Assembly: GCF_002443295.1 (NCBI RefSeq)
Contig: NZ_BAOS01000005.1
Location: forward strand, 186,001-250,000
Direction of reading: 5' to 3'
From: Candidatus Scalindua japonica
Lineage (GTDB): Bacteria; Planctomycetota; Brocadiia; Brocadiales; Scalinduaceae
DNA: 64,000 bases
Shown here in pieces: positions 1 to 64,000 of the stretch. Numbering within the stretch: position 1 is the stretch's first letter; each line of letters opens with the position of its first letter. Position numbers and translations under genes: made by a program. The notes beneath the pieces were generated by a model, which was not told the origin of the DNA, did not search any database, and saw nothing but the letters and a program-made list of their open reading frames with translations.

Positions 1-772
1 CAAAAAAAGCACCTTTTTTGTATGACGCAAAGGCTGCTGAAACGTTTGATGTCATGGAATTTGTTGACAGATAGAAGACATTTCCGTAACCACCTGTCGC
101 CAATACAACGGCATCAGCTGAATATTTCTCAAGATCACCATTTACTATATTTCTAACTATGATACCCTTTGCCTTCCCGTCTATCACCACAAGGTCAAGC
201 ATATCTCTTCTTGTAAAGAGCGTGATCTTTCCTGCTGCTATCTGGCGTGACAGCGCTCCATAAGCACCTAACAGGAGTTGCTGTCCGGTCTGACCCCTGG
301 CGTAAAAAGTCCTTGATACCTGAGCACCTCCAAAACTTCTATTTGAAAGCTGGCCACCATAATCTCTTGCAAAAGGGACCCCCTGGGCGACGCACTGATC
401 AATAATATTATTACTCAACTGTGCCAGTCGATATACGTTTGCCTCTCTTGACCGGAAATCACCTCCTTTGATAGTATCATAAAAAAGGCGCCATATGCTG
501 TCGCCGTCATTCTGATAATTCTTGGCGGCGTTTATACCACCCTGGGCGGCAATACTGTGAGCACGACGTGGGCTGTCCTGAATACAGAATATTTTCACTT
601 TATATCCCAACTCGGCGAGAGAGGCTGCTGCGGATGCTCCAGCAAGACCTGTTCCCACAACAATAATTTTAAATTTTTGCTTATTTGCCGGGTTCACAAG
701 TTTTAACTGAAACCTGTGCCTGTCCCACTTTTCAGATAGCGGACCATCGGGTATTTTTGAATCAAGTTTCAT
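1..772 (-). CDS. sdhA: Succinate dehydrogenase/fumarate reductase flavoprotein subunit, partial
   Basis: This is the N-terminal part (about 257 residues) of the FAD subunit of complex II, which interconverts succinate and fumarate at the membrane; the rest lies beyond the left edge. The start is the ATG at 770-772. A short leader is followed by a dinucleotide-fold segment ([20 protein letters not shown]), then the FAD-linking and active-site region ([15 protein letters not shown], then [17 protein letters not shown]). This spelling is typical of the non-classical SdhA/FrdA type paired with a single cytochrome b subunit, as in Bacteroidetes and deltaproteobacteria. It lies 12 bp downstream of the sdhC-like gene, so they are one operon; an iron-sulfur subunit gene is expected just outside the window. 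Direction (dehydrogenase or fumarate reductase) cannot be read from the sequence. Confidence 0.93.
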
Positions 773-784
773 TTTTTCAATTTA

Positions 785-1437
785 CTAAGAAATCAACGAA
801 ATAAATACAGGGATAGAACCAAATCCAATCCCTATTATCATACTAAACATTGAGCTGACCTTTCGCAACATGGGCATATACTCAAGATTATTAATTCCCA
901 GAGACTGTAATAAGCTCCAAACCCCATGATCAACGTGAGTCGCAACTGCAACCATTGATATAATGTAAAAGATAGCATAACCAGGGTTTGAGAATGTTTC
1001 TAATACAATCTGATAGATTGTTCTGTCTCCTTTATCTACAAAGTGGAAATCAATAAGATGAAAAATAATAAAGATGAGTATAAGGATGCCGGTATATGGC
1101 ATGGTACTCGACGCAATTGTTCTACCACCGGCATTTTTCTTTTTTTGTATCTTACCTGCCTGGCACTAGAGTTTTGATAAAAGAGGTACGCTCCGATAGA
1201 AATATGAACTATAGCCATAAAAAGGAGTCCAATCTCAGCAAGAACTAAGAGAGGACCCAATGAATGAAGCCGCTCGGCATAAGAGTTAAAGGCACCGGCA
1301 CCAACATATATTACCAGATTTCCAGCCAGGTGACTAATCAGGAAGAGGCAAAAGCCAAGTCCGGTAATCGCCATAATCAACTTTTTTCCGATTGAAGAGC
1401 TCAGTGTCAGCACCAGTCGGTTTGAATTCAACTGCAT
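785..1437 (-). CDS. sdhC: Cytochrome b558-type membrane subunit of complex II, with one frameshift
   Basis: This is the membrane anchor and haem b subunit of succinate dehydrogenase/fumarate reductase, about 217 residues if repaired. It is split into two overlapping frames: residues from 1437 to about 1140 (SSSIGKKLIMAITGL, then HLAGNLVIYVGAGAFNSYAE) and a second frame ending at 785 (IFIIFHLIDFHFVDKG, then VATHVDHGVWSLLQSLG). Adding one T to the T7 run at 1140-1146 fuses them into a continuous b558-family protein of normal length with five predicted membrane segments and its histidine haem ligands. The second frame before its first methionine reads as an unbroken family-like stretch (KNAGGRTIASST), so this is one gene, not two. 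It is immediately upstream of sdhA. The break is either a sequencing indel or real damage. Confidence 0.85.
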
Positions 1438-1644
1438 ATCAATATTCTAAAAAGGGTAAATTAATAATCTAAGTAAAGCGCCAGGGTTAAATCGTTTCAG
1501 TTGATCTGACCACGGTCTCAACACTCATATAACACGTAAGTCAAGAGCTAATTACATTATAATAAATTATGTGAAAGAAGACACATTATTCCTCGTCTAT
1601 AAAATACTGGTGTTACCGTTTTGTTGAAATTAAATTTTTCCAAC

Positions 1645-1676
1645 AAAAAAGCCACCAACTAAGGTGGGCTTTTTTT
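1645..1676 (-). terminator. Rho-independent terminator after the 11-haem cytochrome gene
   Basis: An inverted repeat (left arm 1651-1656, right arm 1663-1669, one bulged base) is flanked by an A6 run and a T7 run, so it can end transcription in either direction. It lies 45 bp beyond the stop of the leftward cytochrome gene. Confidence 0.75.
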
Positions 1677-1719
1677 GATACTTCATTTTATTACATGAGA
1701 AAAATCAATCAATAGCTAA

Positions 1720-2919
1720 TTAATCAATACTTAACATACCAACATTTCTATTAAAATTGTGGTGGCTGTATGGATCACTATGACATGTCTGGCACTTTAT
1801 TTCAGGTTTACCTTCTCTCCTGCGTGTTGCAAACAGATTACCATGCATAGATTTTGGTCCCAAATCAAGCTGTGCGTGAGATGGTCCACCAATATGACAG
1901 TTTTTACACACTTTCGAGTCAGACGCATTCTCTCGCGAGAATAAATGTTTAGGATGACAGCCTTCACAACTACCCCCTCCTCCTTCATCCCAAGGCTGGT
2001 TCAGGCCGAGCATGTGACACTTCTTACAGTCATCTCTCATCGTTACATCCTTAGTACTTGCTATTTCCGCTACTATGCGCCCGTTAAAATGCTTACTCTT
2101 GGCAAAATCATTATACATAGATTCGTGACACTCACCACACTTGTTTGGCAATACTTTTCCACCTCTTTCAACAATCACCCCATGATCATTTCCGTGGCAC
2201 GCAATGCATGAAACCCCTCCTTTTGAGTGCGGACTAGCCGTCCACTCTTTAACGACTTTCGGCGTTGCATGTCTATGACAGGCATAGCAGTCATTTTCAA
2301 CAAAAATACCAAATGGCGGGACTTTTTTCTCAGCATACTCCTTGTATACATCCGCACTCCAACTCGGATGAACAACACCTATGTGGCAATCAGTACAGAA
2401 AAAACCCTTAAGACTTCCATCTTCTCCCACTCTTTTTGATTGTGCAACAGACTCCATGTGAGTTGGGTCCTTTGTATACTCCGGATTATCGGTATGACAT
2501 CTAGTACAATTACCATTCACAATGGGAACGCTGTCTTCGGCAATTGTAATAAATAAACCTGAATTTTCACTCGTAAGGTAAGTTTTCCTGGAATGTTCAA
2601 ATGAATCATGAGCACCATCACTCAACTTCGCATGTAAAAAGCCCTTTAAACCCGGACCAATATGACATGTATGGCAAGCATGCACATGTTCATTATGATG
2701 ATTTGAACTCATAAACGAGTCATAATGTACATCCATCTCATGGCAGCTTCCACAAAACTCACTGGACTCAGCATAATGCCAGAACTTCCTACCTCCAACA
2801 ATGCCTACAGCAACCAATATAATTAAAAGAACACCTATTAATTTTTTCCGCTTGTTTATCTGCTCAAATACCGTTTTTATGGTATTTACAACTTTATCCG
2901 TTAAACATTCACAACTCAT
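1720..2919 (-). CDS. Membrane-anchored multihaem c-type cytochrome, 11 CXXCH motifs (NapC/NirT-like N-terminus)
   Basis: This 399-residue protein is a predicted periplasm-facing electron carrier. A basic cytoplasmic stretch is followed by one membrane segment (about residues 27-43) and then eleven CXXCH haem c motifs: CGSCH, CHTCH, CTRCH, CTDCH, CYACH, CIACH, CGECH, CKKCH, CEGCH, CKNCH and CQTCH. The anchor followed by EFCGSCHEMD is typical of NapC/NirT/NrfH quinol dehydrogenases, which normally carry four or five haems. Here extra haems follow, so a quinol-oxidising head may be fused to an electron-storing or catalytic domain; that is inference. A strong ribosome site (AAGGGGGA) sits 6-8 bases before the ATG. 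The gene stands alone, with a terminator behind it and a divergent gene in front. The redox partner and substrate are unknown. Confidence 0.88.
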   Translation of the reverse strand: MSCECLTDKVVNTIKTVFEQINKRKKLIGVLLIILVAVGIVGGRKFWHYAESSEFCGSCHEMDVHYDSFMSSNHHNEHVHACHTCHIGPGLKGFLHAKLSDGAHDSFEHSRKTYLTSENSGLFITIAEDSVPIVNGNCTRCHTDNPEYTKDPTHMESVAQSKRVGEDGSLKGFFCTDCHIGVVHPSWSADVYKEYAEKKVPPFGIFVENDCYACHRHATPKVVKEWTASPHSKGGVSCIACHGNDHGVIVERGGKVLPNKCGECHESMYNDFAKSKHFNGRIVAEIASTKDVTMRDDCKKCHMLGLNQPWDEGGGGSCEGCHPKHLFSRENASDSKVCKNCHIGGPSHAQLDLGPKSMHGNLFATRRREGKPEIKCQTCHSDPYSHHNFNRNVGMLSID

Positions 2920-3064
2920 AGAGTCCCCCTTAAACTGTTAGCATTCGTTGGCATTGCCACTTTACTGATCTTTATACAATAAATGAATATTTTCGAGAAT
3001 ACTACCAAAAAACAGCTACAATATCAAGACCTTTTTAACATAAACAGGCCAAATCTATTTGACA

Positions 3065-3093
3065 TTGATTTAACCTATTTTTGATTGTATAAT
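3065..3093 (+). promoter_or_regulatory. Sigma-70-like promoter for the TPR/FGE-like gene
   Basis: TTGATT at 3065-3070 and a perfect TATAAT at 3088-3093 are separated by 17 bases, with TG just before the -10 box. It points to the rightward gene that begins about 100 bp downstream. Assigned by pattern only. Confidence 0.5.
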
Positions 3094-3193
3094 GGGAAAT
3101 TCGATAAATATCAAACTTTAACGTAAAATTTTACTAAATAAAAATATACGATTTTTACTTTTAGACTTATTTTGATTTCTAAGGAGGTTGTAA

Positions 3194-4453
3194 TTGAAGA
3201 GGATTATTTTTTCCATTATTGTTTTAACACTATGTATATCAACCCTATACGCACAAACAGGGGAAAAACCGGCTGACACCACTAAAATAGAGGAAAGCCA
3301 GGAACAGGTTGAAAACAATCAGGATACCCTAAAACCATTAGATAAAGACACCATAGAAAAGATAGACAAATATATTCAAACTGCTAACTCGCTGCGTGAA
3401 GTCCAAAACGACTACAATGGAGCATTGGGTTATTACCAGAAAGCTATAGAGCTTGACCCAGGCAGGTCTTCGCTTCACTGGTATATAGCTGGCGTTTACT
3501 GGAAACTGGATAATCATACAAAATCTCTGGAACATCTGGAAACATGCAGGAAGCTGATGCCACAAGTCCCGGATGAGCTGGACGAAGTAGACGACTTTAT
3601 AGGCAAGCTTATGGAATATCTCAACGTAGAGGAAAAAAGGAATATTGCTAAAAAGAGAGTAAATGATAGAAGGCTGATAATGGAAAGTTCTTTAAGAGCA
3701 AACAAAGACAGATGGAATGAGATGACACTTGTGCCATCCGGAGAATTTATTATGGGAAGCAGCGATGAAGACTTTATTCCGGAAGAGATGCCTCAACACG
3801 CGGTAATTCTTGACGCATACTATATTGATAGATACGAGGTCACCAACGCAATGTATTGGGAATTCCTCGATTATATACAAAAGACCGGTGACCACAGTAA
3901 ATGTTCACCTTCAGAACCTATTAATAAGAACCATCTTCCCGGTAATACTTTCAGAGGTTACGAATATAAATACTATAATTATCCCGATTATCCTGTCACC
4001 AGGATTGACTGGTATGACGCTTACGCTTATGCCGCCTGGGCCGGTAAACGGCTGCCAACAGAAGCAGAATGGGAAAAGGCCGCAAGGGGTACAGACGGAA
4101 GAAGATTTCCCTGGGGCAATGTATGGGAGTTAAAATTCTGTAATGTCGGAACTGATGGTATTTTACCTGTTACAGTTGGAAGCTTTGAACAGGGAAACAG
4201 TGTTTATGGCTGCTATGATATGACTGGAAGTGTCTCTGAGTGGTGTAATGACTGGTATCATCCTGAATATTATTACGATAGCCCTAAAAAAAACCCTAAG
4301 GGGCCGGAAAAAGGAACTGGTAAAAGAATTATCAAGGGAGGCTCTCTCTTTGCCCAAAACGTCTACAAATTACGCTGTGCGGTAAGAATGTTTGGTGAGC
4401 CCAGCGACAGGAACAAAAGTGTCGGATTCAGGTGCGCAAAGGACGCTGATTAA
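3194..4453 (+). CDS. Secreted TPR protein with formylglycine-generating-enzyme (SUMF1) domain
   Basis: The protein has 419 residues. A signal peptide (about residues 1-20, ending LYAQ) is followed by an acidic linker, one or two TPR-like helices (about 60-120, YNGALGYYQKAIELDPG), a charged coiled stretch, and a C-terminal FGE-sulfatase domain (about 180-415). Family hallmarks are VPSGEFIMGSSDED, RYEVTNAMYWEFL, GKRLPTEAEWEKAARG and the closing VGFRCAKD. Most such bacterial proteins are not true sulfatase activators but serve as binding or scaffold modules, and I see no neighbouring sulfatase. The start is TTG at 3194, fixed by AAGGAGG at 3181-3187. A promoter lies upstream and a hairpin downstream, so it appears monocistronic. 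Its exact function is not known. Confidence 0.82.
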   Translation: MKRIIFSIIVLTLCISTLYAQTGEKPADTTKIEESQEQVENNQDTLKPLDKDTIEKIDKYIQTANSLREVQNDYNGALGYYQKAIELDPGRSSLHWYIAGVYWKLDNHTKSLEHLETCRKLMPQVPDELDEVDDFIGKLMEYLNVEEKRNIAKKRVNDRRLIMESSLRANKDRWNEMTLVPSGEFIMGSSDEDFIPEEMPQHAVILDAYYIDRYEVTNAMYWEFLDYIQKTGDHSKCSPSEPINKNHLPGNTFRGYEYKYYNYPDYPVTRIDWYDAYAYAAWAGKRLPTEAEWEKAARGTDGRRFPWGNVWELKFCNVGTDGILPVTVGSFEQGNSVYGCYDMTGSVSEWCNDWYHPEYYYDSPKKNPKGPEKGTGKRIIKGGSLFAQNVYKLRCAVRMFGEPSDRNKSVGFRCAKDAD

Positions 4454-4468
4454 GTAAGATTATAAAAC

Positions 4469-4516
4469 AAGATGTCTGTCTAATACAATTTTGCGAGACA
4501 GACATCTTCTTCTTGC
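4469..4516 (+). terminator. Hairpin terminator after the TPR/FGE-like gene
   Basis: A perfect 13-bp inverted repeat (4469-4481 and 4496-4508) with a 14-base loop begins 15 bp after the stop codon and is followed by a pyrimidine-rich tail (cttcttcttgctctc). The tail is not a pure T run, so termination is likely but not certain. Confidence 0.65.
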
Positions 4517-4742
4517 TCTCTTCCAAGAGGTTTCCAGTTTCCGAACTCCTCTCAATAGAGATAGGCAAAAAATATGAAAGTAATAATTGCTGGAAAAGAC
4601 TTGAACCGTATTAATATCTGTCCGGCTTGTAGTTCAGGTAGGCTGGTGAGGATTAGATATAACTGACACTTAACAATGGCAGAAATTAAAAGATGCAGTA
4701 AAGTCGGGCTTCCTTGTCCTTTCCTAATGTCCTATAAAATAT

Positions 4743-4940
4743 TTATGCAAACGCAAGCCTATGGCCTTTAGGTTCCTGGACAGGAGCTCCAAATTCTTTG
4801 GCTGTTCTTATCCAGAGTTTCATTGCCGATTTCAGGTTCGTCAAGGCTTTTGAGTGTGTTTCTCCATGGGCAATACACCCAGGCAATTCTTGCGCTTCAG
4901 CAATAAAAGCGTTATTTACACTCCTAATTGGATACTTACT
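4743..4940 (-). pseudogene. HicB-like antitoxin remnant without a start codon
   Basis: A leftward frame reads as a HicB/UPF0150 protein (AFIAEAQELPGCIAHGET, then a helix ending in GAPVQEP) and stops at 4743-4745. It overlaps the end of hflC by a few bases. Upstream in the same frame there is a TAG at 4956-4958 and no ATG, GTG or TTG before the conserved region, so the usual N-terminal strand and start are missing. HicB normally neutralises the RNase HicA, but no hicA is recognisable beside it. I read it as the tail of a toxin-antitoxin gene left behind hflC. Confidence 0.7.
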
Positions 4941-5898
4941 TCTCCATAAAACTATCTATATACTTATAGTAATCACTATCTGTGCTTAAATACAAACGGG
5001 TGTTATCGTCAACGGTTTTCTCATACGTTTCAAGAGTCTTTGTAAAAGAGTAAAAATCAGGATCTTTTCCGTAAGCATCTGCATATATTTTTACTGCTTC
5101 GGCATCTGCTTCACCTCTCGTCTCAGTTGCTATTTTATAACCTTCAGATTCTATCTTCTCCAGTTCCTTCTTCATATACCCCATTATTTCCGCCTCTTCT
5201 CTCCTGCCCTCAGACTCATATTTGTTTGCAATCCTTATTCTTTCCGAACGCATCCTGTCAAATATCTTAGGTATGACTGCCGGAATATAATTAATATGTT
5301 TTATTCTGACATCAACCAATTCCATTCCATATCTATCTCTTAAGCCTTCATTTGCCATTTTATTTATTTCTCCAACAAGGCTTGCCCTGCCATGAGAAAT
5401 ATGGACCTTCTTATCCATTTCGGCCTTTTCCAACTCTACTGTCGTGTACTCAAGCTTTCGATTAGTATTTCTGAGCATCTCATTCAGAGGATACGAGCTT
5501 ACAATATTTTTCACGGCTGAACCTATTACCTCATCAAGAACTCCCTGGCCTCTATCTTCCGTTCCTATTGATGTATAAAATTTTAAAGGGTCTACAATCT
5601 TCCAACGAGCCCAGGTATTAATGCCAATATTTTCTTTATCTCTTGTCAAGATATCACTCGGCTCACCATCCCATTCTATGATTCGTTTTTCAAAATATTT
5701 TGTTTTTTGTATAAAAGGTGTTTTTACCTTTAGCCCGGGTTCTGTTACAACTTTCTTTGGTTTACCAAATTCAGTAATCACACACTGTGATTTAATGTCG
5801 ACTACGTAAAAAGAACTACTGGCTATGATAATTATTGCAACTACCGCGATTATGGCTACTGTTATATATACTTGCGCCTTTTGTTTCATTTCATTCAT
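4936..5898 (-). CDS. hflC: HflC, SPFH-domain modulator of FtsH protease
   Basis: HflC forms, with HflK, a membrane complex that encloses and restrains the FtsH protease. The 320-residue protein has one N-terminal membrane segment (about residues 10-30), then a stomatin/prohibitin (SPFH) domain (CVITEFGKPKKVVTEPGL) and a C-terminal helical region with the HflC-type pattern ESEGYKIATETRGEADAEA. Its ATG overlaps the hflK stop by 4 bp, so the two are translationally coupled. Length and order match the usual hflK-hflC operon. Confidence 0.92.
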   Translation of the reverse strand: MNEMKQKAQVYITVAIIAVVAIIIIASSSFYVVDIKSQCVITEFGKPKKVVTEPGLKVKTPFIQKTKYFEKRIIEWDGEPSDILTRDKENIGINTWARWKIVDPLKFYTSIGTEDRGQGVLDEVIGSAVKNIVSSYPLNEMLRNTNRKLEYTTVELEKAEMDKKVHISHGRASLVGEINKMANEGLRDRYGMELVDVRIKHINYIPAVIPKIFDRMRSERIRIANKYESEGRREEAEIMGYMKKELEKIESEGYKIATETRGEADAEAVKIYADAYGKDPDFYSFTKTLETYEKTVDDNTRLYLSTDSDYYKYIDSFMEK

Positions 5899-6890
5899 TT
5901 AATCACCTTACTTTCTCCCAGATTGAGTATCGGCAAAATCCCTTTCTGATCTTTGTCAATTATGTATATTTCTTCACATTTTGGTATCACCTTTTCCATT
6001 GTTTCCAGGTAAAGCCTCCTTCTGGTAACACCCTTTGCCTTCTCATACTCTTTCCATACGGCAAGAAACGCCTTTGTATCTCCAGTCGCCTCGTTGATTC
6101 TCTTTATCTTATACCCTTCCGCCTCTCTAATCGCCTGCTGCTGCTTACCCATTGCAGCCGGTATGACTTTGTTCTTCTTTCCTTCTGCTTCATTCGTAAT
6201 CTGATCTCTCATCTGCACCGCCTTGTTAACAGAATCAAAGGCATCCTTAACTTCACCCGGAGGGTTAACACCCTTCAGGTTTACTACCTGTATATCAATC
6301 CCGCAGCCATAAGTATCCAGTACTGTTTCTATCTCCGTCTCCGCAATTTCCTCTATCTTCCTTCTGCCAATAGTCAGCACTTCATCAATAGACATGTCAC
6401 CAACAATCCTTCTCATTACCGCTTCACTAACATCTCTGATGACACTCTTGACATCCCTTACACGAAAGAGGAACTCTTTCAGGTTCTTAATCTTGTATCT
6501 TACTACCCAATGTACCTCGGCACAATTCCTGTCTCCGGTCAGCATGAGAGAGACATCGCTTGCACCCCTGAAGTTGTAATCAATCATACTTTCTCTACCG
6601 GAACTAACGGTTCTATAGCCAAACTCTTCGTTATATATACGTTTCACCTCTCCAACATATACCTTGTCAATACCAAAAGGCAACTTAAAATGCAATCCCG
6701 GCCCGACAGTTTCCGTATACTTACCGAACCTTAACATTGCGGCTTCCTGATTGGCCTTTACCGTAAATACTGAAGAATACCCAAGTATGATAATACCTAT
6801 AACGAACGCTATTGGTAACATATACTTCTTAAAAGGATCAAACTGTGTTTTATCAAACTTGAAATCCGGTTTATCACCGTAACCATTCAT
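5895..6890 (-). CDS. hflK: HflK, SPFH-domain modulator of FtsH protease
   Basis: This is the first gene of the pair, 331 residues. A short cytoplasmic N-terminus is followed by one membrane segment (about 27-43) and an SPFH domain (QEAAMLRFGKYTETVGPGLH). Conserved HflK features include VVNLKGVNPPGEVKDAFD and the helical AEGKKNKVIPAAMGKQQQ region. The long glycine/proline-rich N-terminus of the E. coli protein is absent, as in many phyla. AGAGAGG lies a few bases before the ATG. Confidence 0.92.
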   Translation of the reverse strand: MNGYGDKPDFKFDKTQFDPFKKYMLPIAFVIGIIILGYSSVFTVKANQEAAMLRFGKYTETVGPGLHFKLPFGIDKVYVGEVKRIYNEEFGYRTVSSGRESMIDYNFRGASDVSLMLTGDRNCAEVHWVVRYKIKNLKEFLFRVRDVKSVIRDVSEAVMRRIVGDMSIDEVLTIGRRKIEEIAETEIETVLDTYGCGIDIQVVNLKGVNPPGEVKDAFDSVNKAVQMRDQITNEAEGKKNKVIPAAMGKQQQAIREAEGYKIKRINEATGDTKAFLAVWKEYEKAKGVTRRRLYLETMEKVIPKCEEIYIIDKDQKGILPILNLGESKVIK

Positions 6891-6998
6891 ATTTTACCTC
6901 TCTTTCTTATTATCTAACTGAAATTACCCAGTTGGAGTTATGACTGGATTTACTTTTAATTGTATGGTTTATTGCGATTAAGGAAAAAGCAAAACAAC

Positions 6999-7184
6999 CT
7001 ATTTTACATAGCAAGATCCACAGCAGTTAAGAATTTTATTTTCTATATTTCCCCAAAGAACTTCTCCAGACTCTCCCTGCTGAACCATATCGTTAAGATG
7101 TTTTGTGAGGGCTGAACTCCTTTCATCGGTAAATGTTCCTTGGAATGGTATTCTATAAAGTTCTTTTTCATTAACATAAACCAA
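6999..7184 (-). CDS. Short hypothetical reading frame, probable gene fragment
   Basis: The open frame begins near 7270 after a stop and has no ATG; TTG at 7184 is the first plausible start. The product (about 61 residues, ending CCGSCYVK) matches nothing I recognise. It lies directly downstream of the broken GH15 gene in a decaying stretch and has no clear ribosome site, so it may be the tail of a lost gene rather than a working one. Confidence 0.25.
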   Translation of the reverse strand: MVYVNEKELYRIPFQGTFTDERSSALTKHLNDMVQQGESGEVLWGNIENKILNCCGSCYVK

Positions 7185-7251
7185 AAGTTTACCATAGTCT
7201 ACATAATTCCCATTATCACGTCTGACTCTTTCCAGACAAATATATGCAAGA

Positions 7252-7557
7252 TTAACAATATTTAATATATACGTTCAAATCCAAATCAACCACATCAAGG
7301 CAGCGGAGTTCAATACCCAGGGACACGTTTCTCAGAAAAACATCAGTAATCAGGATGTTATGATTATATTTCAAGTCTTTTTCCTATTCCGGCCCCATCT
7401 TGGAGCAGCACCCATCCACCCACACTCCAAACCGGAAAGGATCACCTTTTGAATGGTTCTCCTGCCCTATATAGGGGAAATACACGTCCCTGATCTGATA
7501 ATCTAAGTCAAAATTAAGAAGAAGATAGCCGTTGCCTACCGGAATGTTTTTGGGCAT
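7252..7557 (-). pseudogene. Glycoside hydrolase family 15 (glucoamylase-like) N-terminal pseudogene
   Basis: From the ATG at 7555-7557 the frame reads MPKNIPVGNGYLLLNFD, then DYQIRDVYFPYIGQENH and FRFGVWVDG, the recognisable N-terminus of bacterial GH15 alpha-glucan hydrolases. A TAG at 7384-7386 replaces what should be tryptophan; the same frame continues in family-like sequence (ITDVFLRNVSLGIELRCLDV) to a second stop at 7252. The catalytic (alpha/alpha)6-barrel is missing. The intact enzyme would release glucose from glycogen-like polymers. This is a dead fragment. Confidence 0.72.
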
Positions 7558-7708
7558 AAGTTTATAAGGTGGCTATCGCACCATGGAGTAGAGGTTCAGT
7601 AAAATAATAGTCTGTCAAACTGCTGCAGTTTTCTGATATTTTGTGGCTGTCGATTAACTGATGATATACCTGCTTTTTCATATTCCATGAGATTTTCAAT
7701 CATCTTTT

Positions 7709-8473
7709 CTATTTCCGGGCTTTTTTTATGGGTCTTCTGCCACCTCCTTTTTTACGAACACGTTCAACCTCTAAATCATAGTCCATAATTTCTTTTCGTC
7801 CTTTTGCAACGGTGTGGCAATCAATCCCTAAGAGTTTTGAAATTATTTGATCTCCGCCATATCCTATCTTTATTGCTTCCAACCCTGAATAAAGGCGTTT
7901 TTGCTTTTCATTGAGAAGGCTTGAAAACAATACTATTGCTGCTTCCAATTCATGTTGCAGCAAACCATCTTCAACCTTTCCTGATTTGCAATCTTGATCA
8001 TACAAATATTCCCTTCTGCGAATCACTTGTTTTGTTTGAACATCTGAACTTATCGAGAAATAAACGTAAACACCAGCTATCCTTTTTCTACAAAGACACT
8101 TCCTCTTAAAAAGGTTAATAAGGGACTCTTTAACGGAAACATGAAGAATATCATCAAGCTCGATAACCGAATATCCCTTCTCAGATTTCATTACAAATAC
8201 TTTTGTAGTCTCCAACAAGGTCCCGTAGGTTGAAAACCAAACAGATTGAGAAGACCACAAACCGAGATCGTCAAACTTGATAGTCTTCTCAAGCGCATAG
8301 TATTTCCCTCGGTGAGAATAACTTGTTCTCAAGGGCAATTCCCTCAACTTCCTAAATACCGTCATCCGAACATCCGTGCCCAATACTTTCTTTAAATCCT
8401 CCATCGTGGCGATTTTATACTGTTCAAGATGCATTTTTATCCTTGCTGACGAGTAAGTCCCTGTCTTTGCCAT
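7709..8473 (-). pseudogene. ISAzo13-type transposase, N-terminal fragment
   Basis: The C-terminal third (QKRLYSGLEAIKIGYGGDQ, then HTVAKGRKEIMDYDLEVERV and GGGRRPIKK) is the DNA-binding start of ISAzo13/Rhodopirellula-type transposases. The frame stops at 7709, but the next frame continues as family sequence for about 17 residues (PEIEKMIENLMEYEKAG), so a frameshift in the A-rich run near 7720 ended it; the DDE catalytic part is gone. The first 170 residues look like a winged-helix domain and are not the usual start, so this could also be a domesticated protein. ATG at 8473, preceded by GAGGAAATG, is preferred to the upstream GTG. Confidence 0.6.
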
Positions 8474-8722
8474 ATTACATTTCCTCACATATTCTTATAA
8501 TAAGATGAATTGTAATATGGCGAGGCTGTTTGGGCAAGCTTGACTATACCAATCTCTCCTGGTTTTTAAGCACTCATTACACATTTGAGCCAAATACGCG
8601 AAATCATATGCTTGTAACAGTTCTGCTATAGATTGTAAAGTTATTCTTTCTCAACCCTAAGATAGTGAAAAAAGAGATAAGAGCAGAGTACCGATTAATA
8701 ACACCAATTACCCTTTATTTTT

Positions 8723-8968
8723 TTAATTCTGCAAATGCTTTTTCTCATATTTATGCATAAATGCCCTATAGTTAGAGAAAGATAGGTGAAAAATTTTATT
8801 CATCAACGACTTTCTAATATGAATTGTGCCGTTTTCAGATATATTATCTGAAAGCAACAGTTTAAATCCTTCAATGATTTCACTATCTTCACCTGCATCT
8901 ACTAATGTCTCTATTCGTTGATGAATAGATTGAATAAATAACTGAAGAACATCCTTTTCAACAATCAT
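8723..8968 (-). CDS. Small hypothetical protein, 81 residues
   Basis: I do not recognise this protein. The start at 8968 is chosen because GGAGGAAG lies just before it; the upstream ATG at 9025 has no ribosome site. The product is mixed charged and hydrophobic, without signal peptide, membrane segment or cysteines, and ends in a basic helix (YRAFMHKYEKKHLQN). It sits alone among mobile-element remnants. Confidence 0.45.
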   Translation of the reverse strand: MIVEKDVLQLFIQSIHQRIETLVDAGEDSEIIEGFKLLLSDNISENGTIHIRKSLMNKIFHLSFSNYRAFMHKYEKKHLQN

Positions 8969-9162
8969 CTGCTTCCTCCATATTTTGTCAAGTAAATGTA
9001 TAAATATAAATAATACTTTATCCATCTTTCTCTTTTCAGGACTCCATATTTTTCATTTCTTTTGTATCGGGTACAATCCTTAAATGAAAAACAACACTAT
9101 CAGCAAGCCCGCCGGATAGTTATGTGCTCTGTACCAAGCAACATGTTGTTCGGTGATCAGTT

Positions 9163-9223
9163 ACATAACGAATAAGGTTAGATTGTGTGAGGGACGAACC
9201 ACAATCTGAACCGTTTGTTGGAC
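9163..9223 (+). repeat. attC-like recombination site (candidate)
   Basis: A 61-bp imperfect palindrome starts with ACATAAC and ends with GTTGGAC, which fits the integron core-site consensus GTTRRRY. Inside are an 8-bp perfect stem (9180-9187 with 9200-9207), one unpaired base at 9208, then GGTT (9176-9179) pairing AACC (9209-9212) and unequal spacers. That matches the bulged-hairpin architecture of integron cassette attC sites. No integron integrase or second attC is visible, and the left core is imperfect. The rest of 9026-9458 shows nothing else recognisable. Confidence 0.35.
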
Positions 9224-9458
9224 AAGCCCGTTGTTTGGGTGCTAAACATTGTATAAGAAAATATCTTATGAAGATTGCTTCTCTTTTTTACCGCAGAAGC
9301 TATGAAGCCAAAGAAGTGGATTTTTCAATTGCTGTCGTCATGCTTTAGGAGCTACAGAACATGGTTTTTCGGCCATTTTACCTCAAATTTGGGCAAACGG
9401 GGGCCATCTCGACCCGATAATGCCGTTTTTGCAAATCTTAGATGCATAGCGGATTCGA

Positions 9459-10592
9459 TTACATAACCAGAACAGCCTCCTCTTTTGTTAACTTGTAGGG
9501 GAAAGACCTGGATTTGTGTGATGGAGGTATCATCGTTTTTATGATCTTCATTATTCCTCCACAGCATTTGCACGTAAGCTTTGGACGCTCTCTGAACCAG
9601 GCTGACGACTTATTCGGGTTGATACCGGTAAGGTACTGAAGCAATGCAATCAAGCGTTTGCTATTAGGGTGGAGGAAACCAAAGTTCCGTGTTCGCCTGA
9701 AACCTTTGGGTAGAACATGCTGGAGAATCAACCTGAGAAACTGCGGGCCGGGAAGTGTTCTTGTGAGCATTTTTTTGCTCTTACTATCCTGGTAACGAAA
9801 GGTCACCTGACCATCTTTGCACGTAATAATATCTTTCTCTTGAATGACCCCTTTGTAGAGATAACGACCAAGATAGACCAGTGCCTTTTCACCGTTGCCG
9901 ACAAATTTGCAATCGACGACCCATGTTTTGGGATAATTAACTGGAAGCGTAAGAGCCGCTTTGTTCACGGCATCGAGCATTTTTGCTCGAAACACTTTAG
10001 CCAGCGCTTTGTGATTGAAAAGGTACCGCGTCTTTCCTTCGCTTTTTTTGAAGCTCCAAAGCTTTTTCTTCTGATTGATGGCCCCGGCTGGCATTACCAG
10101 ATGGATATGCGGGTGGTAATCGAGAGAGCGAGAGTGGGTGTGCAAAACAGTGATGGCTCCAGCGTTTCCTTGTAATACGCTGTCATTTTGGACAAAGGTT
10201 TTTACGGTTTCCCAACAACACTGTATCATTATCGAGTAAAGCAAGCGTTGATGCTGCCATGCTAATGATCGAAGCTCTTTGGGTATAGTAAAGGTGAGCA
10301 TAAAATAGTCAGCAGGCACTTCTTTTTTCAGTTGACGCTCCAACCACTGCTGACACTCATGACTCTGACAATGAGGACAATTGCGGTTACCGCAGGAGTG
10401 CGGTACAAAAACCTGTTTTTCACAGTCATTACATTGGACCAGCATGACGCGGCTTTGCGTAGTGCGACAATCCTTCATGGCTGCCAGGGCTTTGAATTGA
10501 CTTGGCAGGATCGAACCATGATAAAGAGTGATAAAGTCAGCAATGAAGGTCTCAATTATAGAGGAGAGAGATATCATATAACATTCCCCCAT
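9459..10592 (-). CDS. IS91-family rolling-circle transposase
   Basis: This 377-residue HUH-type enzyme nicks and re-ligates single-stranded DNA. Visible features are an N-terminal zinc-binding cluster (CNDC, then CGNRNCPHC), the metal-binding HUH motif in [13 protein letters not shown], and the tyrosine motif YLGRYLYKG that supplies the catalytic residues. A second cysteine pair (CKCCG) lies near the end. Full length for the family and no internal stop, so it may be active. Its ATG overlaps the end of the recombinase gene by 19 bp; a second ATG at 10577 is also possible. Confidence 0.88.
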
Positions 10593-11482
10593 TCTATGGA
10601 AAAACCATTCATCAAATCATTAATTAATTGCAAGGCATTACGATTTGTATGAGAGGTCAGGTGGGTATATTTGGCAGTGGTTAAAATACTGTGGTGGCCG
10701 AGGATTTTTTGTACTTCAAGCAGATCAACACCCGCCTCAATCAGATGGGTTGCGTAGCTGTGTCGCAGACTGTGTGGTGTAATTTTTTTTTAATTCCACA
10801 CTCCCGGGCTACCTTACGCAGAGTGGCCTGAACGCCATTTCTATTCAGAGGTGTTTTTGCCAGGTGGGCTGATTTCAAGCCACCATGACGGCCTGGAAAT
10901 AGAAAGACAGGATTGCGATGAACAAGCCAAAAACGGCGTAAGAGATTCAGGGTTACCTTTGGCAGGGGTACGAAACGGTCTTTATTGCCTTTGCTATCGC
11001 GGATATGCACCCGCATTCGCTGAGAATCGACATCGCTAACCTCAAGACGTAGTCCTTCACCCAGGCGGAGACCAAGACTGTAAAGAACATAGTAGAAGGG
11101 GTCGGTAACTGAGTTTTCTCGTCACCTGGAAAAGTTGGTGGGCTTCATTAATGGTGACAATATCGGGCAAACGTTGCGTTTTGGGTGGTTTAATAAGATT
11201 TACTTGCTCCCAACGCTTATGAAGCACATGAGTGTAGAAAAACTTTAGTCCGTAGAGGTCTAATTTGACTGCGCTCCATGAATGGGTATTGAGGAGATTG
11301 GAAAAATAGTCAAGTAGTTGCTGTTCAGATAGATCGTGTATCTGATTGTCAAAATAATCACCGATCCGTCGGATGGCACGTGAATAAGCCTCGATTGTTT
11401 TTGGCCGGAGTCCTTTCAAGCGTAGGTGCTTTAGATGCGTTTGGTAATTTTTGTTGAAATCGGATTGAGATAATGTTTTCAT
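10574..11482 (-). pseudogene. Tyrosine recombinase of the IS91-type element, two frameshifts
   Basis: The N-terminal SAM-like domain starts at 11482. The frame breaks at the G4 run 11098-11101; one base fewer there joins the two sides and continues with YSLGLRLGEGLRLEVSDVD, the first catalytic arginine region. A second break is in the T9 run 10783-10791; repaired, it gives [17 protein letters not shown], then LGHHS and a terminal catalytic tyrosine (AKYTH). The reconstructed protein (about 300 residues) has all XerC/D-type active-site motifs. Both breaks are in homopolymers, so sequencing error is as likely as decay. Confidence 0.75.
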
Positions 11483-11776
11483 AGACCTGTAACCTCCTAT
11501 TTGTTAATAGATTCACCCTCCCGTTGAGGGTGTGAGGTTACATTATATAATAAATTTCCGATTTTGTTCTCCGCGATAGCGGCTTCGTCCAACCCGTCCA
11601 TCATTAACTTTAACGGTATATCTAACGTCGTTATCAGAAAAATCTATCATTGTATTAGTGACACCCCTTTTTTTTAAATGTTATGCAATTAAATATTTTG
11701 TCTATTTTTTACGATCTAAGTCCAGTATTACAACGTTCAAATTATTGCCGTTACGGCAAACAATTACTTTTCCTGC

Positions 11777-12080
11777 CTATTCTGTCTTTAACTGAAACTT
11801 ACCTTCCCACAGACCGTGTAGATTGCAGTGACTTAACACCCTTAATGTCGAATCGAGTCCATGATGGCCCAGTTTTAGAGGAATTGTCACGTCGGGCTTT
11901 GTCATTACCGGCGCAAAATCGAATCTCGCCAGATATACATCTCCTATGTAAAATTCAATCCATTGTATAAAATGTTCATTCTCATTGGGATGTTCAATTT
12001 CTCCAACCGTAATCTTTACATCGTAAAATTCACCAGCCTTTAAAACCAGTGGTACCGTGACAAGGGACATGCGTTTTCAA
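11777..12080 (-). CDS. Superoxide reductase (neelaredoxin type), probable frameshift near the start
   Basis: The enzyme reduces superoxide to peroxide at a mononuclear Fe(His)4Cys centre in the cytoplasm of anaerobes. Three expected ligand regions are visible: GEIEHPNENEHFIQW gives two histidines and HCNLHGLWEG gives the cysteine and a histidine. The first ATG (12070) would omit the first histidine. In another frame the preceding bases read K-T-H-V-P from TTG at 12080, and one extra G in the G3 run 12064-12066 joins the two, restoring the missing ligand and a normal length of about 100 residues. GGAGG at 12092-12096, inside the end of the upstream cytochrome gene, supports the TTG start. The two genes look like an operon. 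Confidence 0.75.
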
Positions 12081-12087
12081 ACCGAAA

Positions 12088-12645
12088 CTAACCTCCAGAC
12101 TGTCTCATCCAGTCCGGCCAGTCCGGCCATGGGTCCCGAGAAATCGCATGGCAAGCAAAGCATGCCTTTTGCAACATTTCATCCAAACTTTTGTAGGTTT
12201 CCACGATATCCTTCTTTCCAGCAGTTTCCGCGATATTTCTTGCAGAATCAACAGTAATATTCAGATATTTTTCAAACTCCGCCTGCATTGCCGACGCAGT
12301 TTTTGCATCACCACCAGATTCTTTATGCCATTCCCCAGCCTTCCCATGCACTGAAAAGGACACCTCCATAACAATTTCACAGTTTTCCGCGACCGCATTG
12401 GCCTCTCGGGCAACGGCATGGAAATCACCAACCATTATTGCATCCAGTATCTTGGAAGTGTGTGCACTGATTAATTGCATCAGAGATCGAGTAGGTGTGG
12501 ATTTGCTGATATGGATATCCTTTGCTTCCACTACCCTATTCACACCTCCAAACACTTTACCGCCATTCCAACCGTAAGTGATAGCTCCAGTGATGACAAC
12601 GAACGCACAAAGTACAACGATTAAAACTTGGTTGTTTTTTCTCAT
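12088..12645 (-). CDS. Membrane-anchored or secreted cytochrome c'
   Basis: This 185-residue protein has an N-terminal hydrophobic segment (about 7-26, uncleaved anchor or signal peptide), a helical body, and a single C-terminal CFACH haem motif. A four-helix bundle with the haem site near the end is the class II cytochrome c / c' pattern; these proteins often bind NO or act as small electron carriers outside the cell membrane. AAAGGAGAT precedes the ATG. It is immediately upstream of the superoxide reductase gene, suggesting a shared role in oxidative or nitrosative stress (inference). Confidence 0.8.
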   Translation of the reverse strand: MRKNNQVLIVVLCAFVVITGAITYGWNGGKVFGGVNRVVEAKDIHISKSTPTRSLMQLISAHTSKILDAIMVGDFHAVAREANAVAENCEIVMEVSFSVHGKAGEWHKESGGDAKTASAMQAEFEKYLNITVDSARNIAETAGKKDIVETYKSLDEMLQKACFACHAISRDPWPDWPDWMRQSGG

Positions 12646-13100
12646 TTAAAGTATCTCCTTTCTAAAAAATGTACCTAAAGATATCTTATAATCTAAATTT
12701 AGTACGGAATGAATATTTGCAACTGTTTTTATCTATAGAAATCGAAGTGTTTATTTCTACACAATTGATACTCTAAAAAATTACACCTTATCATGTAAAT
12801 TTCTTCAGTTTATAAATGTTTTATTTCATACCTTGTCATTTCATATAATTTTCTTGATAACTATTAATATTGCTAGTTTAACGAGACAATAAGTAATATG
12901 TAATTGCAATGGAAATTGATTAACTAAAGACACTTCTTATGAAAGATATTTTCTATTTACCATCGCAAAAGACCTTTAGTCTTTCCAGGTTTCCTGTCTC
13001 GATAATAGTAAATTCCTTGAATTAAAGAACTGGCACTGTTACCTACTCCAATGATTGAATCTTGATTTTATCCATGCTTTTATTCTCCTTTTTGTGATTA
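12646..13100 (-). other. Gene-free AT-rich spacer
   Basis: No reading frame, RNA gene or strong inverted repeat is visible in these 455 bp. They must hold the promoter of the cytochrome c' operon and the end of the receiver gene transcript, but I could not pick a convincing promoter. Confidence 0.5.
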
Positions 13101-13496
13101 TCAAGTTTTTAACAATTTATCGAAAACTGTCTTACCACGTAGTGCCATGTTAATACTATGTGATAAAGTTTCCAGTTTTACCGGTTTATAAATGCAGTCA
13201 TAAGCACCCATTCTCCTGGCTTCAGACACATCCATACTATCAGGATTTCCCGTGCAAAAAATTACTGGACATGTTGGATTTGTTCGTTGTACTTCTTTTA
13301 AAATATCAATCCCAGTTTTGCCCTCTCCCAGTTCAATATCTGTAAGTACTAAATCAAAATCTGCAATAGCCATCTTTGCCATTGCATCATAGTAACTACA
13401 CACCGTAGACACATCAAATCCTTGTTGAGAAAGAAATCTTTTGAACAAAAATACAATCACTTCCCTGTCATCAATTACAAGCACTTTTCTCTTCAT
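13101..13496 (-). CDS. Stand-alone response regulator receiver domain
   Basis: This CheY-like protein of 131 residues has no output domain. The conserved residues are present: the acidic pair in VIDDRE, the phospho-acceptor aspartate in LVLTDIEL, the threonine in IFCTGN and the lysine in YKPV. It would be phosphorylated by a histidine kinase not encoded nearby. It begins a run of regulatory genes leading to the sigma-54 activator at 15-17 kb; the wide spacing (about 240 bp) suggests separate transcription. Confidence 0.88.
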   Translation of the reverse strand: MKRKVLVIDDREVIVFLFKRFLSQQGFDVSTVCSYYDAMAKMAIADFDLVLTDIELGEGKTGIDILKEVQRTNPTCPVIFCTGNPDSMDVSEARRMGAYDCIYKPVKLETLSHSINMALRGKTVFDKLLKT

Positions 13497-13737
13497 TCTG
13501 ATTCCCTTCCATTAGATTTCAGTTAAAGTTGAAACGTATGGAAATGTATTCTACAAAAAAATCTTATTCCATATACGTCGCTCCATGAATCTGACAATTA
13601 ATCTTTGGTGTACTCGTCCGAACGGCTGCTCTCTCTGCGTATTATTATCTATCAAAACCTTATAGTTAAGCCAACTTATGCAAGGTTCTATCTACATTTC
13701 AGTAATTAATAGAATTCAAATGTATTTCTTCTAACTT

Positions 13738-13983
13738 CTAAAACAATACATTGTCTTTGCAAATTTCAAACTTAACAGAGTATGTGTTTGCCCTTGTTCT
13801 TTCATTAATTAAATTACATTTATTGCATATACGATTATACGGTCCTTCACTATGAAATTTCTTTCCACATTTTAAGCATGATATTTCCTTATGACATCTA
13901 CTCACCATTATCAGATTATCAGGTTTGTAATTTATTTCCTTTTCTTCTATATTCACGTTTGAGAGGTTATAGGAAGTTCTCAT
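13738..13983 (-). CDS. Small zinc-ribbon protein
   Basis: This protein of 81 residues carries two CXXC pairs (CLKC and CNKC) 17 residues apart, a likely structural zinc site, and no other domain. I cannot name the family. It is flanked by two receiver-domain genes in the same direction, so a regulatory or adaptor role is plausible but unproven. The start at 13983 is preceded by a purine-rich stretch (GAAAGGAGAA). Confidence 0.6.
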   Translation of the reverse strand: MRTSYNLSNVNIEEKEINYKPDNLIMVSRCHKEISCLKCGKKFHSEGPYNRICNKCNLINERTRANTYSVKFEICKDNVLF

Positions 13984-14046
13984 TTATAATTTCTCCTTTC
14001 CAGTATAATAAGCCTTTCAGGTTATTTTTGGCTAATGGTCACACTT

Positions 14047-14427
14047 TTAGTATTTCCACGTAGGCATCTTCAATCCCTTCGAAAGTAATTCTTTGATCTT
14101 ATTTTTCAGCACTGTCAAATCTGAAGATTTAAAAACCAATGCATCGGCAATCCGGGCCATATAATGGTCTTTATAATTGCTATAGGCCGTATTCAGCAAA
14201 ATAGGAATATACTTATGTTTATTAAAAAACCATCCTAATGCCTCAATACGATCCATCTCAGACATGCATATCTCCGTTATGATCAGGTCTGGAGTCTGGT
14301 TCTGCATTTTCTTAAAAGCATCTTTCTCATTGTTAGCCGTTATAACCTTATAACCCTCATGCTCTAATTCCTGTTTATAAAGCAGACATTGATTTATATT
14401 GTCCTCTACAAGAAGGATTTTAGTCAT
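14047..14427 (-). CDS. Receiver-domain protein with glutamate at the phosphorylation site
   Basis: This CheY-like protein of 126 residues has the acidic pocket LLVEDN and the lysine (VFKSSD), but the acceptor motif, normally LIITDxxMPxMDG, reads LIITEICMSEMDR. Aspartate is replaced by glutamate, and the proline and glycine of the loop are also changed. Glutamate at this place often mimics phosphorylation, so the protein may be locked in an active state or read another signal. An AAAGGAGG ribosome site precedes the ATG. It lies downstream of the sigma-54 activator gene. Confidence 0.8.
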   Translation of the reverse strand: MTKILLVEDNINQCLLYKQELEHEGYKVITANNEKDAFKKMQNQTPDLIITEICMSEMDRIEALGWFFNKHKYIPILLNTAYSNYKDHYMARIADALVFKSSDLTVLKNKIKELLSKGLKMPTWKY

Positions 14428-14921
14428 GGTTATGAACCTCCTTTCTTTTGATTCGGCAAAACACTTTTGATGGTAAGCTCACCACCTGGGCGGCCTTTCT
14501 CTAAAAATCTTAAGATACACATACCGTCAATTATTGTCAGATTAATATCTCATATATTCATCAATGCGTCCTCGTATTTTCCTTTTCTTTGAAGCGGGTA
14601 AAATACTATATAACAAAACACATACCAACATTGATAAATTTCATTTTCTGATATTAGTTACCGCTAAGTGATGCATGATACATTTAAATCTTAAGAAAAA
14701 ATATATTTGTATTTAGGATAGAGATATGGATGAGTTGTATGTGGTGAAAAGATGAATAATATTTCTTAAGTCCAATAAAATAAAGCGTTAATTGACCAAG
14801 GAATAGTTTCAAGATATGAGGACAATCAGAATGTACTACGGTGAAAAATAGTCCTGAAAAACATCAGGATATACGAAAACAATTTTCATATTTCTCTGAT
14901 TTTTCTATGATAATAATTTTA

Positions 14922-14967
14922 CGTAGCAATACACAAGTGTAGCCTGCTACACTTGTGTATTGCTACG
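14922..14967. repeat. Perfect 21-bp inverted repeat behind the sigma-54 activator
   Basis: Arms 14922-14942 and 14947-14967 are perfectly complementary around a 4-base centre. It is 50 bp beyond the activator stop codon. No T run follows on the minus strand, so it is not a standard terminator; it could be a protein-binding site, an RNA-stabilising hairpin or a palindromic repeat. The rest of 14428-15016 is AT-rich without visible genes. Confidence 0.9.
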
Positions 14968-15016
14968 CTCTTGTAAGTGACTACACAAAAGAATGATTGG
15001 CCTGTTACCATCTTTA

Positions 15017-17416
15017 TTATTCCTTTATACCAAACTTTTTCATCACCTTGTAGAGTGTAACCCGATGCATGCCCAGCAATCGCGCAGCTTTGGACTTGTT
15101 CCAACCGGCTTTTTCTAATGCCTGGACGACTTGCTGCCGATCGTTGATTTTACCTGTTTCTATACGTCTTTTATCTCGGCCTCTCAAACTATTAAATTCT
15201 GATGGCAGGTTATCTAACGTGATGACAGTATTACCACAAGTGATAAATGCGTATTCCATAGTATTATTGAGTTCCCTTATGTTGCCCTTCCAGGTGTAGT
15301 TCATAAAGATTTTTTGAACTTCTGCAGATAAAGACTCGACGTGTTTGTTTAATCTCAAATTGAGTTTTTCTATAAAATGCTCTACCAACAGTGGAATGTC
15401 TTCACGTCTATCCCTGAGAGGGGGAAGAGCTAATTCCACTATTTTAAGCCTATGGTACAAGTCTTCCCTGAATTTACCCTTACTGACATTTATTCGCAGA
15501 TCCCGGTTCGTAGCCGCTATTATCCTCACATTTGATTTGATGGTCTTTGAATCTCCAACTCTTTCAAAGACTCTTTCTTCAAGCACCCTTAGTAAACGTA
15601 ATTGCATAGTGCTGGATATGTCTCCTATTTCATCCAGAAAGATAGTGCCACCTTCAGCCTTTTCAAATCTTCCTACTCTATCACTGATGGCGCCGGTAAA
15701 CGAGCCCTTAACGTGTCCGAACAGTTCACTCTCCAGTAAATTGTCAGACAAGGAGGAACAACTTACCACGACAAATGGCTTTTCCCCACTATCCTTTCCA
15801 TGATAATGCAATGCCTCAGCAACCAACCTCTTTCCTGTACCACTTTCTCCCGTAATTAACACTGTAGTCGGTATGTCTGCTAACGTTTCAATCAAAGAGA
15901 AAACTTTCTGTATATCAGCACTTTTACCTATGATATTATGAAATTGTCGACGATCTTGCAAACTACTCTCAAGTACTGCAAGCTGGGTTTCATCTCTCAC
16001 GACTATGACACAACCGTTAAATTGTTTATTGCTGTCAAGAAGCGGGTACGTGGTAACACTAACTAATACTCTGGACATCATAGCGTTGAAACATTCAAAG
16101 CGAATCTTTTCAGCAGGAAGTTTTGTTTCTGTTGTCTCCTTAAGGGTGGCAACACATTCCCCTTTACAACTTTTATGCAGTAATTCAAACTTTTCCCCCC
16201 TGGCTTTATTAATATCAGGAAGTCCACAAATCCTTCTGGCAGATTGATTGAATTCAACTATTTTTAGTTCTCTATCTAACAAAATAATTCCATCCCTAAT
16301 AGTCTTGAAGATTGCTTCAAGGTTTTCTTTAAACCTCTGGATATCATTATCTGCCAGTTTATGTTTGATAAAGAGACCGACTTGACGGCCGATTGCCGCC
16401 ATCATATTAAGCAAACCCTTATTGGGCTTTCTTATCTCGCGGTTAAAGAAGCAGATTGTTCCAAGCACTTCACTACCGATGATAATGGGAAAACCAAAGG
16501 CTCCATGCAACCCCACTTTATCTGCAACGGATGCTCTGAGAAAATCCGAATCATGAACAACATCTGCAATCCATAAAGGCTCAGCACTTTCCCGGACCCG
16601 GCCCGGAAGTCCAATTTTCGGAGGAAAGGTTATTTGTTTAGTAACATCTTTGAATTCAGAAAATTTTGAAGATGGTATATGCCAGGTTTCTGTATTACGT
16701 AAAATACGTTGTTGCTGATCATATGTCCAGATTTCACCATAATCCCACTCCAGGGCTTCACATATGGGTTGAAGAATTTTTGATGAAGCCTCTTCAAGTG
16801 TGATGGATTCTGCCAATATCCGTGTTATGGCGTGCTGAGCACTAAGACGTATTTCCGATTGCTTTCGCTTTGATATATCAGTTAATAGTGTTCTGCATTG
16901 TCTGACATTATCACCTGCATCATGCACTACAGAGCATTCAAGTTGTACATGGAAAACTGTACCATCTTTTTTAACCATCTTTAATTCACACGCATTAGCT
17001 TTTTCCCCATCATAAACAGTTCTAATGTACAGGTAGTATTTATCTTGATCTTCACTGTAAATGAATTTTGCTATGGGTTTGTTAATTAACAAACTTCGTT
17101 CGATTCCCAGCATTGCAGCACCTGTTAGATTGGATTCCAGGATCAACCCTGTTTCATCGATTGTAAAATATCCAAGCGGGGCAAAGTCAAACAGGTCTAA
17201 GTATTTCCGCCGAGACTCTTCAATCAGTAACTGGGCTTTGCGGAGTTCTTCATTCTGCATCTCCAGTTCGATCTGGTGTACCTGAAGCTCGTGTGCCAGT
17301 TTACGCACCTCTGCTTCTGACAATTTCGCTATTGGTATTATATCCGGCTTGAGTCTTTTCTCCGCCTCTTTGCGAAGGCCAGATACCTTTTTCTGTTTTT
17401 GCATTTCTTTCTTCAT
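15017..17416 (-). CDS. Sigma-54-dependent activator with PAS-GAF-PAS sensor region
   Basis: This 799-residue enhancer-binding protein opens RNA polymerase-sigma-54 promoters by ATP hydrolysis. Order: charged coiled N-terminus (1-70); PAS (about 73-185, DLFDFAPLGYFTIDETG); GAF (about 195-350); second PAS (about 360-475, RDGIILLDRELKIVEFN); AAA+ domain (about 490-720) with Walker A GESGTGKRLVAEALHYHG, the sigma-contact loop GSFTGA in place of GAFTGA, and Walker B GGTIFLDEIGD; and a Fis-type helix-turn-helix (about 760-799, GWNKSKAARLLGMHRVTLYK). No receiver domain, so it senses small molecules or redox/gas signals directly. Its targets are unknown. The ATG at 17416 gives the full domain set. 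Confidence 0.93.
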   Translation of the reverse strand: MKKEMQKQKKVSGLRKEAEKRLKPDIIPIAKLSEAEVRKLAHELQVHQIELEMQNEELRKAQLLIEESRRKYLDLFDFAPLGYFTIDETGLILESNLTGAAMLGIERSLLINKPIAKFIYSEDQDKYYLYIRTVYDGEKANACELKMVKKDGTVFHVQLECSVVHDAGDNVRQCRTLLTDISKRKQSEIRLSAQHAITRILAESITLEEASSKILQPICEALEWDYGEIWTYDQQQRILRNTETWHIPSSKFSEFKDVTKQITFPPKIGLPGRVRESAEPLWIADVVHDSDFLRASVADKVGLHGAFGFPIIIGSEVLGTICFFNREIRKPNKGLLNMMAAIGRQVGLFIKHKLADNDIQRFKENLEAIFKTIRDGIILLDRELKIVEFNQSARRICGLPDINKARGEKFELLHKSCKGECVATLKETTETKLPAEKIRFECFNAMMSRVLVSVTTYPLLDSNKQFNGCVIVVRDETQLAVLESSLQDRRQFHNIIGKSADIQKVFSLIETLADIPTTVLITGESGTGKRLVAEALHYHGKDSGEKPFVVVSCSSLSDNLLESELFGHVKGSFTGAISDRVGRFEKAEGGTIFLDEIGDISSTMQLRLLRVLEERVFERVGDSKTIKSNVRIIAATNRDLRINVSKGKFREDLYHRLKIVELALPPLRDRREDIPLLVEHFIEKLNLRLNKHVESLSAEVQKIFMNYTWKGNIRELNNTMEYAFITCGNTVITLDNLPSEFNSLRGRDKRRIETGKINDRQQVVQALEKAGWNKSKAARLLGMHRVTLYKVMKKFGIKE

Positions 17417-17784
17417 TTTCTAGAATAACTTGCAGCCACTAAGACACGAAGTAAGAACGAATATTTAATTAAATCTGTACCTTAGAAAGAATATGGGTCA
17501 AGTCTCCCCTTGAATCCATCTTTCCTTTAGCATTGTAAATCCCTTTATAGTCTCCCTACTTATCTTCTGAATAAGTCATCTAAAAACTTATTCTTCTTAA
17601 GTTCGGATTGCCACTTTTGATGCCTTTTCACAGATTCTATTTTCTTCTGGGGTGGAAACGATAAAAAATCAAGATCTTTTACTCTTCCAGTATAGTAACG
17701 GATTTTAATAGTATATCTGAATTGTTTCAAGTGTATTATTTTCAATCACATAGCTGTATAGTATATTTTTATGTCAACTATCCT

Positions 17785-17843
17785 GATACGATAGAATATT
17801 TAATATCAAAATCACACAATTTGTGATTAATATTTACGGCGGG
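17785..17843 (+). repeat. 59-bp dispersed repeat, copy 1
   Basis: It aligns without gaps to 24131-24189 with 49 of 59 bases identical (counted by eye). The core is AATTTGTGATTAATATT followed by CGGCGG. This copy contains the small palindrome ATCACA-N5-TGTGAT at 17811-17827. Both copies are intergenic, upstream of or between unrelated genes. Confidence 0.7.
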
Positions 17844-18085
17844 ATAAGTAGTTAACAATATATAAAAACTTATACTTTTTTAATATGTTTTTTTTACTCC
17901 AGGATGATCTCTTTTAAAAAAGAAACCAGAAAAAACTTTTTACAAATACTGCTATATCAAAAAATTATGGTTATGGAGAAAAACGAGCGATTGACTTTAA
18001 AAAAGATTTGGATAAAAGTACCGAATATTCATGGATGAGGAAATTATTAAGCCTCTGTCCTTGTAAATCGTAAAGCTTCATAATC

Positions 18086-18131
18086 ATTTGTAATTGTTAC
18101 ATTTCCTATAGGAAGTGTAACAATTACAAAT
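18086..18131. repeat. 46-bp near-perfect palindrome
   Basis: Arms 18086-18108 and 18109-18131 match at 22 of 23 positions with no loop; the one mismatch would be a G-U pair in RNA. It is not followed by a T run. Likely a dimer-binding operator or a cruciform-forming site upstream of the Tll0287-like gene. Confidence 0.9.
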
Positions 18132-18190
18132 AAAACAATTCAATTCAAGGCGTAAAAATGTACAGAAAGGCGCATCTGGAAGATATATTT

Positions 18191-18217
18191 TGTTACAGAA
18201 TACCGTATTCTGTAACA
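18191..18217. repeat. 27-bp palindrome, possible operator
   Basis: Arms TGTTACAGAATAC (18191-18203) and its exact complement (18205-18217) flank a single central base. The size and symmetry suit a dimeric repressor or activator. It lies about 200 bp before the Tll0287-like gene. Confidence 0.85.
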
Positions 18218-18424
18218 TTGAGCAATTTAAAACAACATTATCAATAATGTTTCATCAATCGTGTATGTTCAGAATGAAATGATTGACTCGGTATTAATAT
18301 ACATAAGCATTTAAATAAATATTCATATTAATGGAAACGCTTTTTTTCATATACCGTGTATAATGGAAAAAAATGTTATCAGAGTATAGTAGACGCCATT
18401 CTAATTGTAGAAAGGAAAGACTGC

Positions 18425-19006
18425 ATGTTTAAGGAATTTAGTATATGGGCTTTTATTTTAATAATAATTATTTCCTCGTCAAATACCGCTGCAATTGGCC
18501 GTGAATTAACGGGAAGAAGTACATCTGATTTTATAAAACCTGGTGATATTACAGCTGAAACATCACTGGCTTTAGCGGGAGATAGGGCAAGGCATGTATT
18601 ATATATAATTGATGATTTATATAAATTATACATCACTCATACGGCAGGAAAATATGCAAGAGACACAGAAACCTTTTCTTCCATTGCCATAACTCAAGAG
18701 GTTTTTAAGATGATGGAAGAAAAGGGCTGGCATAAGGCCAGATTTTTAAGCATTTCCAAACAGCCGTTAAACCCCGAATCCTCAATAAAAGATGATTTTG
18801 AAAGAGATGCGCTCAAGGCTATAGTATCCGGTGAGGCATTATATGAAAGGTTTTATTTTGATGTTGAAGGTAACGATTACTTAAGAGCTGTTACTAGTGT
18901 ATCAATGACTACAAAAAAATGTGCAGTTTGCCATACAGACAAAAAGATAGGGGATTTGATAGGTGCAATCTCATACATCTTTCCTCTTGAAAAATACTTA
19001 CAGTAA
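18425..19006 (+). CDS. Tll0287-like haem-binding sensor protein (DUF3365)
   Basis: A signal peptide or anchor (about residues 1-24) is followed by a helical region and a PAS-like Tll0287 domain ending in KKCAVCHTDKKIGDLIGAIS and FPLEK. The single CXXCH covalently binds haem c; family members are periplasmic redox or gas sensors, often fused to kinases, but here stand-alone. The in-frame ATG at 18356 would add 23 non-signal residues; 18425 is chosen because GAAAGGAAAG precedes it and a clean signal peptide follows. It is opposite to the sigma-54 activator and separated from it by palindromes. Confidence 0.78.
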   Translation: MFKEFSIWAFILIIIISSSNTAAIGRELTGRSTSDFIKPGDITAETSLALAGDRARHVLYIIDDLYKLYITHTAGKYARDTETFSSIAITQEVFKMMEEKGWHKARFLSISKQPLNPESSIKDDFERDALKAIVSGEALYERFYFDVEGNDYLRAVTSVSMTTKKCAVCHTDKKIGDLIGAISYIFPLEKYLQ

Positions 19007-19209
19007 ATTATGATTATGCAAAGGTCATTATTCTTCACCTGCCTCTCGTAACTATTCATAACTACGGTTTAGGTTACACCTCAACAGACGGTCCGAGAAT
19101 ACATCTTTACAGGCTAAGTAATGAAAAGATAATATGATATAGTAAAAAATGTAAGCTCCGTTTTACTTATGATACTTACAGGCAGCCTTAAGAATCACCC
19201 CTGTCTTTT

Positions 19210-20187
19210 TTATTTCTTCAGGTTTCGAGTTATCTCGTGCAGGATACCGCCGGCAATCTTTGGCTTCGGCCAAAACAGTTTCCGGGCGGATACCTTTACC
19301 TGTGTCTTGTCTTGTTTTGTTTTTGTCAGCTCTATGCTAATGCTGCAACCGCTTGCCTTTCCTTTAATGACCCCGTTCTCTTTATTCTCTTTGCTCACCT
19401 CTCCCAATTTCCTTAGCGTTGCAACACAGGCTTCATATAATGCCTGAGAATCCTGATCAAGCTCTGTAAGGGCATGGTTTTTGCCGAAAAGAATAGCCCC
19501 TGCTGCCACAGGGATGGTTCCTATACCGGTTATCGCGGCAATACCGTAAATAGCTGCGCTCTTCAATCCTGCCCTGGCTGCCATAGGCTCCAAAACGGTC
19601 TGTAAAATTTTACCGGCAAATTGTTGCAGGCTGGTAATATTTTCGTATTTCTCGTCCTTGATTCCTATGTCAAAAGCTTTAATGACCGGCTTGTCATCCT
19701 GACTGTATTGTTTGTAGATAACCTTATCAATTGTAAGGATCATTTCATCAATCTGGAAAACTATCTCTGCCTTTTCATCCTGGACCTTGCTTTCCTCTTC
19801 CCGGGCAATTGTTAAAGCATCGACATTAAGATTTTCGTATTTATCCTTTATCAAGATTACCTCTTTGATATTCAAAACCAGTTTGGGAATATGAATTTTT
19901 TTTCTTAAAAGCGATGCTATCTTACAGGATCCACTGACTTCAGTGATATCAATAAATACACCTTCGGGAAATGATTCTGGCTGATACAGCCGCAAACCTT
20001 CTATGGAAACTGACTGCTTTATAATGCTCAGAGAAAACTGGTCGATAACCGTTTCAACACCCATAACCTGCTTGGAAGTTATCTCTATTGCGGATTTAAT
20101 GATACGGTCTTGTACGTTTATCAGAATGACCAACAGAACAATCAGACCAAGAACGATACTTGTTGGTAAAATAACTATTTTTTTCAT
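19210..20187 (-). CDS. AsmA-like inner-membrane-anchored protein
   Basis: The protein has 325 residues from the ATG at 20187. One N-terminal membrane segment (about 4-22) is followed by a periplasmic region with the AsmA-type opening (AIEITSKQVMGVETVIDQFSLSIIKQSVSIEGLRLYQPESF), split here by name only: repeated strands that in this family line a lipid-transport groove. A small hydrophobic patch (AAIYGIAAITGIGTIPVAAG) near residue 235 and a basic C-terminus follow. AsmA-like proteins help move phospholipids or control outer-membrane assembly; the short length suggests a single repeat. An upstream ATG at 20244 is possible but adds residues that do not look like a signal. Confidence 0.55.
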   Translation of the reverse strand: MKKIVILPTSIVLGLIVLLVILINVQDRIIKSAIEITSKQVMGVETVIDQFSLSIIKQSVSIEGLRLYQPESFPEGVFIDITEVSGSCKIASLLRKKIHIPKLVLNIKEVILIKDKYENLNVDALTIAREEESKVQDEKAEIVFQIDEMILTIDKVIYKQYSQDDKPVIKAFDIGIKDEKYENITSLQQFAGKILQTVLEPMAARAGLKSAAIYGIAAITGIGTIPVAAGAILFGKNHALTELDQDSQALYEACVATLRKLGEVSKENKENGVIKGKASGCSISIELTKTKQDKTQVKVSARKLFWPKPKIAGGILHEITRNLKK

Positions 20188-20383
20188 ACCGAGTATAAAC
20201 AATAGAGCCTCCGCATAAACTCGCACGAAAAGCGCTTGATGCAAAAATTTTTTTCAATCGTACTTCAAAATTACGTTAAAAGAAGACAGTATAAAACTGC
20301 ACAGCACCAACAATGGAGATAATTTGCAAATTTGAAAACACCTCTCCTACGGTTTTTTGTTTTTTACTTTAAAAATCACCAAT

Positions 20384-21988
20384 TTAATTCTGTAACAACA
20401 GATGAAAAGCAATCATCGTCTTGTCCAGGTATGCCTGAAACGCAAGATTCCCTCTCTTGCTTAAACGATCATCACCAATATCACACTTCAAGCGCTTTAT
20501 CATCCGCTCAACTGAAGGACGACGTGTCATTATTGCCTTGAATCTCTTTGCCATTGGAGGATCTTCCGTGTCTATGTGGGGTAATAACCCAAATGATATA
20601 TTAATCATCCTGCCAGTTAACGAATTGGGACAACACTCTACCTGATGCAAGCATGTTGAACACACCGGTTCACCATCTGTATCCGTTGGCGCATGGTAAA
20701 TGAATTTTTCTTTTTCATAACGCATTCCTTTGTAATCCATCTCATGGCCACCATTGCATATTACCACACCATACGGCGTTATCTTCTCCATGCCACGCGG
20801 CAAACCATCTGTTATTCCATTCTTGCGCCTTGGATTTAAAGATGCCTTTAATTCTAAGCCGAGTTTGTCCATAAACTTATCTTTCAAATCTCTGCTATCA
20901 CACGCGCTATCATACAACGCTCTTTTAACCGATTCTTCAATCACCGGATATGTATCAAATACCTTTTCTACATGTGGAAAATATGTCTCTCCATCATGTG
21001 TCGGTCCATCCAACACTGCTCTTGCATCCAGAGGCACGCCTTGACGTGGAAAACCTACAATACTTGCTTTGTGCCCCCAATACATCTTTGTTATGGATTT
21101 CACGATTGTCCCCGCTCCTTCATCTGCCAATACCCAGTCATGTTCACACTTGTCTCTGTCCTGACAGCGACACCTCTTAGTCAGCTTTGATTGCGACTTC
21201 TTCTGCTCCTTACCATCTTCGTCCTTATACTTTACTGTCTCAAACCCTGAATATGCATAATAGTGAGTTGTATCTCCTACTACTTCCTTTTCTATTTTAA
21301 TCGCACCTGTCTCTATGTTCTCAGTTACCAGCGCAATCTTCATCTTATCCCATAGCCCCCACTCACTCATGATCTGGTCAAATTGCTGCAGTTTACGCTC
21401 ACTTGGTATATGCCTGCTACAATACTCATCCCTTTCCCCCTTCGGTGCAAATCCACATACTCGCACAAAACTCGGATTACTCTTCAATAACATGGACACT
21501 TTTTCCGGCTCGCACGGAAATCCCATTAGAGCTGTACCCAAAAAACTTTTTAACAACGCAAAAAAACATTTTGGCCTCTTACCTCCCAATCGAAATGGCA
21601 CTACCCCGGGAGATATACTCAGGGGACTTACCATCCGCTGCTTTGATTCAGCCGCTACTTCATAAAGCACATCACCTCTCTTCTCCTTGTCAACTTGCAT
21701 TGTTGCTCTATTAAACAAAAGCTCCTGTCTTGCATCTTCTTTGCTCTGAGATAATACTACTTGCTTTTGGGGTTGATTTTTCAGCCTCTTTCTCTCTTCT
21801 CGTTTATTAAATTCATAAAGTGCATCGTAGTACTCAGCACCGAAATTACGGTGTTTCTCCCAGGGAAAATAATATAAAGCCCGAAACCATTCCGCATCTG
21901 GTGTATTAAGCAGTACTTTGTCATCTTCGTGAACAGTGTGAATTAGTAGCGGTTTTTGGTTGATTTGAATTTGTGATATTGGTAGCAT
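20384..21988 (-). CDS. DDE transposase, IS1182/IS4-like
   Basis: This 534-residue protein has the spaced acidic residues of a DDE transposase: DWVLADEGAGTI, a second aspartate near YDSACDSRDL and the glutamate in RPSVERMIKRLK, followed by helices typical of the IS1182/IS4 superfamily C-terminus (RGNLAFQAYLDKTMIAFHLLL). A cysteine/histidine cluster (CSTCLHQVECC) resembles the zinc motif before the last catalytic region. It is intact. I could not find clear terminal inverted repeats by eye, so element ends and family are provisional. Confidence 0.65.
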   Translation of the reverse strand: MLPISQIQINQKPLLIHTVHEDDKVLLNTPDAEWFRALYYFPWEKHRNFGAEYYDALYEFNKREERKRLKNQPQKQVVLSQSKEDARQELLFNRATMQVDKEKRGDVLYEVAAESKQRMVSPLSISPGVVPFRLGGKRPKCFFALLKSFLGTALMGFPCEPEKVSMLLKSNPSFVRVCGFAPKGERDEYCSRHIPSERKLQQFDQIMSEWGLWDKMKIALVTENIETGAIKIEKEVVGDTTHYYAYSGFETVKYKDEDGKEQKKSQSKLTKRCRCQDRDKCEHDWVLADEGAGTIVKSITKMYWGHKASIVGFPRQGVPLDARAVLDGPTHDGETYFPHVEKVFDTYPVIEESVKRALYDSACDSRDLKDKFMDKLGLELKASLNPRRKNGITDGLPRGMEKITPYGVVICNGGHEMDYKGMRYEKEKFIYHAPTDTDGEPVCSTCLHQVECCPNSLTGRMINISFGLLPHIDTEDPPMAKRFKAIMTRRPSVERMIKRLKCDIGDDRLSKRGNLAFQAYLDKTMIAFHLLLQN

Positions 21989-22627
21989 TCTAGCGTGTCC
22001 TTTCTTGTATAGTAGTTTGTGTTATTGTGTGACTTCTATTATACAAGTTGGGCACCGTATTTTGTAATTCTACTATTGGATTTTGTAAATTATTTCACAA
22101 AACCCTTTAAAATACGGCTTACTGGCTCGTTGGCACATTATTCTTGTCGCTCCTTTTACAAAATATTGCCTCTAACTCTTTTTATAACTCTTTTACTATC
22201 AACATCTTTGTAAGTTTATGCGTCTGCTCAATAAGTAAATACTTACTATAACACAGCAAATCTTTCATTGATAAATAAAATGATAAAATCAGGAAAGAGA
22301 ACTTAATCGATTTTCGTTGTCTTGAAAAATACTTTCCATCACAATTATTTATGAATTGGAACCACAACAAATAGATAACCAGTTTCTGAATAACACAACT
22401 ATTACAATGAAATCGAAATGGTCATGTATTTCTAAAGCAAATACAACATAAGGAAAATTTGAAACAGAATGGCCAATAGTGTTTCAACACCGTTTGTAAG
22501 ATCGCAAATTATAGGTAAAAACACTTAACGATCAAACTGGGGCACCTTGTCAGGCGCAGCAACCCTGAATGAGCGTGCAAAACTAAGTGAAGAAAATAGA
22601 AATATTCAATATTCATACAACGAGCAC
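21989..22627. other. Gene-free spacer upstream of the DDE transposase
   Basis: No coding region is visible. A dispersed inverted repeat (CCGTATTTT near 22052 and AAAATACGG near 22110) may be part of the transposon end or promoter. Nothing else is recognised. Confidence 0.4.
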
Positions 22628-23149
22628 TCAGTAATTCAAGTTGATCGTCATATCTAGGTTTTGTCCGTCATAATGGAAGCTAGCAGCAGAAAACGCTGGC
22701 GCGCCGAGCACGCCTTTTACGTCGTTTGAAAAACCGTAACCTTCCTTTGGAACTCCCAACCAGCTAGTGTCAAGTTTGCCGTTCACATTTTCATCATGAA
22801 TAATGGCAAGCGCATATGTTCCAGGCGCAATGTCATGAAAATCGAAACTCACCTGCTTATCGCGAACTTTTATTATCATGGCATTGGTTGCGCAGCGTAG
22901 ATACTTAGTAGGAAAACCATCCGGAGATTCAAATAGCACGCACGCTACGCTTCCCTCACTGTTTCTTATGTCCAGAATTTCCACGTGAATAACTGGGGGG
23001 CATGGTGAGTCGGCAAAGGTGATGGTTGGAAAGTTCGCAGACATCATCAGTACTACAAACCATGTTACGAATCGAGTTCTCATGAGAACATGCATTTGCG
23101 TGCCCCTGATCGTCGAAGCCCACCTCTGACTTCCGAGTAGTTTACTCAT
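22628..23149 (-). CDS. DUF2141 secreted protein
   Basis: After an N-terminal region with a signal sequence (FVTWFVVLMMSANFPTITFA) the protein matches DUF2141: a beta-rich domain with SVACVLFESPDGFP, then FDFHDIAPGTYALAIIHDEN, GKLDTSWLGVPKEGYGFSND. The function of this family is unknown. AGGAGG sits before the ATG at 23149, although an internal ATG closer to the signal peptide is possible. It begins 16 bp after the plsC-like gene stops, so they form an operon. Confidence 0.8.
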   Translation of the reverse strand: MSKLLGSQRWASTIRGTQMHVLMRTRFVTWFVVLMMSANFPTITFADSPCPPVIHVEILDIRNSEGSVACVLFESPDGFPTKYLRCATNAMIIKVRDKQVSFDFHDIAPGTYALAIIHDENVNGKLDTSWLGVPKEGYGFSNDVKGVLGAPAFSAASFHYDGQNLDMTINLNY

Positions 23150-23165
23150 TCATTATCCTCCTTAT

Positions 23166-23843
23166 TTATGATGTTGTTTCTATTCTTCTAAGAATGTTTT
23201 CAGACGCTAATCGTAATTCCTTAAGACTTTCAGGTATCTTACCGATTGTATCTTCAATTTTAAAAGGTTCGCCAAAAACTATTTTTACCCAGTGTTTTTG
23301 TGTCAGCAAGTCAATTACCTTTCCGCCTAAAACATTTACGGACCCGTCAAGGTTTGACTCTATTTTAAGAGGCAAAATTAATTTGTCGCTTTTAGCGGCC
23401 ACATACGATATTCCCCTGCGCGGCCTTCTCTTTACAGTTATACCTTTATTTATGCCTCCTTCTGGGAATATGACTGCCCTTTCACCGCGAGACAATAAAG
23501 TTATTAACTGCCTGCCGGAGAATTCCAAGTCCTTCCCCTGATGGGCGGGAACTGCTCCAAGAAAACGATAAAAGAACAATATGTCATAGAAATAATCATA
23601 AGCCATGTAAAAGAGTGGGAAATATTTAAAACGAAACGGCATGGCAAGGCAAACAGAAATGGGATCAAGATATGAAACATGATTTACCGCTAGAATAAAA
23701 GAATCTCCAGCTTTTTTCAGATTGTCAGTCCCTTTAACCTTAAAATCTAAGAGGATTCTAAATATAAACATAAGCGACAAATATGCTGAGAGTTGTACAA
23801 TTTTTATAATGTTTCTAAGCATTCTCATAAAATCCGGGAACAC
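23166..23843 (-). CDS. 1-acyl-glycerol-3-phosphate acyltransferase family (PlsC-like)
   Basis: The 225-residue membrane-associated acyltransferase makes phosphatidic acid from lysophosphatidic acid or acylates a related acceptor. The catalytic motif is NHVSYLDP (HX4D) and the acceptor-binding motif is VIFPEGGINK. An N-terminal hydrophobic stretch (about 18-32) anchors it. First gene of a pair with the DUF2141 gene. Substrate cannot be told from sequence. Confidence 0.85.
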   Translation of the reverse strand: MFPDFMRMLRNIIKIVQLSAYLSLMFIFRILLDFKVKGTDNLKKAGDSFILAVNHVSYLDPISVCLAMPFRFKYFPLFYMAYDYFYDILFFYRFLGAVPAHQGKDLEFSGRQLITLLSRGERAVIFPEGGINKGITVKRRPRRGISYVAAKSDKLILPLKIESNLDGSVNVLGGKVIDLLTQKHWVKIVFGEPFKIEDTIGKIPESLKELRLASENILRRIETTS

Positions 23844-24130
23844 AGCCGTACAAATAACATAGCTATTTCAATGATATTCAAATAAACCTGTCTTTTTAAA
23901 AAGATCACAACATAACACGCCCTTATCAGACGATAATAACTTTTAATTTGCAAGCGTACAAAGGCTTTATATCATACTCACGCCTGATAATTCAAAAGAA
24001 TTATTGTATGATTTTTAATGTCATTTATATTATTAGTAATAATGTCGTACAATACATGTCTTACCAGGAGGGAGTGTTTTTGCTTACGAATTGAGTTTTG
24101 TCAGCTTTGCCGTCTTTTAGAATCATTTTT

Positions 24131-24189
24131 GATAGGACAGAATGCTTAATATAAAAATCGCTTAATTTGTGATTAATATTTTCGGCGGA
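24131..24189 (+). repeat. 59-bp dispersed repeat, copy 2
   Basis: Ungapped match to 17785-17843. It lies in the gene-free stretch 23844-24489, which otherwise holds nothing I recognise apart from the promoter region of the integrase gene. Confidence 0.7.
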
Positions 24190-24489
24190 AACATACTTTT
24201 CCATTTATTCTGGTAAACTCTGGAATATTAAATATTTGTTCAGAAAAATACAATCAATGTAGGATTTAAATGGATCAAAAGTTCGAATAAACTAATTCCG
24301 CCGGAATGTAGTTATCATTAATTACCGGAAGTTCAAAGAAATGAGTTATAATGTTGATCCTTCTAATAGATCATCTCCTAAGGGTGAGAAAACTGTTAAT
24401 AAAATCATTGGAGACCTACAAGGTGAAGGTATATAATACTGCCGATAGCGACATACAGATGCAATCAGGCTTCGGGAAAGGATATATAA

Positions 24490-25538
24490 ATGTTTAAACG
24501 AAGCGATATCTGGTGGACGTGTATTAGTCATAACGGCAGGAAGTTCAGAAGAGTCTTGAAACCTCTGACAAAAAGCTTGCACAGGCTATAGAGGCTAAGA
24601 TCAGGACTGAGATTGTTGAGGGAAAGTATTATGAGAGATTGACAGGACAATGCAAAACCTTCAAGGACATGATGGATAAGTTTATGAAGGATTATGCTCC
24701 TACAGTCTCAATGAATACTCAAGAAGGGTACAAATATTATTTAAAAAATCTTAACAGGTTTTTTGGCAATCCTGCGTTGATGTCTATAACGCCTAAGATT
24801 GTAGCAAAATATAAATTGTATCGCAGAGATTACGGAGCAAGCCCTTCAACGGTAAACCGTGAGCTTTATATGCTTTTAAAGGCTTTCAATCTGGCAGTCA
24901 AAGAGTGGGAGTGGCTAAAGGATAATCCTGTTTCCAGAGTACAGAAGGAGCTGGAAAACAATGAAGTTGACAGGTGGCTGACAGAGGGTGAAGAGAGAAG
25001 GCTTCTTGGAAATAGTCCTGACTGGTTACGTGAGATAATAGCCTTTGCATTGAACACAGGTTTACGACAGGATGAATTGCTGTCCCTTGAGTGGAGCCGT
25101 GTAAATCTGCTCCGTAAAACTATTCTTATACAAAAGACTAAGAATAATAAGCCCAACACTCTTCCTCTGAATAGTCTGGCACTGAATGTCATTATGCAAA
25201 AGCATGAAGGTAAGGTGAGAAGCCTTAAGAATGATCTTGTGTTTATCAGTATGTCAGGTACAAAGATTGGTAAGCGTAACCTGATAAGGGCATTTGCCCA
25301 GGCATTAGAAAAAGCGGAGATTAAGAATTTTACGTTTCATTGTCTTCGCCATACATTTGCCACAAGATTAGCCCAGAATGGTGTAGATATTTACAAAATA
25401 GCAAAGCTCTTAAATCATAAAGACCTGAAGAATACGCAACGCTATTCTCACCATTGCCCGGAGAGTTTAATGGTTGGTGTTCAGATTTTGGAAAAGTTTG
25501 ACTACAATCCTACTACAATGGCTCAAAATAGTGGTTGA
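24490..25538 (+). CDS. Tyrosine site-specific integrase, one frameshift near the N-terminus
   Basis: Catalytic motifs are complete: arginine in FALNTGLRQDELLSLEW, HCLRHTFATRL, LLNHKDLKNTQRY with the nucleophile tyrosine. The main frame can start only at TTG 24639, but the preceding sequence in that frame already reads as integrase (TSDKKLAQAIEAKI). Its real start is ATG at 24490, with AAAGGA before it, in the neighbouring frame (MFKRSDIWWTCISHNGRKFRR). One extra base near 24550 would join them into a normal 350-residue arm-binding, core-binding and catalytic enzyme. A tRNA-Val 3' fragment 40 bp downstream is its probable attachment site, so this is the edge of an integrated element. Confidence 0.82.
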
Positions 25539-25578
25539 AAGTAGTACTTGTTTTGTCGTAAGTCCTTGTTTGATAATA

Positions 25579-25625
25579 TGGGCGATACTGGACTCGAACC
25601 AGTGACCCCTTGCTTGTCGAGCAAG
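25579..25625 (-). tRNA. tRNA-Val(GAC)-like 3' fragment, probable attachment site
   Basis: On the minus strand this reads as the anticodon arm, variable loop, T arm (GGTTCGAGTCC) and acceptor 3' strand of a tRNA, closest to tRNA-Val(GAC). The 5' half (acceptor 5' strand and D arm) is absent on the minus strand beyond 25625, so it is not a functional tRNA. Position 33 of the loop is C rather than T. A tRNA 3' end beside an integrase gene is the classic att repeat. Confidence 0.7.
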
Positions 25626-26207
25626 AGAAAGAAGGGCAATAGTTCTTCGGTTTAGTAACAAGTGTTTAGGTTTGTGACCAGAATGGGGAGTGAGATTTAC
25701 TCCCTGTTTTGATTTGCTTACTTGACAATTACTTGACAGTGCATAATTCTACATCTACTAATCGAAACTAGTTAATTATTTCTTTAGGTTTGTATCTCTT
25801 TTGCGGTATGTATTTTCCACTTTCTTAATCCTGTTATATAGTTTTTTACTAACTTTACAACTGGATCAGTTTTTGGGGAGCAGGTCATTCTGAAGTTGTG
25901 CCAGAGGCAGATCCACCTTTAGCGTGAGAGGAAAGACTGAAAAATCTCATCACGAGAGATTCTTCGATTCCTCCAGCCGCTCAGAAGATAACAAAGAGCA
26001 ACGCACGCAAACACCTAACCGGTTACTACTGTTAAAAAATAAGATATTTAACACCCCAGGCGTAACTTCAAGCTTCTCTAAGCGACTATTCTTTTAAAAG
26101 ATTTTTGTATATTAGGGAAGTAAGGAACACTGGAGTAAAGGCTCTGTTTTAAGAAAATCAAATTAAGAGCAGGATATATTCATCTCCTTTTCTACCCTGC
26201 TCTTAAT
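25626..26207. other. Gene-free spacer with a 13-bp inverted repeat
   Basis: No gene is visible. At 26161-26173 and 26196-26208 lies a perfect 13-bp inverted repeat with a 22-base loop, overlapping the stop codon of the LRR gene; it could end that leftward transcript although no T run follows. Confidence 0.55.
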
Positions 26208-26648
26208 TTACCAGTTTAAAATTACTACACTGTTACCACTATCACCATCTGTCATTCTGTCACCATCAGAATCCGCATTGTCGAGGTCAGTGCCCGTATC
26301 GTCTTCGTTGACAAATATACCCGTGTTCGTTTCTACTGTATTACGAAGACCATCTCCATCATAATCATTACAATCAAGCGATGGGTTTGGGTTAGGGTCG
26401 TAAGTAAAGTTTATTCCGGGATTGTTGCTAGTTATCAAAGGAATAGAGATGCAATATGCTTCTCTATTTAATGGATTGTTAAACAGGTCAACCAAAGTTA
26501 GATTTGTCATTCCAGATAATGGGGAGATATCTACTATTTGATTGCCTGCCGCCACCAACATATTCAGGTCTGTCATACCTGATACACCGTCAATGTTTTG
26601 GAAAAGTCTTGATATTAGACCACTTCTTATGAGGTGGATATTCCGCAT
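26208..26648 (-). pseudogene. Leucine-rich-repeat protein, C-terminal fragment
   Basis: One and a half internalin-type leucine-rich repeats (GMTDLNMLVAAGNQIVDISP, then GMTNLTLVDLFNNPLN) are followed by a calcium-binding thrombospondin-3-like tail (DYDGDGLRNTVETNTG, NADSDGDRMTDG). Intact relatives are large secreted or surface proteins with many repeats and a signal peptide; this piece of 146 residues has neither. Its ATG falls where LRR coding meets a GC-rich repeat, so it was probably truncated by recombination there. Confidence 0.65.
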
Positions 26649-26649
26649 A

Positions 26650-26722
26650 AATGTCCGGGGGACAGCCCCGGTTCTACGACTTCGTTTCGCTACGTCCGTA
26701 AACAGGGGCAGTCCCCCCTACG
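26650..26722. repeat. GC-rich palindromic repeat block
   Basis: Two short self-complementary units, GGGGGACAGCCCC and GGGGCAGTCCCCCC, about 50 bp apart, stand out from the AT-rich background. They lie between the smc 3' end and the LRR fragment and look like a REP-type sequence. They probably mark the break in the LRR gene. Confidence 0.55.
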
Positions 26723-26734
26723 TTACCACATCAC

Positions 26735-29700
26735 TCATGCCACCTGCTTCTCTACTTCTTCAAACTTGACAGATATTTTCTTTGATACTCCAGCCTCTTC
26801 CATGGTAACACCATAAATAACATCTGCAATGGTCATAGTTTGCTTGCTATGAGTTATTACGACAAATTGAGATTCAGATGCAAATTCTTTGAGTATCTGG
26901 ATAAAGCGTGTAATGTTATTTTCGTCCAGGGCGGCATCAACCTCATCAAGCAGGCAGAATGGACTCGGTTTGGATTGAAAGATGGCAAACAAAAGAGCTA
27001 TGGTCGTCATCACCTTTTCACCACCGGAAAAAAGCATTATTGATTTAAGGTCTTTTCCTGGAGGCTGAGCAATTATATCTATACCAGCATCCAGAATATC
27101 AACACCCTCCTCCAGGACAATGTCCGCCCTGCCACCGCCAAACAACTTTCGAAATAATTCGAGAAAGTGGTTCCTTATTTCATGAAATGTAGTTTCAAAC
27201 AGCTCACGGCTTGTAACATTTATCTTATTTATAATGTCGTTTAAGTCCTTTTCAGACGTCTGCAGATCTTCCACCTGATTCGCGAGATGCGTCTCTCTCT
27301 CCTCAAGCTCTGTCTGCTCATGAATGGCTTCGAGATTGACACTGCCCATTTTATCAACCTTACTCTTTAGCTCATCAATCTCCCGGGACACATTATCCCA
27401 ATCCAGGGACCCATCGTCTTCATCATTATGCTCTATTGCAAACTGAGAAAGTTCAACCTGATAATCATCTCGAATTCTCTCTTCCAGGTCGATAACTTTT
27501 ATTTTGAACTCATTCTCCTTAAGTCTTAAATCATTTATTGCATGCTCATGGTTTTTATACTCTTCATTATACTCATCTACCTGTCTGATTTTTTCAGTCA
27601 GTTGCCCGTTACAAACGTCTTGCTTTTCCCTCAAGCGTACACCTTCATTCTCTAACGCTAGTTTTTCTGACTGAAGCTCTTCTAGTTTATTATTCAGATC
27701 TGTAATCATATTTTCACTTACAATAGTCTTTTCCCGGCAATTGTTTATTTCGCTATAAGCGGCAGTCAGTCCTTCTTTGTTTTCGACAAGTTCTTTCTTT
27801 AACTTATCGATAGAAGCAATGAGATTGTCGTTTCTCTCCTCTTTCTGTGCCAGCACGACCTTTAGTTCAGTGATTTCATTTTGCACATTGACCTTACCGG
27901 ATTCCTTATGTATCCTGTCACCTTCCAAAACGACAACTTGCTCTTCCAATACTTTTCGATGATCATTTAAGTCTGCAATTTCACTGTTGAGGTTTGCTTC
28001 TCTCCGGTTAATATTTTCAATATGTTCGTTTATTTCCTGTATTTCGCTTTCGTTAACACCCTGTTCATCATTAAGTTCAACGTTTTTAAATTCTTCTTTC
28101 TGGAGGTTACTTTCCTGTGAAATTTTAATAGAATTTTCAGCATCTATCCCTCTCTTAAACTCATCGGCATTTTGTGTCAGGTGTACAACCTCAGATTCCT
28201 TAATTTCCTTTTCACCCAAACGCGTTTCAATTACTCTTAAAATATTTGCAAGTTCCAATTTAATGCTCTCAAGTTCACTCTTACGCGAAATAAGCCCAAG
28301 CTTCATATCACCCCTGCCAACAAGGATGGTCCCTCCAGGCTCAACAACCTCTCCATTTAATGTCACTATGCATTTGGCTCCACATCTCTCACCCGAAATT
28401 CTCAATGCGGTATCAAAATCATCAACAACAATCGTATCTCTCAATATATATTCTACAAGAGGTTTGAAACGGTCTTCGCTCTTTATTAAATCAACAGCCC
28501 TGCCAACAACACCCGGAATATTTAAATCTATAGGAGCATGCCCCCCCTCCACCCGTATATCTTCCAATGGAAGAAATTTGACATAACCCTTATCCTGCTC
28601 TTTTAAAAAACCGGACGCCTGAATCACGTCTTTTATCGAATTAACAACAATTATCTGTGCCCTGTCTCCTAAAACGGTTTCAATAGCAGATACATAAGTG
28701 GTATCTACCTTTATTAAATCCGCAACCATCCCATACACTCCGCTTATTACTCCATTATCTTTTCCAGACTCTTCGAGAACTACCTGTACACCTGAGCTTA
28801 CCCCCTCAAAACGTTTTTCAAGGTCTTCAAGGGTCTCCAGACGCGATTCTTTACGGCCCTGTAATTGCCGTGAGTCATTTATACTGTCGCCAATAGTCTG
28901 AATTTCAGAATTTAAAACCTTAATCTGTTCGTTCGTGCCTACCAGAGAGAGTTCAAGGCCTTCAATTTTACTCAACACCCTGTCCCTCTGTTCCGTAAGA
29001 CTCCTCCTCTGATATTCTATACGTTCGAGCTCTGATGATATCTCCTCCTGACGTTTCAGCAGTTTGCTCCTCCTGTTGCCAATCGTTTCTCTTTCCGCAC
29101 TTAAACTACCAACCTCATTTTGAAGACTGGAACCTCTATGCAACATATCTATGACTTGTTTTTTATTATCTTCGATCTGTTGCTCAAGGATATCATACTC
29201 GTATACATACTGTTTTAATGCTGTCTCTTTAGTTGACAAACTACTATTTCCCTCTGTCAAGTCCTTCTGTATTTTTTCTAAATCCTGATTCAGTTCACTA
29301 ATATCACGCTCCGCATATTCAATCTTATTTTTAAGTATATCGATAGATTTTTCATGTTTATCTTTCTGTATATTCAGATCTTCTATCGTATTATGATTAA
29401 ACCCTATTCTATCGTGCGCACCTGTAATTTTTGCTGCCAGACTTGCCAGATTAATCTGACACTTTTCAAGACTGGAGGCAAGCTCATTTATGCTGTTTTG
29501 CAAACTATCTTTTTCCCCATTTAAATCCTCAATGATTGTAAGGGCTTCCTGACACCGCCCCTCTGCCTGTTGTATCTGTTCCTGAGCAATCTCTCTTTCA
29601 TCCTTAAACGTTATATATTTCTTCAGTGACAACTTAATCCTTAACTCTTTCAGCCTGACAACACGCTCATTATATTTACGGGCCTTCGCCGCTTGAAGCT

Positions 29701-30316
29701 TTATAGAACGGAGCTGCTTCTGTACCTCTTCAACTATATCATTTACCCGAAGCAGGTTTTGTTCAACCTTTTCCAGCTTTAACACGGTTTCTCTTTTTTT
29801 TGCTTTGTATTTGCTGATACCAGCCGCCTCTTCAAATACAAATCTTCTCTCCTGCGCATTTACCTGCAACAGAGATTCAATCTTTCCCTGTTCCATGATA
29901 GAGTAACAACTCCCCCCAACCCCTGTACCCAGAAATAGCTCCTTAATATCCTTTAATCGACACGGCTGTTTATTAATTAAATATTCAGATTCTCCCGCAG
30001 CATACAGACGCCTCGTAATACATACCTCATTATATTCTACCGGTAACAAATCTTTGTCATTAAGAAACGTCAGTGATGCTTCCGCGTATCCCATAGACGG
30101 TCGTGAATTAGTACCGCTGAAAACAACATCCAACATCTCATTACCTCTGAGTGATTTTGCGCTCTGCTCACCGAGTACCCACTTAAACGCATCAACAACA
30201 TTGCTCTTTCCGCATCCGTTAGGTCCGACAATACCGTTAATACCTCTGCCAAACTCAAAGTATGTCTTGTCTGCAAATGATTTAAATCCAAACAACTCTA
30301 ATTTTTTAAGCAGCAT
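26735..30316 (-). CDS. smc: Chromosome segregation ATPase SMC
   Basis: This is the full-length 1193-residue SMC core of condensin, which works with ScpA (encoded at 38.3 kb) and ScpB. Walker A is GPNGCGKSNVVDAFKW near residue 32; two long coiled coils flank a hinge (about 520-640, SAIETVLGDRAQIIVV); the C-terminal head has the signature LFSGGEKVMTTIALLF and Walker B FCLLDEVDAALDENN. No frameshift or stop. The downstream GC-rich repeat touches its 3' flank. Confidence 0.96.
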   Translation of the reverse strand: MLLKKLELFGFKSFADKTYFEFGRGINGIVGPNGCGKSNVVDAFKWVLGEQSAKSLRGNEMLDVVFSGTNSRPSMGYAEASLTFLNDKDLLPVEYNEVCITRRLYAAGESEYLINKQPCRLKDIKELFLGTGVGGSCYSIMEQGKIESLLQVNAQERRFVFEEAAGISKYKAKKRETVLKLEKVEQNLLRVNDIVEEVQKQLRSIKLQAAKARKYNERVVRLKELRIKLSLKKYITFKDEREIAQEQIQQAEGRCQEALTIIEDLNGEKDSLQNSINELASSLEKCQINLASLAAKITGAHDRIGFNHNTIEDLNIQKDKHEKSIDILKNKIEYAERDISELNQDLEKIQKDLTEGNSSLSTKETALKQYVYEYDILEQQIEDNKKQVIDMLHRGSSLQNEVGSLSAERETIGNRRSKLLKRQEEISSELERIEYQRRSLTEQRDRVLSKIEGLELSLVGTNEQIKVLNSEIQTIGDSINDSRQLQGRKESRLETLEDLEKRFEGVSSGVQVVLEESGKDNGVISGVYGMVADLIKVDTTYVSAIETVLGDRAQIIVVNSIKDVIQASGFLKEQDKGYVKFLPLEDIRVEGGHAPIDLNIPGVVGRAVDLIKSEDRFKPLVEYILRDTIVVDDFDTALRISGERCGAKCIVTLNGEVVEPGGTILVGRGDMKLGLISRKSELESIKLELANILRVIETRLGEKEIKESEVVHLTQNADEFKRGIDAENSIKISQESNLQKEEFKNVELNDEQGVNESEIQEINEHIENINRREANLNSEIADLNDHRKVLEEQVVVLEGDRIHKESGKVNVQNEITELKVVLAQKEERNDNLIASIDKLKKELVENKEGLTAAYSEINNCREKTIVSENMITDLNNKLEELQSEKLALENEGVRLREKQDVCNGQLTEKIRQVDEYNEEYKNHEHAINDLRLKENEFKIKVIDLEERIRDDYQVELSQFAIEHNDEDDGSLDWDNVSREIDELKSKVDKMGSVNLEAIHEQTELEERETHLANQVEDLQTSEKDLNDIINKINVTSRELFETTFHEIRNHFLELFRKLFGGGRADIVLEEGVDILDAGIDIIAQPPGKDLKSIMLFSGGEKVMTTIALLFAIFQSKPSPFCLLDEVDAALDENNITRFIQILKEFASESQFVVITHSKQTMTIADVIYGVTMEEAGVSKKISVKFEEVEKQVA

Positions 30317-30507
30317 AAAAATCTAGTTCCTTTCATTCGCCATTTTCCTGGTTTTTGCTTCGCAAAATAAAGATACTCTCGTCTTATAAGGCGAATTTGC
30401 TGTTGTATCCCAAGACAAAAGGCGCCAAGGACTTAAAACAACTCTCACCTTATCTATACAGCTTCACTTCTTTTTATTCAACAATCTATAATTGATAGTA
30501 TGCCTAT

Positions 30508-30542
30508 AAAAAAGGAGCGTCTCTTTACAGAGACGCCCCATT
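30508..30542 (-). terminator. Rho-independent terminator after the histone H1-like gene
   Basis: An 8-bp perfect stem extended by G-C and G-T pairs (arms around AGCGTCTCT and AGAGACGC) is followed on the minus strand by T6. It lies 130 bp past the H1-like stop codon. The surrounding spacer 30317-30674 shows nothing else. Confidence 0.75.
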
Positions 30543-30674
30543 TAAACTCTTTCGATTCTGGTCCATAAATGTAGATTGAAATACTTTCCATTCACATACT
30601 CTTAAAACCTTTAGCTTGTAATATCAGTTAAAACCATCTACTCTAAGGCCTTCGTATCAGACCTGACAATCTTC

Positions 30675-31037
30675 TTATTTCTTTACCACTTTCTTCTTTG
30701 TAGTGGTTTTCTTTCTGGCCACAGGTTTCTTCTTCGCAGTGGTTTTCTTCTTAACTGTAGCTTTTTTCTTAACAACTGTTGTTTTTTTCACGGTTGCCAC
30801 AGTCTTCTTCTTGGTGCCACAAACTTTCTTCTTCGGCACAGCTTTCTTCACTGCAGCCTTTTTAACAGTTGTCTTTTTAGCTGCTGTCTTTTTAGCTGCT
30901 GTCTTCTTTACTGTTGTTTTTTTTGCTACAGTTTTTTCAGCAACAGCTTTCCTGGCTACGGTTTTTTTAGCCGTTGCCTTCTTTGCTGCAGGCTTCTTAG
31001 TTGCACACTTTTTACGAGTAACTTTCTTTACTATCAT
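30675..31037 (-). CDS. Histone H1-like lysine/alanine-repeat DNA-binding protein
   Basis: This protein of 120 residues is built almost entirely of AAKKT/VKKAT-type repeats, with about 45 percent lysine, no acidic patches and two cysteines. Such proteins resemble the tail of histone H1 and bind or compact DNA in planctomycetes, chlamydiae and some proteobacteria. A strong ribosome site (AAGGAGG) precedes the ATG. It stands alone between smc and nrdG. The length of such repeats varies easily between strains. Confidence 0.85.
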   Translation of the reverse strand: MIVKKVTRKKCATKKPAAKKATAKKTVARKAVAEKTVAKKTTVKKTAAKKTAAKKTTVKKAAVKKAVPKKKVCGTKKKTVATVKKTTVVKKKATVKKKTTAKKKPVARKKTTTKKKVVKK

Positions 31038-31086
31038 TATATATCACCCTCCTTATGACAAAAATATGACCAAAATAATCGAAGAG

Positions 31087-31821
31087 CTACCAATTACAGC
31101 TCAAGGCCTTCATTTCTTCACCTCTAACGTAACAGTTTTTTACATATCTCCGAGCACTTTCAGCAAAATCCCTAATCTCATCTTCTGAATATGGTATGAC
31201 ATCAAACATCTTGTTATCCAAACAGTTTGTCGGCCTGAAAGATTGTAAAATATATCTACTCGCACCTGTTATACTCTGTGCTATTTCAACAATATCAGCT
31301 TTATTTAAGAAAGCCGGGCAAACTGTAGTACGGAACTCATACTCAATTCCACTCTCCATTATCAGCTTTATACTCCTTGCAATGTCCGACAGACTGCATG
31401 TAACTCCACCCACCTCATTATACTTCACGTCTCTCAAAGGTGCTTTTATGTCCATAGCGATACAATCAATCAGCTCTCGCTGTATCAAGTCCTCTATCTT
31501 ATCAGGATTTGTACCATTTGAGTCCAACCTGACCTTTAAGCCCATATCTTTGAAGATTTTTATGAGTTCATCTAGGTCATCATGGAATGTCGGTTCCCCT
31601 CCGGAAATAACAACTCCATCCAGCCAATCTTTATTTTTCTCAATCCTCTTCTCTACCGCCTCTAAAGGTATGCTTTCAAGCTCATTAGGTTTCTGAACCA
31701 GATGGGTAGCATGACAGTAAGGACACCTCATATTGCAATGGGGAAGGAAAAGAATGGCAACAATATTTCCTTCCCACTCTATTAAGCTACTCTCAACAAA
31801 ACCCTTTATCATTATCGACAT
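31087..31821 (-). CDS. nrdG: Anaerobic ribonucleotide reductase activating protein (radical SAM)
   Basis: This enzyme uses S-adenosylmethionine and a [4Fe-4S] cluster to generate the radical on NrdD. The cluster motif is CNMRCPYC near residue 30, followed by the SAM-binding GGEPT. At about 244 residues it is longer than E. coli NrdG and resembles the TIGR02495 type. The ATG at 31821 is preferred over 31851 because AGGTGAT lies just before it. It is the last gene of nrdR-nrdD-nrdG. The partner NrdD lacks an obvious glycyl motif, which makes the exact substrate of this activase worth checking. Confidence 0.88.
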   Translation of the reverse strand: MSIMIKGFVESSLIEWEGNIVAILFLPHCNMRCPYCHATHLVQKPNELESIPLEAVEKRIEKNKDWLDGVVISGGEPTFHDDLDELIKIFKDMGLKVRLDSNGTNPDKIEDLIQRELIDCIAMDIKAPLRDVKYNEVGGVTCSLSDIARSIKLIMESGIEYEFRTTVCPAFLNKADIVEIAQSITGASRYILQSFRPTNCLDNKMFDVIPYSEDEIRDFAESARRYVKNCYVRGEEMKALSCNW

Positions 31822-31858
31822 TTTATCACCTGGAAAACAATATTTAATCAATATTCAT

Positions 31859-34252
31859 CTATTTACAACTTTTATTTGGAGCTGCAACATTCTCTGCATG
31901 CCTGTTGACCAATTCCTGCATCTTAGTCATATCCCAATTGTTAACCCTGTCTTGTGAAGCACTTCTTTTTATACTGTAAAGATTTGATGCATCACAGTAA
32001 GAACACTGATCTACCAACCTTGGGATAACACGGTGACATTCATTACAGATAGTAAACTCCGGTGATATGGTTAATTGTGCCGCCTGTGTATTCTCAAAAG
32101 TTCTCTTAACAAGCTTCATAATACTGGAAGCCGGAGGTCTCTCTTCACCCACAAACGCGTGTATTATCGCACCCGACTCAATCATGCTATGGAACATACT
32201 CTGCACCTCTATCCTCTTCACCATATCCACAGGCGCATCAGGACGCAGATGAACGCTATTGGTATAGTAAAATTCGTCTCTCTCCATATGACCCTTAACC
32301 AGGTCCACAGCTTCAGGGAAATTTCGAACGTCAATCTTTGCAAGCCTTCGACTTGCACTTTCAGCAGGCGACTCTTCAAGGGAGAATTTCAGATTGTGCT
32401 TTTTCCCCTCTTCTTTCACTCTGAAATACATATGAGAAATAATGCGTAGCCCAAGCTTAAGCGCTTCATCATCATCGTGCAACTCTTTACCAATCATAAA
32501 CTGCAGACACTCATTCAACCCTATAATACCGACAATGTAAGTCGCCGCTTCCAAGTCTACATACGGTCTTCCGTCATGGGCAGTTTTACCAATCTCCCAC
32601 AATGGCATATTCGGAGAAGCCATAAGCCTGGCAATAAAGTGCTTCTTCTCAAAATGGGCCTTGATGGCGATATCCATACCCCTGTCAATTTCCTTGTAGA
32701 GTTTATCAAGGTTACCCCTGCCAGCCCTGTAAGCAGCCTGTGGAAGGCTTACGGTTATATTTTGAAATCCACAAAATCTCATACTCTCCGGATGGTCAAT
32801 CATATAATTATCGTCAATAGTAGTACGCAATCGACAACATGCTGACAAGGTTATTTCATCCCTGTCAAAGACGAAATATGGCACCCCGTTTTCGCTGGCA
32901 ATCTGTGCAGCATATTCCAGAAGCTCGTATTGTTTAGGTTCGGTATATGTATCCTGACTTATATGAAAATCACATTTAGGGAATGCAAACACATGACCAT
33001 GACAGTCGCCATTTCGCCAGACATCAAGCAACGCCTTTGTAAACCTCTGGGAAGCCAATTCATAATCCCCATACGCCCTGCCGGTATACTTTCCTCCGGG
33101 GCCTACTGCCTGTATCTTCTTCAGATAATTTGGCACCCCCGTGTGTATGTTAAAATCGAGGAACAGTGTCTGCCCTCCACGTGAGAACGCGCTCTGAGAA
33201 CCACTGAAGATTAAGTGTTGAGCTTCCTGCTTCATCTCTTCATGGCTCATATGCTCTACATACGGAGCATACATTATATTGACATAACCTATTCCCAGAG
33301 CTCCGGCATAATACGCCTGCATCGATGCAAGAAAAGTATTTAAATGACCCGTAAGTGTTCGGGCATGTTTTGCAGGAGCGGAAGATGTGTCAAGGTTTTC
33401 CAGCGACAATCCATATTTCTTCAAGTACTCAAGAGAGTGGGATGAACAATACACCCTGGTTGGATAACCAAGATCATGGATATGGACCATCCCGGAAGTA
33501 TGAGCGTCCGCAACCTCTTTCGAATAAACCTCCTGAAGGGCATACTGTTTCATAGTATTCTCAGCAACGGCCAGGTTAATTGCTTCGGGGTTATTCGATG
33601 CTATATTACTGTTTTCCTTAACTTTGGAATAGATAAGCTCTTCAATATCATACTTTGGCATGCCGAGACTGGCCTGCTTTTTCAGCTTTGCGTTATAACC
33701 TCTCTCAAAAAGCTCATTATCCACTAACTCTCTGATTAAAGGAGTAGATATTTTGTTAAGTCCGGAAGCAAAGATGCGTCTCTCAACAGCAGCCGCAATT
33801 TCCTGAGATATGGAAACTGACAATTCCGCCTCTTTCTCCAGGGCTGTCGCTATTCTCGCCCTGTCCCACGGAAACGACTCATCTTTTGAAACAAGATCAA
33901 CCATGAGCGCCGCATCTGTTGTGTCACCGCTTTTCGTAGTTTGTTTTCTCACGCGAAGTGATTTACGCACCTTCGCCCTGTCTTCTCTGTATAAAATGTA
34001 GGCTTTAGCCGTCTTTGCATGTCCGTTTTTTATTAAAACCTCTTCAACCAAGTCCTGGACATCCTCAATACCTGGAATATTTTCAACAAATCTTTTTTGT
34101 AAAAAATGGGTAACAACACTTGCAAGCTCCGCTGCAATAGACCGGTCCGCTCCACCAACAGCTTTTGCTGCCTTAAAAATAGCATCTGCTATCTTGCTCT
34201 CATCAAATGCCACCATCCTACCATCACGTTTTTGAATTGTTTCAACTGTCAT
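31859..34252 (-). CDS. nrdD: Anaerobic ribonucleoside-triphosphate reductase, atypical C-terminus
   Basis: The 797-residue enzyme makes deoxynucleotides without oxygen. Two N-terminal ATP-cone regulatory domains (about 3-95 and 105-190) precede the ten-stranded barrel with the active-site loop SACCRLR and GFQNITVSLPQ. The C-terminal zinc site has two cysteine pairs (CNEC, CSYC). The glycyl-radical segment, usually R-x-x-G-Y before a conserved W, instead reads KRSASQDRVNNW with no glycine. Start at 34252 is chosen because GGAGGG, inside the end of nrdR, precedes it. Family is secure; the glycyl site is not visible. Confidence 0.88.
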   Translation of the reverse strand: MTVETIQKRDGRMVAFDESKIADAIFKAAKAVGGADRSIAAELASVVTHFLQKRFVENIPGIEDVQDLVEEVLIKNGHAKTAKAYILYREDRAKVRKSLRVRKQTTKSGDTTDAALMVDLVSKDESFPWDRARIATALEKEAELSVSISQEIAAAVERRIFASGLNKISTPLIRELVDNELFERGYNAKLKKQASLGMPKYDIEELIYSKVKENSNIASNNPEAINLAVAENTMKQYALQEVYSKEVADAHTSGMVHIHDLGYPTRVYCSSHSLEYLKKYGLSLENLDTSSAPAKHARTLTGHLNTFLASMQAYYAGALGIGYVNIMYAPYVEHMSHEEMKQEAQHLIFSGSQSAFSRGGQTLFLDFNIHTGVPNYLKKIQAVGPGGKYTGRAYGDYELASQRFTKALLDVWRNGDCHGHVFAFPKCDFHISQDTYTEPKQYELLEYAAQIASENGVPYFVFDRDEITLSACCRLRTTIDDNYMIDHPESMRFCGFQNITVSLPQAAYRAGRGNLDKLYKEIDRGMDIAIKAHFEKKHFIARLMASPNMPLWEIGKTAHDGRPYVDLEAATYIVGIIGLNECLQFMIGKELHDDDEALKLGLRIISHMYFRVKEEGKKHNLKFSLEESPAESASRRLAKIDVRNFPEAVDLVKGHMERDEFYYTNSVHLRPDAPVDMVKRIEVQSMFHSMIESGAIIHAFVGEERPPASSIMKLVKRTFENTQAAQLTISPEFTICNECHRVIPRLVDQCSYCDASNLYSIKRSASQDRVNNWDMTKMQELVNRHAENVAAPNKSCK

Positions 34253-34259
34253 TGTATTA

Positions 34260-34754
34260 TTACCCTCCATTCTTACTTGTTTTTTTCTGTTTTATTTTCT
34301 TCGCTGAAGGCATCAAAGGTTTAAGTTCATTTATAAATTCGTTTATATCTTTAAACTCTCTATAGACCGACGCAAATCTGACATAAGCAACCTTATCCAA
34401 AACCCTGAGATGTTGCATAACAAGTTCACCAATAGATGTTGTTTCAACCTCCTTCTCAAATTTATCGTATATTACACTTTCTATTTCAGAAACAATAGTT
34501 TCAAGTATATCCGTTGACACTGGTCTTTTCTCACACGCCTTGAGCAAGCCTGACAAAATCTTATTGCGATCAAAATTAATCCTGCTACCATCTTTTTTTA
34601 TCACCCTTACAGGGCTCTCTTCCACCCTCTCATATGTTGTAAAACGCCTGCCACAATTTAGACACTCTCTCCTTCGCTTTACACTCAACCCATCAGTTGA
34701 TGCTCTTGAATTAATAACTTTATCGTCGTCAACTTTACAGAACAAGCACTTCAT
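34260..34754 (-). CDS. nrdR: Transcriptional repressor NrdR
   Basis: NrdR is the nucleotide-sensing repressor of ribonucleotide reductase genes. The N-terminal zinc ribbon is MKCLFC with CLNCGRRF, followed by an ATP-cone domain (RVIKKDGSRINFDRNKILSG). The start is the ATG at 34754, since family members begin exactly at MKC; a longer frame to 34835 is spurious. It is directly upstream of nrdD, so the repressor and target form one operon. The tail after residue 150 is lysine-rich. Confidence 0.93.
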   Translation of the reverse strand: MKCLFCKVDDDKVINSRASTDGLSVKRRRECLNCGRRFTTYERVEESPVRVIKKDGSRINFDRNKILSGLLKACEKRPVSTDILETIVSEIESVIYDKFEKEVETTSIGELVMQHLRVLDKVAYVRFASVYREFKDINEFINELKPLMPSAKKIKQKKTSKNGG

Positions 34755-34879
34755 AATGGTATCAGAATTAAAAAAACACAAATGTAAAAGCAACAACCAG
34801 AGAACAACATCTGGGATGTGTGAGTAAGCTACCATACAACATATAGAATGTCAAGTGGAATTCCAGGGATTAATTTTTT

Positions 34880-36313
34880 TTATTTGCCAATACAAAATGT
34901 TGAAAACACGATGTCTAAAATATCTTCTGTTACTACCTCTCCGGTAACCTCACCAATAGCGTCTACAATCCTTCTCAGGTCAATTGCCACAAGTTCATGA
35001 CTCATACCGCCTACCAGTGAATCCGAGATTTCCTCTATAATTTCAATAGCTTTACCGATTACTATTTCCTGCCTTACGGTGAAAACTATTTCTGATGCTG
35101 AAACATCAACATTACTTTCAAGGATTTCAGAAATGATTGTTTTTTTTAATGTATCCAATCCATCACCGGTAAGTACAGATGTTTTTACCACCGGAAAAGC
35201 GTTCATCTGCAAAGGAAGATTTTCATGACAAACATTTTGCTTAAGATCGGTTTTATTAATTACTATTATCTTATTCTTCGTGGTTATAGAGTCAAAAAGC
35301 GCTATCTGCCGGTCACAAACATCAACAGAACCATCAATAACAAATAACACAACCTGAGCGTCATCCATGGAACTGTATGTTTTCCGTACAATAAGAGATT
35401 CCAACTCGCCCTCGCTACATGTAACCCCAGCAGTGTCTTTCATGCGGAAATTTATACCATCTAAAAGCACATCAGCTTCTAACGTATCTCTTGTTGTACC
35501 ATGGACTGGCGTCACTATCGCTTTTGAACGGTTTAATAATTTATTAAACAAACTTGATTTACCCGCGTTTGGCCAACCAATTAATACCGTGTTAATACCG
35601 TGATGAAATATTTTTGGTTTTTGTCCACCCCCACTAACCAGGCTTAATTTCTCTTTTACACGCTCAAGTTCTTTCTTGATTTCACCAGAAGAGACCAATT
35701 CAATGTCCTGGTCATAAAAATCAATAGAAGCCTCTACTCTGGCACAAAGATCCATCAACCCCCCTTGTATGCCATGCATCAACTCTGTCAGCTTACCCTT
35801 CAGGTTAGATACAGACATTAACAACTCAGAATCTGTCTGGGAACGAATAACGTGCATGACAGACTCTGCCTCTGCAAGGCTTATCCTGCCATTAAGAAAT
35901 GCTCTTTTGGTAAATTCTCCGGGTTCCGCAATCCGAATATTTCTCGATACTTCATTATTGTCTTCTCGATTAGTATTTTCTCTTCCAGACGAAAGCAGCA
36001 TTTTCATGAGCATCTCAAGCAAGGGAGGTGAGCCAAAGGTATGGATCTCTACAACATCCTCCCTGGTGTATGAATTTGGAGACTTCATGATATAAACAGA
36101 GACAGGAATGCGGACATTTTCCTTTTCGAGAGAGAGGATGCCATGACAGGAGCTGAAACCTTCATTGCTTATTTTCTCTCCGGTAGCATCAGGCACAAAG
36201 ATACTTCTTAAACAATTAAAAACATCTTTGCCGCTAAGCCTGATAATCGCCCTGAGAGACTGGCCGGAGGGTGTGGATATCGCTAATATACTGTCATTGA
36301 TACCAAAAGACAT
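34880..36313 (-). CDS. mnmE: tRNA uridine-5-carboxymethylaminomethyl GTPase MnmE
   Basis: With MnmG, MnmE modifies the wobble uridine of several tRNAs. The 477-residue protein has the N-terminal tetrahydrofolate-binding domain (DSILAISTPSGQSLRAIIRL), a central helical domain, an inserted G domain with GWPNAGKSSLFNKLL, DTAG and NKTD, and the C-terminal FCIGK with the catalytic cysteine. It lies just downstream of yidC, a frequent neighbour pair in bacteria. Confidence 0.95.
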   Translation of the reverse strand: MSFGINDSILAISTPSGQSLRAIIRLSGKDVFNCLRSIFVPDATGEKISNEGFSSCHGILSLEKENVRIPVSVYIMKSPNSYTREDVVEIHTFGSPPLLEMLMKMLLSSGRENTNREDNNEVSRNIRIAEPGEFTKRAFLNGRISLAEAESVMHVIRSQTDSELLMSVSNLKGKLTELMHGIQGGLMDLCARVEASIDFYDQDIELVSSGEIKKELERVKEKLSLVSGGGQKPKIFHHGINTVLIGWPNAGKSSLFNKLLNRSKAIVTPVHGTTRDTLEADVLLDGINFRMKDTAGVTCSEGELESLIVRKTYSSMDDAQVVLFVIDGSVDVCDRQIALFDSITTKNKIIVINKTDLKQNVCHENLPLQMNAFPVVKTSVLTGDGLDTLKKTIISEILESNVDVSASEIVFTVRQEIVIGKAIEIIEEISDSLVGGMSHELVAIDLRRIVDAIGEVTGEVVTEDILDIVFSTFCIGK

Positions 36314-36348
36314 GATTTCAGTTTATCTACTGATGCTGTGGCAAAATA

Positions 36349-38094
36349 TTATTTTTTCACCTTAGCCTTAGCGTCAATTACCCTCTTACCCTTATAATAG
36401 ATATCAAGCTTTTTAACACTTCTTCTAATCAGTATCTGCTCACCTATGCTGATAATCGTACTTGTTGTCCAGTAAAGAGCAAGTCCTGAAGCAAAGTTAT
36501 AAAGCATGATAGGAAACAGGAGCGGCATCATCTGCATCATTCTCTGCTGCATCTTTGCCTGGGGATCATCTCCTGCGGTATTCTTTGGTGTCAGTTTCAT
36601 TTGTATAAATGACGCAATACCCATTAAGATCGGTAAAATATTCAACCATCCCCCGATAACCGGCAATGTGAATGGTAATTGGAATAGTTGATCAGGCGCT
36701 GACAAATCTCCGATCCAGGCTACAAAAGGAGCCTGTCTCATCTCGAATGAGGATTGAAGCGTCCTGAATAAAGCAAAGAATACGGGCATTTGAAGCATCA
36801 TGGGGAGGCAACCGCTCATTGGGTTCACCCCATGTTCCTTAAACAACTTCATCTGTTCCTTACCCATCTTCTGCTTATCGCCCTTATGCTTCTCCTTTAA
36901 CTGACCGATCAGAGGCTGTAATTGCTGCATTCTGACCATGGACATCTGGCTTTTTCTGGTTAAAGGGAAAAGTACTAATTTTACAAGAAATGTAAGCACC
37001 AGGATAGCAACGCCATAATTTGGAATAACTCCGTATGCCGTATTCAGTATCTTCACAAGTATCTTACATATCGACCTCATCATACCGTAGTCATAATCTA
37101 AAATCGACAAGAGATCTTCGCATTGATTTAAGGCCTTTGTCTCTTTAGGCCCAAGGAAGTAAATATAGTCATGTCGTTTTTCACCCTGTGGTGGTATCGC
37201 TATTTTTGTAGTATGAAGTTCAACAGTAAAGTCAGCTGATTTATTATCTATGTAAACAGGATCAGGATTATCAATTAACTCAGATGTCGCGACAGTCATT
37301 CTACAGCCTGCCTGAGGTTTTAACGCTACTGCAAAGTACTTATTGGTAGAACCGGCTAATGTAATACCGACTGATTCATTTTTATACGGCATATCTTTAA
37401 TATCAGTATGCGCAATCTTCGTCTTACCCTTACCCACATCTATTCCGACTATTGACGAAAGACCGGAAGTTTTGTTTACCTCAGGATAAATACCATTTGC
37501 AGCCGTTATTGAATATGATGTACGGATCTCAGAATCAGTAGTGTTCTGCAGAGAAATGGCCACATCAAAATAATAATTCCCGCTTTTTAAAGATATCTCT
37601 TTCGTTATTTGAATTCCATTCTCTAATAAAGCAGCAAAAACAACCTTGTCAGGCCCTTTCTCAATCACCTTATATCTGCGGGTTTTTGATTGATAACTTT
37701 TATCATCCGCCAATTCAACACTAATTGGTAAAGAATCCGGTTTTGAAGACTTAAGCAATTCTAATGTCTCTGTTTTTTCAGGATTTTTGAATTCCGGTAA
37801 TATCACAGACTTAAGCGCAGCCCCTTCATTTGTCCATACAGACCTCATCACATCGTTTTGTAGCAAAATGTAGTCCTGCAATTCTGCATCATTTTCAACG
37901 ATTTCGACAACCTTTCGGTCATGTGCCACCACTTCAGTCTCTATTTCATCCTTTAACTCGCCCTGTTCAATGGTTTTTTCCGCAACCTCTTCCGGACCTT
38001 TTTCACCGGATTGCTCAGGTGGTTTCATCAAATTAAAGAAATAAAGCATTATTATTCCACACAGGAATAAAGCTATTAATGCTTTCTTATCCAT
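36349..38094 (-). CDS. yidC: Membrane protein insertase YidC
   Basis: YidC inserts and folds inner-membrane proteins alone or with SecYEG. The 581-residue protein has an N-terminal membrane segment (about 5-22), a large periplasmic beta domain (to about 350), and the conserved five-helix insertase domain (YGVAILVLTFLVKLVLFPLT, then MQLKE-like loop and MSGCLPMMLQMPVFFALF). The long periplasmic domain marks a Gram-negative cell plan. The basic C-terminal tail binds ribosomes. 35 bp before mnmE. Confidence 0.95.
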   Translation of the reverse strand: MDKKALIALFLCGIIMLYFFNLMKPPEQSGEKGPEEVAEKTIEQGELKDEIETEVVAHDRKVVEIVENDAELQDYILLQNDVMRSVWTNEGAALKSVILPEFKNPEKTETLELLKSSKPDSLPISVELADDKSYQSKTRRYKVIEKGPDKVVFAALLENGIQITKEISLKSGNYYFDVAISLQNTTDSEIRTSYSITAANGIYPEVNKTSGLSSIVGIDVGKGKTKIAHTDIKDMPYKNESVGITLAGSTNKYFAVALKPQAGCRMTVATSELIDNPDPVYIDNKSADFTVELHTTKIAIPPQGEKRHDYIYFLGPKETKALNQCEDLLSILDYDYGMMRSICKILVKILNTAYGVIPNYGVAILVLTFLVKLVLFPLTRKSQMSMVRMQQLQPLIGQLKEKHKGDKQKMGKEQMKLFKEHGVNPMSGCLPMMLQMPVFFALFRTLQSSFEMRQAPFVAWIGDLSAPDQLFQLPFTLPVIGGWLNILPILMGIASFIQMKLTPKNTAGDDPQAKMQQRMMQMMPLLFPIMLYNFASGLALYWTTSTIISIGEQILIRRSVKKLDIYYKGKRVIDAKAKVKK

Positions 38095-38160
38095 TTACCT
38101 GTTCTCCAAACTTCCTTAAGAATAAAAAATATTTTATAAAATTATGAATATCAAAATCCG

Positions 38161-38331
38161 CTACTTATCATCTTTCGGTAATTCAGCTTCGTCTATTAAC
38201 ATAACGGGAATATCGTCCTTTACAGGGTACCGTCTCCCGCAATTAGTACATACTATTTTATCGTTTTCAAGTTTTACCTCAACTTTGCAAAGCGGACAAG
38301 CAAGAATTTCTAGCAACTCTGCATCAATCAT
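38161..38331 (-). CDS. Trm112-family zinc-ribbon protein
   Basis: This protein of 56 residues is too short for ordinary ORF lists. It begins MIDAELLEILACPLC, has the paired cysteines CPLC and CTNCGRRYPV, and ends DIPVMLIDEAELPKDDK, the UPF0434/Trm112 pattern. In other organisms it partners methyltransferases. The start codon overlaps no other gene; it lies 15 bp after scpA, in the same direction. Confidence 0.9.
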   Translation of the reverse strand: MIDAELLEILACPLCKVEVKLENDKIVCTNCGRRYPVKDDIPVMLIDEAELPKDDK

Positions 38332-38346
38332 CAGAACTTACTCCTT

Positions 38347-39075
38347 TCAATTACCAGCTTTTTTTATTCTAATTTCATCAAAATCCCTGGTCTGCTCCAG
38401 TTTAATCTTTTTTAATCGCACCAACTCCAGCAATGCAAGAAAAAAACCTATGATCTCTTCCTTACCCTGATTCTCATACAATAACTCATTAAGTGAAACC
38501 GTGTACGAAGTAGCCAGCCTATTTATGACCTTATCCATGTATACATGCACCGGGGTATCATCATAGACGATTTTCTGAATAACATCCCCCAGAGTCTGTT
38601 TCATAAAACCAGAGAAAAATTGTGCAAGTTTCCAAACATCAACGTCGTCGAGGTTTACCTTATCATCCTCTTCTTTTCCGTCATCTATAAGTCTCTCCTC
38701 AGGCCTCGAGAATCTATGGCTTCGCTCCTCAGATAACATCGACATTGTTGTAGTAGCTTCCTTGTATTTTTTATATTCCAGTAGCTGCTTTACCAACTCC
38801 AGCCTCGGATCTTCCCCCTCATCCTCATCGGTTACTTCCGTGCGAGGCAGAAGCGTCTGAGACTTTACATACATTAATGTTGAAGCCATAACAAGAAAAT
38901 CTCCAGCCAACCCAATGTCTATACTTTGTAGCTCATTTAAATAAGCTATATATTGGTCGGTAATTTTGGCAATTGGTATGTCATATATATCAACCTCTTC
39001 CCTGCGTATTAAGTAAAGAAGCAGATCAAGCGGTCCATTATAGGTATCGAGGTCAATTTTATATTCTGTCAGCAT
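38347..39075 (-). CDS. scpA: Segregation and condensation protein A
   Basis: ScpA is the kleisin that bridges SMC heads. The N-terminal domain (YNGPLDLLLYLIRREEVDIYDIPIAKITDQYI) and MASTLMYVKSQTLLPR are diagnostic; the C-terminal winged-helix (FFLALLELVRLKKIKLEQ) binds the SMC cap. A long acidic linker lies between. An scpB gene is not visible in the window. Confidence 0.94.
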   Translation of the reverse strand: MLTEYKIDLDTYNGPLDLLLYLIRREEVDIYDIPIAKITDQYIAYLNELQSIDIGLAGDFLVMASTLMYVKSQTLLPRTEVTDEDEGEDPRLELVKQLLEYKKYKEATTTMSMLSEERSHRFSRPEERLIDDGKEEDDKVNLDDVDVWKLAQFFSGFMKQTLGDVIQKIVYDDTPVHVYMDKVINRLATSYTVSLNELLYENQGKEEIIGFFLALLELVRLKKIKLEQTRDFDEIRIKKAGN

Positions 39076-39122
39076 TTGGTTATAGGTTTTTGTTAGTGTA
39101 AATCAGCGAAATCAGTACCTGA

Positions 39123-39755
39123 TCAGTTAATCATAAATGTCATAAAAAGATTCGCAAAAAATACCGTTGGAGGCCAGATAACATAGGACAATATCGGTAT
39201 ATGAGCAAAATTTCCCATCAAAATTATCCCGAGTAAAATAAAAGGACTATACCTACAGATATTTTCGTACCCGGGAAGCATCTGACGAGGCAAAAACCCT
39301 TTCAGGACATGTGAACCATCCAAAGGATACAACGGAATACAGTTAAAAATTGCCAGTATCAGGTTAATCATAATTAACTGTTTCAATACTTCAAACAGAT
39401 CCGATGAAACCCCGGTAATCTTATACAATATTTGAAATATTAAACCGAAAAGCAACGCCGAGACAAAGTTAGAAACTGGCCCTGCAGCTGAAACCAGGAC
39501 ATCATCACGCCTGGGATGCTTGAAATAAGCCGGATTTACCGGCACCGGCTTTCCCCATCCGAAATGAGCAAAGATGAAACATAATACTCCCAGAGGGTCA
39601 AGATGCGCTAACGGATTAAGGGTAAGTCGCCCCTGCATTCTGGCCGTTGGATCACCTAATTTATTAGCAGTCCAGGCATGAAAGAATTCGTGAATAGTTA
39701 GTGCGTATAATATTGCAATTGCAAAAGGTATTATACTCTTAAGATCAAGGCCCAT
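39123..39755 (-). CDS. Site-2-protease-family membrane metalloprotease (M50)
   Basis: The 210-residue polytopic protein has the zinc motif HEFFHAW near residue 22 and the second site NCIPLYPLDGSHVL. It matches the small bacterial M50 group without PDZ domain, often encoded next to scpA/scpB. The substrate is unknown. Five or six membrane segments are likely. Confidence 0.88.
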   Translation of the reverse strand: MGLDLKSIIPFAIAILYALTIHEFFHAWTANKLGDPTARMQGRLTLNPLAHLDPLGVLCFIFAHFGWGKPVPVNPAYFKHPRRDDVLVSAAGPVSNFVSALLFGLIFQILYKITGVSSDLFEVLKQLIMINLILAIFNCIPLYPLDGSHVLKGFLPRQMLPGYENICRYSPFILLGIILMGNFAHIPILSYVIWPPTVFFANLFMTFMIN

Positions 39756-40336
39756 TTAATATGTAGTAAATTTGTCATACTATCACGCTTCACATTGTAT
39801 GTCAAGCAAAGAACATTACCAGATACACAACGTTCTTACACTGACAAAAACCCTGTTTTTTACTCCCAAATGATTTAACCTATCCGCAAACAAGGAATAC
39901 TTATATAGTCGTTATTGGTAAAATGTGCATGAAGAAAAAAATAAATAGTTGGTAGAAAGGTATGTGGATGCCAAAACTCACTCGACGAAGAGTTTGTAAG
40001 CGCTATATTCCCTATTTTTTTACTGTAAGACATTTATAATAAATTGTTAAAGGTACGCTTGAATAAAAAATACTTGTACATATAATAAATTGCAACTATA
40101 ATAAACCGCCGTTTTACATAACCCATGTAGAGAAACTACTTTAACAAATATTTATTAAGCGTGAAATAATCAAAACAGATACATATAAAATATTTTAATA
40201 GAACAAATGATACCGATATTATGCTTTAGTCAATGTAAGTACACTCACGATAGAGAATTGATATTCAGGATATGCCTGACACAGAAAACAAACTACTTAA
40301 CTTATACAGTCCAAATCAAAACAATCCTGACCAGAT

Positions 40337-40517
40337 ATACCCATTACGAAGTTGTTTTAGGAATTTCAGGGCAGGAGTTTGCCTGAAATTTTGATTTTTC
40401 GATTGAACAAAACCAGAGGCTTAGCAATGCTAAGTCGAGGATTTTGTGATTGAGAAAAATCTATAAGTTCTGGTGAAATCTGGTAATGAAAACCGAAAAC
40501 CAATTCGTGATGGGTAT
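40337..40517. repeat. 181-bp imperfect inverted-repeat element
   Basis: The outer arms (40337-40354 and 40501-40517) match at 16 of about 18 positions, internal segments such as GATTTTTC also pair, and the centre is the hairpin CTTAGC-AAT-GCTAAG-like at about 40430-40445. The whole block would fold into one long stem with bulges. It contains no reading frame. The rest of 39756-40653 is AT-rich without visible genes. A MITE or a structured RNA are both possible. Confidence 0.65.
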
Positions 40518-40653
40518 AATTAGTGGGTTACGACAATTCCCTTGTAGAAGCCAGAGTTTTTCTTCCAGACTAGTACTGTTTTACAGAAAATGTATAGTTA
40601 TTTAAAGATCACAAACTACAATCAACATCAATCTTTTTACAGAGGGCAATATA

Positions 40654-41157
40654 TTGGATAATTTAAAAATAGTTATCATGGATGTAGACGGTGTGCTAAC
40701 TGACGGTAAAATAATATTAGACGCAAACGGAATTGAATCAAAAGCTTTTTATGTACAGGATGGCACCGCCATTACCTATTTACACCGTGCCGGAATAAAG
40801 ACTGCAATTATCAGTGGTAGAGAAAGCAAAGTTGTTGAGCTTCGGGCAAAAGAGTTGTCTATAGAAGATGTATACCTTGGAATACATAAGAAATTAGATG
40901 CTTACGAAAAAATCCTGAAGAAACACAATATAAAAGATAATGAAATTTGTTATATTGGAGACGATCTTATCGACCTCCCAATCTTGAGGAGAGTTGGCTT
41001 CTCTGTTGGAGTACCTGGCGCGCCCTCAGAGGTAAAAGAAAGTGTTTCCTACATAACTGATGCCCCAGGTGGGTATGGGGCAGTCCGTGAAGTAACGGAA
41101 AAAATATTAAAATCACAGGGAAAGTGGAATGCTATAATCTCAAGGTATTACTCATAA
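40654..41157 (+). CDS. kdsC: KDO 8-phosphate phosphatase KdsC
   Basis: This enzyme removes phosphate from 3-deoxy-manno-octulosonate 8-phosphate in LPS core synthesis. The 167-residue HAD protein lacks a cap domain, as KdsC does: motif I is VIMDVDGVLTDG, motif II ISGR, motif IV IGDDLIDLPIL. The start is TTG at 40654 with AGAGGG upstream. Its stop overlaps the next ATG by one base (TAATG), linking LPS sugar synthesis with LPS export. Confidence 0.93.
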   Translation: MDNLKIVIMDVDGVLTDGKIILDANGIESKAFYVQDGTAITYLHRAGIKTAIISGRESKVVELRAKELSIEDVYLGIHKKLDAYEKILKKHNIKDNEICYIGDDLIDLPILRRVGFSVGVPGAPSEVKESVSYITDAPGGYGAVREVTEKILKSQGKWNAIISRYYS

Positions 41158-43130
41158 TGGCTGTAAACATAAAACAACGAAGGCTTTTTTATCTTGGAGT
41201 TATAATTATTTGCCTCTTATTTCTGGCATTATCAATCTCCGGTTTGTTTAGATTTACTACGTATGCAAAAAGAGAGAAAAACCCCATGATAAAGGATATC
41301 ATTGACCAAGACACCAAAAAGAAACAGAAGCTCTCTCAAGTAACCGAAACAGGAGATGTCTCTCAGGAAATTTACGGTCTTTATCTGCCCAGCTACAATG
41401 AGCAAGGAGAGGAAATCTCAGTAATAAGAGGCGCTTATACCGTATTCCTTAATAATAAAACCTACAAAATCACTAAGCCTGAAATATATTTTGCAGGTGA
41501 CAGCGAAAATGACGGTGATGGCAGACAGACAAAAGGCATTGTCATTACTTCGGACATCGGAGATGTAGATAAAGCAACTAACAGCGGGGTCCTTCGTGGC
41601 AATGTTGTATCCAGAATGGGGGAAGACCTTGAAATACATACAGAAGATCTAACGTATTCACCGGAAGATAATACAGTAAATACAGACGGTCCGGTTACAG
41701 TCCTGGGAGAACAGATGAAAATTACGGGAAACGGGTTTGATATAAGTTTGTCCGATGCAAAAGCAGCAATTAAGAATGACCCTGAAATGGAAATAACAAG
41801 CGATAAAGAAGGCGTCCTTTTGTTTTCGGATAAAGGAGCTGCCACAGATAGAAATATTGTGGAGAATATCTTTATACGAGCGAGTGGTGAGTTAATCTTT
41901 GAACATGAGGAAAAGCTTGCAACCTTTTATGATAATGTACGTATTACAAGAGGAGAATCTACCGTTTTTGCCGATAAATTATCAGTGCCTTTTGACTCTA
42001 AATTAGAAACTATGGAACAGGTTATAGCAAGTGGTAATGTTTTGGCATCAGATGGTAAAAAAAATGCTAAAGGAGAAACGCTTACCTGGGATTCAGAAAA
42101 AAAAGTTGCAATACTGGAAGACGACCCTGTCGCTGAGTTCTTCGACGACAAGATAACAATAACTGCCCCCAGGATCATGTTCTCTAAAGTTCAAGGCAGG
42201 ATGGATGTTCCGACTGCCGGACAACTAACAACTGTCGTCAACTTAAAAAGCAAAAAACAGGAAGAAGAAAATACTAACGCAAAAACAAAAATAATATTTA
42301 CCTCTTCTGACAAAAAGACAATCTATGACACTATTACAATAAACTGGAAAGGAAGTATGTCTTTTGAACAGAACAGAAATCTGGCAGTTTTTGAAGAGGA
42401 TGTTATTGTAACCAAGGAGGACACAAAACTATACTGTGAAAAACTTGAAATTCATTTTGACGATGAAAATGATTCATTAGAAGAGCTGGAAGCTACCAAA
42501 GATGTCCATTTGATTGAAAAGAGAGAGGATTCTGTCAGAGAAGCGAGAGGAGACAAACTCACATGGGCCTCTACAAATAACTTTACAGAGCTGTACGGTA
42601 ATAATCCGCTTGCCTCAGTAAACGATGGAGAGATTCAGATATTCGCTCCAAAGATTACATTCTCTGAAACTGAGGACAAAATGCTTGCCGAGGGAAAAGG
42701 GAATCTGATAGCTGAAACCAGCTCAAAAAAGAAGAGCAAAGAAGCGGAACACCTTATTATTAATTGGGACAAAGAGATGATATATAATGGACAGGACCAT
42801 GTCGCAAATTTCTATGAAACGATTAAAGCCACAAAAGGAAAGGATAAACTTGATTGTGACAGGCTGGACGTCTTTTTCGATGACCAGGACAAGATAAAAA
42901 GTGCCACTGCGTTTGGAAATGTTTACGTTAACAGTCCAGAATCAGATAATACTGAAGGGTTAGGTACCCTGCTTGAATGGGATTTGATAAAAGACCTTGC
43001 AGTGCTTACGGGAAATCCTCTTGCAGAATTAAGGCGTTCGGGGTCTCGGACGTTTTCTAAAAAGATTATCTTTGACATAAGCACAAAAAGAGTACATTGG
43101 GAAGGAAGGCCACACTGGAAAATCTATTGA
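41157..43130 (+). CDS. LPS export protein, LptC with multiple OstA/LptA-like repeats
   Basis: This 657-residue protein has an N-terminal membrane anchor (about 10-30), an LptC-like beta domain, and at least three OstA/LptA-type beta-jellyroll repeats (recurring pattern ...TWDSEKKVAILEDDPVAEF..., for example KLTWASTNNFTELYGNNPLA). Such fused proteins may form the whole periplasmic LPS bridge alone. Typical LptC and LptA are each about 190 residues, so this is a large fusion. The ATG at 41157 overlaps the kdsC stop; an upstream ATG at 41124 is less likely. The end overlaps the next gene by 34 bp. Confidence 0.8.
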   Translation: MAVNIKQRRLFYLGVIIICLLFLALSISGLFRFTTYAKREKNPMIKDIIDQDTKKKQKLSQVTETGDVSQEIYGLYLPSYNEQGEEISVIRGAYTVFLNNKTYKITKPEIYFAGDSENDGDGRQTKGIVITSDIGDVDKATNSGVLRGNVVSRMGEDLEIHTEDLTYSPEDNTVNTDGPVTVLGEQMKITGNGFDISLSDAKAAIKNDPEMEITSDKEGVLLFSDKGAATDRNIVENIFIRASGELIFEHEEKLATFYDNVRITRGESTVFADKLSVPFDSKLETMEQVIASGNVLASDGKKNAKGETLTWDSEKKVAILEDDPVAEFFDDKITITAPRIMFSKVQGRMDVPTAGQLTTVVNLKSKKQEEENTNAKTKIIFTSSDKKTIYDTITINWKGSMSFEQNRNLAVFEEDVIVTKEDTKLYCEKLEIHFDDENDSLEELEATKDVHLIEKREDSVREARGDKLTWASTNNFTELYGNNPLASVNDGEIQIFAPKITFSETEDKMLAEGKGNLIAETSSKKKSKEAEHLIINWDKEMIYNGQDHVANFYETIKATKGKDKLDCDRLDVFFDDQDKIKSATAFGNVYVNSPESDNTEGLGTLLEWDLIKDLAVLTGNPLAELRRSGSRTFSKKIIFDISTKRVHWEGRPHWKIY

Positions 43131-45268
43131 GAACAAATGTAAATAAGGTTGTTAATAAATTACCTTGCATAATTTCCATAACTTTACTAATTTTTATAAT
43201 ATCTGTAGAGGTTGCAATTCCCGAAGAATTATCACGTGATATTGTGATAATAGCACGACACGGTTCTTTAGAAGATACACCTGAAAACACTATCGCTGCA
43301 TTTGAAAAAACAGCAGATATTGGCATAAGAGGATTAGAAATAGATGTAAGAAGAACAAGAGATGGCAGATTAGTTCTAATGCACGATGCAACGATTGATC
43401 GGACAACGGATGGCATAGGTTACGTCAGCAATTTACCATATGAGGAAATCAAATTGTATGATGCCGGCTCCTGGAAGAGTGAAGAGTTTACAGGTGAAAG
43501 AGTACCGCTTCTGTCTGAAGCCATACAATTTGCGAAAGAGAGAAAAATGAAACTTATTGTTAATGTACAGGAACATGGGATTGAACAGGAAGTGCTATCT
43601 CTTATTGAAGAATATGACATGATCAATCATGTTTATTTCAGTGGCAGATTACAATACCTTCGCGACAAGGACCTGGATATTAAAGGCGCACAACTTGTCT
43701 TTTTACCTCCGGACGAAGCGATAATTGATAACGTGGACCTTATCCACGAAAGGCATAATCATGTTGGGACCAGACTATTTGGTACAGATGATAGAGATAA
43801 AATGAAGAAGAAAATGTTTCAAGGTATTGATATCATTCTGACAGATTATCCAAGTGTCGCAATAGACCTTCTGCATTTCAGAACAATAAATAAACCGGAG
43901 AAAAGAGAGCCAAGAGAGAAATTAGAAACGAATATAGCCGGAAACACAGAGCAAATAAGCGCGCTGATAGATACAATTGCTTCAGGATCTCCTGATCAGT
44001 CAAGAATGGCGGCATTGGTGTTTAGCACTTTACCGGCGGGACTGGCAGTCCCCCCACTGGTAAAATGCCTGGATTACAAAAAACCTGTTAAACGGTTTTT
44101 ACCTAAAATTAAATTCCGTATACCATTTATCAATAATGAAATACAGGAGGATAAGAACCTTCTCCCTACCGCTCAAGTACAAAAAAATATCGTATGGTCA
44201 TTGGGTCTTATCAAAAACAGTAGTGCGGTTAAACCGCTTATAAAACGTTTTGAAACTGCTGATTCAGGACTGAAAAGAGAAATAATACAGGCGCTGAAAA
44301 TGATCGGAGATAAACAGGCTGTTCCCGTATTAAAAGAGATATTATTAAATGATGAGGACCTTTATGTCAGATTTGATGCAGCAAGGGCCCTGGGAGACAT
44401 TGACAATACAGATTCTGTTTTTACCCTCATAAGAGCAATGAAAACGGATAAAAGCTGGTTGGTCAAAGGGAGTTGTGCCGGAGCACTTGGAAAACGCGGT
44501 GACAACAGGGCCTCTTTTGCACTGAAAACACTCTTAGATACTGATGAGGGAGATAATGCGTCATGGGCACGCGATAGAGCTGCGTGGGCATTATCAAAAA
44601 CAGGAATAGGCGGTACAGAAGCCCTTGTGTCTTCATTAGGCGCTACCGGAACAAGTACCCGAAGAAGGGCTGCCTGGGCGCTTATAGATATTGGAGATCC
44701 GGCAGTCCCATACCTGTTATCAGCACTTAAAGAGGTAAGTCCATTTGCACGCAAGAGAGCGGCAATGACGCTGGGATGGATCGGAAATAAAAAAGCCGTT
44801 TTACCTCTTACATGGGCTCTCGCAGATAAAGATCGGGAAGTAAAGAAAATGGCAGCCTGGGCGTTGGGGAAAATAGGAGACGACAAGGCAATCACCGCGC
44901 TTGAACGTACAGTTAATGACTATATTCAAATAGATGAAGATATTAATGAACAGATAATGTCATTAAACGAGCAAATACTGGTCCTGGAAGATCAGATTGC
45001 GGTTTTAGAAAATGAAATGACGCTACAGGAAACAGGTGAAGCAAATATAATAAGTAATAATTCCGAAGACAGAGAATACTGTTTTAACAAAACCAGAGAG
45101 GTATGGAATGTTAGTCATATCATCGCGCATATCGCCAGACTTGAAATTTACGAGGCAGAGAAAAATAAAATTCACACCTCTATCAAAAGTCTAAAGAACG
45201 TACTTCAGGAAAACGAAGAACTAACGAATCATGCAAAAGAAGCAATTCAAAGATTAAACTATAACTAA
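43097..45268 (+). CDS. Glycerophosphodiester phosphodiesterase fused to HEAT repeats
   Basis: The 723-residue protein starts with a hydrophobic segment (about 22-40), then a GDPD domain (about 48-265) with the metal/catalytic residues in IIARHGSLEDTPENTIAAFE and GLEIDVRRTRDGRLVLMHDA. A long run of HEAT/PBS-lyase-like repeats (about 290-600, such as DDLYVRFDAARALGDID) follows, then a coiled coil (about 610-720). The enzyme would hydrolyse lysophospholipid headgroups to glycerol-3-phosphate; HEAT repeats suggest a scaffold on a partner. The fusion is unusual. It follows the LPS-export gene with overlap and precedes cobA-hemD. Confidence 0.85.
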   Translation: MGRKATLENLLRTNVNKVVNKLPCIISITLLIFIISVEVAIPEELSRDIVIIARHGSLEDTPENTIAAFEKTADIGIRGLEIDVRRTRDGRLVLMHDATIDRTTDGIGYVSNLPYEEIKLYDAGSWKSEEFTGERVPLLSEAIQFAKERKMKLIVNVQEHGIEQEVLSLIEEYDMINHVYFSGRLQYLRDKDLDIKGAQLVFLPPDEAIIDNVDLIHERHNHVGTRLFGTDDRDKMKKKMFQGIDIILTDYPSVAIDLLHFRTINKPEKREPREKLETNIAGNTEQISALIDTIASGSPDQSRMAALVFSTLPAGLAVPPLVKCLDYKKPVKRFLPKIKFRIPFINNEIQEDKNLLPTAQVQKNIVWSLGLIKNSSAVKPLIKRFETADSGLKREIIQALKMIGDKQAVPVLKEILLNDEDLYVRFDAARALGDIDNTDSVFTLIRAMKTDKSWLVKGSCAGALGKRGDNRASFALKTLLDTDEGDNASWARDRAAWALSKTGIGGTEALVSSLGATGTSTRRRAAWALIDIGDPAVPYLLSALKEVSPFARKRAAMTLGWIGNKKAVLPLTWALADKDREVKKMAAWALGKIGDDKAITALERTVNDYIQIDEDINEQIMSLNEQILVLEDQIAVLENEMTLQETGEANIISNNSEDREYCFNKTREVWNVSHIIAHIARLEIYEAEKNKIHTSIKSLKNVLQENEELTNHAKEAIQRLNYN

Positions 45269-45323
45269 GTTTAGTCTTAATTTTACTCGAAATATAACTT
45301 GAAAAAAGAAATGGTAAGAAACT

Positions 45324-46841
45324 ATGAAAAATAAAATTGTTTATCTCGTCGGATCTGGCCCTGGAGACCCCGGGCTGATTACTGTAAAAGGACTTGAGTG
45401 TATAAAAAAAGCCGATGTCATCGTTTACGACTATCTTGTAAACCCTGTCTTGTTAAAAAACTCCAAAAAAGATGTTGAAATGATCTATGTTGGAAAAAAA
45501 GGAAATCAACACACAATGGAACAGGAAGACATTAATCAACTGCTTGTAGACAAAGCCATGGAAAACAAGATTGTCACCAGGTTGAAAGGTGGAGACCCTT
45601 ATGTTTTTGGCAGAGGTGGAGAAGAAGCACTTGTTTTAAAAGATAATAATATTGCCTTTGAAGTTGTCCCGGGTATAACGGCAGCTATTGCGACACCTAA
45701 TTATGCCGGTATCCCTGTAACACATCGCACCTGCACGTCTACTTTCGGGCTTATCACCGGCCATGAAGATCCGACAAAAAACCAGAGTGATGTCGACTGG
45801 GAGAAATTAAGTACGGGTTTAGGTACACTGACATTCTATATGGGGATCAAAAATCTTCCCAATATAGTCAACCAGCTTATCAAACACGGACGTTCCGCGG
45901 ACACTCCTGTCGCCGTTATAAGATGGGGGACCACAACTCAGCAAAAGACCGTAACCGGCACATTATCAACTATCGTGGAAATAGCAAAAGATATCAAACC
46001 CCCTGCTATCACAATAGTAGGAGAAGTGGTAAACCTCAGAGATCAGCTCAACTGGTTTGAATCAAGGCCCCTTTTCGGCAAGACAATAATAGTAACCCGT
46101 TCCAGAGACCAGGCAAGTGTGTTTTCAGACCAGCTCATTGAACTTGGCGCCAATGTTCTGGAATACCCGACAATAAACATAACCGTTCCAGATGATTTCG
46201 GCCCCCTCGACAGTGAACTGGAAAGAATAGACTCTACTGACTGGCTTATCTTTACGAGTGTAAATGGAGTAGATGCATTTTTTAACAGAATATTTGAATT
46301 GGGCCGTGACGTCAGGGACCTTAAAGGAGTTAAGATATGCTCCATAGGTCCGTCAACAACAGAGCGGATAAAAGGATTTCATGTATCAATTGATTGTCAG
46401 CCACCTAAATATGTCGCTGAAAGTGTCGTAGAAGCGCTGCAGGAAGTCGAGGAGATTAAAGGAAAACGTTTCCTGATGCCTCGGACTGATATTGCGAGAA
46501 GCTATGTCCCTGAGGAATTGAGAAAGCTGGGAGCTGAGGTCTCAGATATCATTGCCTACAAAACAGTGCTTGCAACTGATGGAGACAATATAGTCCTTGA
46601 TAAACTCAAAGCGGGAGAAGTTGACATTGTCACATTCACCAGCGCTTCCACAGTGAAAAACTTTGTCAAGATCATTGGTGAGGACAATTTAACGGCATTT
46701 AAAAACAATGTTCAGTTTGCGAGCATAGGGCCAATAACCAATGAATCCGCGGAAGAGATGGATATTGACATCTCGATAAAAGCTACTGAATATACTATCC
46801 CCGGGCTGGTACAGGCGATAGTTGATAACGTAGGCCAATAA
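45324..46841 (+). CDS. cobA-hemD: Uroporphyrinogen-III C-methyltransferase / uroporphyrinogen-III synthase fusion
   Basis: The N-terminal 250 residues are CobA/SUMT: VGSGPGDPGLITVKG, GGDPYVFGRGGEE and VVPGITAAIATPNYAGIPV. The C-terminal 250 residues are HemD, the synthase that closes the tetrapyrrole ring (LIFTSVNGVDAFFNR, TFTSASTVKNFVK). The fusion is common in anaerobic bacteria and supplies both haem and sirohaem/cobalamin, consistent with the cytochrome-rich genome. A hairpin 20 bp downstream ends the transcript. Confidence 0.94.
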   Translation: MKNKIVYLVGSGPGDPGLITVKGLECIKKADVIVYDYLVNPVLLKNSKKDVEMIYVGKKGNQHTMEQEDINQLLVDKAMENKIVTRLKGGDPYVFGRGGEEALVLKDNNIAFEVVPGITAAIATPNYAGIPVTHRTCTSTFGLITGHEDPTKNQSDVDWEKLSTGLGTLTFYMGIKNLPNIVNQLIKHGRSADTPVAVIRWGTTTQQKTVTGTLSTIVEIAKDIKPPAITIVGEVVNLRDQLNWFESRPLFGKTIIVTRSRDQASVFSDQLIELGANVLEYPTINITVPDDFGPLDSELERIDSTDWLIFTSVNGVDAFFNRIFELGRDVRDLKGVKICSIGPSTTERIKGFHVSIDCQPPKYVAESVVEALQEVEEIKGKRFLMPRTDIARSYVPEELRKLGAEVSDIIAYKTVLATDGDNIVLDKLKAGEVDIVTFTSASTVKNFVKIIGEDNLTAFKNNVQFASIGPITNESAEEMDIDISIKATEYTIPGLVQAIVDNVGQ

Positions 46842-46852
46842 AAATAAACCAT

Positions 46853-46948
46853 TAAAGCTACTACCCTCCCCCTCACATTTCATAAAAGAGGGAAAAATAT
46901 AATCCCTCTTATAAAAGAGGGATTAAGGGTGGTTGTAGCTCCTTCTGC
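46853..46948. repeat. Long inverted repeat after cobA-hemD
   Basis: Arms AGCTACTACCCTCCC (about 46857-46871) and GGGTGGTTGTAGCT (about 46928-46941) pair around an inner hairpin (CCCTCTTATAAAAGAGGG, 46903-46920). It can terminate or insulate transcription between convergent genes. The pattern resembles a mobile palindromic repeat. Confidence 0.6.
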
Positions 46949-47053
46949 AATTAGAAACTTACAGAAGATTTTATCAGCTAAGGGATGCAGTAAACTCAGG
47001 AGAAAAGAAACAAAAAGCAACAGTCCTTCTTTAATTTGCCAAAAAGATTGTGT

Positions 47054-47368
47054 TTACTTGTCAGCGTTCTTCATGAACCAGCACATCAACACCCATTGAA
47101 AAGCGGCAAGCCAGGCAATAACTAATGCTGTTAAGAAACAATCTAAAATATGCCATAATTCAAAAAGCTTTGGTTGGTAGATCGCAACCAGTCCAAATGC
47201 AATCCAATGACCAAGGCAGTACCCACAGGATATTAATTCTCCAAAAAATGCATTCTTGCTTTTTGCCCATTCGCGTAGTGATTTAAAAACCTTTGTCTCT
47301 GTTATGGTAAAAGAGATCGAGGCGGTAACGAAAGAAAGACAGATAACATTTAACATTTCTTTGTTCAT
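47054..47368 (-). CDS. DUF1360 membrane protein
   Basis: This protein of 104 residues has two or three hydrophobic segments and the family motif CGYCLGHW. Its ATG overlaps the stop of a 36-residue peptide ORF (47365-47475) by 4 bp, so the two are translationally coupled. Degraded copies lie at about 48.9 kb and 57.6 kb. The function of DUF1360 is unknown; the CxxCxxxW motif may bind a metal or haem. Confidence 0.72.
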   Translation of the reverse strand: MNKEMLNVICLSFVTASISFTITETKVFKSLREWAKSKNAFFGELISCGYCLGHWIAFGLVAIYQPKLFELWHILDCFLTALVIAWLAAFQWVLMCWFMKNADK

Positions 47369-47475
47369 AGTAGAGTACGCAGAGAGAAATAATTGAAATC
47401 TCTTTCACTCTTCACTCTTCTCCTTTCACCTTTCCACATACATCCACCTCTGCAATGAGCCGCTGGCCGTAACAT
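47365..47475 (-). CDS. Small conserved HCxGGC peptide, coupled to DUF1360
   Basis: The 36-residue ORF starts MLRPAAHCRGGCMW. The frame is open upstream to 47519 and there encodes WTKKF before the methionine, like other copies, but lacks a start codon there. The C-terminus is basic. Compared with the copy at 61.8 kb, six codons differ silently and four conservatively (K/R, F/Y, A/V, G/S), the sign of a selected peptide. It overlaps the DUF1360 start by 4 bp. A ribosome site AAGGAG lies at about 47520. Function unknown; could be a leader peptide or a small secreted or modified peptide. Confidence 0.5.
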   Translation of the reverse strand: MLRPAAHCRGGCMWKGERRRVKSERDFNYFSLRTLL

Positions 47476-47579
47476 AAATTTTTTTGTCCATTTTGTCCAA
47501 ACATGACCATACTTTTCTCCTTAAATCATATTTTCCTATATTTATTTGCTTTAATTTGTATAACAAAATACGAAAGGTT

Positions 47580-47868
47580 CAGTACTCTCAAAAAGTATTT
47601 TTAGCATTGAATCTCTGAGTGTATGTACCCTGAAAAGATTTCATGCCAACAACCAGATTAGTTGCTGGAGTTTCCTGTAGAGTATGATAATGGCTATGCA
47701 TAAGCACTTAAGCATGAATAATCCATCCGGTTTTTTTCCATACTACCGTTAAGGTTAAAAAAAACTCTCACGGTTATTATCATCCCTTAAAATCGCCTTC
47801 TGTCTGTCACCACTACTCATTATATGATATACTGCTCCATCATATTCAATTTTTGGTTTCACTGTCAT
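47580..47868 (-). pseudogene. REP-associated (IS200-like, Y1) transposase remnant 1
   Basis: From ATG 47868 the frame reads KPKIEYDGAVYHIMSSGDRQ, the N-terminus of TnpA-REP proteins, then stops at 47755. In another frame the C-terminal part is recognisable: HYHTLQETPATNLVVGMKSF then GTYTQRFNAKN. The middle is deleted. Upstream lies a degenerate form of the end sequence shared with 54.57 kb and 55.58 kb. Confidence 0.7.
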
Positions 47869-48032
47869 GAGGAAAAAAAATAGCAAAATTGAGTAACACA
47901 GCCAATGCTTATTTACGAATACTGACCCTAAACACAGTACTGAAAATCGAATATCAAATTTACAATCCACAATTCCTAACTGACAATTAAACATATTATT
48001 TTATTTGGAGCTAAGGGGAAATTTTACTTCCA

Positions 48033-48365
48033 TTGTTTTGTTTTTTCTGTCGGTTGAAAAAAAGATTTCCGGTAAAAACTGGCACTAAAGTAGCAACTCT
48101 AACCCTTGATGAAAGATCTTATACCGGTGCTGTCCGTCACCATAAATACATGGAAGACCCTGGGCATCTAAAAGCATGTTCTATGCGTGCTGGTGCTGTG
48201 GCAATCGTAAGTGAGCTTGTCTTGGGTCATGGTGTTAGAAGATCACGACATCTGAATGAAGCACAAACTCGATTGCAGTTAATATTTTCTGCTATTGCTT
48301 GTAATGTCAAAAGACACATCAGGTATGGGCAAAAGTACGGTTATGCGATGGCAACAAACACGTAG
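48033..48365 (+). pseudogene. IS1182-family transposase C-terminal fragment
   Basis: The 110-residue fragment has the end of an IS1182-type DDE transposase: a zinc-type cluster start, HHKYMEDPGHLKACSMRAGA, then ELVLGHGVRRSRHLNEAQTRLQL and ACNVKRHI. The catalytic aspartates upstream are missing. It is a decayed copy, oriented against its neighbours. Confidence 0.7.
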
Positions 48366-48531
48366 AAACATGGTAATGGCCGAGTTTGTTTAGCAAAAGC
48401 GGTATTATGCTTACTCAAAACGATTTTGGTTGCTGTAAGCGTGCGTTAGTTTTAAAATTTAGAAAATGAGATTTTCAATTAGAAAATCGTGATATTCGAC
48501 GATTTTTCAAATACGGATTAAATCAACGAAA

Positions 48532-48813
48532 TCATATATGATGACTGCCAGTAACTCTTGCAAGATTCCATCCCTTCATCTCAGCCAATCTGGATAGTCG
48601 TTTACCAGAAACAGCTTTCATACAGCAAATTCTAGCACTGTTCCCGGCTCGTCTGTCTGGGCTACCCACCAACAACCAACCTTCAACAGCCTCTCTAAGA
48701 TTAGACTTTATTTCATCCATTGTTTCACCCTGTGTTACACATCCCGGGAGTGCTGGAACCTCCGCCCACAAGCCACCTTCCTCTGCTTCGTGAATTATCG
48801 CTTTAATATTCAT
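48532..48813 (-). pseudogene. Degraded hicB-hicA toxin-antitoxin pair
   Basis: The frame begins with HicB (GGLWAEVPALPGCVTQGETMDE) and ends with the start of HicA (MKAVSGKRLSRLAEMKGW, then GSHHI). Removing one G near 48660 makes HicB end in a normal tail (VAQTDEPGTVLEFAV) whose TGA overlaps the hicA ATG (48619-48621), showing the original arrangement. HicA then stops after 29 residues, before its catalytic region is complete. Both are dead or missequenced. HicA is an mRNA-cutting toxin. Confidence 0.72.
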
Positions 48814-48924
48814 TTATTCACTCCTTTAGTCATCATTTTAGACACCAACCGAACATTCACTTCTATAGACTCCGTATAGAAACAGATGATATAAAATATT
48901 GGATATATTTCAAGTGTATTTTCA

Positions 48925-49075
48925 CAAAAGCGGCAACCGCAGGACACTAATTTACCAAAAAATATATTCTTATTTTTTCCCATTCCCTTACCGGTTTAAA
49001 ACCCTTTTTTCTGTAACCGTAAAAACGAGATTAATGTTATTGAGAAAGTGAAAGACAGATAACGTTTTTCGTTGT
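48925..49075 (-). pseudogene. DUF1360 remnant 2
   Basis: On the minus strand, pieces in two frames (TVTEKRVL, then REWEKIRIYF) resemble the DUF1360 protein at 47.05 kb with several stops. A degenerate HC-peptide motif (LRLVVHCRSG, 49160-49200) lies upstream in the same order as at 47.3 kb, so the whole peptide-DUF1360 unit was duplicated and then decayed. Confidence 0.55.
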
Positions 49076-49242
49076 AATAGGAAAAACAATATAAATAAAA
49101 GTTGAAAATCCTACTGCCTTACTGTTAACTGTTTACTGTCAAATTATTAATATTTTTCATTACTCATCCACTCCTGCAATGTACTACCAACCTCAATATA
49201 TTATTTCTTATTAATTGACAGTAGATGTTTTGTATAACAAAA

Positions 49243-50169
49243 TTAATCATAATAGATGTCTGGTTTATATTTAAAATATGAAAATTTCAAGATATTCAAC
49301 AAAGACCAGCGCCATTTTATTCCTGTTATCTTTCGTTCTAGGACTTCTTTTATCAATAGATATTTTTTATGAAGAATAGAATCTCTTATCTTTATAATAT
49401 CTTTGCAACGTTTTTCATCAATTTTTTGATTGCCACGTCCATTTACAATTTTAATTATGTCGGTTTGATAATCTTCCATTTCTTTGCATAAATAAGCCCA
49501 CATATCATTTAGTGCCATTTTAGAATATTTCACTACATTGTCTTTATCCTTATTATCTAAGTTTTCTACATTCTCATCTATAAATTTAATGAATTTTTTC
49601 TCTATTCTTGGAATCCTAAATTCATTTATTTTGCTATATGAAAAAAACTTTGGGAAAAGTTCCATTAAGATACTCACATTGAACCTTCTAATTTCTTCTT
49701 TTTGTGAAACTGACAAGTTACATTCTTCTTTCTTCAATTCTCCTGATTTATCTAATACTTCCTTAAGATTATTAAGTTCCATTTGCAATTCAGAAGAAAG
49801 TATAATGCCTTTACCAGCAACTTCTTCCTTATAAAATGTCAAGTTATCCGTAATAGCGTTATACGCAGCAACAATGTCCTCTTTCATCTGATCAGTTAAT
49901 TGATTTACATCTATTGTTTTGAACTTTTCTAACTGATCAGGCTTCAGTTTAGATGTTATTAGTTTTGTCGTTGATGTTTTTGTTCCTACTTTCATTTCAA
50001 ATAATAAGGCATCCCAATTTGAAACATTACCCACAGTTATTAATGAGGAACTATTTTTGTTTTTGATAATCTCATCATAAACTTTTTCCTCTAAGTTTTT
50101 TATTACTTTATCTTTATCTTTATCTTTATCTTTTACATCTTTCATGTCCTTTAATTTTAAAATGTACAT
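49243..50169 (-). CDS. Hypothetical protein with lysine/aspartate repeat
   Basis: I do not recognise this 308-residue protein. It starts with a short KDKDKD tract encoded by a TTTATC hexamer repeat (about 50108-50137), which can vary in number by slippage. The rest is helical and charged with no signal peptide; a single hydrophobic stretch may lie near residue 280. The start could be at the second ATG inside the repeat. First of a run of leftward hypothetical genes. Confidence 0.55.
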   Translation of the reverse strand: MYILKLKDMKDVKDKDKDKDKVIKNLEEKVYDEIIKNKNSSSLITVGNVSNWDALLFEMKVGTKTSTTKLITSKLKPDQLEKFKTIDVNQLTDQMKEDIVAAYNAITDNLTFYKEEVAGKGIILSSELQMELNNLKEVLDKSGELKKEECNLSVSQKEEIRRFNVSILMELFPKFFSYSKINEFRIPRIEKKFIKFIDENVENLDNKDKDNVVKYSKMALNDMWAYLCKEMEDYQTDIIKIVNGRGNQKIDEKRCKDIIKIRDSILHKKYLLIKEVLERKITGIKWRWSLLNILKFSYFKYKPDIYYD

Positions 50170-50323
50170 CAGGTGTAATTCTATAATTGGTAATTAAATT
50201 TTTATTTTTTGGTTCTGGTATAATAAGCATGAATTTTAGAACCTACTGTACAACATTTTACTTTCCTATTCTATTACATTATCCTGCAAATCGTTTTTCA
50301 ATTTGTCTATACCTCCATGTATC

Positions 50324-50722
50324 TCATTTTTTTCTAAATAATTTTTCGAATAATAGATCCGTTTTTGCAATAATCGCCATCACAGATTCACTCATCTCCT
50401 TTACAAGGTCAGTCTTTAATTCGAAACATTTTTGACGAATTTGTATATACATCAGAATAAGTGGAAAACCAAGTGATCCAAACATCAATATAAATAGTGG
50501 GTGCTTTATCATAGAAAAAAACCATTGATTATCATCACCGTTTTTAGGGTACTTAGGATTTAAATCAGTAAGTTTATCCTTCTGATTAATATTATTGATA
50601 TCAATTCCTTCCTCACTCGGTGTTTTCTCTAAACCAGGCTTATTCGTATTTGCAAAAATAGCATCATTACCAATTATAAAAAAAATTGCCAATACAATTG
50701 CTATTAAATATATTATCTTCAT
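50324..50722 (-). CDS. Hypothetical membrane protein with signal peptide
   Basis: This protein of 132 residues has an N-terminal signal peptide (about 1-25, IFANTN), a polar middle and a second hydrophobic segment (about 75-93, PLFILMFGSLGFPLILMYIQ), then a short helical tail. No family is recognised. It lies among other small membrane-protein genes. Confidence 0.5.
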   Translation of the reverse strand: MKIIYLIAIVLAIFFIIGNDAIFANTNKPGLEKTPSEEGIDINNINQKDKLTDLNPKYPKNGDDNQWFFSMIKHPLFILMFGSLGFPLILMYIQIRQKCFELKTDLVKEMSESVMAIIAKTDLLFEKLFRKK

Positions 50723-50853
50723 TTTTTTCTTTCAGACCGAAATTCATGTAGTGATAGTATCAATAACGACAAATTCTACAAAAGCCGCTATGAATTTATA
50801 GAAGTAGTTTTCTAATGAAGTTCAAATTGACAATATTTCTGTTTGCCCTAACC

Positions 50854-51540
50854 TCATTTTAATATTTTGTATACACTCCATCCTATAATTATTACAATAG
50901 CTCCTAATATTGTAGGCCATAAATTATAGCTATTATCCATTTTATAACTTAACCTAATAAAGCAGCTCGTCCCTGCCATGAGAAAAAAAAATAGACCGGA
51001 AATAAAAAAGCTAAAACCACGATTGATCCATATATGTTTAGCTACAACATTTGTAGAGAGAAGTGATGTTTCTACCGCCATTGTATCCCGTTCAACATCT
51101 TCATTTACTTCACTAAGCATGGTTACATATTTCTCAGTCTCTATTTTACTTATATCAGCAAAAAACCATGTGGGACTCTTTTTTTCAAATTTCATACTTT
51201 CAGAAGCATGAAGTCGTGAACGTAAGCACATAAGTGCAGCAAACATAGAAGCAGCAACACCTAAAACCATAAAAGAAAGAAAACCTAGCGTTTCCAAACC
51301 AAAATATTCATTTATTTTTTCAATTTTATTCATATCAGAAAAAAAAGAAGAAGCAAGAAAACCGAGAAACACACCATTGAGCGTCAAAAGAATCTGTGCT
51401 TTATTATCAGCACTGGTATACCACGATTCAACGTTTTGATTGACTCGCCTTGTATATTCTAATGAATGTTTGACTGAGTAATTATCTTGTGATCTTAAAT
51501 GATCCTGATTTTCTTCATTATTTCTATTCTTACGAATCAT
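50854..51540 (-). CDS. Four-helix membrane protein resembling Pycsar-effector (DUF5706) proteins
   Basis: The 228-residue protein has four predicted membrane segments (about 50-67, 85-105, 172-195, 205-226). Before the first is the motif NVESWYTSADNKAQILLTLNGVFLGF, which resembles the DUF5706/PycTM family, pore-forming effectors in cyclic-nucleotide defence (the stretch is spelled here as a motif). No cyclase or CD-NTase gene is beside it, so a defence role is only a suggestion. It is part of a membrane-protein cluster. Confidence 0.5.
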   Translation of the reverse strand: MIRKNRNNEENQDHLRSQDNYSVKHSLEYTRRVNQNVESWYTSADNKAQILLTLNGVFLGFLASSFFSDMNKIEKINEYFGLETLGFLSFMVLGVAASMFAALMCLRSRLHASESMKFEKKSPTWFFADISKIETEKYVTMLSEVNEDVERDTMAVETSLLSTNVVAKHIWINRGFSFFISGLFFFLMAGTSCFIRLSYKMDNSYNLWPTILGAIVIIIGWSVYKILK

Positions 51541-51670
51541 AGAATATATTCCTTTACTAATCTGTATTCGCTATTCTATTTAAAAATTTGAAAACAAATA
51601 AGAAATTTGTCATACCATTTAATAAAACACATGCAGAGCTTTTTATATAAAATATCATTCTTATGATTAA

Positions 51671-52287
51671 TTAATTGTCTAACGGATTTCTGCTTAGTTT
51701 TTTCATTTTAATTTTATAGTAATAATATGTTATCAAACTAAAAGCTATACCTAGGCATCCTGAAGTAATATAAAATCCATTATTAGTAGATTTAGTAGTT
51801 AGAATGATACCGATAGCGCTACTGGCAGCAGAAAAGAAAATAGTTGACCAATAAATTATATATTTTTCTAAAGAGAAAAAACCTTGTTCTTCTGCTTTTT
51901 GAGCAAACACTTCATACTCGCTAAAGCCTTTCCTTCTCAGGTATTCCCCGATAACATGAATTTGCAGCCATAGATGTGTGCAATGTAAATCTACGTAAAC
52001 ACAAACGAAAGGTATTATACAGAGAATCAGGCAAGCACTTGGAATTGCAGAGTCTTCTAAACCTAGACCGGTTGAACCAAGGACCCCAACGAGTATCAGT
52101 TTCCATTTCAGCAATTCATTACGGGCTTTCTGGCTACTGATTATCTCTTCTCTTAGTTTGTCTTCAGAACTAATGCTAAATCTCTCTATTAATGATGCTT
52201 CAAGAAAATGCCATTGTATAAGGTGCTTTTGTTGTTTTGATCCTGGTTGATATGAGTTGCAGATTCAGCTTCACTGTTTTTTATCAT
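51671..52287 (-). CDS. Membrane protein, one frameshift near the N-terminus
   Basis: Start ATG 52287 gives MIKNSEAESATHINQDQNNK, then the frame breaks; the next frame continues with a long helical stretch (HLIQWHFLEASLIERFSISS) and three or four membrane segments to 51671. One extra T in the T4 run 52227-52230 joins them into a protein of about 205 residues. I recognise a conserved-looking core (CVYVDLHCTHLWLQIHVIGEYL) but no named family. The start lies next to the hairpin that overlaps the TPR gene stop, suggesting translational coupling. Confidence 0.55.
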
Positions 52288-52320
52288 TTCCTTTTTAAGC
52301 TTATTAGCTTAAAAAGGAAA
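52287..52320 (-). promoter_or_regulatory. 15-bp hairpin at the TPR/membrane-protein gene junction
   Basis: A perfect inverted repeat (52287-52301 with 52306-52320, 4-base loop) contains the ribosome site (AAGGAAA) of the membrane gene and the stop codon of the TPR gene. In the mRNA it would hide the ribosome site until ribosomes translating the upstream gene open it, a typical coupling device. Confidence 0.6.
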
Positions 52321-52678
52321 TTCCTATATGATCAAGATATTTTAATGATTCCCTGCACATCCAATCCTCTTTTCCTCTTTCAGCAAGCAGTGCATGCACC
52401 TTTGCAAGACCAAAATGAGCGCGAAATTTTTCTTCACTATTACTTCCCTTTTGATTGTTTTCTAATGCTTTACGATAGGCTTCTCCTGCCTGATGATACT
52501 TTTCTCTCTTCAGGAGAACATCTCCAAAATTGTTAAAAAAAGGGGGATACTTCTTGTCCATGGTGACCGCTTTACTCGTAGCTTCTTCGGCTTCTCTATA
52601 TCTCTCACGTTTGAGTAACGTTATTCCCTTGTGATCCTTTTTATGCCTAGTACTCAACTTTTGATTCATTATATTCAA
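52304..52678 (-). CDS. TPR-repeat protein
   Basis: The 124-residue protein has three tetratricopeptide repeats (YREAEEATSKAVTMDKKYPP, YHQAGEAYRKALENNQKG and FGLAKVHALLAERGK) and no signal. Such small proteins mediate protein contacts. Its stop lies inside the hairpin before the next gene. Confidence 0.7.
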   Translation of the reverse strand: MNIMNQKLSTRHKKDHKGITLLKRERYREAEEATSKAVTMDKKYPPFFNNFGDVLLKREKYHQAGEAYRKALENNQKGSNSEEKFRAHFGLAKVHALLAERGKEDWMCRESLKYLDHIGISFLS

Positions 52679-52934
52679 GACTTGTCACAAATGACCCAAC
52701 AGGTGACACCGTTCCCCAATAGCTATTATTTTACAAGGTTTTCTGGTAATTAATTGTATACCGAGGATAGAGAAAAAATACATAGAGCTCAAGCAGCGTA
52801 AGGAACACAATGTTGCCAAAGTTGCTTCAGCCAGGAAGATGCTTAAAATAATATACCATGTACTAAAAGTACTAATACTGTTTTATTTCGATATGGAAAA
52901 AATCTAAAATCCAATGAGTCTTATGATAATGAAA

Positions 52935-54203
52935 TCATTTAGTCTTACAATTTTTTACAATAAAATACAAACTCCCAAAAATTGTTATGGCACCACATAT
53001 ATAAGATATAAGGAAAATATTTCTTCCCAGAATATTAACTTCATCACTACTAAATGGAATGATAAATGCCGGTTCTGTGATAACAAGCAAGGACGAACGT
53101 ATATATATGCCGATAATTATTGCAACACAAATTCCTAAAATAAAAGGATAGAAAATCGTAGTGTATGTTGGCAGATACCAACAATCAGCAAGACTTTTGA
53201 TAATATTATCATCATTATCAGTCGTATTGTTCTTTTTTAATTGAACATTGAATATGCTTTGTAATTTCATTCCCTTGTAAAAAGTAACAGCAATCGTAAT
53301 TATCAAGCCGACTAGAAGGATTGGAAACAGCTTCATCAACTCCGGAAGATCAACTGGTATTCTACCAAATGGAGATTCAAGTGAATTAATTCTCTTGTCT
53401 AGCTTTTTCTTAAGAGTTTGCGATTTAACCAGTTTTTTATCATTCTCTTCCAATTCAATCTTTACTATATTTAATTTGTTTTCTACTTCATTAACAAATT
53501 TTGAAACCTCTTTCTTCACTAATCCAAATGATTTGTCCACAACTTCCATAAGACCAATAGTTGCGGATTCCTTACTTACTGGACCAGAGTATTTTTCCCA
53601 AAATCCAGGATCTAACCCATTAAGAAACGTTTTAATATCAGTAATGGCCTGCTGGGCTATATCATTTAAATGAAAACCGTCATCATTATTTAATATGATT
53701 TTCGCCTGTTTAATAGGGATTACGATTTCATCCTTAAGTTTGTCTATCAGATTATTAAACCAGGTATTAACGTACCAGCTTACGGCAGGAGCAAATTCTG
53801 TTACTTCAGATGGTATAGATAATCCATCAACCTTAGCTGGTGCTGATTGTTGAAATGTATTATCAGTTGTTTGAGAAGAGAGTGTGTTTTGTATCTTTGG
53901 CAACACTCCTCGCAAATGCACAGGGTATTCTTTTATTTGAACCTGGGCATGTTTCAAGGCCTCACTTATTTTTTGGTTCAGCTTTTTAAGCATATCAGAT
54001 TGCGAGGAAAGTTGTTCAAATTGCACACTCTTTTCTTTTAAAGATGCCGTTAATACAAACTCCCGCTTTTTGTATTCAAAATATGATTCCACGACATAAA
54101 AGTGAGCAATTAACGCAAACGTTAAACCTACACCGAGAAGTCGATTCATTTTCTTCCTGCTTGATCTTAAATCATTAAACAGAGTTTCGATTACATCAGG
54201 CAT
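52935..54203 (-). CDS. Large hypothetical membrane protein
   Basis: The 422-residue protein has one N-terminal membrane segment (about 22-40), a long coiled-coil/helical periplasmic region (about 45-290), and a cluster of three or four C-terminal membrane helices. No family recognised. ATG 54203 is chosen for the GGAGGAAC before it; the ATG at 54248 lacks a ribosome site. It looks like a sensor or scaffold anchored at both ends. Confidence 0.6.
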   Translation of the reverse strand: MPDVIETLFNDLRSSRKKMNRLLGVGLTFALIAHFYVVESYFEYKKREFVLTASLKEKSVQFEQLSSQSDMLKKLNQKISEALKHAQVQIKEYPVHLRGVLPKIQNTLSSQTTDNTFQQSAPAKVDGLSIPSEVTEFAPAVSWYVNTWFNNLIDKLKDEIVIPIKQAKIILNNDDGFHLNDIAQQAITDIKTFLNGLDPGFWEKYSGPVSKESATIGLMEVVDKSFGLVKKEVSKFVNEVENKLNIVKIELEENDKKLVKSQTLKKKLDKRINSLESPFGRIPVDLPELMKLFPILLVGLIITIAVTFYKGMKLQSIFNVQLKKNNTTDNDDNIIKSLADCWYLPTYTTIFYPFILGICVAIIIGIYIRSSLLVITEPAFIIPFSSDEVNILGRNIFLISYICGAITIFGSLYFIVKNCKTK

Positions 54204-54244
54204 AGTGTGTTCCTCCAATCTGAAAAGTGAAAGGGGCTGTCCTC

Positions 54245-54525
54245 TCAATTAAGTATTTCAGCATTGAATCTCTGAGCGTATGTACCATGAAACCATTTAA
54301 TGCCAACAACCAGATTATTTGCTGGAGTTTCTTGTAGAATATGACAATGGTTATCTATAAGCACATAAAACATGAATAACTCAACAGATCCTTGCACATA
54401 CTTCAGTTAAAGTTTCAAGGAGCAGTCACGGTCAGCATTATCCCGGCATATCTCATCTACCCTGTTTCCTAGACTCATTAAATGATATACTGCTCCTCAT
54501 AATCAATGCTTGGTTTCACTGGTAT
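54245..54525 (-). pseudogene. REP-associated transposase remnant 2
   Basis: Fragments in several frames give VKPSIDYEE at the start and FYVLIDNHCHILQETPANNL then HGTYAQRFNAE at the end, the same protein as remnant 1. The shared upstream sequence TTTGCGAGGACTGACCC lies at about 54571. Confidence 0.65.
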
Positions 54526-54584
54526 AATTGCAAATATACCAAACGTACAAAATAGTGCCATTACTTATTTGCGAGGACTGACCC

Positions 54585-55133
54585 TTAACACTTTATATTG
54601 GAATTTATATCTGTTTTACTATTTCTCTCGTTACCGCTCTTTCGCAACACAGTATCCTGTCGTGTTAATACATCATCTGTAATACTAGTGCGAAGAGAGC
54701 TGCCAAGTTTTTGCAGGTGGGCAACATTTTTTATTGGAATTGTCTTACACATCGGATCTAAAATAGATTCAGCAATTTGTAACAATGTATCTGGACATAT
54801 CCAATCTTGAGGTCTTTCGAGATAGTCTTTCAATGTTACAAGGGGCGGTTTCTGACTATCAAAAGGCCAATTTTTTGCTTGTTTTTGTAAAAGAATTTTA
54901 AAACCGTCTTGTAAATCGAAATAGCGTTCTCTTGTTCCGGCAGACAAAAATAAGCCTCCACCTGTAAAATACCAATCCTTGAGTGATACCGCAAGCGACT
55001 TAACATTGTCATGAGTTAATGGTTCCGGCTCTGGATACTTCGCCAAAGGTTTTAATTCTTTCCAAAGCTCCTTATAATGCACAATTCTTTCCTTACGAAG
55101 CTCTTTGTCGTACTCAATTTGAAGTTCTTGCAT
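54585..55133 (-). CDS. Hypothetical protein following an in-frame stop
   Basis: The 182-residue protein (KELRKERIVHYKELWKELKPL, then WYFTGGGLFLSAGTRERYFDL) resembles widespread uncharacterised proteins that normally carry an N-terminal membrane helix. No ribosome site precedes ATG 55133. The frame is open upstream except for one TAA (55143-55145) that separates it from a 29-residue membrane peptide, so the two may be one gene. Function unknown. Confidence 0.55.
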   Translation of the reverse strand: MQELQIEYDKELRKERIVHYKELWKELKPLAKYPEPEPLTHDNVKSLAVSLKDWYFTGGGLFLSAGTRERYFDLQDGFKILLQKQAKNWPFDSQKPPLVTLKDYLERPQDWICPDTLLQIAESILDPMCKTIPIKNVAHLQKLGSSLRTSITDDVLTRQDTVLRKSGNERNSKTDINSNIKC

Positions 55134-55142
55134 TACTTTGAG

Positions 55143-55232
55143 TTAGCCTTGACGATATGAGATTACCCATGTTATTACGACGACTATTAAACCAATCACC
55201 GCGGCGATAATTGTTCCTGTATCATTTCCCAT
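55143..55232 (-). CDS. 29-residue single-helix membrane peptide
   Basis: It encodes MGNDTGTIIAAVIGLIVVVI then TWVISYRQG, one membrane helix with a short basic end. Same frame as the next gene, separated only by TAA. Either a real small peptide or the membrane anchor of that gene cut off by a nonsense change. Confidence 0.5.
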   Translation of the reverse strand: MGNDTGTIIAAVIGLIVVVITWVISYRQG

Positions 55233-55347
55233 AGTCTACACCACTTTATTTATTAACTGTTGCGTCACAGAGAAACGAAAGCATCAAATTAAGAATCAAT
55301 AACTTCTTTTTCTTTCTTTTGCCTTCTAATCCTCCACCACACATCTT

Positions 55348-55440
55348 TTAACTTTCATATTGTTTTTTTTCGCAAAAGAAACACCCTCCACTACAATGTG
55401 ACACCTCAAGCATATACTTTTCTGTCCAAATGGAAATCAT
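55348..55440 (-). CDS. Small conserved HCSGGC peptide
   Basis: It encodes 30 residues starting MISIWTEKYMLEVSHC, then SGGCFFCEKKQYES. It matches the copies at 47.4, 61.4, 61.8 and 62.2 kb with a 3-base in-frame deletion and mostly conservative changes, and it has an extra cysteine pair. It is 116 bp upstream of the 29-residue membrane peptide. Upstream AGAAGAA is a weak ribosome site. Function unknown. Confidence 0.5.
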   Translation of the reverse strand: MISIWTEKYMLEVSHCSGGCFFCEKKQYES

Positions 55441-55499
55441 ACTTATTCTTCTTCTACTACAAAAACAAATATTTATATTTTTACTATTGAAATATTGAT

Positions 55500-55600
55500 T
55501 CTATCTCGACTCCTGCTTACTCGTTTCAAGGTTTTCTTGGTATAAATTAAACAATAGCGATAGCGTAGCAAGCTGCCAATGTCAATTTGCGAGGACTGAC
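55500..55600 (-). repeat. End of a REP-transposase element
   Basis: TTTGCGAGGACTGAC at 55587-55601 is shared with the ends beside the two Y1-transposase remnants, followed here by TAGCGATAGCG-rich sequence. No transposase reading frame remains. Confidence 0.5.
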
Positions 55601-55891
55601 GCGTATTCTGAGAGATGATTCCTCACATATAATAATACAGCCTATAACCTATCTAATCCGAAAACTTCTATTCTTGTCTGGCGTCAACTATTTTTCCTGT
55701 CTAACGACAATTATTTTTCGGAGATACTTACCTAGGCTTTTTTTCATACCTTCTCCTTTTTTTGAATAGTTACATACTTATGAAAAAAACCAAGACTTAT
55801 CGACGTGCTATTTTAAATATAATATTATTTCAATAACCCGTTCCCCCATTTGTTTTATACCTTCTTTTTTGCTTCAATGATGAAAGTTTAT

Positions 55892-56194
55892 TTATTCTGA
55901 TTGCGACCATACTGCATCGCATTTGAAGATCACGCAGAACTCTTCTAACCCAGGCCTAATGACCTTATCCCAATGCTGATAAGGATCATTCTTTTGATGT
56001 TCTTTAAAAGCATTTTCATCTCGATACGCTTCATAAACGTAAAGTACATATTTGTCATTCGGATCTGGATAAAACTCAAATCTAAGTGACCCTGATTCTT
56101 TGTCACTGCAGTATTTACCATCCCGCTTCAGGAATTCAACAAGTTCCTGATATTTATCTGGTTTGGATTTTACTCTAAACATAATCCCAAACAT
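55892..56194 (-). CDS. Antibiotic-biosynthesis-monooxygenase-fold protein
   Basis: The 100-residue protein has the alpha-beta ferredoxin-like ABM fold: MFRVKSKPDKYQELVEFLKR, RFEFYPDPNDKYVLYVYEAY and HQKNDPYQHW. Members are small oxygenases or isomerases, or unassigned. AGGAGGAATT precedes ATG 56194, preferred to the ATG at 56245. Confidence 0.72.
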   Translation of the reverse strand: MFGIMFRVKSKPDKYQELVEFLKRDGKYCSDKESGSLRFEFYPDPNDKYVLYVYEAYRDENAFKEHQKNDPYQHWDKVIRPGLEEFCVIFKCDAVWSQSE

Positions 56195-56269
56195 AATTCC
56201 TCCTACAATCAATTTTTGAACACCCACCTCAAAAATTAAATTCATGGGGTTAGGTGGTTCTTGTTTTGC

Positions 56270-56556
56270 CCAATGCGTCTTAAGCTTTTCTTTTCATCAC
56301 TATGACCACAAATCTCCAGGCGATAGGTTCAAGCAATCTCTTTGATCTTTTTAAGTAAATCCTTTACATTATTTATATGAGCCAATAACCCCTCAGCATT
56401 AGAGTACCATTCACGACAATGCGCATTGTGCTTATTATGTTCATCAAAACTGAACCCATAATAAAGACAGCCTGGTTCTTTGCTCGTTCGTTTAACCAAT
56501 TCTTAGCAAAGCTCTTTAAATTTATCAAGCTTACCGCTTAACAGTCCGAAATATGG
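56270..56556 (-). pseudogene. ABM-like protein pseudogene
   Basis: On the minus strand a frame reads PYFGLLSGKLDKFKELC, stop, ELVKRTSKEPGCLYYGFSFD, then HCREWYSNAEGLLAHINNV, stop, YRLEICGHSDEKKSLR. This is a recognisable small quinol-monooxygenase-like family (GCLYYGFSFD, AEGLLAHI) broken by two in-frame stops and lacking a start. Confidence 0.6.
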
Positions 56557-56572
56557 TGCATTGGAACAACAC

Positions 56573-56956
56573 TTACCCGGTTGCAAAAGGATTAGGCTGT
56601 TTCATCATCTCCTTCTTACTAGAATGTTCCCATCGCACGACTACTTTGCCATTGAGTACTTCGTCTATGATAATACCTTCACGTTGAATAAGATTTTCTT
56701 TACACGTGCCCTCTGCTATCCATCGAAAAACGTTCTTGTCGCCAGAAATAATTTGATCCTTGATGGCGAATTTCATCCCATGGAAATCGTCCAGATCTTT
56801 TTTTACCATATTTTTAAATTTTTCCAAATTAATTGGTTTTTGACTACCGTCGAGATAAAAATCACAATACTTATCAAATACTTCATCGGCAACCGAAATA
56901 TCGCTTCGATTTAATCCGGCAATCCATTTTTTCTCATATTCAATCACGTTGTCCAT
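56573..56956 (-). CDS. SnoaL-like/NTF2-fold protein
   Basis: The 127-residue protein resembles SnoaL polyketide-cyclase-like proteins: an N-terminal helix, DISVADEVFDKYCDFYLDG and a beta strand region FRWIAEGTCKENLIQREG with a conserved catalytic-site arrangement unclear. GGAGTAAAACAA precedes the ATG. Substrate unknown; it sits beside two ABM-fold genes. Confidence 0.65.
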   Translation of the reverse strand: MDNVIEYEKKWIAGLNRSDISVADEVFDKYCDFYLDGSQKPINLEKFKNMVKKDLDDFHGMKFAIKDQIISGDKNVFRWIAEGTCKENLIQREGIIIDEVLNGKVVVRWEHSSKKEMMKQPNPFATG

Positions 56957-57032
56957 TTGTTTTACTCCAATATAGCGAAATAATCGTTACGAAAAAAGCT
57001 TATGCTTTACAATAAAACCTAAATAAATATTC

Positions 57033-57479
57033 CTACCTCTTAAACATGCTAATTAACTCCTCAAAAAGGGTAATAGCGCTTTTAACATAAGGTACATTGT
57101 CAAGCAGATCTTTGACACTGCCTGTCACAATAGAAGCTCTTCCCAACCATCTATTTATATGACCTTTTGACTCCGTTGTACTCTTTTCTATAGTTTCTGC
57201 AACTTCTATAGCTCGTGGAAATGCTTTCAACTCCTTGATTAGGGCTTCACCAACTTCTTTTTGAGATATGTCAGTAAACGGTCTCCATGCTTCCTGAAGT
57301 TTATCAAGGAAATTTTCACTCTCCACAATCACAAAAACAGAATCTCTAAAGTCCAGGTACTGATCCAATGGACGATCATCCTGTTGTGGGACAAGCAGAA
57401 GTCTCACACTCTTTGTAAAGTTCATCCAGGCAATTTTAAACTCTGGGTAATTGATCTGGTTACTGTTTTCTTCTGGCAT
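57033..57479 (-). CDS. Hypothetical helical protein
   Basis: This 148-residue protein has no recognised family, signal or cysteine. It is helical and charged, with a hydrophobic last 30 residues that may bind a membrane or partner. AAGGAGAAATTAG precedes the ATG. Confidence 0.5.
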   Translation of the reverse strand: MPEENSNQINYPEFKIAWMNFTKSVRLLLVPQQDDRPLDQYLDFRDSVFVIVESENFLDKLQEAWRPFTDISQKEVGEALIKELKAFPRAIEVAETIEKSTTESKGHINRWLGRASIVTGSVKDLLDNVPYVKSAITLFEELISMFKR

Positions 57480-57579
57480 ATCTAATTTCTCCTTTTTATG
57501 AAATTATCATGCAAAATTTCACTTCTTATACATTTCTCTTTAAGAAATACTTTTTTTCGTTTTGTCTTAATTCATTTTC

Positions 57580-57765
57580 CCTCCCAATCCACTAACCAGA
57601 ACATCAATATCGACTGAAAGGCGGCAAGTCAGGCAATGACCAAAACAATACCCGAAGGAGTTAATTTTCCTACAAATGTGTTCTTTCTCCCTACCCATTC
57701 TCTCATTATTTTAAAATCTTTGTTAATAACAGAGTAAGCTGAGAAAAATAATTGACACATACCTT
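57580..57765 (-). pseudogene. DUF1360 remnant 3
   Basis: Pieces REWVGRKNTFVGKL, then LAAFQSILMFW read like the DUF1360 protein at 47.05 kb, out of frame and with stops. No intact HC-peptide lies upstream here. Confidence 0.55.
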
Positions 57766-57892
57766 TTCCCTCTCTTCTATCTCAAGAAAGGAGTGATTAA
57801 AACTGGAAAAATCATCGTCCTGCTTGAAGTAGAGACGTTCATAGACGTGCCTAACTTTGAGCCTTCATCATTCATTTCTTAGTTCTCCAAAA

Positions 57893-58915
57893 TTATTTTT
57901 TAACTTTCTTCTTTACTTCTGCTGCTAGTTTAGAGGTTGAAGAGCATGTCTCTGTATCAAACACCTTAGGCATAATTGCACTAATTGCGGAAAACATCTC
58001 TTTTGCTTTTTCCGGATTGGCAGATCTTATTTTGAACTTTCCATCTTGGTATGTTACGAAATCACGTGTCTGGTTGATAGCTTTGCATCGCATGATTGAA
58101 GCTACAAGTGGATCAGTGACAGACTTTGCCTTACCTTGACGTCTGTCAATAATAGCATTCAAAACATCCTCAGCGTCAGTTAAAACATCTGATCCTCCCA
58201 GGGCAAAGTAGTAACCTACATCCCACCTGAACAATTCCAGACCATCTTTTTCCTCTTCATCTGTTTTCGGATAAGCGATTCTGATCGGTAATATGCTTGA
58301 TTTAATTGTACGGTATTCCTTCCGACTCTTTGGCCACGTAAATACGGCAGTAACATCATAATCTCCAGGCTCTACAAATGTAAAACCTGCCGATCCAAAC
58401 GTAAGATTAACGTTTTCCACCAATTTACCGCCTTGAGGCACAATGTCAGCAGATGCCACATCCATATCAAAGCATCTCTGCATTATTGGCCTGAAAACAT
58501 ATCGTTTGCTTGAATCACCTCCACCTGCAGGAGAGGTACGTCTTTTGACCACCAGTTCTAGAAAACCTGCCTTTGGATCGAGAAGAAATTTTGGCAAATT
58601 CATAGTTCGCCCAGTATTATTAGAAAGCTCTACAGTTAAAAAGACTGGTTGTGCAAATTGGAACAGTGCTCCTGTTTGAGGCGGTGAGATCTTTATTCTA
58701 AAGTCATTCGAAGGTTTCTCAGGTATATAAGGCACATACCCACCATCTGTATTTTCCCAATATGGGATGGTATGAAATTCTGCGCCACCAGGAATAATAT
58801 TTCCCCATGGCCCGTGCCTTAGAAAGGCTAGTTCATCAGGATCAAACGTAAAAGCAAAATCACGCCAAAACTTTGTTTTATTATCACCACCTAGGTATTT
58901 CCAGTCATAGTTCAT
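57893..58915 (-). pseudogene. Metallopeptidase-like gene, 3' part (split by an IS element)
   Basis: This 340-residue part (NYDWKYLGGDNKTKFW, then FTFDPDELAFLRHGPWGNIIP and a beta-sandwich-like region) is the continuation of the zinc-protease part at 60.59-61.3 kb. The first methionine codon is the one that the insertion left in place, not a real start. Deleting the IS and one TCATAA copy restores one frame (SNSFMNYDWKYLGG). The C-terminal half could be a substrate-binding domain. Function of the family is not known. Confidence 0.8.
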
Positions 58916-58917
58916 AA

Positions 58918-60588
58918 CCTGAATTGGAGAAATAGTTAATAACCATGAATTAATATTTGTACAATACTGTATATACCGTACTATACGGCTATTTACTAGT
59001 TATTAAATAGTTAATACTATGGCTTATACTGTAGAGCAGAAAATAAAAGGTAGGACATACCTCTACAAGGTAGAAAGTTACTGGGATAAAGCAAAAAAGC
59101 AATCACGTCAACGAAGAACCTATATCGGTCCAAAACGGAACGTAAATAAGGATAAAACCAAGCAAATCCGTTCCAGTTTGGTCTCAAAAGGACAAGGCAA
59201 CGTCTTTTTGCTAAGATTTTTATCAGACAAGCTTGGATTGACGGAGATTTTAAAATCTCTCTTTCCTGATAACTATCAAGAGATATTAGCATTAGCATTT
59301 TATGAAATTATAGAAGCCTCGGCCTTGTACCTGTTTCCTTATTGGCTTGATGAGCATAATTTGCCGAGAGTTAAAAAGATGTATTCTCCTGACATATCAA
59401 AACTGTGTGATATTTTGGGAAGATCGCAATCACAAAGGGTAGAGTTTGTTCAAAAATGGATAGAACATTTAAAGCCAATCAGCGGGATATTTTACGATAT
59501 AACTTCTATTTCCAGCTACTCTACAAACGTTGATTTTATAGAATGGGGTTACAATCGTGATAAAGAGAATCTACCTCAATTAAATATGGGAGTAACATTT
59601 TGCCACAATCACTCTTTACCCATTTATTACAATTTATACCCTGGAAGTATTGTAGATGTTACTACCTTAAAGAACTGCGTTGAGTATTTGAAAGTATTCA
59701 AGCTAAAAGACATTTTGTTTGTGCTGGATAGAGGTTTCTTTAGTAAAGCAAATGTATTGGAAATGAATAACAGCAAAAGCAAAGTGTCCTTTGTTCAGCC
59801 ACTGCCTTTTAGCTTAAAAAAAGTAAAGACTTTAATAAAAAAAAATAAACGATTATTGTCAGATCTTTCCAGTGCCTTTAAATTCAATGAAGAGATACTG
59901 CATTACCAGCAAAGACCTTTTGAATTTGATGGAAACGAATTTGACGCACATATTTTTTTCAATGAAAAATCTGAAGTAGAACAAAAACATAATTTTTTCT
60001 CAGTATTATTCGAATACGAGGAGAAGTTTAAGGATAAAAGTTTTAAAGTGCTTAAGGAATACCTGAAATATAGAAAGTTAAATATTCCAGAAAAATACAG
60101 AGATTATTTTAAATAGAATAAAACGACATTGCGGATAGAAAAAAATGCAAAAAAGATAAAATCGTTTATTTATAAAATGGGAAGCTTTGTGTTAATAACA
60201 AACAAACAACAAATGGACAAAGCGGAAGTATTAAATCTTTATCGCCAAAAAGATCAGGTTGAAAAAATGTTTGATATATACAAAAATGAAATGAATGGAG
60301 ATAGGTTGCGAGCACATAGTCAATATAATGTCGATGGCCGTTTATTTATAAAATTTGTTGCGTTGATTATCTATGCAGAAGCATCAAGAGTTATGAAGGA
60401 AAAGAAGTTATTTAACAAATACACAGTAAAAGAATTATTTGCTGAACTCAAAAAATTAAAAATCACTCACATAGAGAAAAACGATCCGATTCTCAGCGAA
60501 TTATCCAAAAGACAAAAAATTATTTTTGATGCTTTCGGCATCCAGGAAGACACATTGCATAGTTATTAACTTTTTTCTCCAATTTAGG
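58918..60588 (+). mobile_element. IS1634-like insertion sequence
   Basis: The 1671-bp element has imperfect terminal inverted repeats (CCTGAATTGGAGAAA at 58918; its complement, CCTAAATTGGAGAAA, at the right end 60574-60588) extending about 28 bp, and a 6-bp target duplication TCATAA (58912-58917 and 60589-60594). One DDE transposase frame lies within. The duplication is perfect, so insertion is recent. It interrupts the metallopeptidase gene. Confidence 0.9.
59019..60569 (+). CDS. IS1634-family DDE transposase with an in-frame TAG
   Basis: The protein has 516 residues if the stop at 60114-60116 is read through; the frame is continuous before and after it (DYFK, stop, NKTTLRIEKNAKKIKSF). N-terminal part: GYNRDKENLPQLNMGVTF and LDRGFFSKANVLEM carry the catalytic aspartates; the C-terminal part QVEKMFDIYKNEMNGDRLRA carries the catalytic glutamate, typical of IS4/IS1634. 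Because the element has fresh target duplication, the nonsense is recent, or the stop is suppressed, or the base is miscalled. Confidence 0.85.
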
Positions 60589-61315
60589 TCATAAATGAAT
60601 TTGAATCTGCACGACCCACAACCCTTTCGAATCTATGTGCAAGGTTCAGGGCATGTCCAAGCTCATGTACGGTCGTCTGTATCAGTTTACGTTTCCAATC
60701 AGTTCGTTCCTTTATGGGTTTTTGGAATACTGCAACACCCTGTCTTGGTAGTTTATTTATATCGCGGCTACCAGAATCGAACAAAATCCCATACAATCCG
60801 TCCAGAGTAGATTCCTGCAGCATCAATAAGTGAAGGTTCCACGACTTTCTGTCAATTGGTTCCTGGGCAAACTGAGACATCAATCCGTGCAACTGAGAAT
60901 TGTCCCATTTACCAGAGGTGGGACTTGGTATCTGATTACGTTGGCCAACGTTGAAGACCTCAAAACCTGCATCTTCCAGGCTTGTTTCTAACGTCATAGT
61001 GCGACCATTGATCTCCCAACCTGGCATTGGATCTGTTCCTACCTCAGTTTCCATTTCTATACCTAGTTCCCTCATAGTAGCTTCTTCGTATCTGCCGGCA
61101 AAAGTTATTGACTGATTAAGTGGCAAACCAAGGATTTGTGATTCAAGTATGAGATGCACCGTAATTTCTGTTCCTGAGACTGAGCTGACAAGTAATTCTC
61201 CTCGAGACCGTTTCCCATCTCTGTCTTCTGCAACTATCCCTAAAGGATTCGTTTGTGGAGTAAGACTTACACCGGGTTCACTTCTAAATGACACAAGATA
61301 CTCACGATACTTCAT
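60589..61315 (-). pseudogene. Metallopeptidase-like gene, 5' part (split by an IS element)
   Basis: From ATG 61315 (MKYREYLVSF) the protein has a domain resembling secreted metalloproteases with the zinc site HELGHALNLAHRF near its end; it breaks at codon SFM where the IS is inserted. HEXXHXXXXXH places it with metzincin-like proteases. No signal peptide is evident. The upstream leader contains a HC-peptide ORF (61413-61481). An alternative start at 61348 exists. Confidence 0.78.
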
Positions 61316-61412
61316 ATAATGTAACAAGATGTTTTCTTTGATATTCAAACATTATTCGAATTCAATGGGAAGATCAACTTTTCAATTGTCAATGGTCAAC
61401 TCTTAATTCCCC

Positions 61413-61481
61413 TTAGCATGCAGTTCCACAATGGGCTATTGGCCTGGGCCTATAAGACGGCGTACAAATAATAATCACCAT
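61413..61481 (-). CDS. Small conserved peptide, copy A (HCGTAC)
   Basis: It encodes 22 residues, MVIIICTPSYRPRPIAHC then GTAC, ending at TAA. It is the most diverged copy: the W-T-x-K motif is lost but the I-A-H-C and final C remain, as does the length. It is 98 bp upstream of the metallopeptidase ATG. No clear ribosome site. Confidence 0.4.
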   Translation of the reverse strand: MVIIICTPSYRPRPIAHCGTAC

Positions 61482-61581
61482 TTTCGGCCAATAAATATTC
61501 TCAACCTTAGATAAATTTCATTCAAAAAAATGGACCAACATTTGATCACTCCGCGAAAGCCATCAATACAAGTTTTTCCGT

Positions 61582-61620
61582 TTATTCTAGATGATCGATT
61601 ACATTTAACTCTTCACTCAT
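61582..61620 (-). CDS. 12-residue ORF with strong ribosome site, copy 1
   Basis: ATG at 61618-61620 encodes MSEELNVIDHLE. AAAGGAGTAA precedes it at ideal spacing. The identical ORF occurs 400 bp away (61982-62020). So short an ORF may be a leader peptide or the truncated start of a lost gene. Confidence 0.35.
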   Translation of the reverse strand: MSEELNVIDHLE

Positions 61621-61808
61621 TTTGTTACTCCTTTCTTTGTTCTTGTAAAAAAAATGAAAAACAATAACCACTTAAGTATCAAATCACTCAATCATTTCCT
61701 GATTACTTCATATAATGTAACTTGCTACTTTTTTTGATATTCAAACATTCTTCGACTCCACTTGAATTATCAACTTTTCAATCTGCAATCGTTAACTTTT
61801 AATTCCAC

Positions 61809-61877
61809 CTAGCATCCACTTCTACAATGTGCAACTGGCCTCAGCATATACTTCCTTGTCCAAATAATAATCACCAT
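61809..61877 (-). CDS. Small conserved peptide, copy B (HCRSGC)
   Basis: It encodes MVIIIWTRKYMLRPVAHC then RSGC, 22 residues. AGGAGAACA gives a fair ribosome site. It is the reference copy for the motif and lies in tandem repeat unit B. Confidence 0.5.
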   Translation of the reverse strand: MVIIIWTRKYMLRPVAHCRSGC

Positions 61878-61981
61878 TGTTCTCCTAATAAATATTCAAT
61901 CCTTTTAGATAAATTGACATTCAAAAAAATGACTTTTTCATTTGACCACTCCAGTTAAGCCATCAGCAGACTTGACCCGTT

Positions 61982-62020
61982 TATTCTAGATGATCGATTA
62001 CATTTAACTCTTCACTCATT
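61982..62020 (-). CDS. 12-residue ORF with strong ribosome site, copy 2
   Basis: Identical to the 12-residue ORF at 61582-61620, with the same ribosome site, in tandem repeat unit B/C. It ends before the homologous position where the truncated sulfotransferase-like gene joins the repeat. Confidence 0.35.
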
Positions 62021-62207
62021 TTGTTACTCCTTTCTTTGTTCTTGTAAAAAAAATGAAAAACAATAACCACTTAAGTATCAAATCACTCAATCATTTCCTG
62101 ATTACTTCATATAATGTAACTTGCTACTTTTTTTGATATTCAAACATTCTTCGACTCCACTTGAATTATCAACTTTTCAATCTGCAATCGTTAACCTTGA
62201 GTTCCAC

Positions 62208-62276
62208 CTAGCATCCACTTCTACAATGTGCAACTGCCCTCAGCATATACTTCCTTGTCCAAATAATAATCACCAT
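62208..62276 (-). CDS. Small conserved peptide, copy C (HCRSGC)
   Basis: It differs from copy B by one residue (proline to alanine after MLR) and keeps the start, length, HC and final cysteine. Unit C of the tandem array. AGGAGAACA precedes it. Confidence 0.5.
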   Translation of the reverse strand: MVIIIWTRKYMLRAVAHCRSGC

Positions 62277-62336
62277 TGTTCTCCTAATAAATATTCAATC
62301 CTTTTAGATAAATTGACATTCAAAAAAATGACTTTT

Positions 62337-62717
62337 TCATTTGACCACTCCAGTTAAGCCATCAGCAGACTTGACCCGTTTATTCGTTTGCCCAAGTCCA
62401 TGCAACATATCGCCCCTAGAATGAATGCTGTAAGCTACATCTAGAGGGTGCCGTTTGATATAGATGGATTTTTTCAAATCACAACGTCTAGTCTTAGCAA
62501 GTCGATGGCCTCCAAATAGCTGGCCCCATTTGTTGTAGTTTATCAATTCACCGGTCTCCGTTCGAAACAAGGTCTGCCGGTTTGGATCTGACGGAGTGCT
62601 TAAATCTCTTCCATTATAGAAATTAATGTAAAGTGAACCGCACAGAAAGTTAGTGCCTGAGCGACGGTGAGACCAGATTTTGATGATTGGATTCTGATAT
62701 TTATTTTTATTATACAC
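62337..62717 (-). pseudogene. Sulfotransferase-like gene, truncated and joined to the repeat
   Basis: The N-terminal 100 residues have the PAPS-binding pattern HRRSGTNFLCGSLYINF and IYIKRHPLDVAYSI. The end (TNKRVKSADGLTGVVK) is encoded by repeat unit C, so the original C-terminus was lost when the repeat recombined in. An intact sulfotransferase is usually about 250-300 residues. Confidence 0.65.
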
Positions 62718-62923
62718 GTCCTCAAATATGATTAAAAATTTTTACCAAAGTTGCTAATTAGTGTATTAACGGGAATTTGGTGAGAATAATTTACTTTCTG
62801 ACAAAAGCTTTAATTTTACTTTTTGCAGTGAAAAAGAATTCAAGCGTATATGGATTCTACAGATCTGTAAATATAAGAAAGTATTTTTCACTTGTGCTCT
62901 TTACCCATTGAATTACTGAATCC

Positions 62924-63949
62924 TCATACTACTTGCTCTAGACAATTAGTAATTGACTTTTTAAATCTATTATCTATTAATAGGTTAGAATATATTTTTT
63001 CGTAAATTTTACCAATAATCTCATAACTATGATAACTATCAACCCATTCCTTTGTATTTTTTGAAATTAAATGTAAATCGGAGTTAAGCATTTTTTCTAT
63101 CGCGTTAGAACATCCATCAACTGTTGGTTCAAAATTAATAATTGCAATATCATTAAGCTTTCCACCTGCTTGCCTAATAGCAATTTCAGATATATAACTC
63201 ATTGTTGGTATTCCATATTGTGCCGCTTCAATTGCAGAATTGCCATAAAAACCAACGTTACACTGATCCCAAAAAATTGTGCAATCTCTCTTTTGACTTA
63301 AACATTCTCTATGAGAAACACCTTCTATAATTTTAACATTAAACTTGTATCCCTTTTTCTTCAATTTCTTTAAAGCTGGTAAAAAAACTGAATCAGTGCC
63401 TTTTTTTCTTCTTGAAGATGGCGAATGGCCAATTATTGGTATTTCACGGGGTTTCCAAATATTCTTTAAAATTTTTGAATTAATTGCTTGAGGAACGAAA
63501 ATGCTATCAAACTCGGGGTAGTTTAGGTCAGGAGTAAATGCAATACGTAAATCAGTATATTTCTTCATACGTTCCAATGAATATTTGGCTATCGAAAGTC
63601 CTTTCATGGAAGGATGAAGGTGCCTCCTGAATGCGCTTCCACCAACAGTTAATATTTTTGGTTTATTCATTGGAATTTTGAAATTTACTCCGTGAAATCC
63701 ATAATTATGTGTAATTGGATCGTCTCCTTTAAAATGGAGTATATCTGCTTCATTAATTATTTGTTGTGCCTGTAACCATAATTTTTTATCAATTTGCCCA
63801 TTCTTTTTTAAAACACATATATCATATTTATAATTAAATTTATGAGGTACAATTTTAATGAATTTTATATCATATTTATCACCACTTGTTTTCCTAATTG
63901 CTTCTGCAATACGATAGCCAGAACCAGCAAAATCATTAACTGAAATCAA
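62924..63949 (-). CDS. Glycosyltransferase-like protein, 5' end uncertain
   Basis: This protein of about 340 residues has a GT-B-type layout: an N-terminal Rossmann-like half (ISVNDFAGSGYRIAEAIR) and a C-terminal half with the nucleotide-sugar binding region FYGNSAIEAAQYGIPTM. Sugar donor unknown. TTG 63949 is the first candidate start, but the frame is open to the window end (KIVLISVNDF) and may begin further upstream beyond it. Upstream cell-surface gene partner expected beyond the edge. Confidence 0.6.
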   Translation of the reverse strand: MISVNDFAGSGYRIAEAIRKTSGDKYDIKFIKIVPHKFNYKYDICVLKKNGQIDKKLWLQAQQIINEADILHFKGDDPITHNYGFHGVNFKIPMNKPKILTVGGSAFRRHLHPSMKGLSIAKYSLERMKKYTDLRIAFTPDLNYPEFDSIFVPQAINSKILKNIWKPREIPIIGHSPSSRRKKGTDSVFLPALKKLKKKGYKFNVKIIEGVSHRECLSQKRDCTIFWDQCNVGFYGNSAIEAAQYGIPTMSYISEIAIRQAGGKLNDIAIINFEPTVDGCSNAIEKMLNSDLHLISKNTKEWVDSYHSYEIIGKIYEKIYSNLLIDNRFKKSITNCLEQVV

Positions 63950-64000
63950 AACAATTTTTATTAATTTGTTTATATGTCTATCTATTGTTGAATTTTTTTT

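Follow-up and report, generated by a model that had tools for sequence, protein, structure and literature searches.

A NrdD chain of Candidatus Scalindua japonica that lacks its radical glycine, and a candidate separate protein that may carry it

An nrdD gene without its radical glycine

How can a class III ribonucleotide reductase start catalysis when the glycine that carries its radical is missing from the chain? Glycyl radical enzymes are described with the radical on their own chain, and in the accessible part of one account only YfiD (GrcA) and Y06I are validated spare parts, both for a single enzyme, pyruvate formate-lyase, others being speculated (PMC8683613). We met the question in the window, by which we mean the whole analyzed stretch of 64,000 nucleotides from Candidatus Scalindua japonica. 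Its nrdD gene lies on the minus strand (31859..34270) and encodes 803 aa if translation starts at the ATG at 34270, or 797 aa from the ATG at 34252, where the original prediction had placed its end. The two flanking genes are on the same strand. Upstream in the cluster, nrdR (34260..34835) encodes the NrdR repressor (TIGR00244, 197.8 bits, cut-off 124.65), and on the other side nrdG2 (31087..31851), which adjoins nrdD, encodes a radical-SAM activase with the motif CNMRCPYC (TIGR02495, 188.5 bits, cut-off 131.15). Beside nrdG, a short lysine/alanine-rich ORF (30675-31037, minus strand) resembles the histone H1-like family HC2, its 37.3 bits lying below the Pfam cut-off of 40.

The NrdD product comprises two ATP cones, a class III barrel, a zinc ribbon and a degenerate radical loop (TIGR02487, PF13597, PF03477). 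TIGR02487 (NCBIfam) matched with 376.4 bits against a cut-off of 326.35 and aligned over model positions 1-579 of 581; the C-terminus is therefore present and aligned, not truncated. The Pfam NrdD family PF13597 scored 386.5 bits (cut-off 26.2), the first ATP cone spans residues 11-99 (33974..34240, minus strand; the better of two PF03477 stretches), and Pfam returned nothing beyond NrdD and ATP cone. The models of the B12-dependent class II enzyme NrdJ (TIGR02504/02505) matched only via the ATP cone. Family models, ATP cones, a CCR finger loop, the zinc ribbon and an adjacent NrdG are shared with the known class III reductases (T4, E. coli, P. copri 8p23, N. bacilliformis). In those enzymes, however, the radical glycine sits on the same chain. 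An AlphaFold model of the window NrdD built from eight sequences was poor (pLDDT 58.8) and was not used. The closest NrdD records are named Candidatus Scalindua (93% when the whole protein is compared, as much as 96% for a partial match), and a contig labelled Parcubacteria, perhaps misbinned, carries an NrdD that is 92% identical to that of the window (L033).

The original prediction held that this NrdD has no recognisable glycyl-radical motif and that the SACCRLR loop, the zinc cysteines and the NrdG partner are present. Both statements were borne out by alignment. The finger loop SACCRLR (residues 476-482; 32825..32845, minus strand), the region of the catalytic thiyl cysteine, is 100% conserved at 7 of 7 residues among 40 aligned NrdDs without the glycine, and the beta-A cysteine, C275, is intact. 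The zinc ribbon CNEC...CSYC (residues 742-759; 31994..32047, minus strand) holds C742, C745, C756 and C759, all 100% conserved in 40 glycine-less and 52 glycine-plus rows. It is followed by the degenerate glycyl-radical loop YSIKRSASQDRVNNW (residues 765-779; 31934..31978, minus strand), which we located by alignment with the loop YGISRIVGYFSRINNW of a sister family (f5; our guess is the Brocadia/Kuenenia family). The glycine column is occupied by Ser772 (codon 31955-31957), after which one residue is deleted, and the solved P. copri NrdD (8p23) reads RITGY at the same stretch. Sequence features that define class III reductases were all found except the C-terminal radical glycine on the same chain. 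Because Ser772 replaces it, we file the window protein by itself as a catalytic chain and not as a complete class III enzyme.

The chance that a sequencing or assembly artefact removed the motif is practically negligible. No supporting point was found, the other two frames of the loop stretch contain no glycyl-radical motif by eye, and the glycine is absent from 14 of 14 readable homologues of the same family (f1, taken as the Scalindua family), whose genomes were assembled separately. A radical glycine elsewhere in NrdD was also rejected, the aligned region 739-792 of the glycine-less proteins having no invariant glycine.

The loss extends well beyond Scalindua. Within the same order, taken as Brocadiales (anammox), families f2, f3 and f4 are glycine-less as well, except for two of eight f2 members (G023, RTDGY; G027, RLDGY) in which the loop is otherwise degenerate. 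Family f5 keeps the glycine with the exception of one genome, G042, which reads RIGDY and has the small protein described below. Outside the order, glycine-less members were found in f39, f86, f98, f45, f49, f70 and f55, and the glycine is kept by members of f6, f7, f15, f17, f38, f44, f51, f81, f99, f102 and f103. On a tree of 101 NrdD proteins, built with the loop excluded, the glycine state needs six changes.

The window NrdD is nevertheless still under selection. Its body is under strong purifying selection (median pN/pS 0.107 over 45 pairs of ten f1 genomes), and in the same ten genomes pN reaches 0.253 in the loop versus 0.062 in the body, about four times as much. Mean conservation of the loop is 0.43 in the 40 glycine-less NrdDs versus 0.89 in glycine-plus ones, in a table restricted to rows of at least 700 bits and without the two proteins of f55. 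Decay is complementary: SACCRLR and the zinc cysteines are fully conserved while the radical loop degenerates.

A separate small protein with an NrdD-type radical loop

A class-wide search returned weak matches to the last ~30 positions of the NrdD model in separate ORFs of 124-163 aa. We call these proteins SA. In the genome of the window (G000), SA is a protein of 146 aa (contig C40, 21044-21484, minus strand; probable GTG start) with a perfect NrdD glycyl-radical loop near its C-terminus, NGITRIVGYYSRVNNWNKSK, which reads RIVGYYS around Gly102. A profile built from 15 SA proteins matched it at 21089-21481 (minus strand) with an E of 1e-46. SA proteins consist of an N-terminal domain of their own of ~90 residues and a final stretch of ~50 residues that includes the NrdD radical loop. 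Across 15 divergent SAs 17 columns are invariant, among them R-I-V-G-Y, N-W-N, S-K, E-L and D-R. Pfam and NCBIfam recognised only the last ~30 NrdD positions, below cut-off, besides weak unrelated matches; for SA of G000 these were PF13597 with 22.8 bits and one unrelated weak family. PHROGs gave nothing convincing for five SAs. With the loop excluded, the N-terminal parts of SAs from the order and of the f39 type are related (hhalign probability 87, score 36 over 61 columns; 20 decoys scored at most 15). The AlphaFold model of a viral SA homologue (L260) reached a pLDDT of 86.3 and places the glycine between short strands 99-102 and 105-108, with a local pLDDT of about 76, as would be expected of a radical hairpin. 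A structure search with this model returned nothing from the PDB with an E of 0.001 or lower, and the best VIA-align hit had a Z of 4.7 over residues 1-92.

We compared the distribution of SA with the glycine state of NrdD. Among 75 genomes of the class, SA was found in 17/17 of f1, 8/9 of f2, 0/1 of f3, 2/2 of f4, 31/33 of f5, 1/2 of f7 and 0/11 of f6, f102 and f103 together. Outside the class, in a phylum sample of 392 genomes, 23 have a separate SA ORF: 18 of them with a glycine-less NrdD, two with an NrdD cut off before the loop, two with only weak NrdD matches and one, G359, with a glycine-plus NrdD. A 24th profile match (G115, E 9.5e-4) has no loop. On the tree of 101, SA accompanies 38 of 43 glycine-less NrdDs and 30 of 54 glycine-plus NrdDs, 28 of these 30 in f5, so SA alone is no marker of a lost glycine. 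Four tree rows were not counted for the motif (G023 and G027, and G146 and G347, which are cut before the loop), and the count of 38/43 omits locus L038 and NrdDs scoring under 500 bits against that of the window. The latter include fragments, for example those of G005 and G379 (no glycine, SA present), further G044, in which the glycine and SA are both present, and NrdDs from other subfamilies, all of which have the glycine if their end was read. A tree-corrected test of independent pairs was not significant, only two pairs lying on well-supported branches. Five glycine-less genomes lack SA even with a broader profile (G017, G018, G110, G118 and G183). Low completeness or close relatives with SA may excuse the first three (G017, 96% complete, has such relatives; G018 is 77% and G110 73% complete). 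There is no such excuse for the f55 genomes G118 and G183 (L243, L244), whose NrdD is about 47% identical, reads RIADY for RIVGY, and has either decayed or follows another arrangement. The SA and the glycine-plus NrdD of G359 (f99; L211) lie away from f5 on the tree and represent another possible spare-part stage.

Very probably, to judge from these sequences, SA is activated by NrdG and gives NrdD its glycyl radical in trans, as GrcA/YfiD does for pyruvate formate-lyase, but obligately. In that case a class III ribonucleotide reductase would consist of two chains, the window NrdD for catalysis and SA for the radical glycine. SA would dock on NrdD near the zinc ribbon, and NrdG, with SAM and its 4Fe-4S cluster, would generate the glycyl radical on Gly102. 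Occupying the site of the dead loop, the SA hairpin would insert into the NrdD barrel, where its radical would abstract hydrogen from a finger-loop cysteine (C478/C479), and ribonucleotide reduction would begin. The presumed order of events starts from a state like that of f5, in which NrdD keeps its glycine and SA may stand in as a spare part when oxygen has damaged NrdD; the NrdD loop has decayed in f1, f2, f4, f39 and others, where SA would have become necessary. A class III reductase would have a candidate spare part of its own, seemingly compulsory in several lineages, and radical transfer between separate chains of such a reductase becomes directly testable.

This proposal has precedents in part. 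GrcA/YfiD and T4 Y06I are, like SA, small proteins with a glycyl-radical domain that resembles that of their enzyme. SA differs in carrying the NrdD loop, not PF01228, and in its predicted folded N-terminal domain, the N-terminus of YfiD being disordered according to the available portion of PMC8683613. In Scalindua it would also be obligatory, whereas GrcA/YfiD is a repair part. The accessible text of PMC12338860 reports that E. coli with full-length PflB G734A made formate with GrcA and not without it. The sections available of PMC12288474 present NrdD as an enzyme that oxygen inactivates and name no NrdD spare part. Likewise, the accessible parts of three accounts of class III diversity (PMC9669993, PMC4493059, PMC9531940) mention neither a glycine-less NrdD nor a radical domain acting in trans. 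The open-licence literature, a scope outside which most subscription papers fall, yielded no report of a glycine-less NrdD with a separate radical protein. NrdJab resembles NrdD and SA in being a reductase in two chains, but it belongs to class II and its split is not known to set a radical-bearing domain apart. It is known from Pseudomonas aeruginosa as a split class II enzyme of two chains, here from a title cited in PMC9669993.

The original prediction had offered two explanations, a displaced radical site or a divergent subclass that uses another radical. Displacement agrees with our data, although into a separate gene and not to another place in NrdD. The second explanation, in which the loop Ser, the Cys of f3 and f4, or another cofactor replaces the glycyl radical, we regard as extremely unlikely. 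A Cys does occupy the former glycine position in f4 (GGCCSKK and NSCCSKK; L078, L084) and f3 (RMGCNGS; L074), but the residue there is S, T, L, A, N, D or C and varies even inside one family, Pfam matches are confined to NrdD and the ATP cone, and the order retains nrdG with its CxxxCxxC. The NrdD-type loop, moreover, is kept in separate proteins with 17 invariant columns, as described above.

NrdG, NrdR-type boxes and other reductases

An in-trans radical would still call for the activase. At 21 of 21 loci of the order that were examined besides the window, the glycine-less nrdD has an nrdG with CxxxCxxC nearby. Outside the order a nearby nrdG was found at 13 of 19 such loci, and of the remaining six, four lie at the end of a contig. 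At two f39 loci (L115, L117; G090, G207) nrdG was not found within about 4 kb downstream, room being present, and SA is in the genome. A further ORF follows SA at five loci of f1 and at one of the two of f4 (L200:3867-5765, minus strand; equivalents in L142, L145, L215, L216 and L217). Its product in G000 is a fusion of a BcrAD/BadFG ATPase with an HGD-D domain, and a second HGD-D gene comes next; ATP-driven electron donors of the BcrAD/BadFG type might feed low-potential electrons to NrdG.

Two NrdR-type palindromes, spaced by 31 bp, precede the SA gene in the order and lie upstream of a TTGAC that resembles a -35 element. We scored upstream regions against what we take to be the NrdR box consensus, so that all sites are predictions; a search of the open-licence literature for NrdR box wording found nothing. 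At least 22 of 32 was reached by 39 of 46 SA upstream regions of the order, and 44 of 46 chose a spacing of 31 where 31 and 32 were allowed; SA of G000 scored 24 of 32 at spacing 31. Of the 58 order genomes with SA, 45 contributed these 46 regions; G041 was omitted because its upstream region is short, 12 had no locus, and the second SA copies of G024 and G036 were excluded. None of 132 control regions (other upstream regions of the same loci and of the window) reached 22, the maximum being 21. Among the first 154 controls 16 had done so, and removal of the 22 that overlapped the SA promoter left the 132. The class II nrdJ genes of G000 and G012 also have a box pair (scores 25 and 26). No such pair precedes the nrdJ genes of the short type in G015 and G003, which scored 19, and the pair at the nrdRDG cluster of the window is weak (20-21). 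Box pairs at 23 or more were found at 0 of 64 viral SA genes; the second SA copy of G036 (L153, score 18) has no pair, nor do most SA genes beyond the order. Judged by these predicted sites, the SA gene appears to be under NrdR control, which would amount to control of the enzyme.

The boxes also bear on whether SA might be the spare part of another glycyl radical enzyme, with NrdD radicalised in some other way. GrcA does serve pyruvate formate-lyase in E. coli (PMC8683613, accessible part), which lends this reading some plausibility. We nevertheless consider it very unlikely, since PF01228 was found in only 5 of 59 genomes searched, G000 not among them, and SA is in 17 of 17 genomes of the family. 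Its loop matches NrdD and not PF01228, NrdR-type boxes precede its gene, and viral nrdD genes are split at this very point (see below). A standalone domain of the pyruvate formate-lyase type was rejected for the same genome: SA of G000 is not matched by PF01228, and the genome holds no such domain.

Could the glycine-less NrdD have ceased to be a reductase, NrdJ making the dNTPs, NrdD being kept for a role such as nucleotide sensing, and SA being a leftover spare part? NrdJ-type genes (PF02867) are indeed present in G000 and nine others of 17 family genomes, and the radical loop of NrdD is degenerate. With a class II NrdJ encoded in the genome of the window, NrdD may be dispensable. Against a non-reductase NrdD stand the full conservation of SACCRLR and the zinc cysteines in 40 glycine-less proteins, the strong purifying selection on its body, the nrdG kept at 21 of 21 order loci and the invariant SA loop, and we judge this explanation unlikely. 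A simple replacement of NrdD by NrdJ was rejected, as it leaves the conserved active site and SA unexplained. Five of 17 glycine-less order genomes that are at least 90% complete (G002, G008, G010, G019 and G021) show no match to PF02867, TIGR02505 or PF00268, so the split enzyme would be their only reductase. Such absences prove little, because G004, 93% complete and with SA, shows no reductase of any class. The class I beta subunit (PF00268) was found in 0 of 59 genomes. The NrdJ of G000 (L105:4108-6738, minus strand) is of a long type with 876 aa, also present in G001, G012 and G016, and the NrdJ of other relatives has about 590 aa, which makes two NrdJ types within one family.

Viral SA genes and split viral nrdD genes

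IMG/VR, scanned with the SA profile, yielded 66 loci, among which are several near-copies; SA is encoded at 65 and a complete NrdD at one. The best viral SA is 80% identical to an SA of the Scalindua family. PHROGs annotation of four loci placed SA with portal, head or tail genes (L260, L263, L286) or with primase/helicase (L269). SA of G000 had no tblastn match among the INPHARED phages. We searched 43 viral records for NrdD: 42, which may be fragments, carry SA alone, and in the remaining one, G452, an NrdD terminates just after the zinc ribbon (...CENCNSGDVEGIEYYQ) and SA is also present.

Natural splits were found at the same joint. A scan for NrdD identified three contigs of 113-178 kb (L346, L348, L349), viral according to IMG/VR with few of their genes tested, in which NrdD stops between the two CxxC pairs of the zinc ribbon, the second pair being encoded, together with TRIVGYFS or SRIVGYFS, in a short ORF of its own. 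This ORF has 46 codons and starts 25 nt past the nrdD stop in L348, has about 52 codons and lies some 430 nt further on in L349, and has 53 codons about 6 kb away in L346/L419. In total, nrdD is split in four of nine viral records in which the NrdD C-terminus was read; the loop is in one piece in L347, L350 (distant), L417 and L418 (alike) and L424.

Viral contigs thus either carry SA or have the gene split at this joint. Building on the proposed two-chain enzyme, we think it probable, with some reserve, that the radical is an exchangeable subunit: one NrdD could be switched on by the host's NrdR-controlled SA or by that of a phage, and in some large viruses the two chains would share one zinc ribbon, two cysteines each. 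Phage-borne SA would activate the host NrdD, perhaps to the benefit of the phage. If this holds, dNTP supply would be regulated and hijacked via the radical carrier and not via the reductase, which would open a way of examining how dNTPs are controlled, and how phages take over, in anammox bacteria. For the NrdDs of L388, L417, L418, L424 and L349 the reading frame is either very long (1209-1676 aa) or broken in two, a pattern that inteins might produce.
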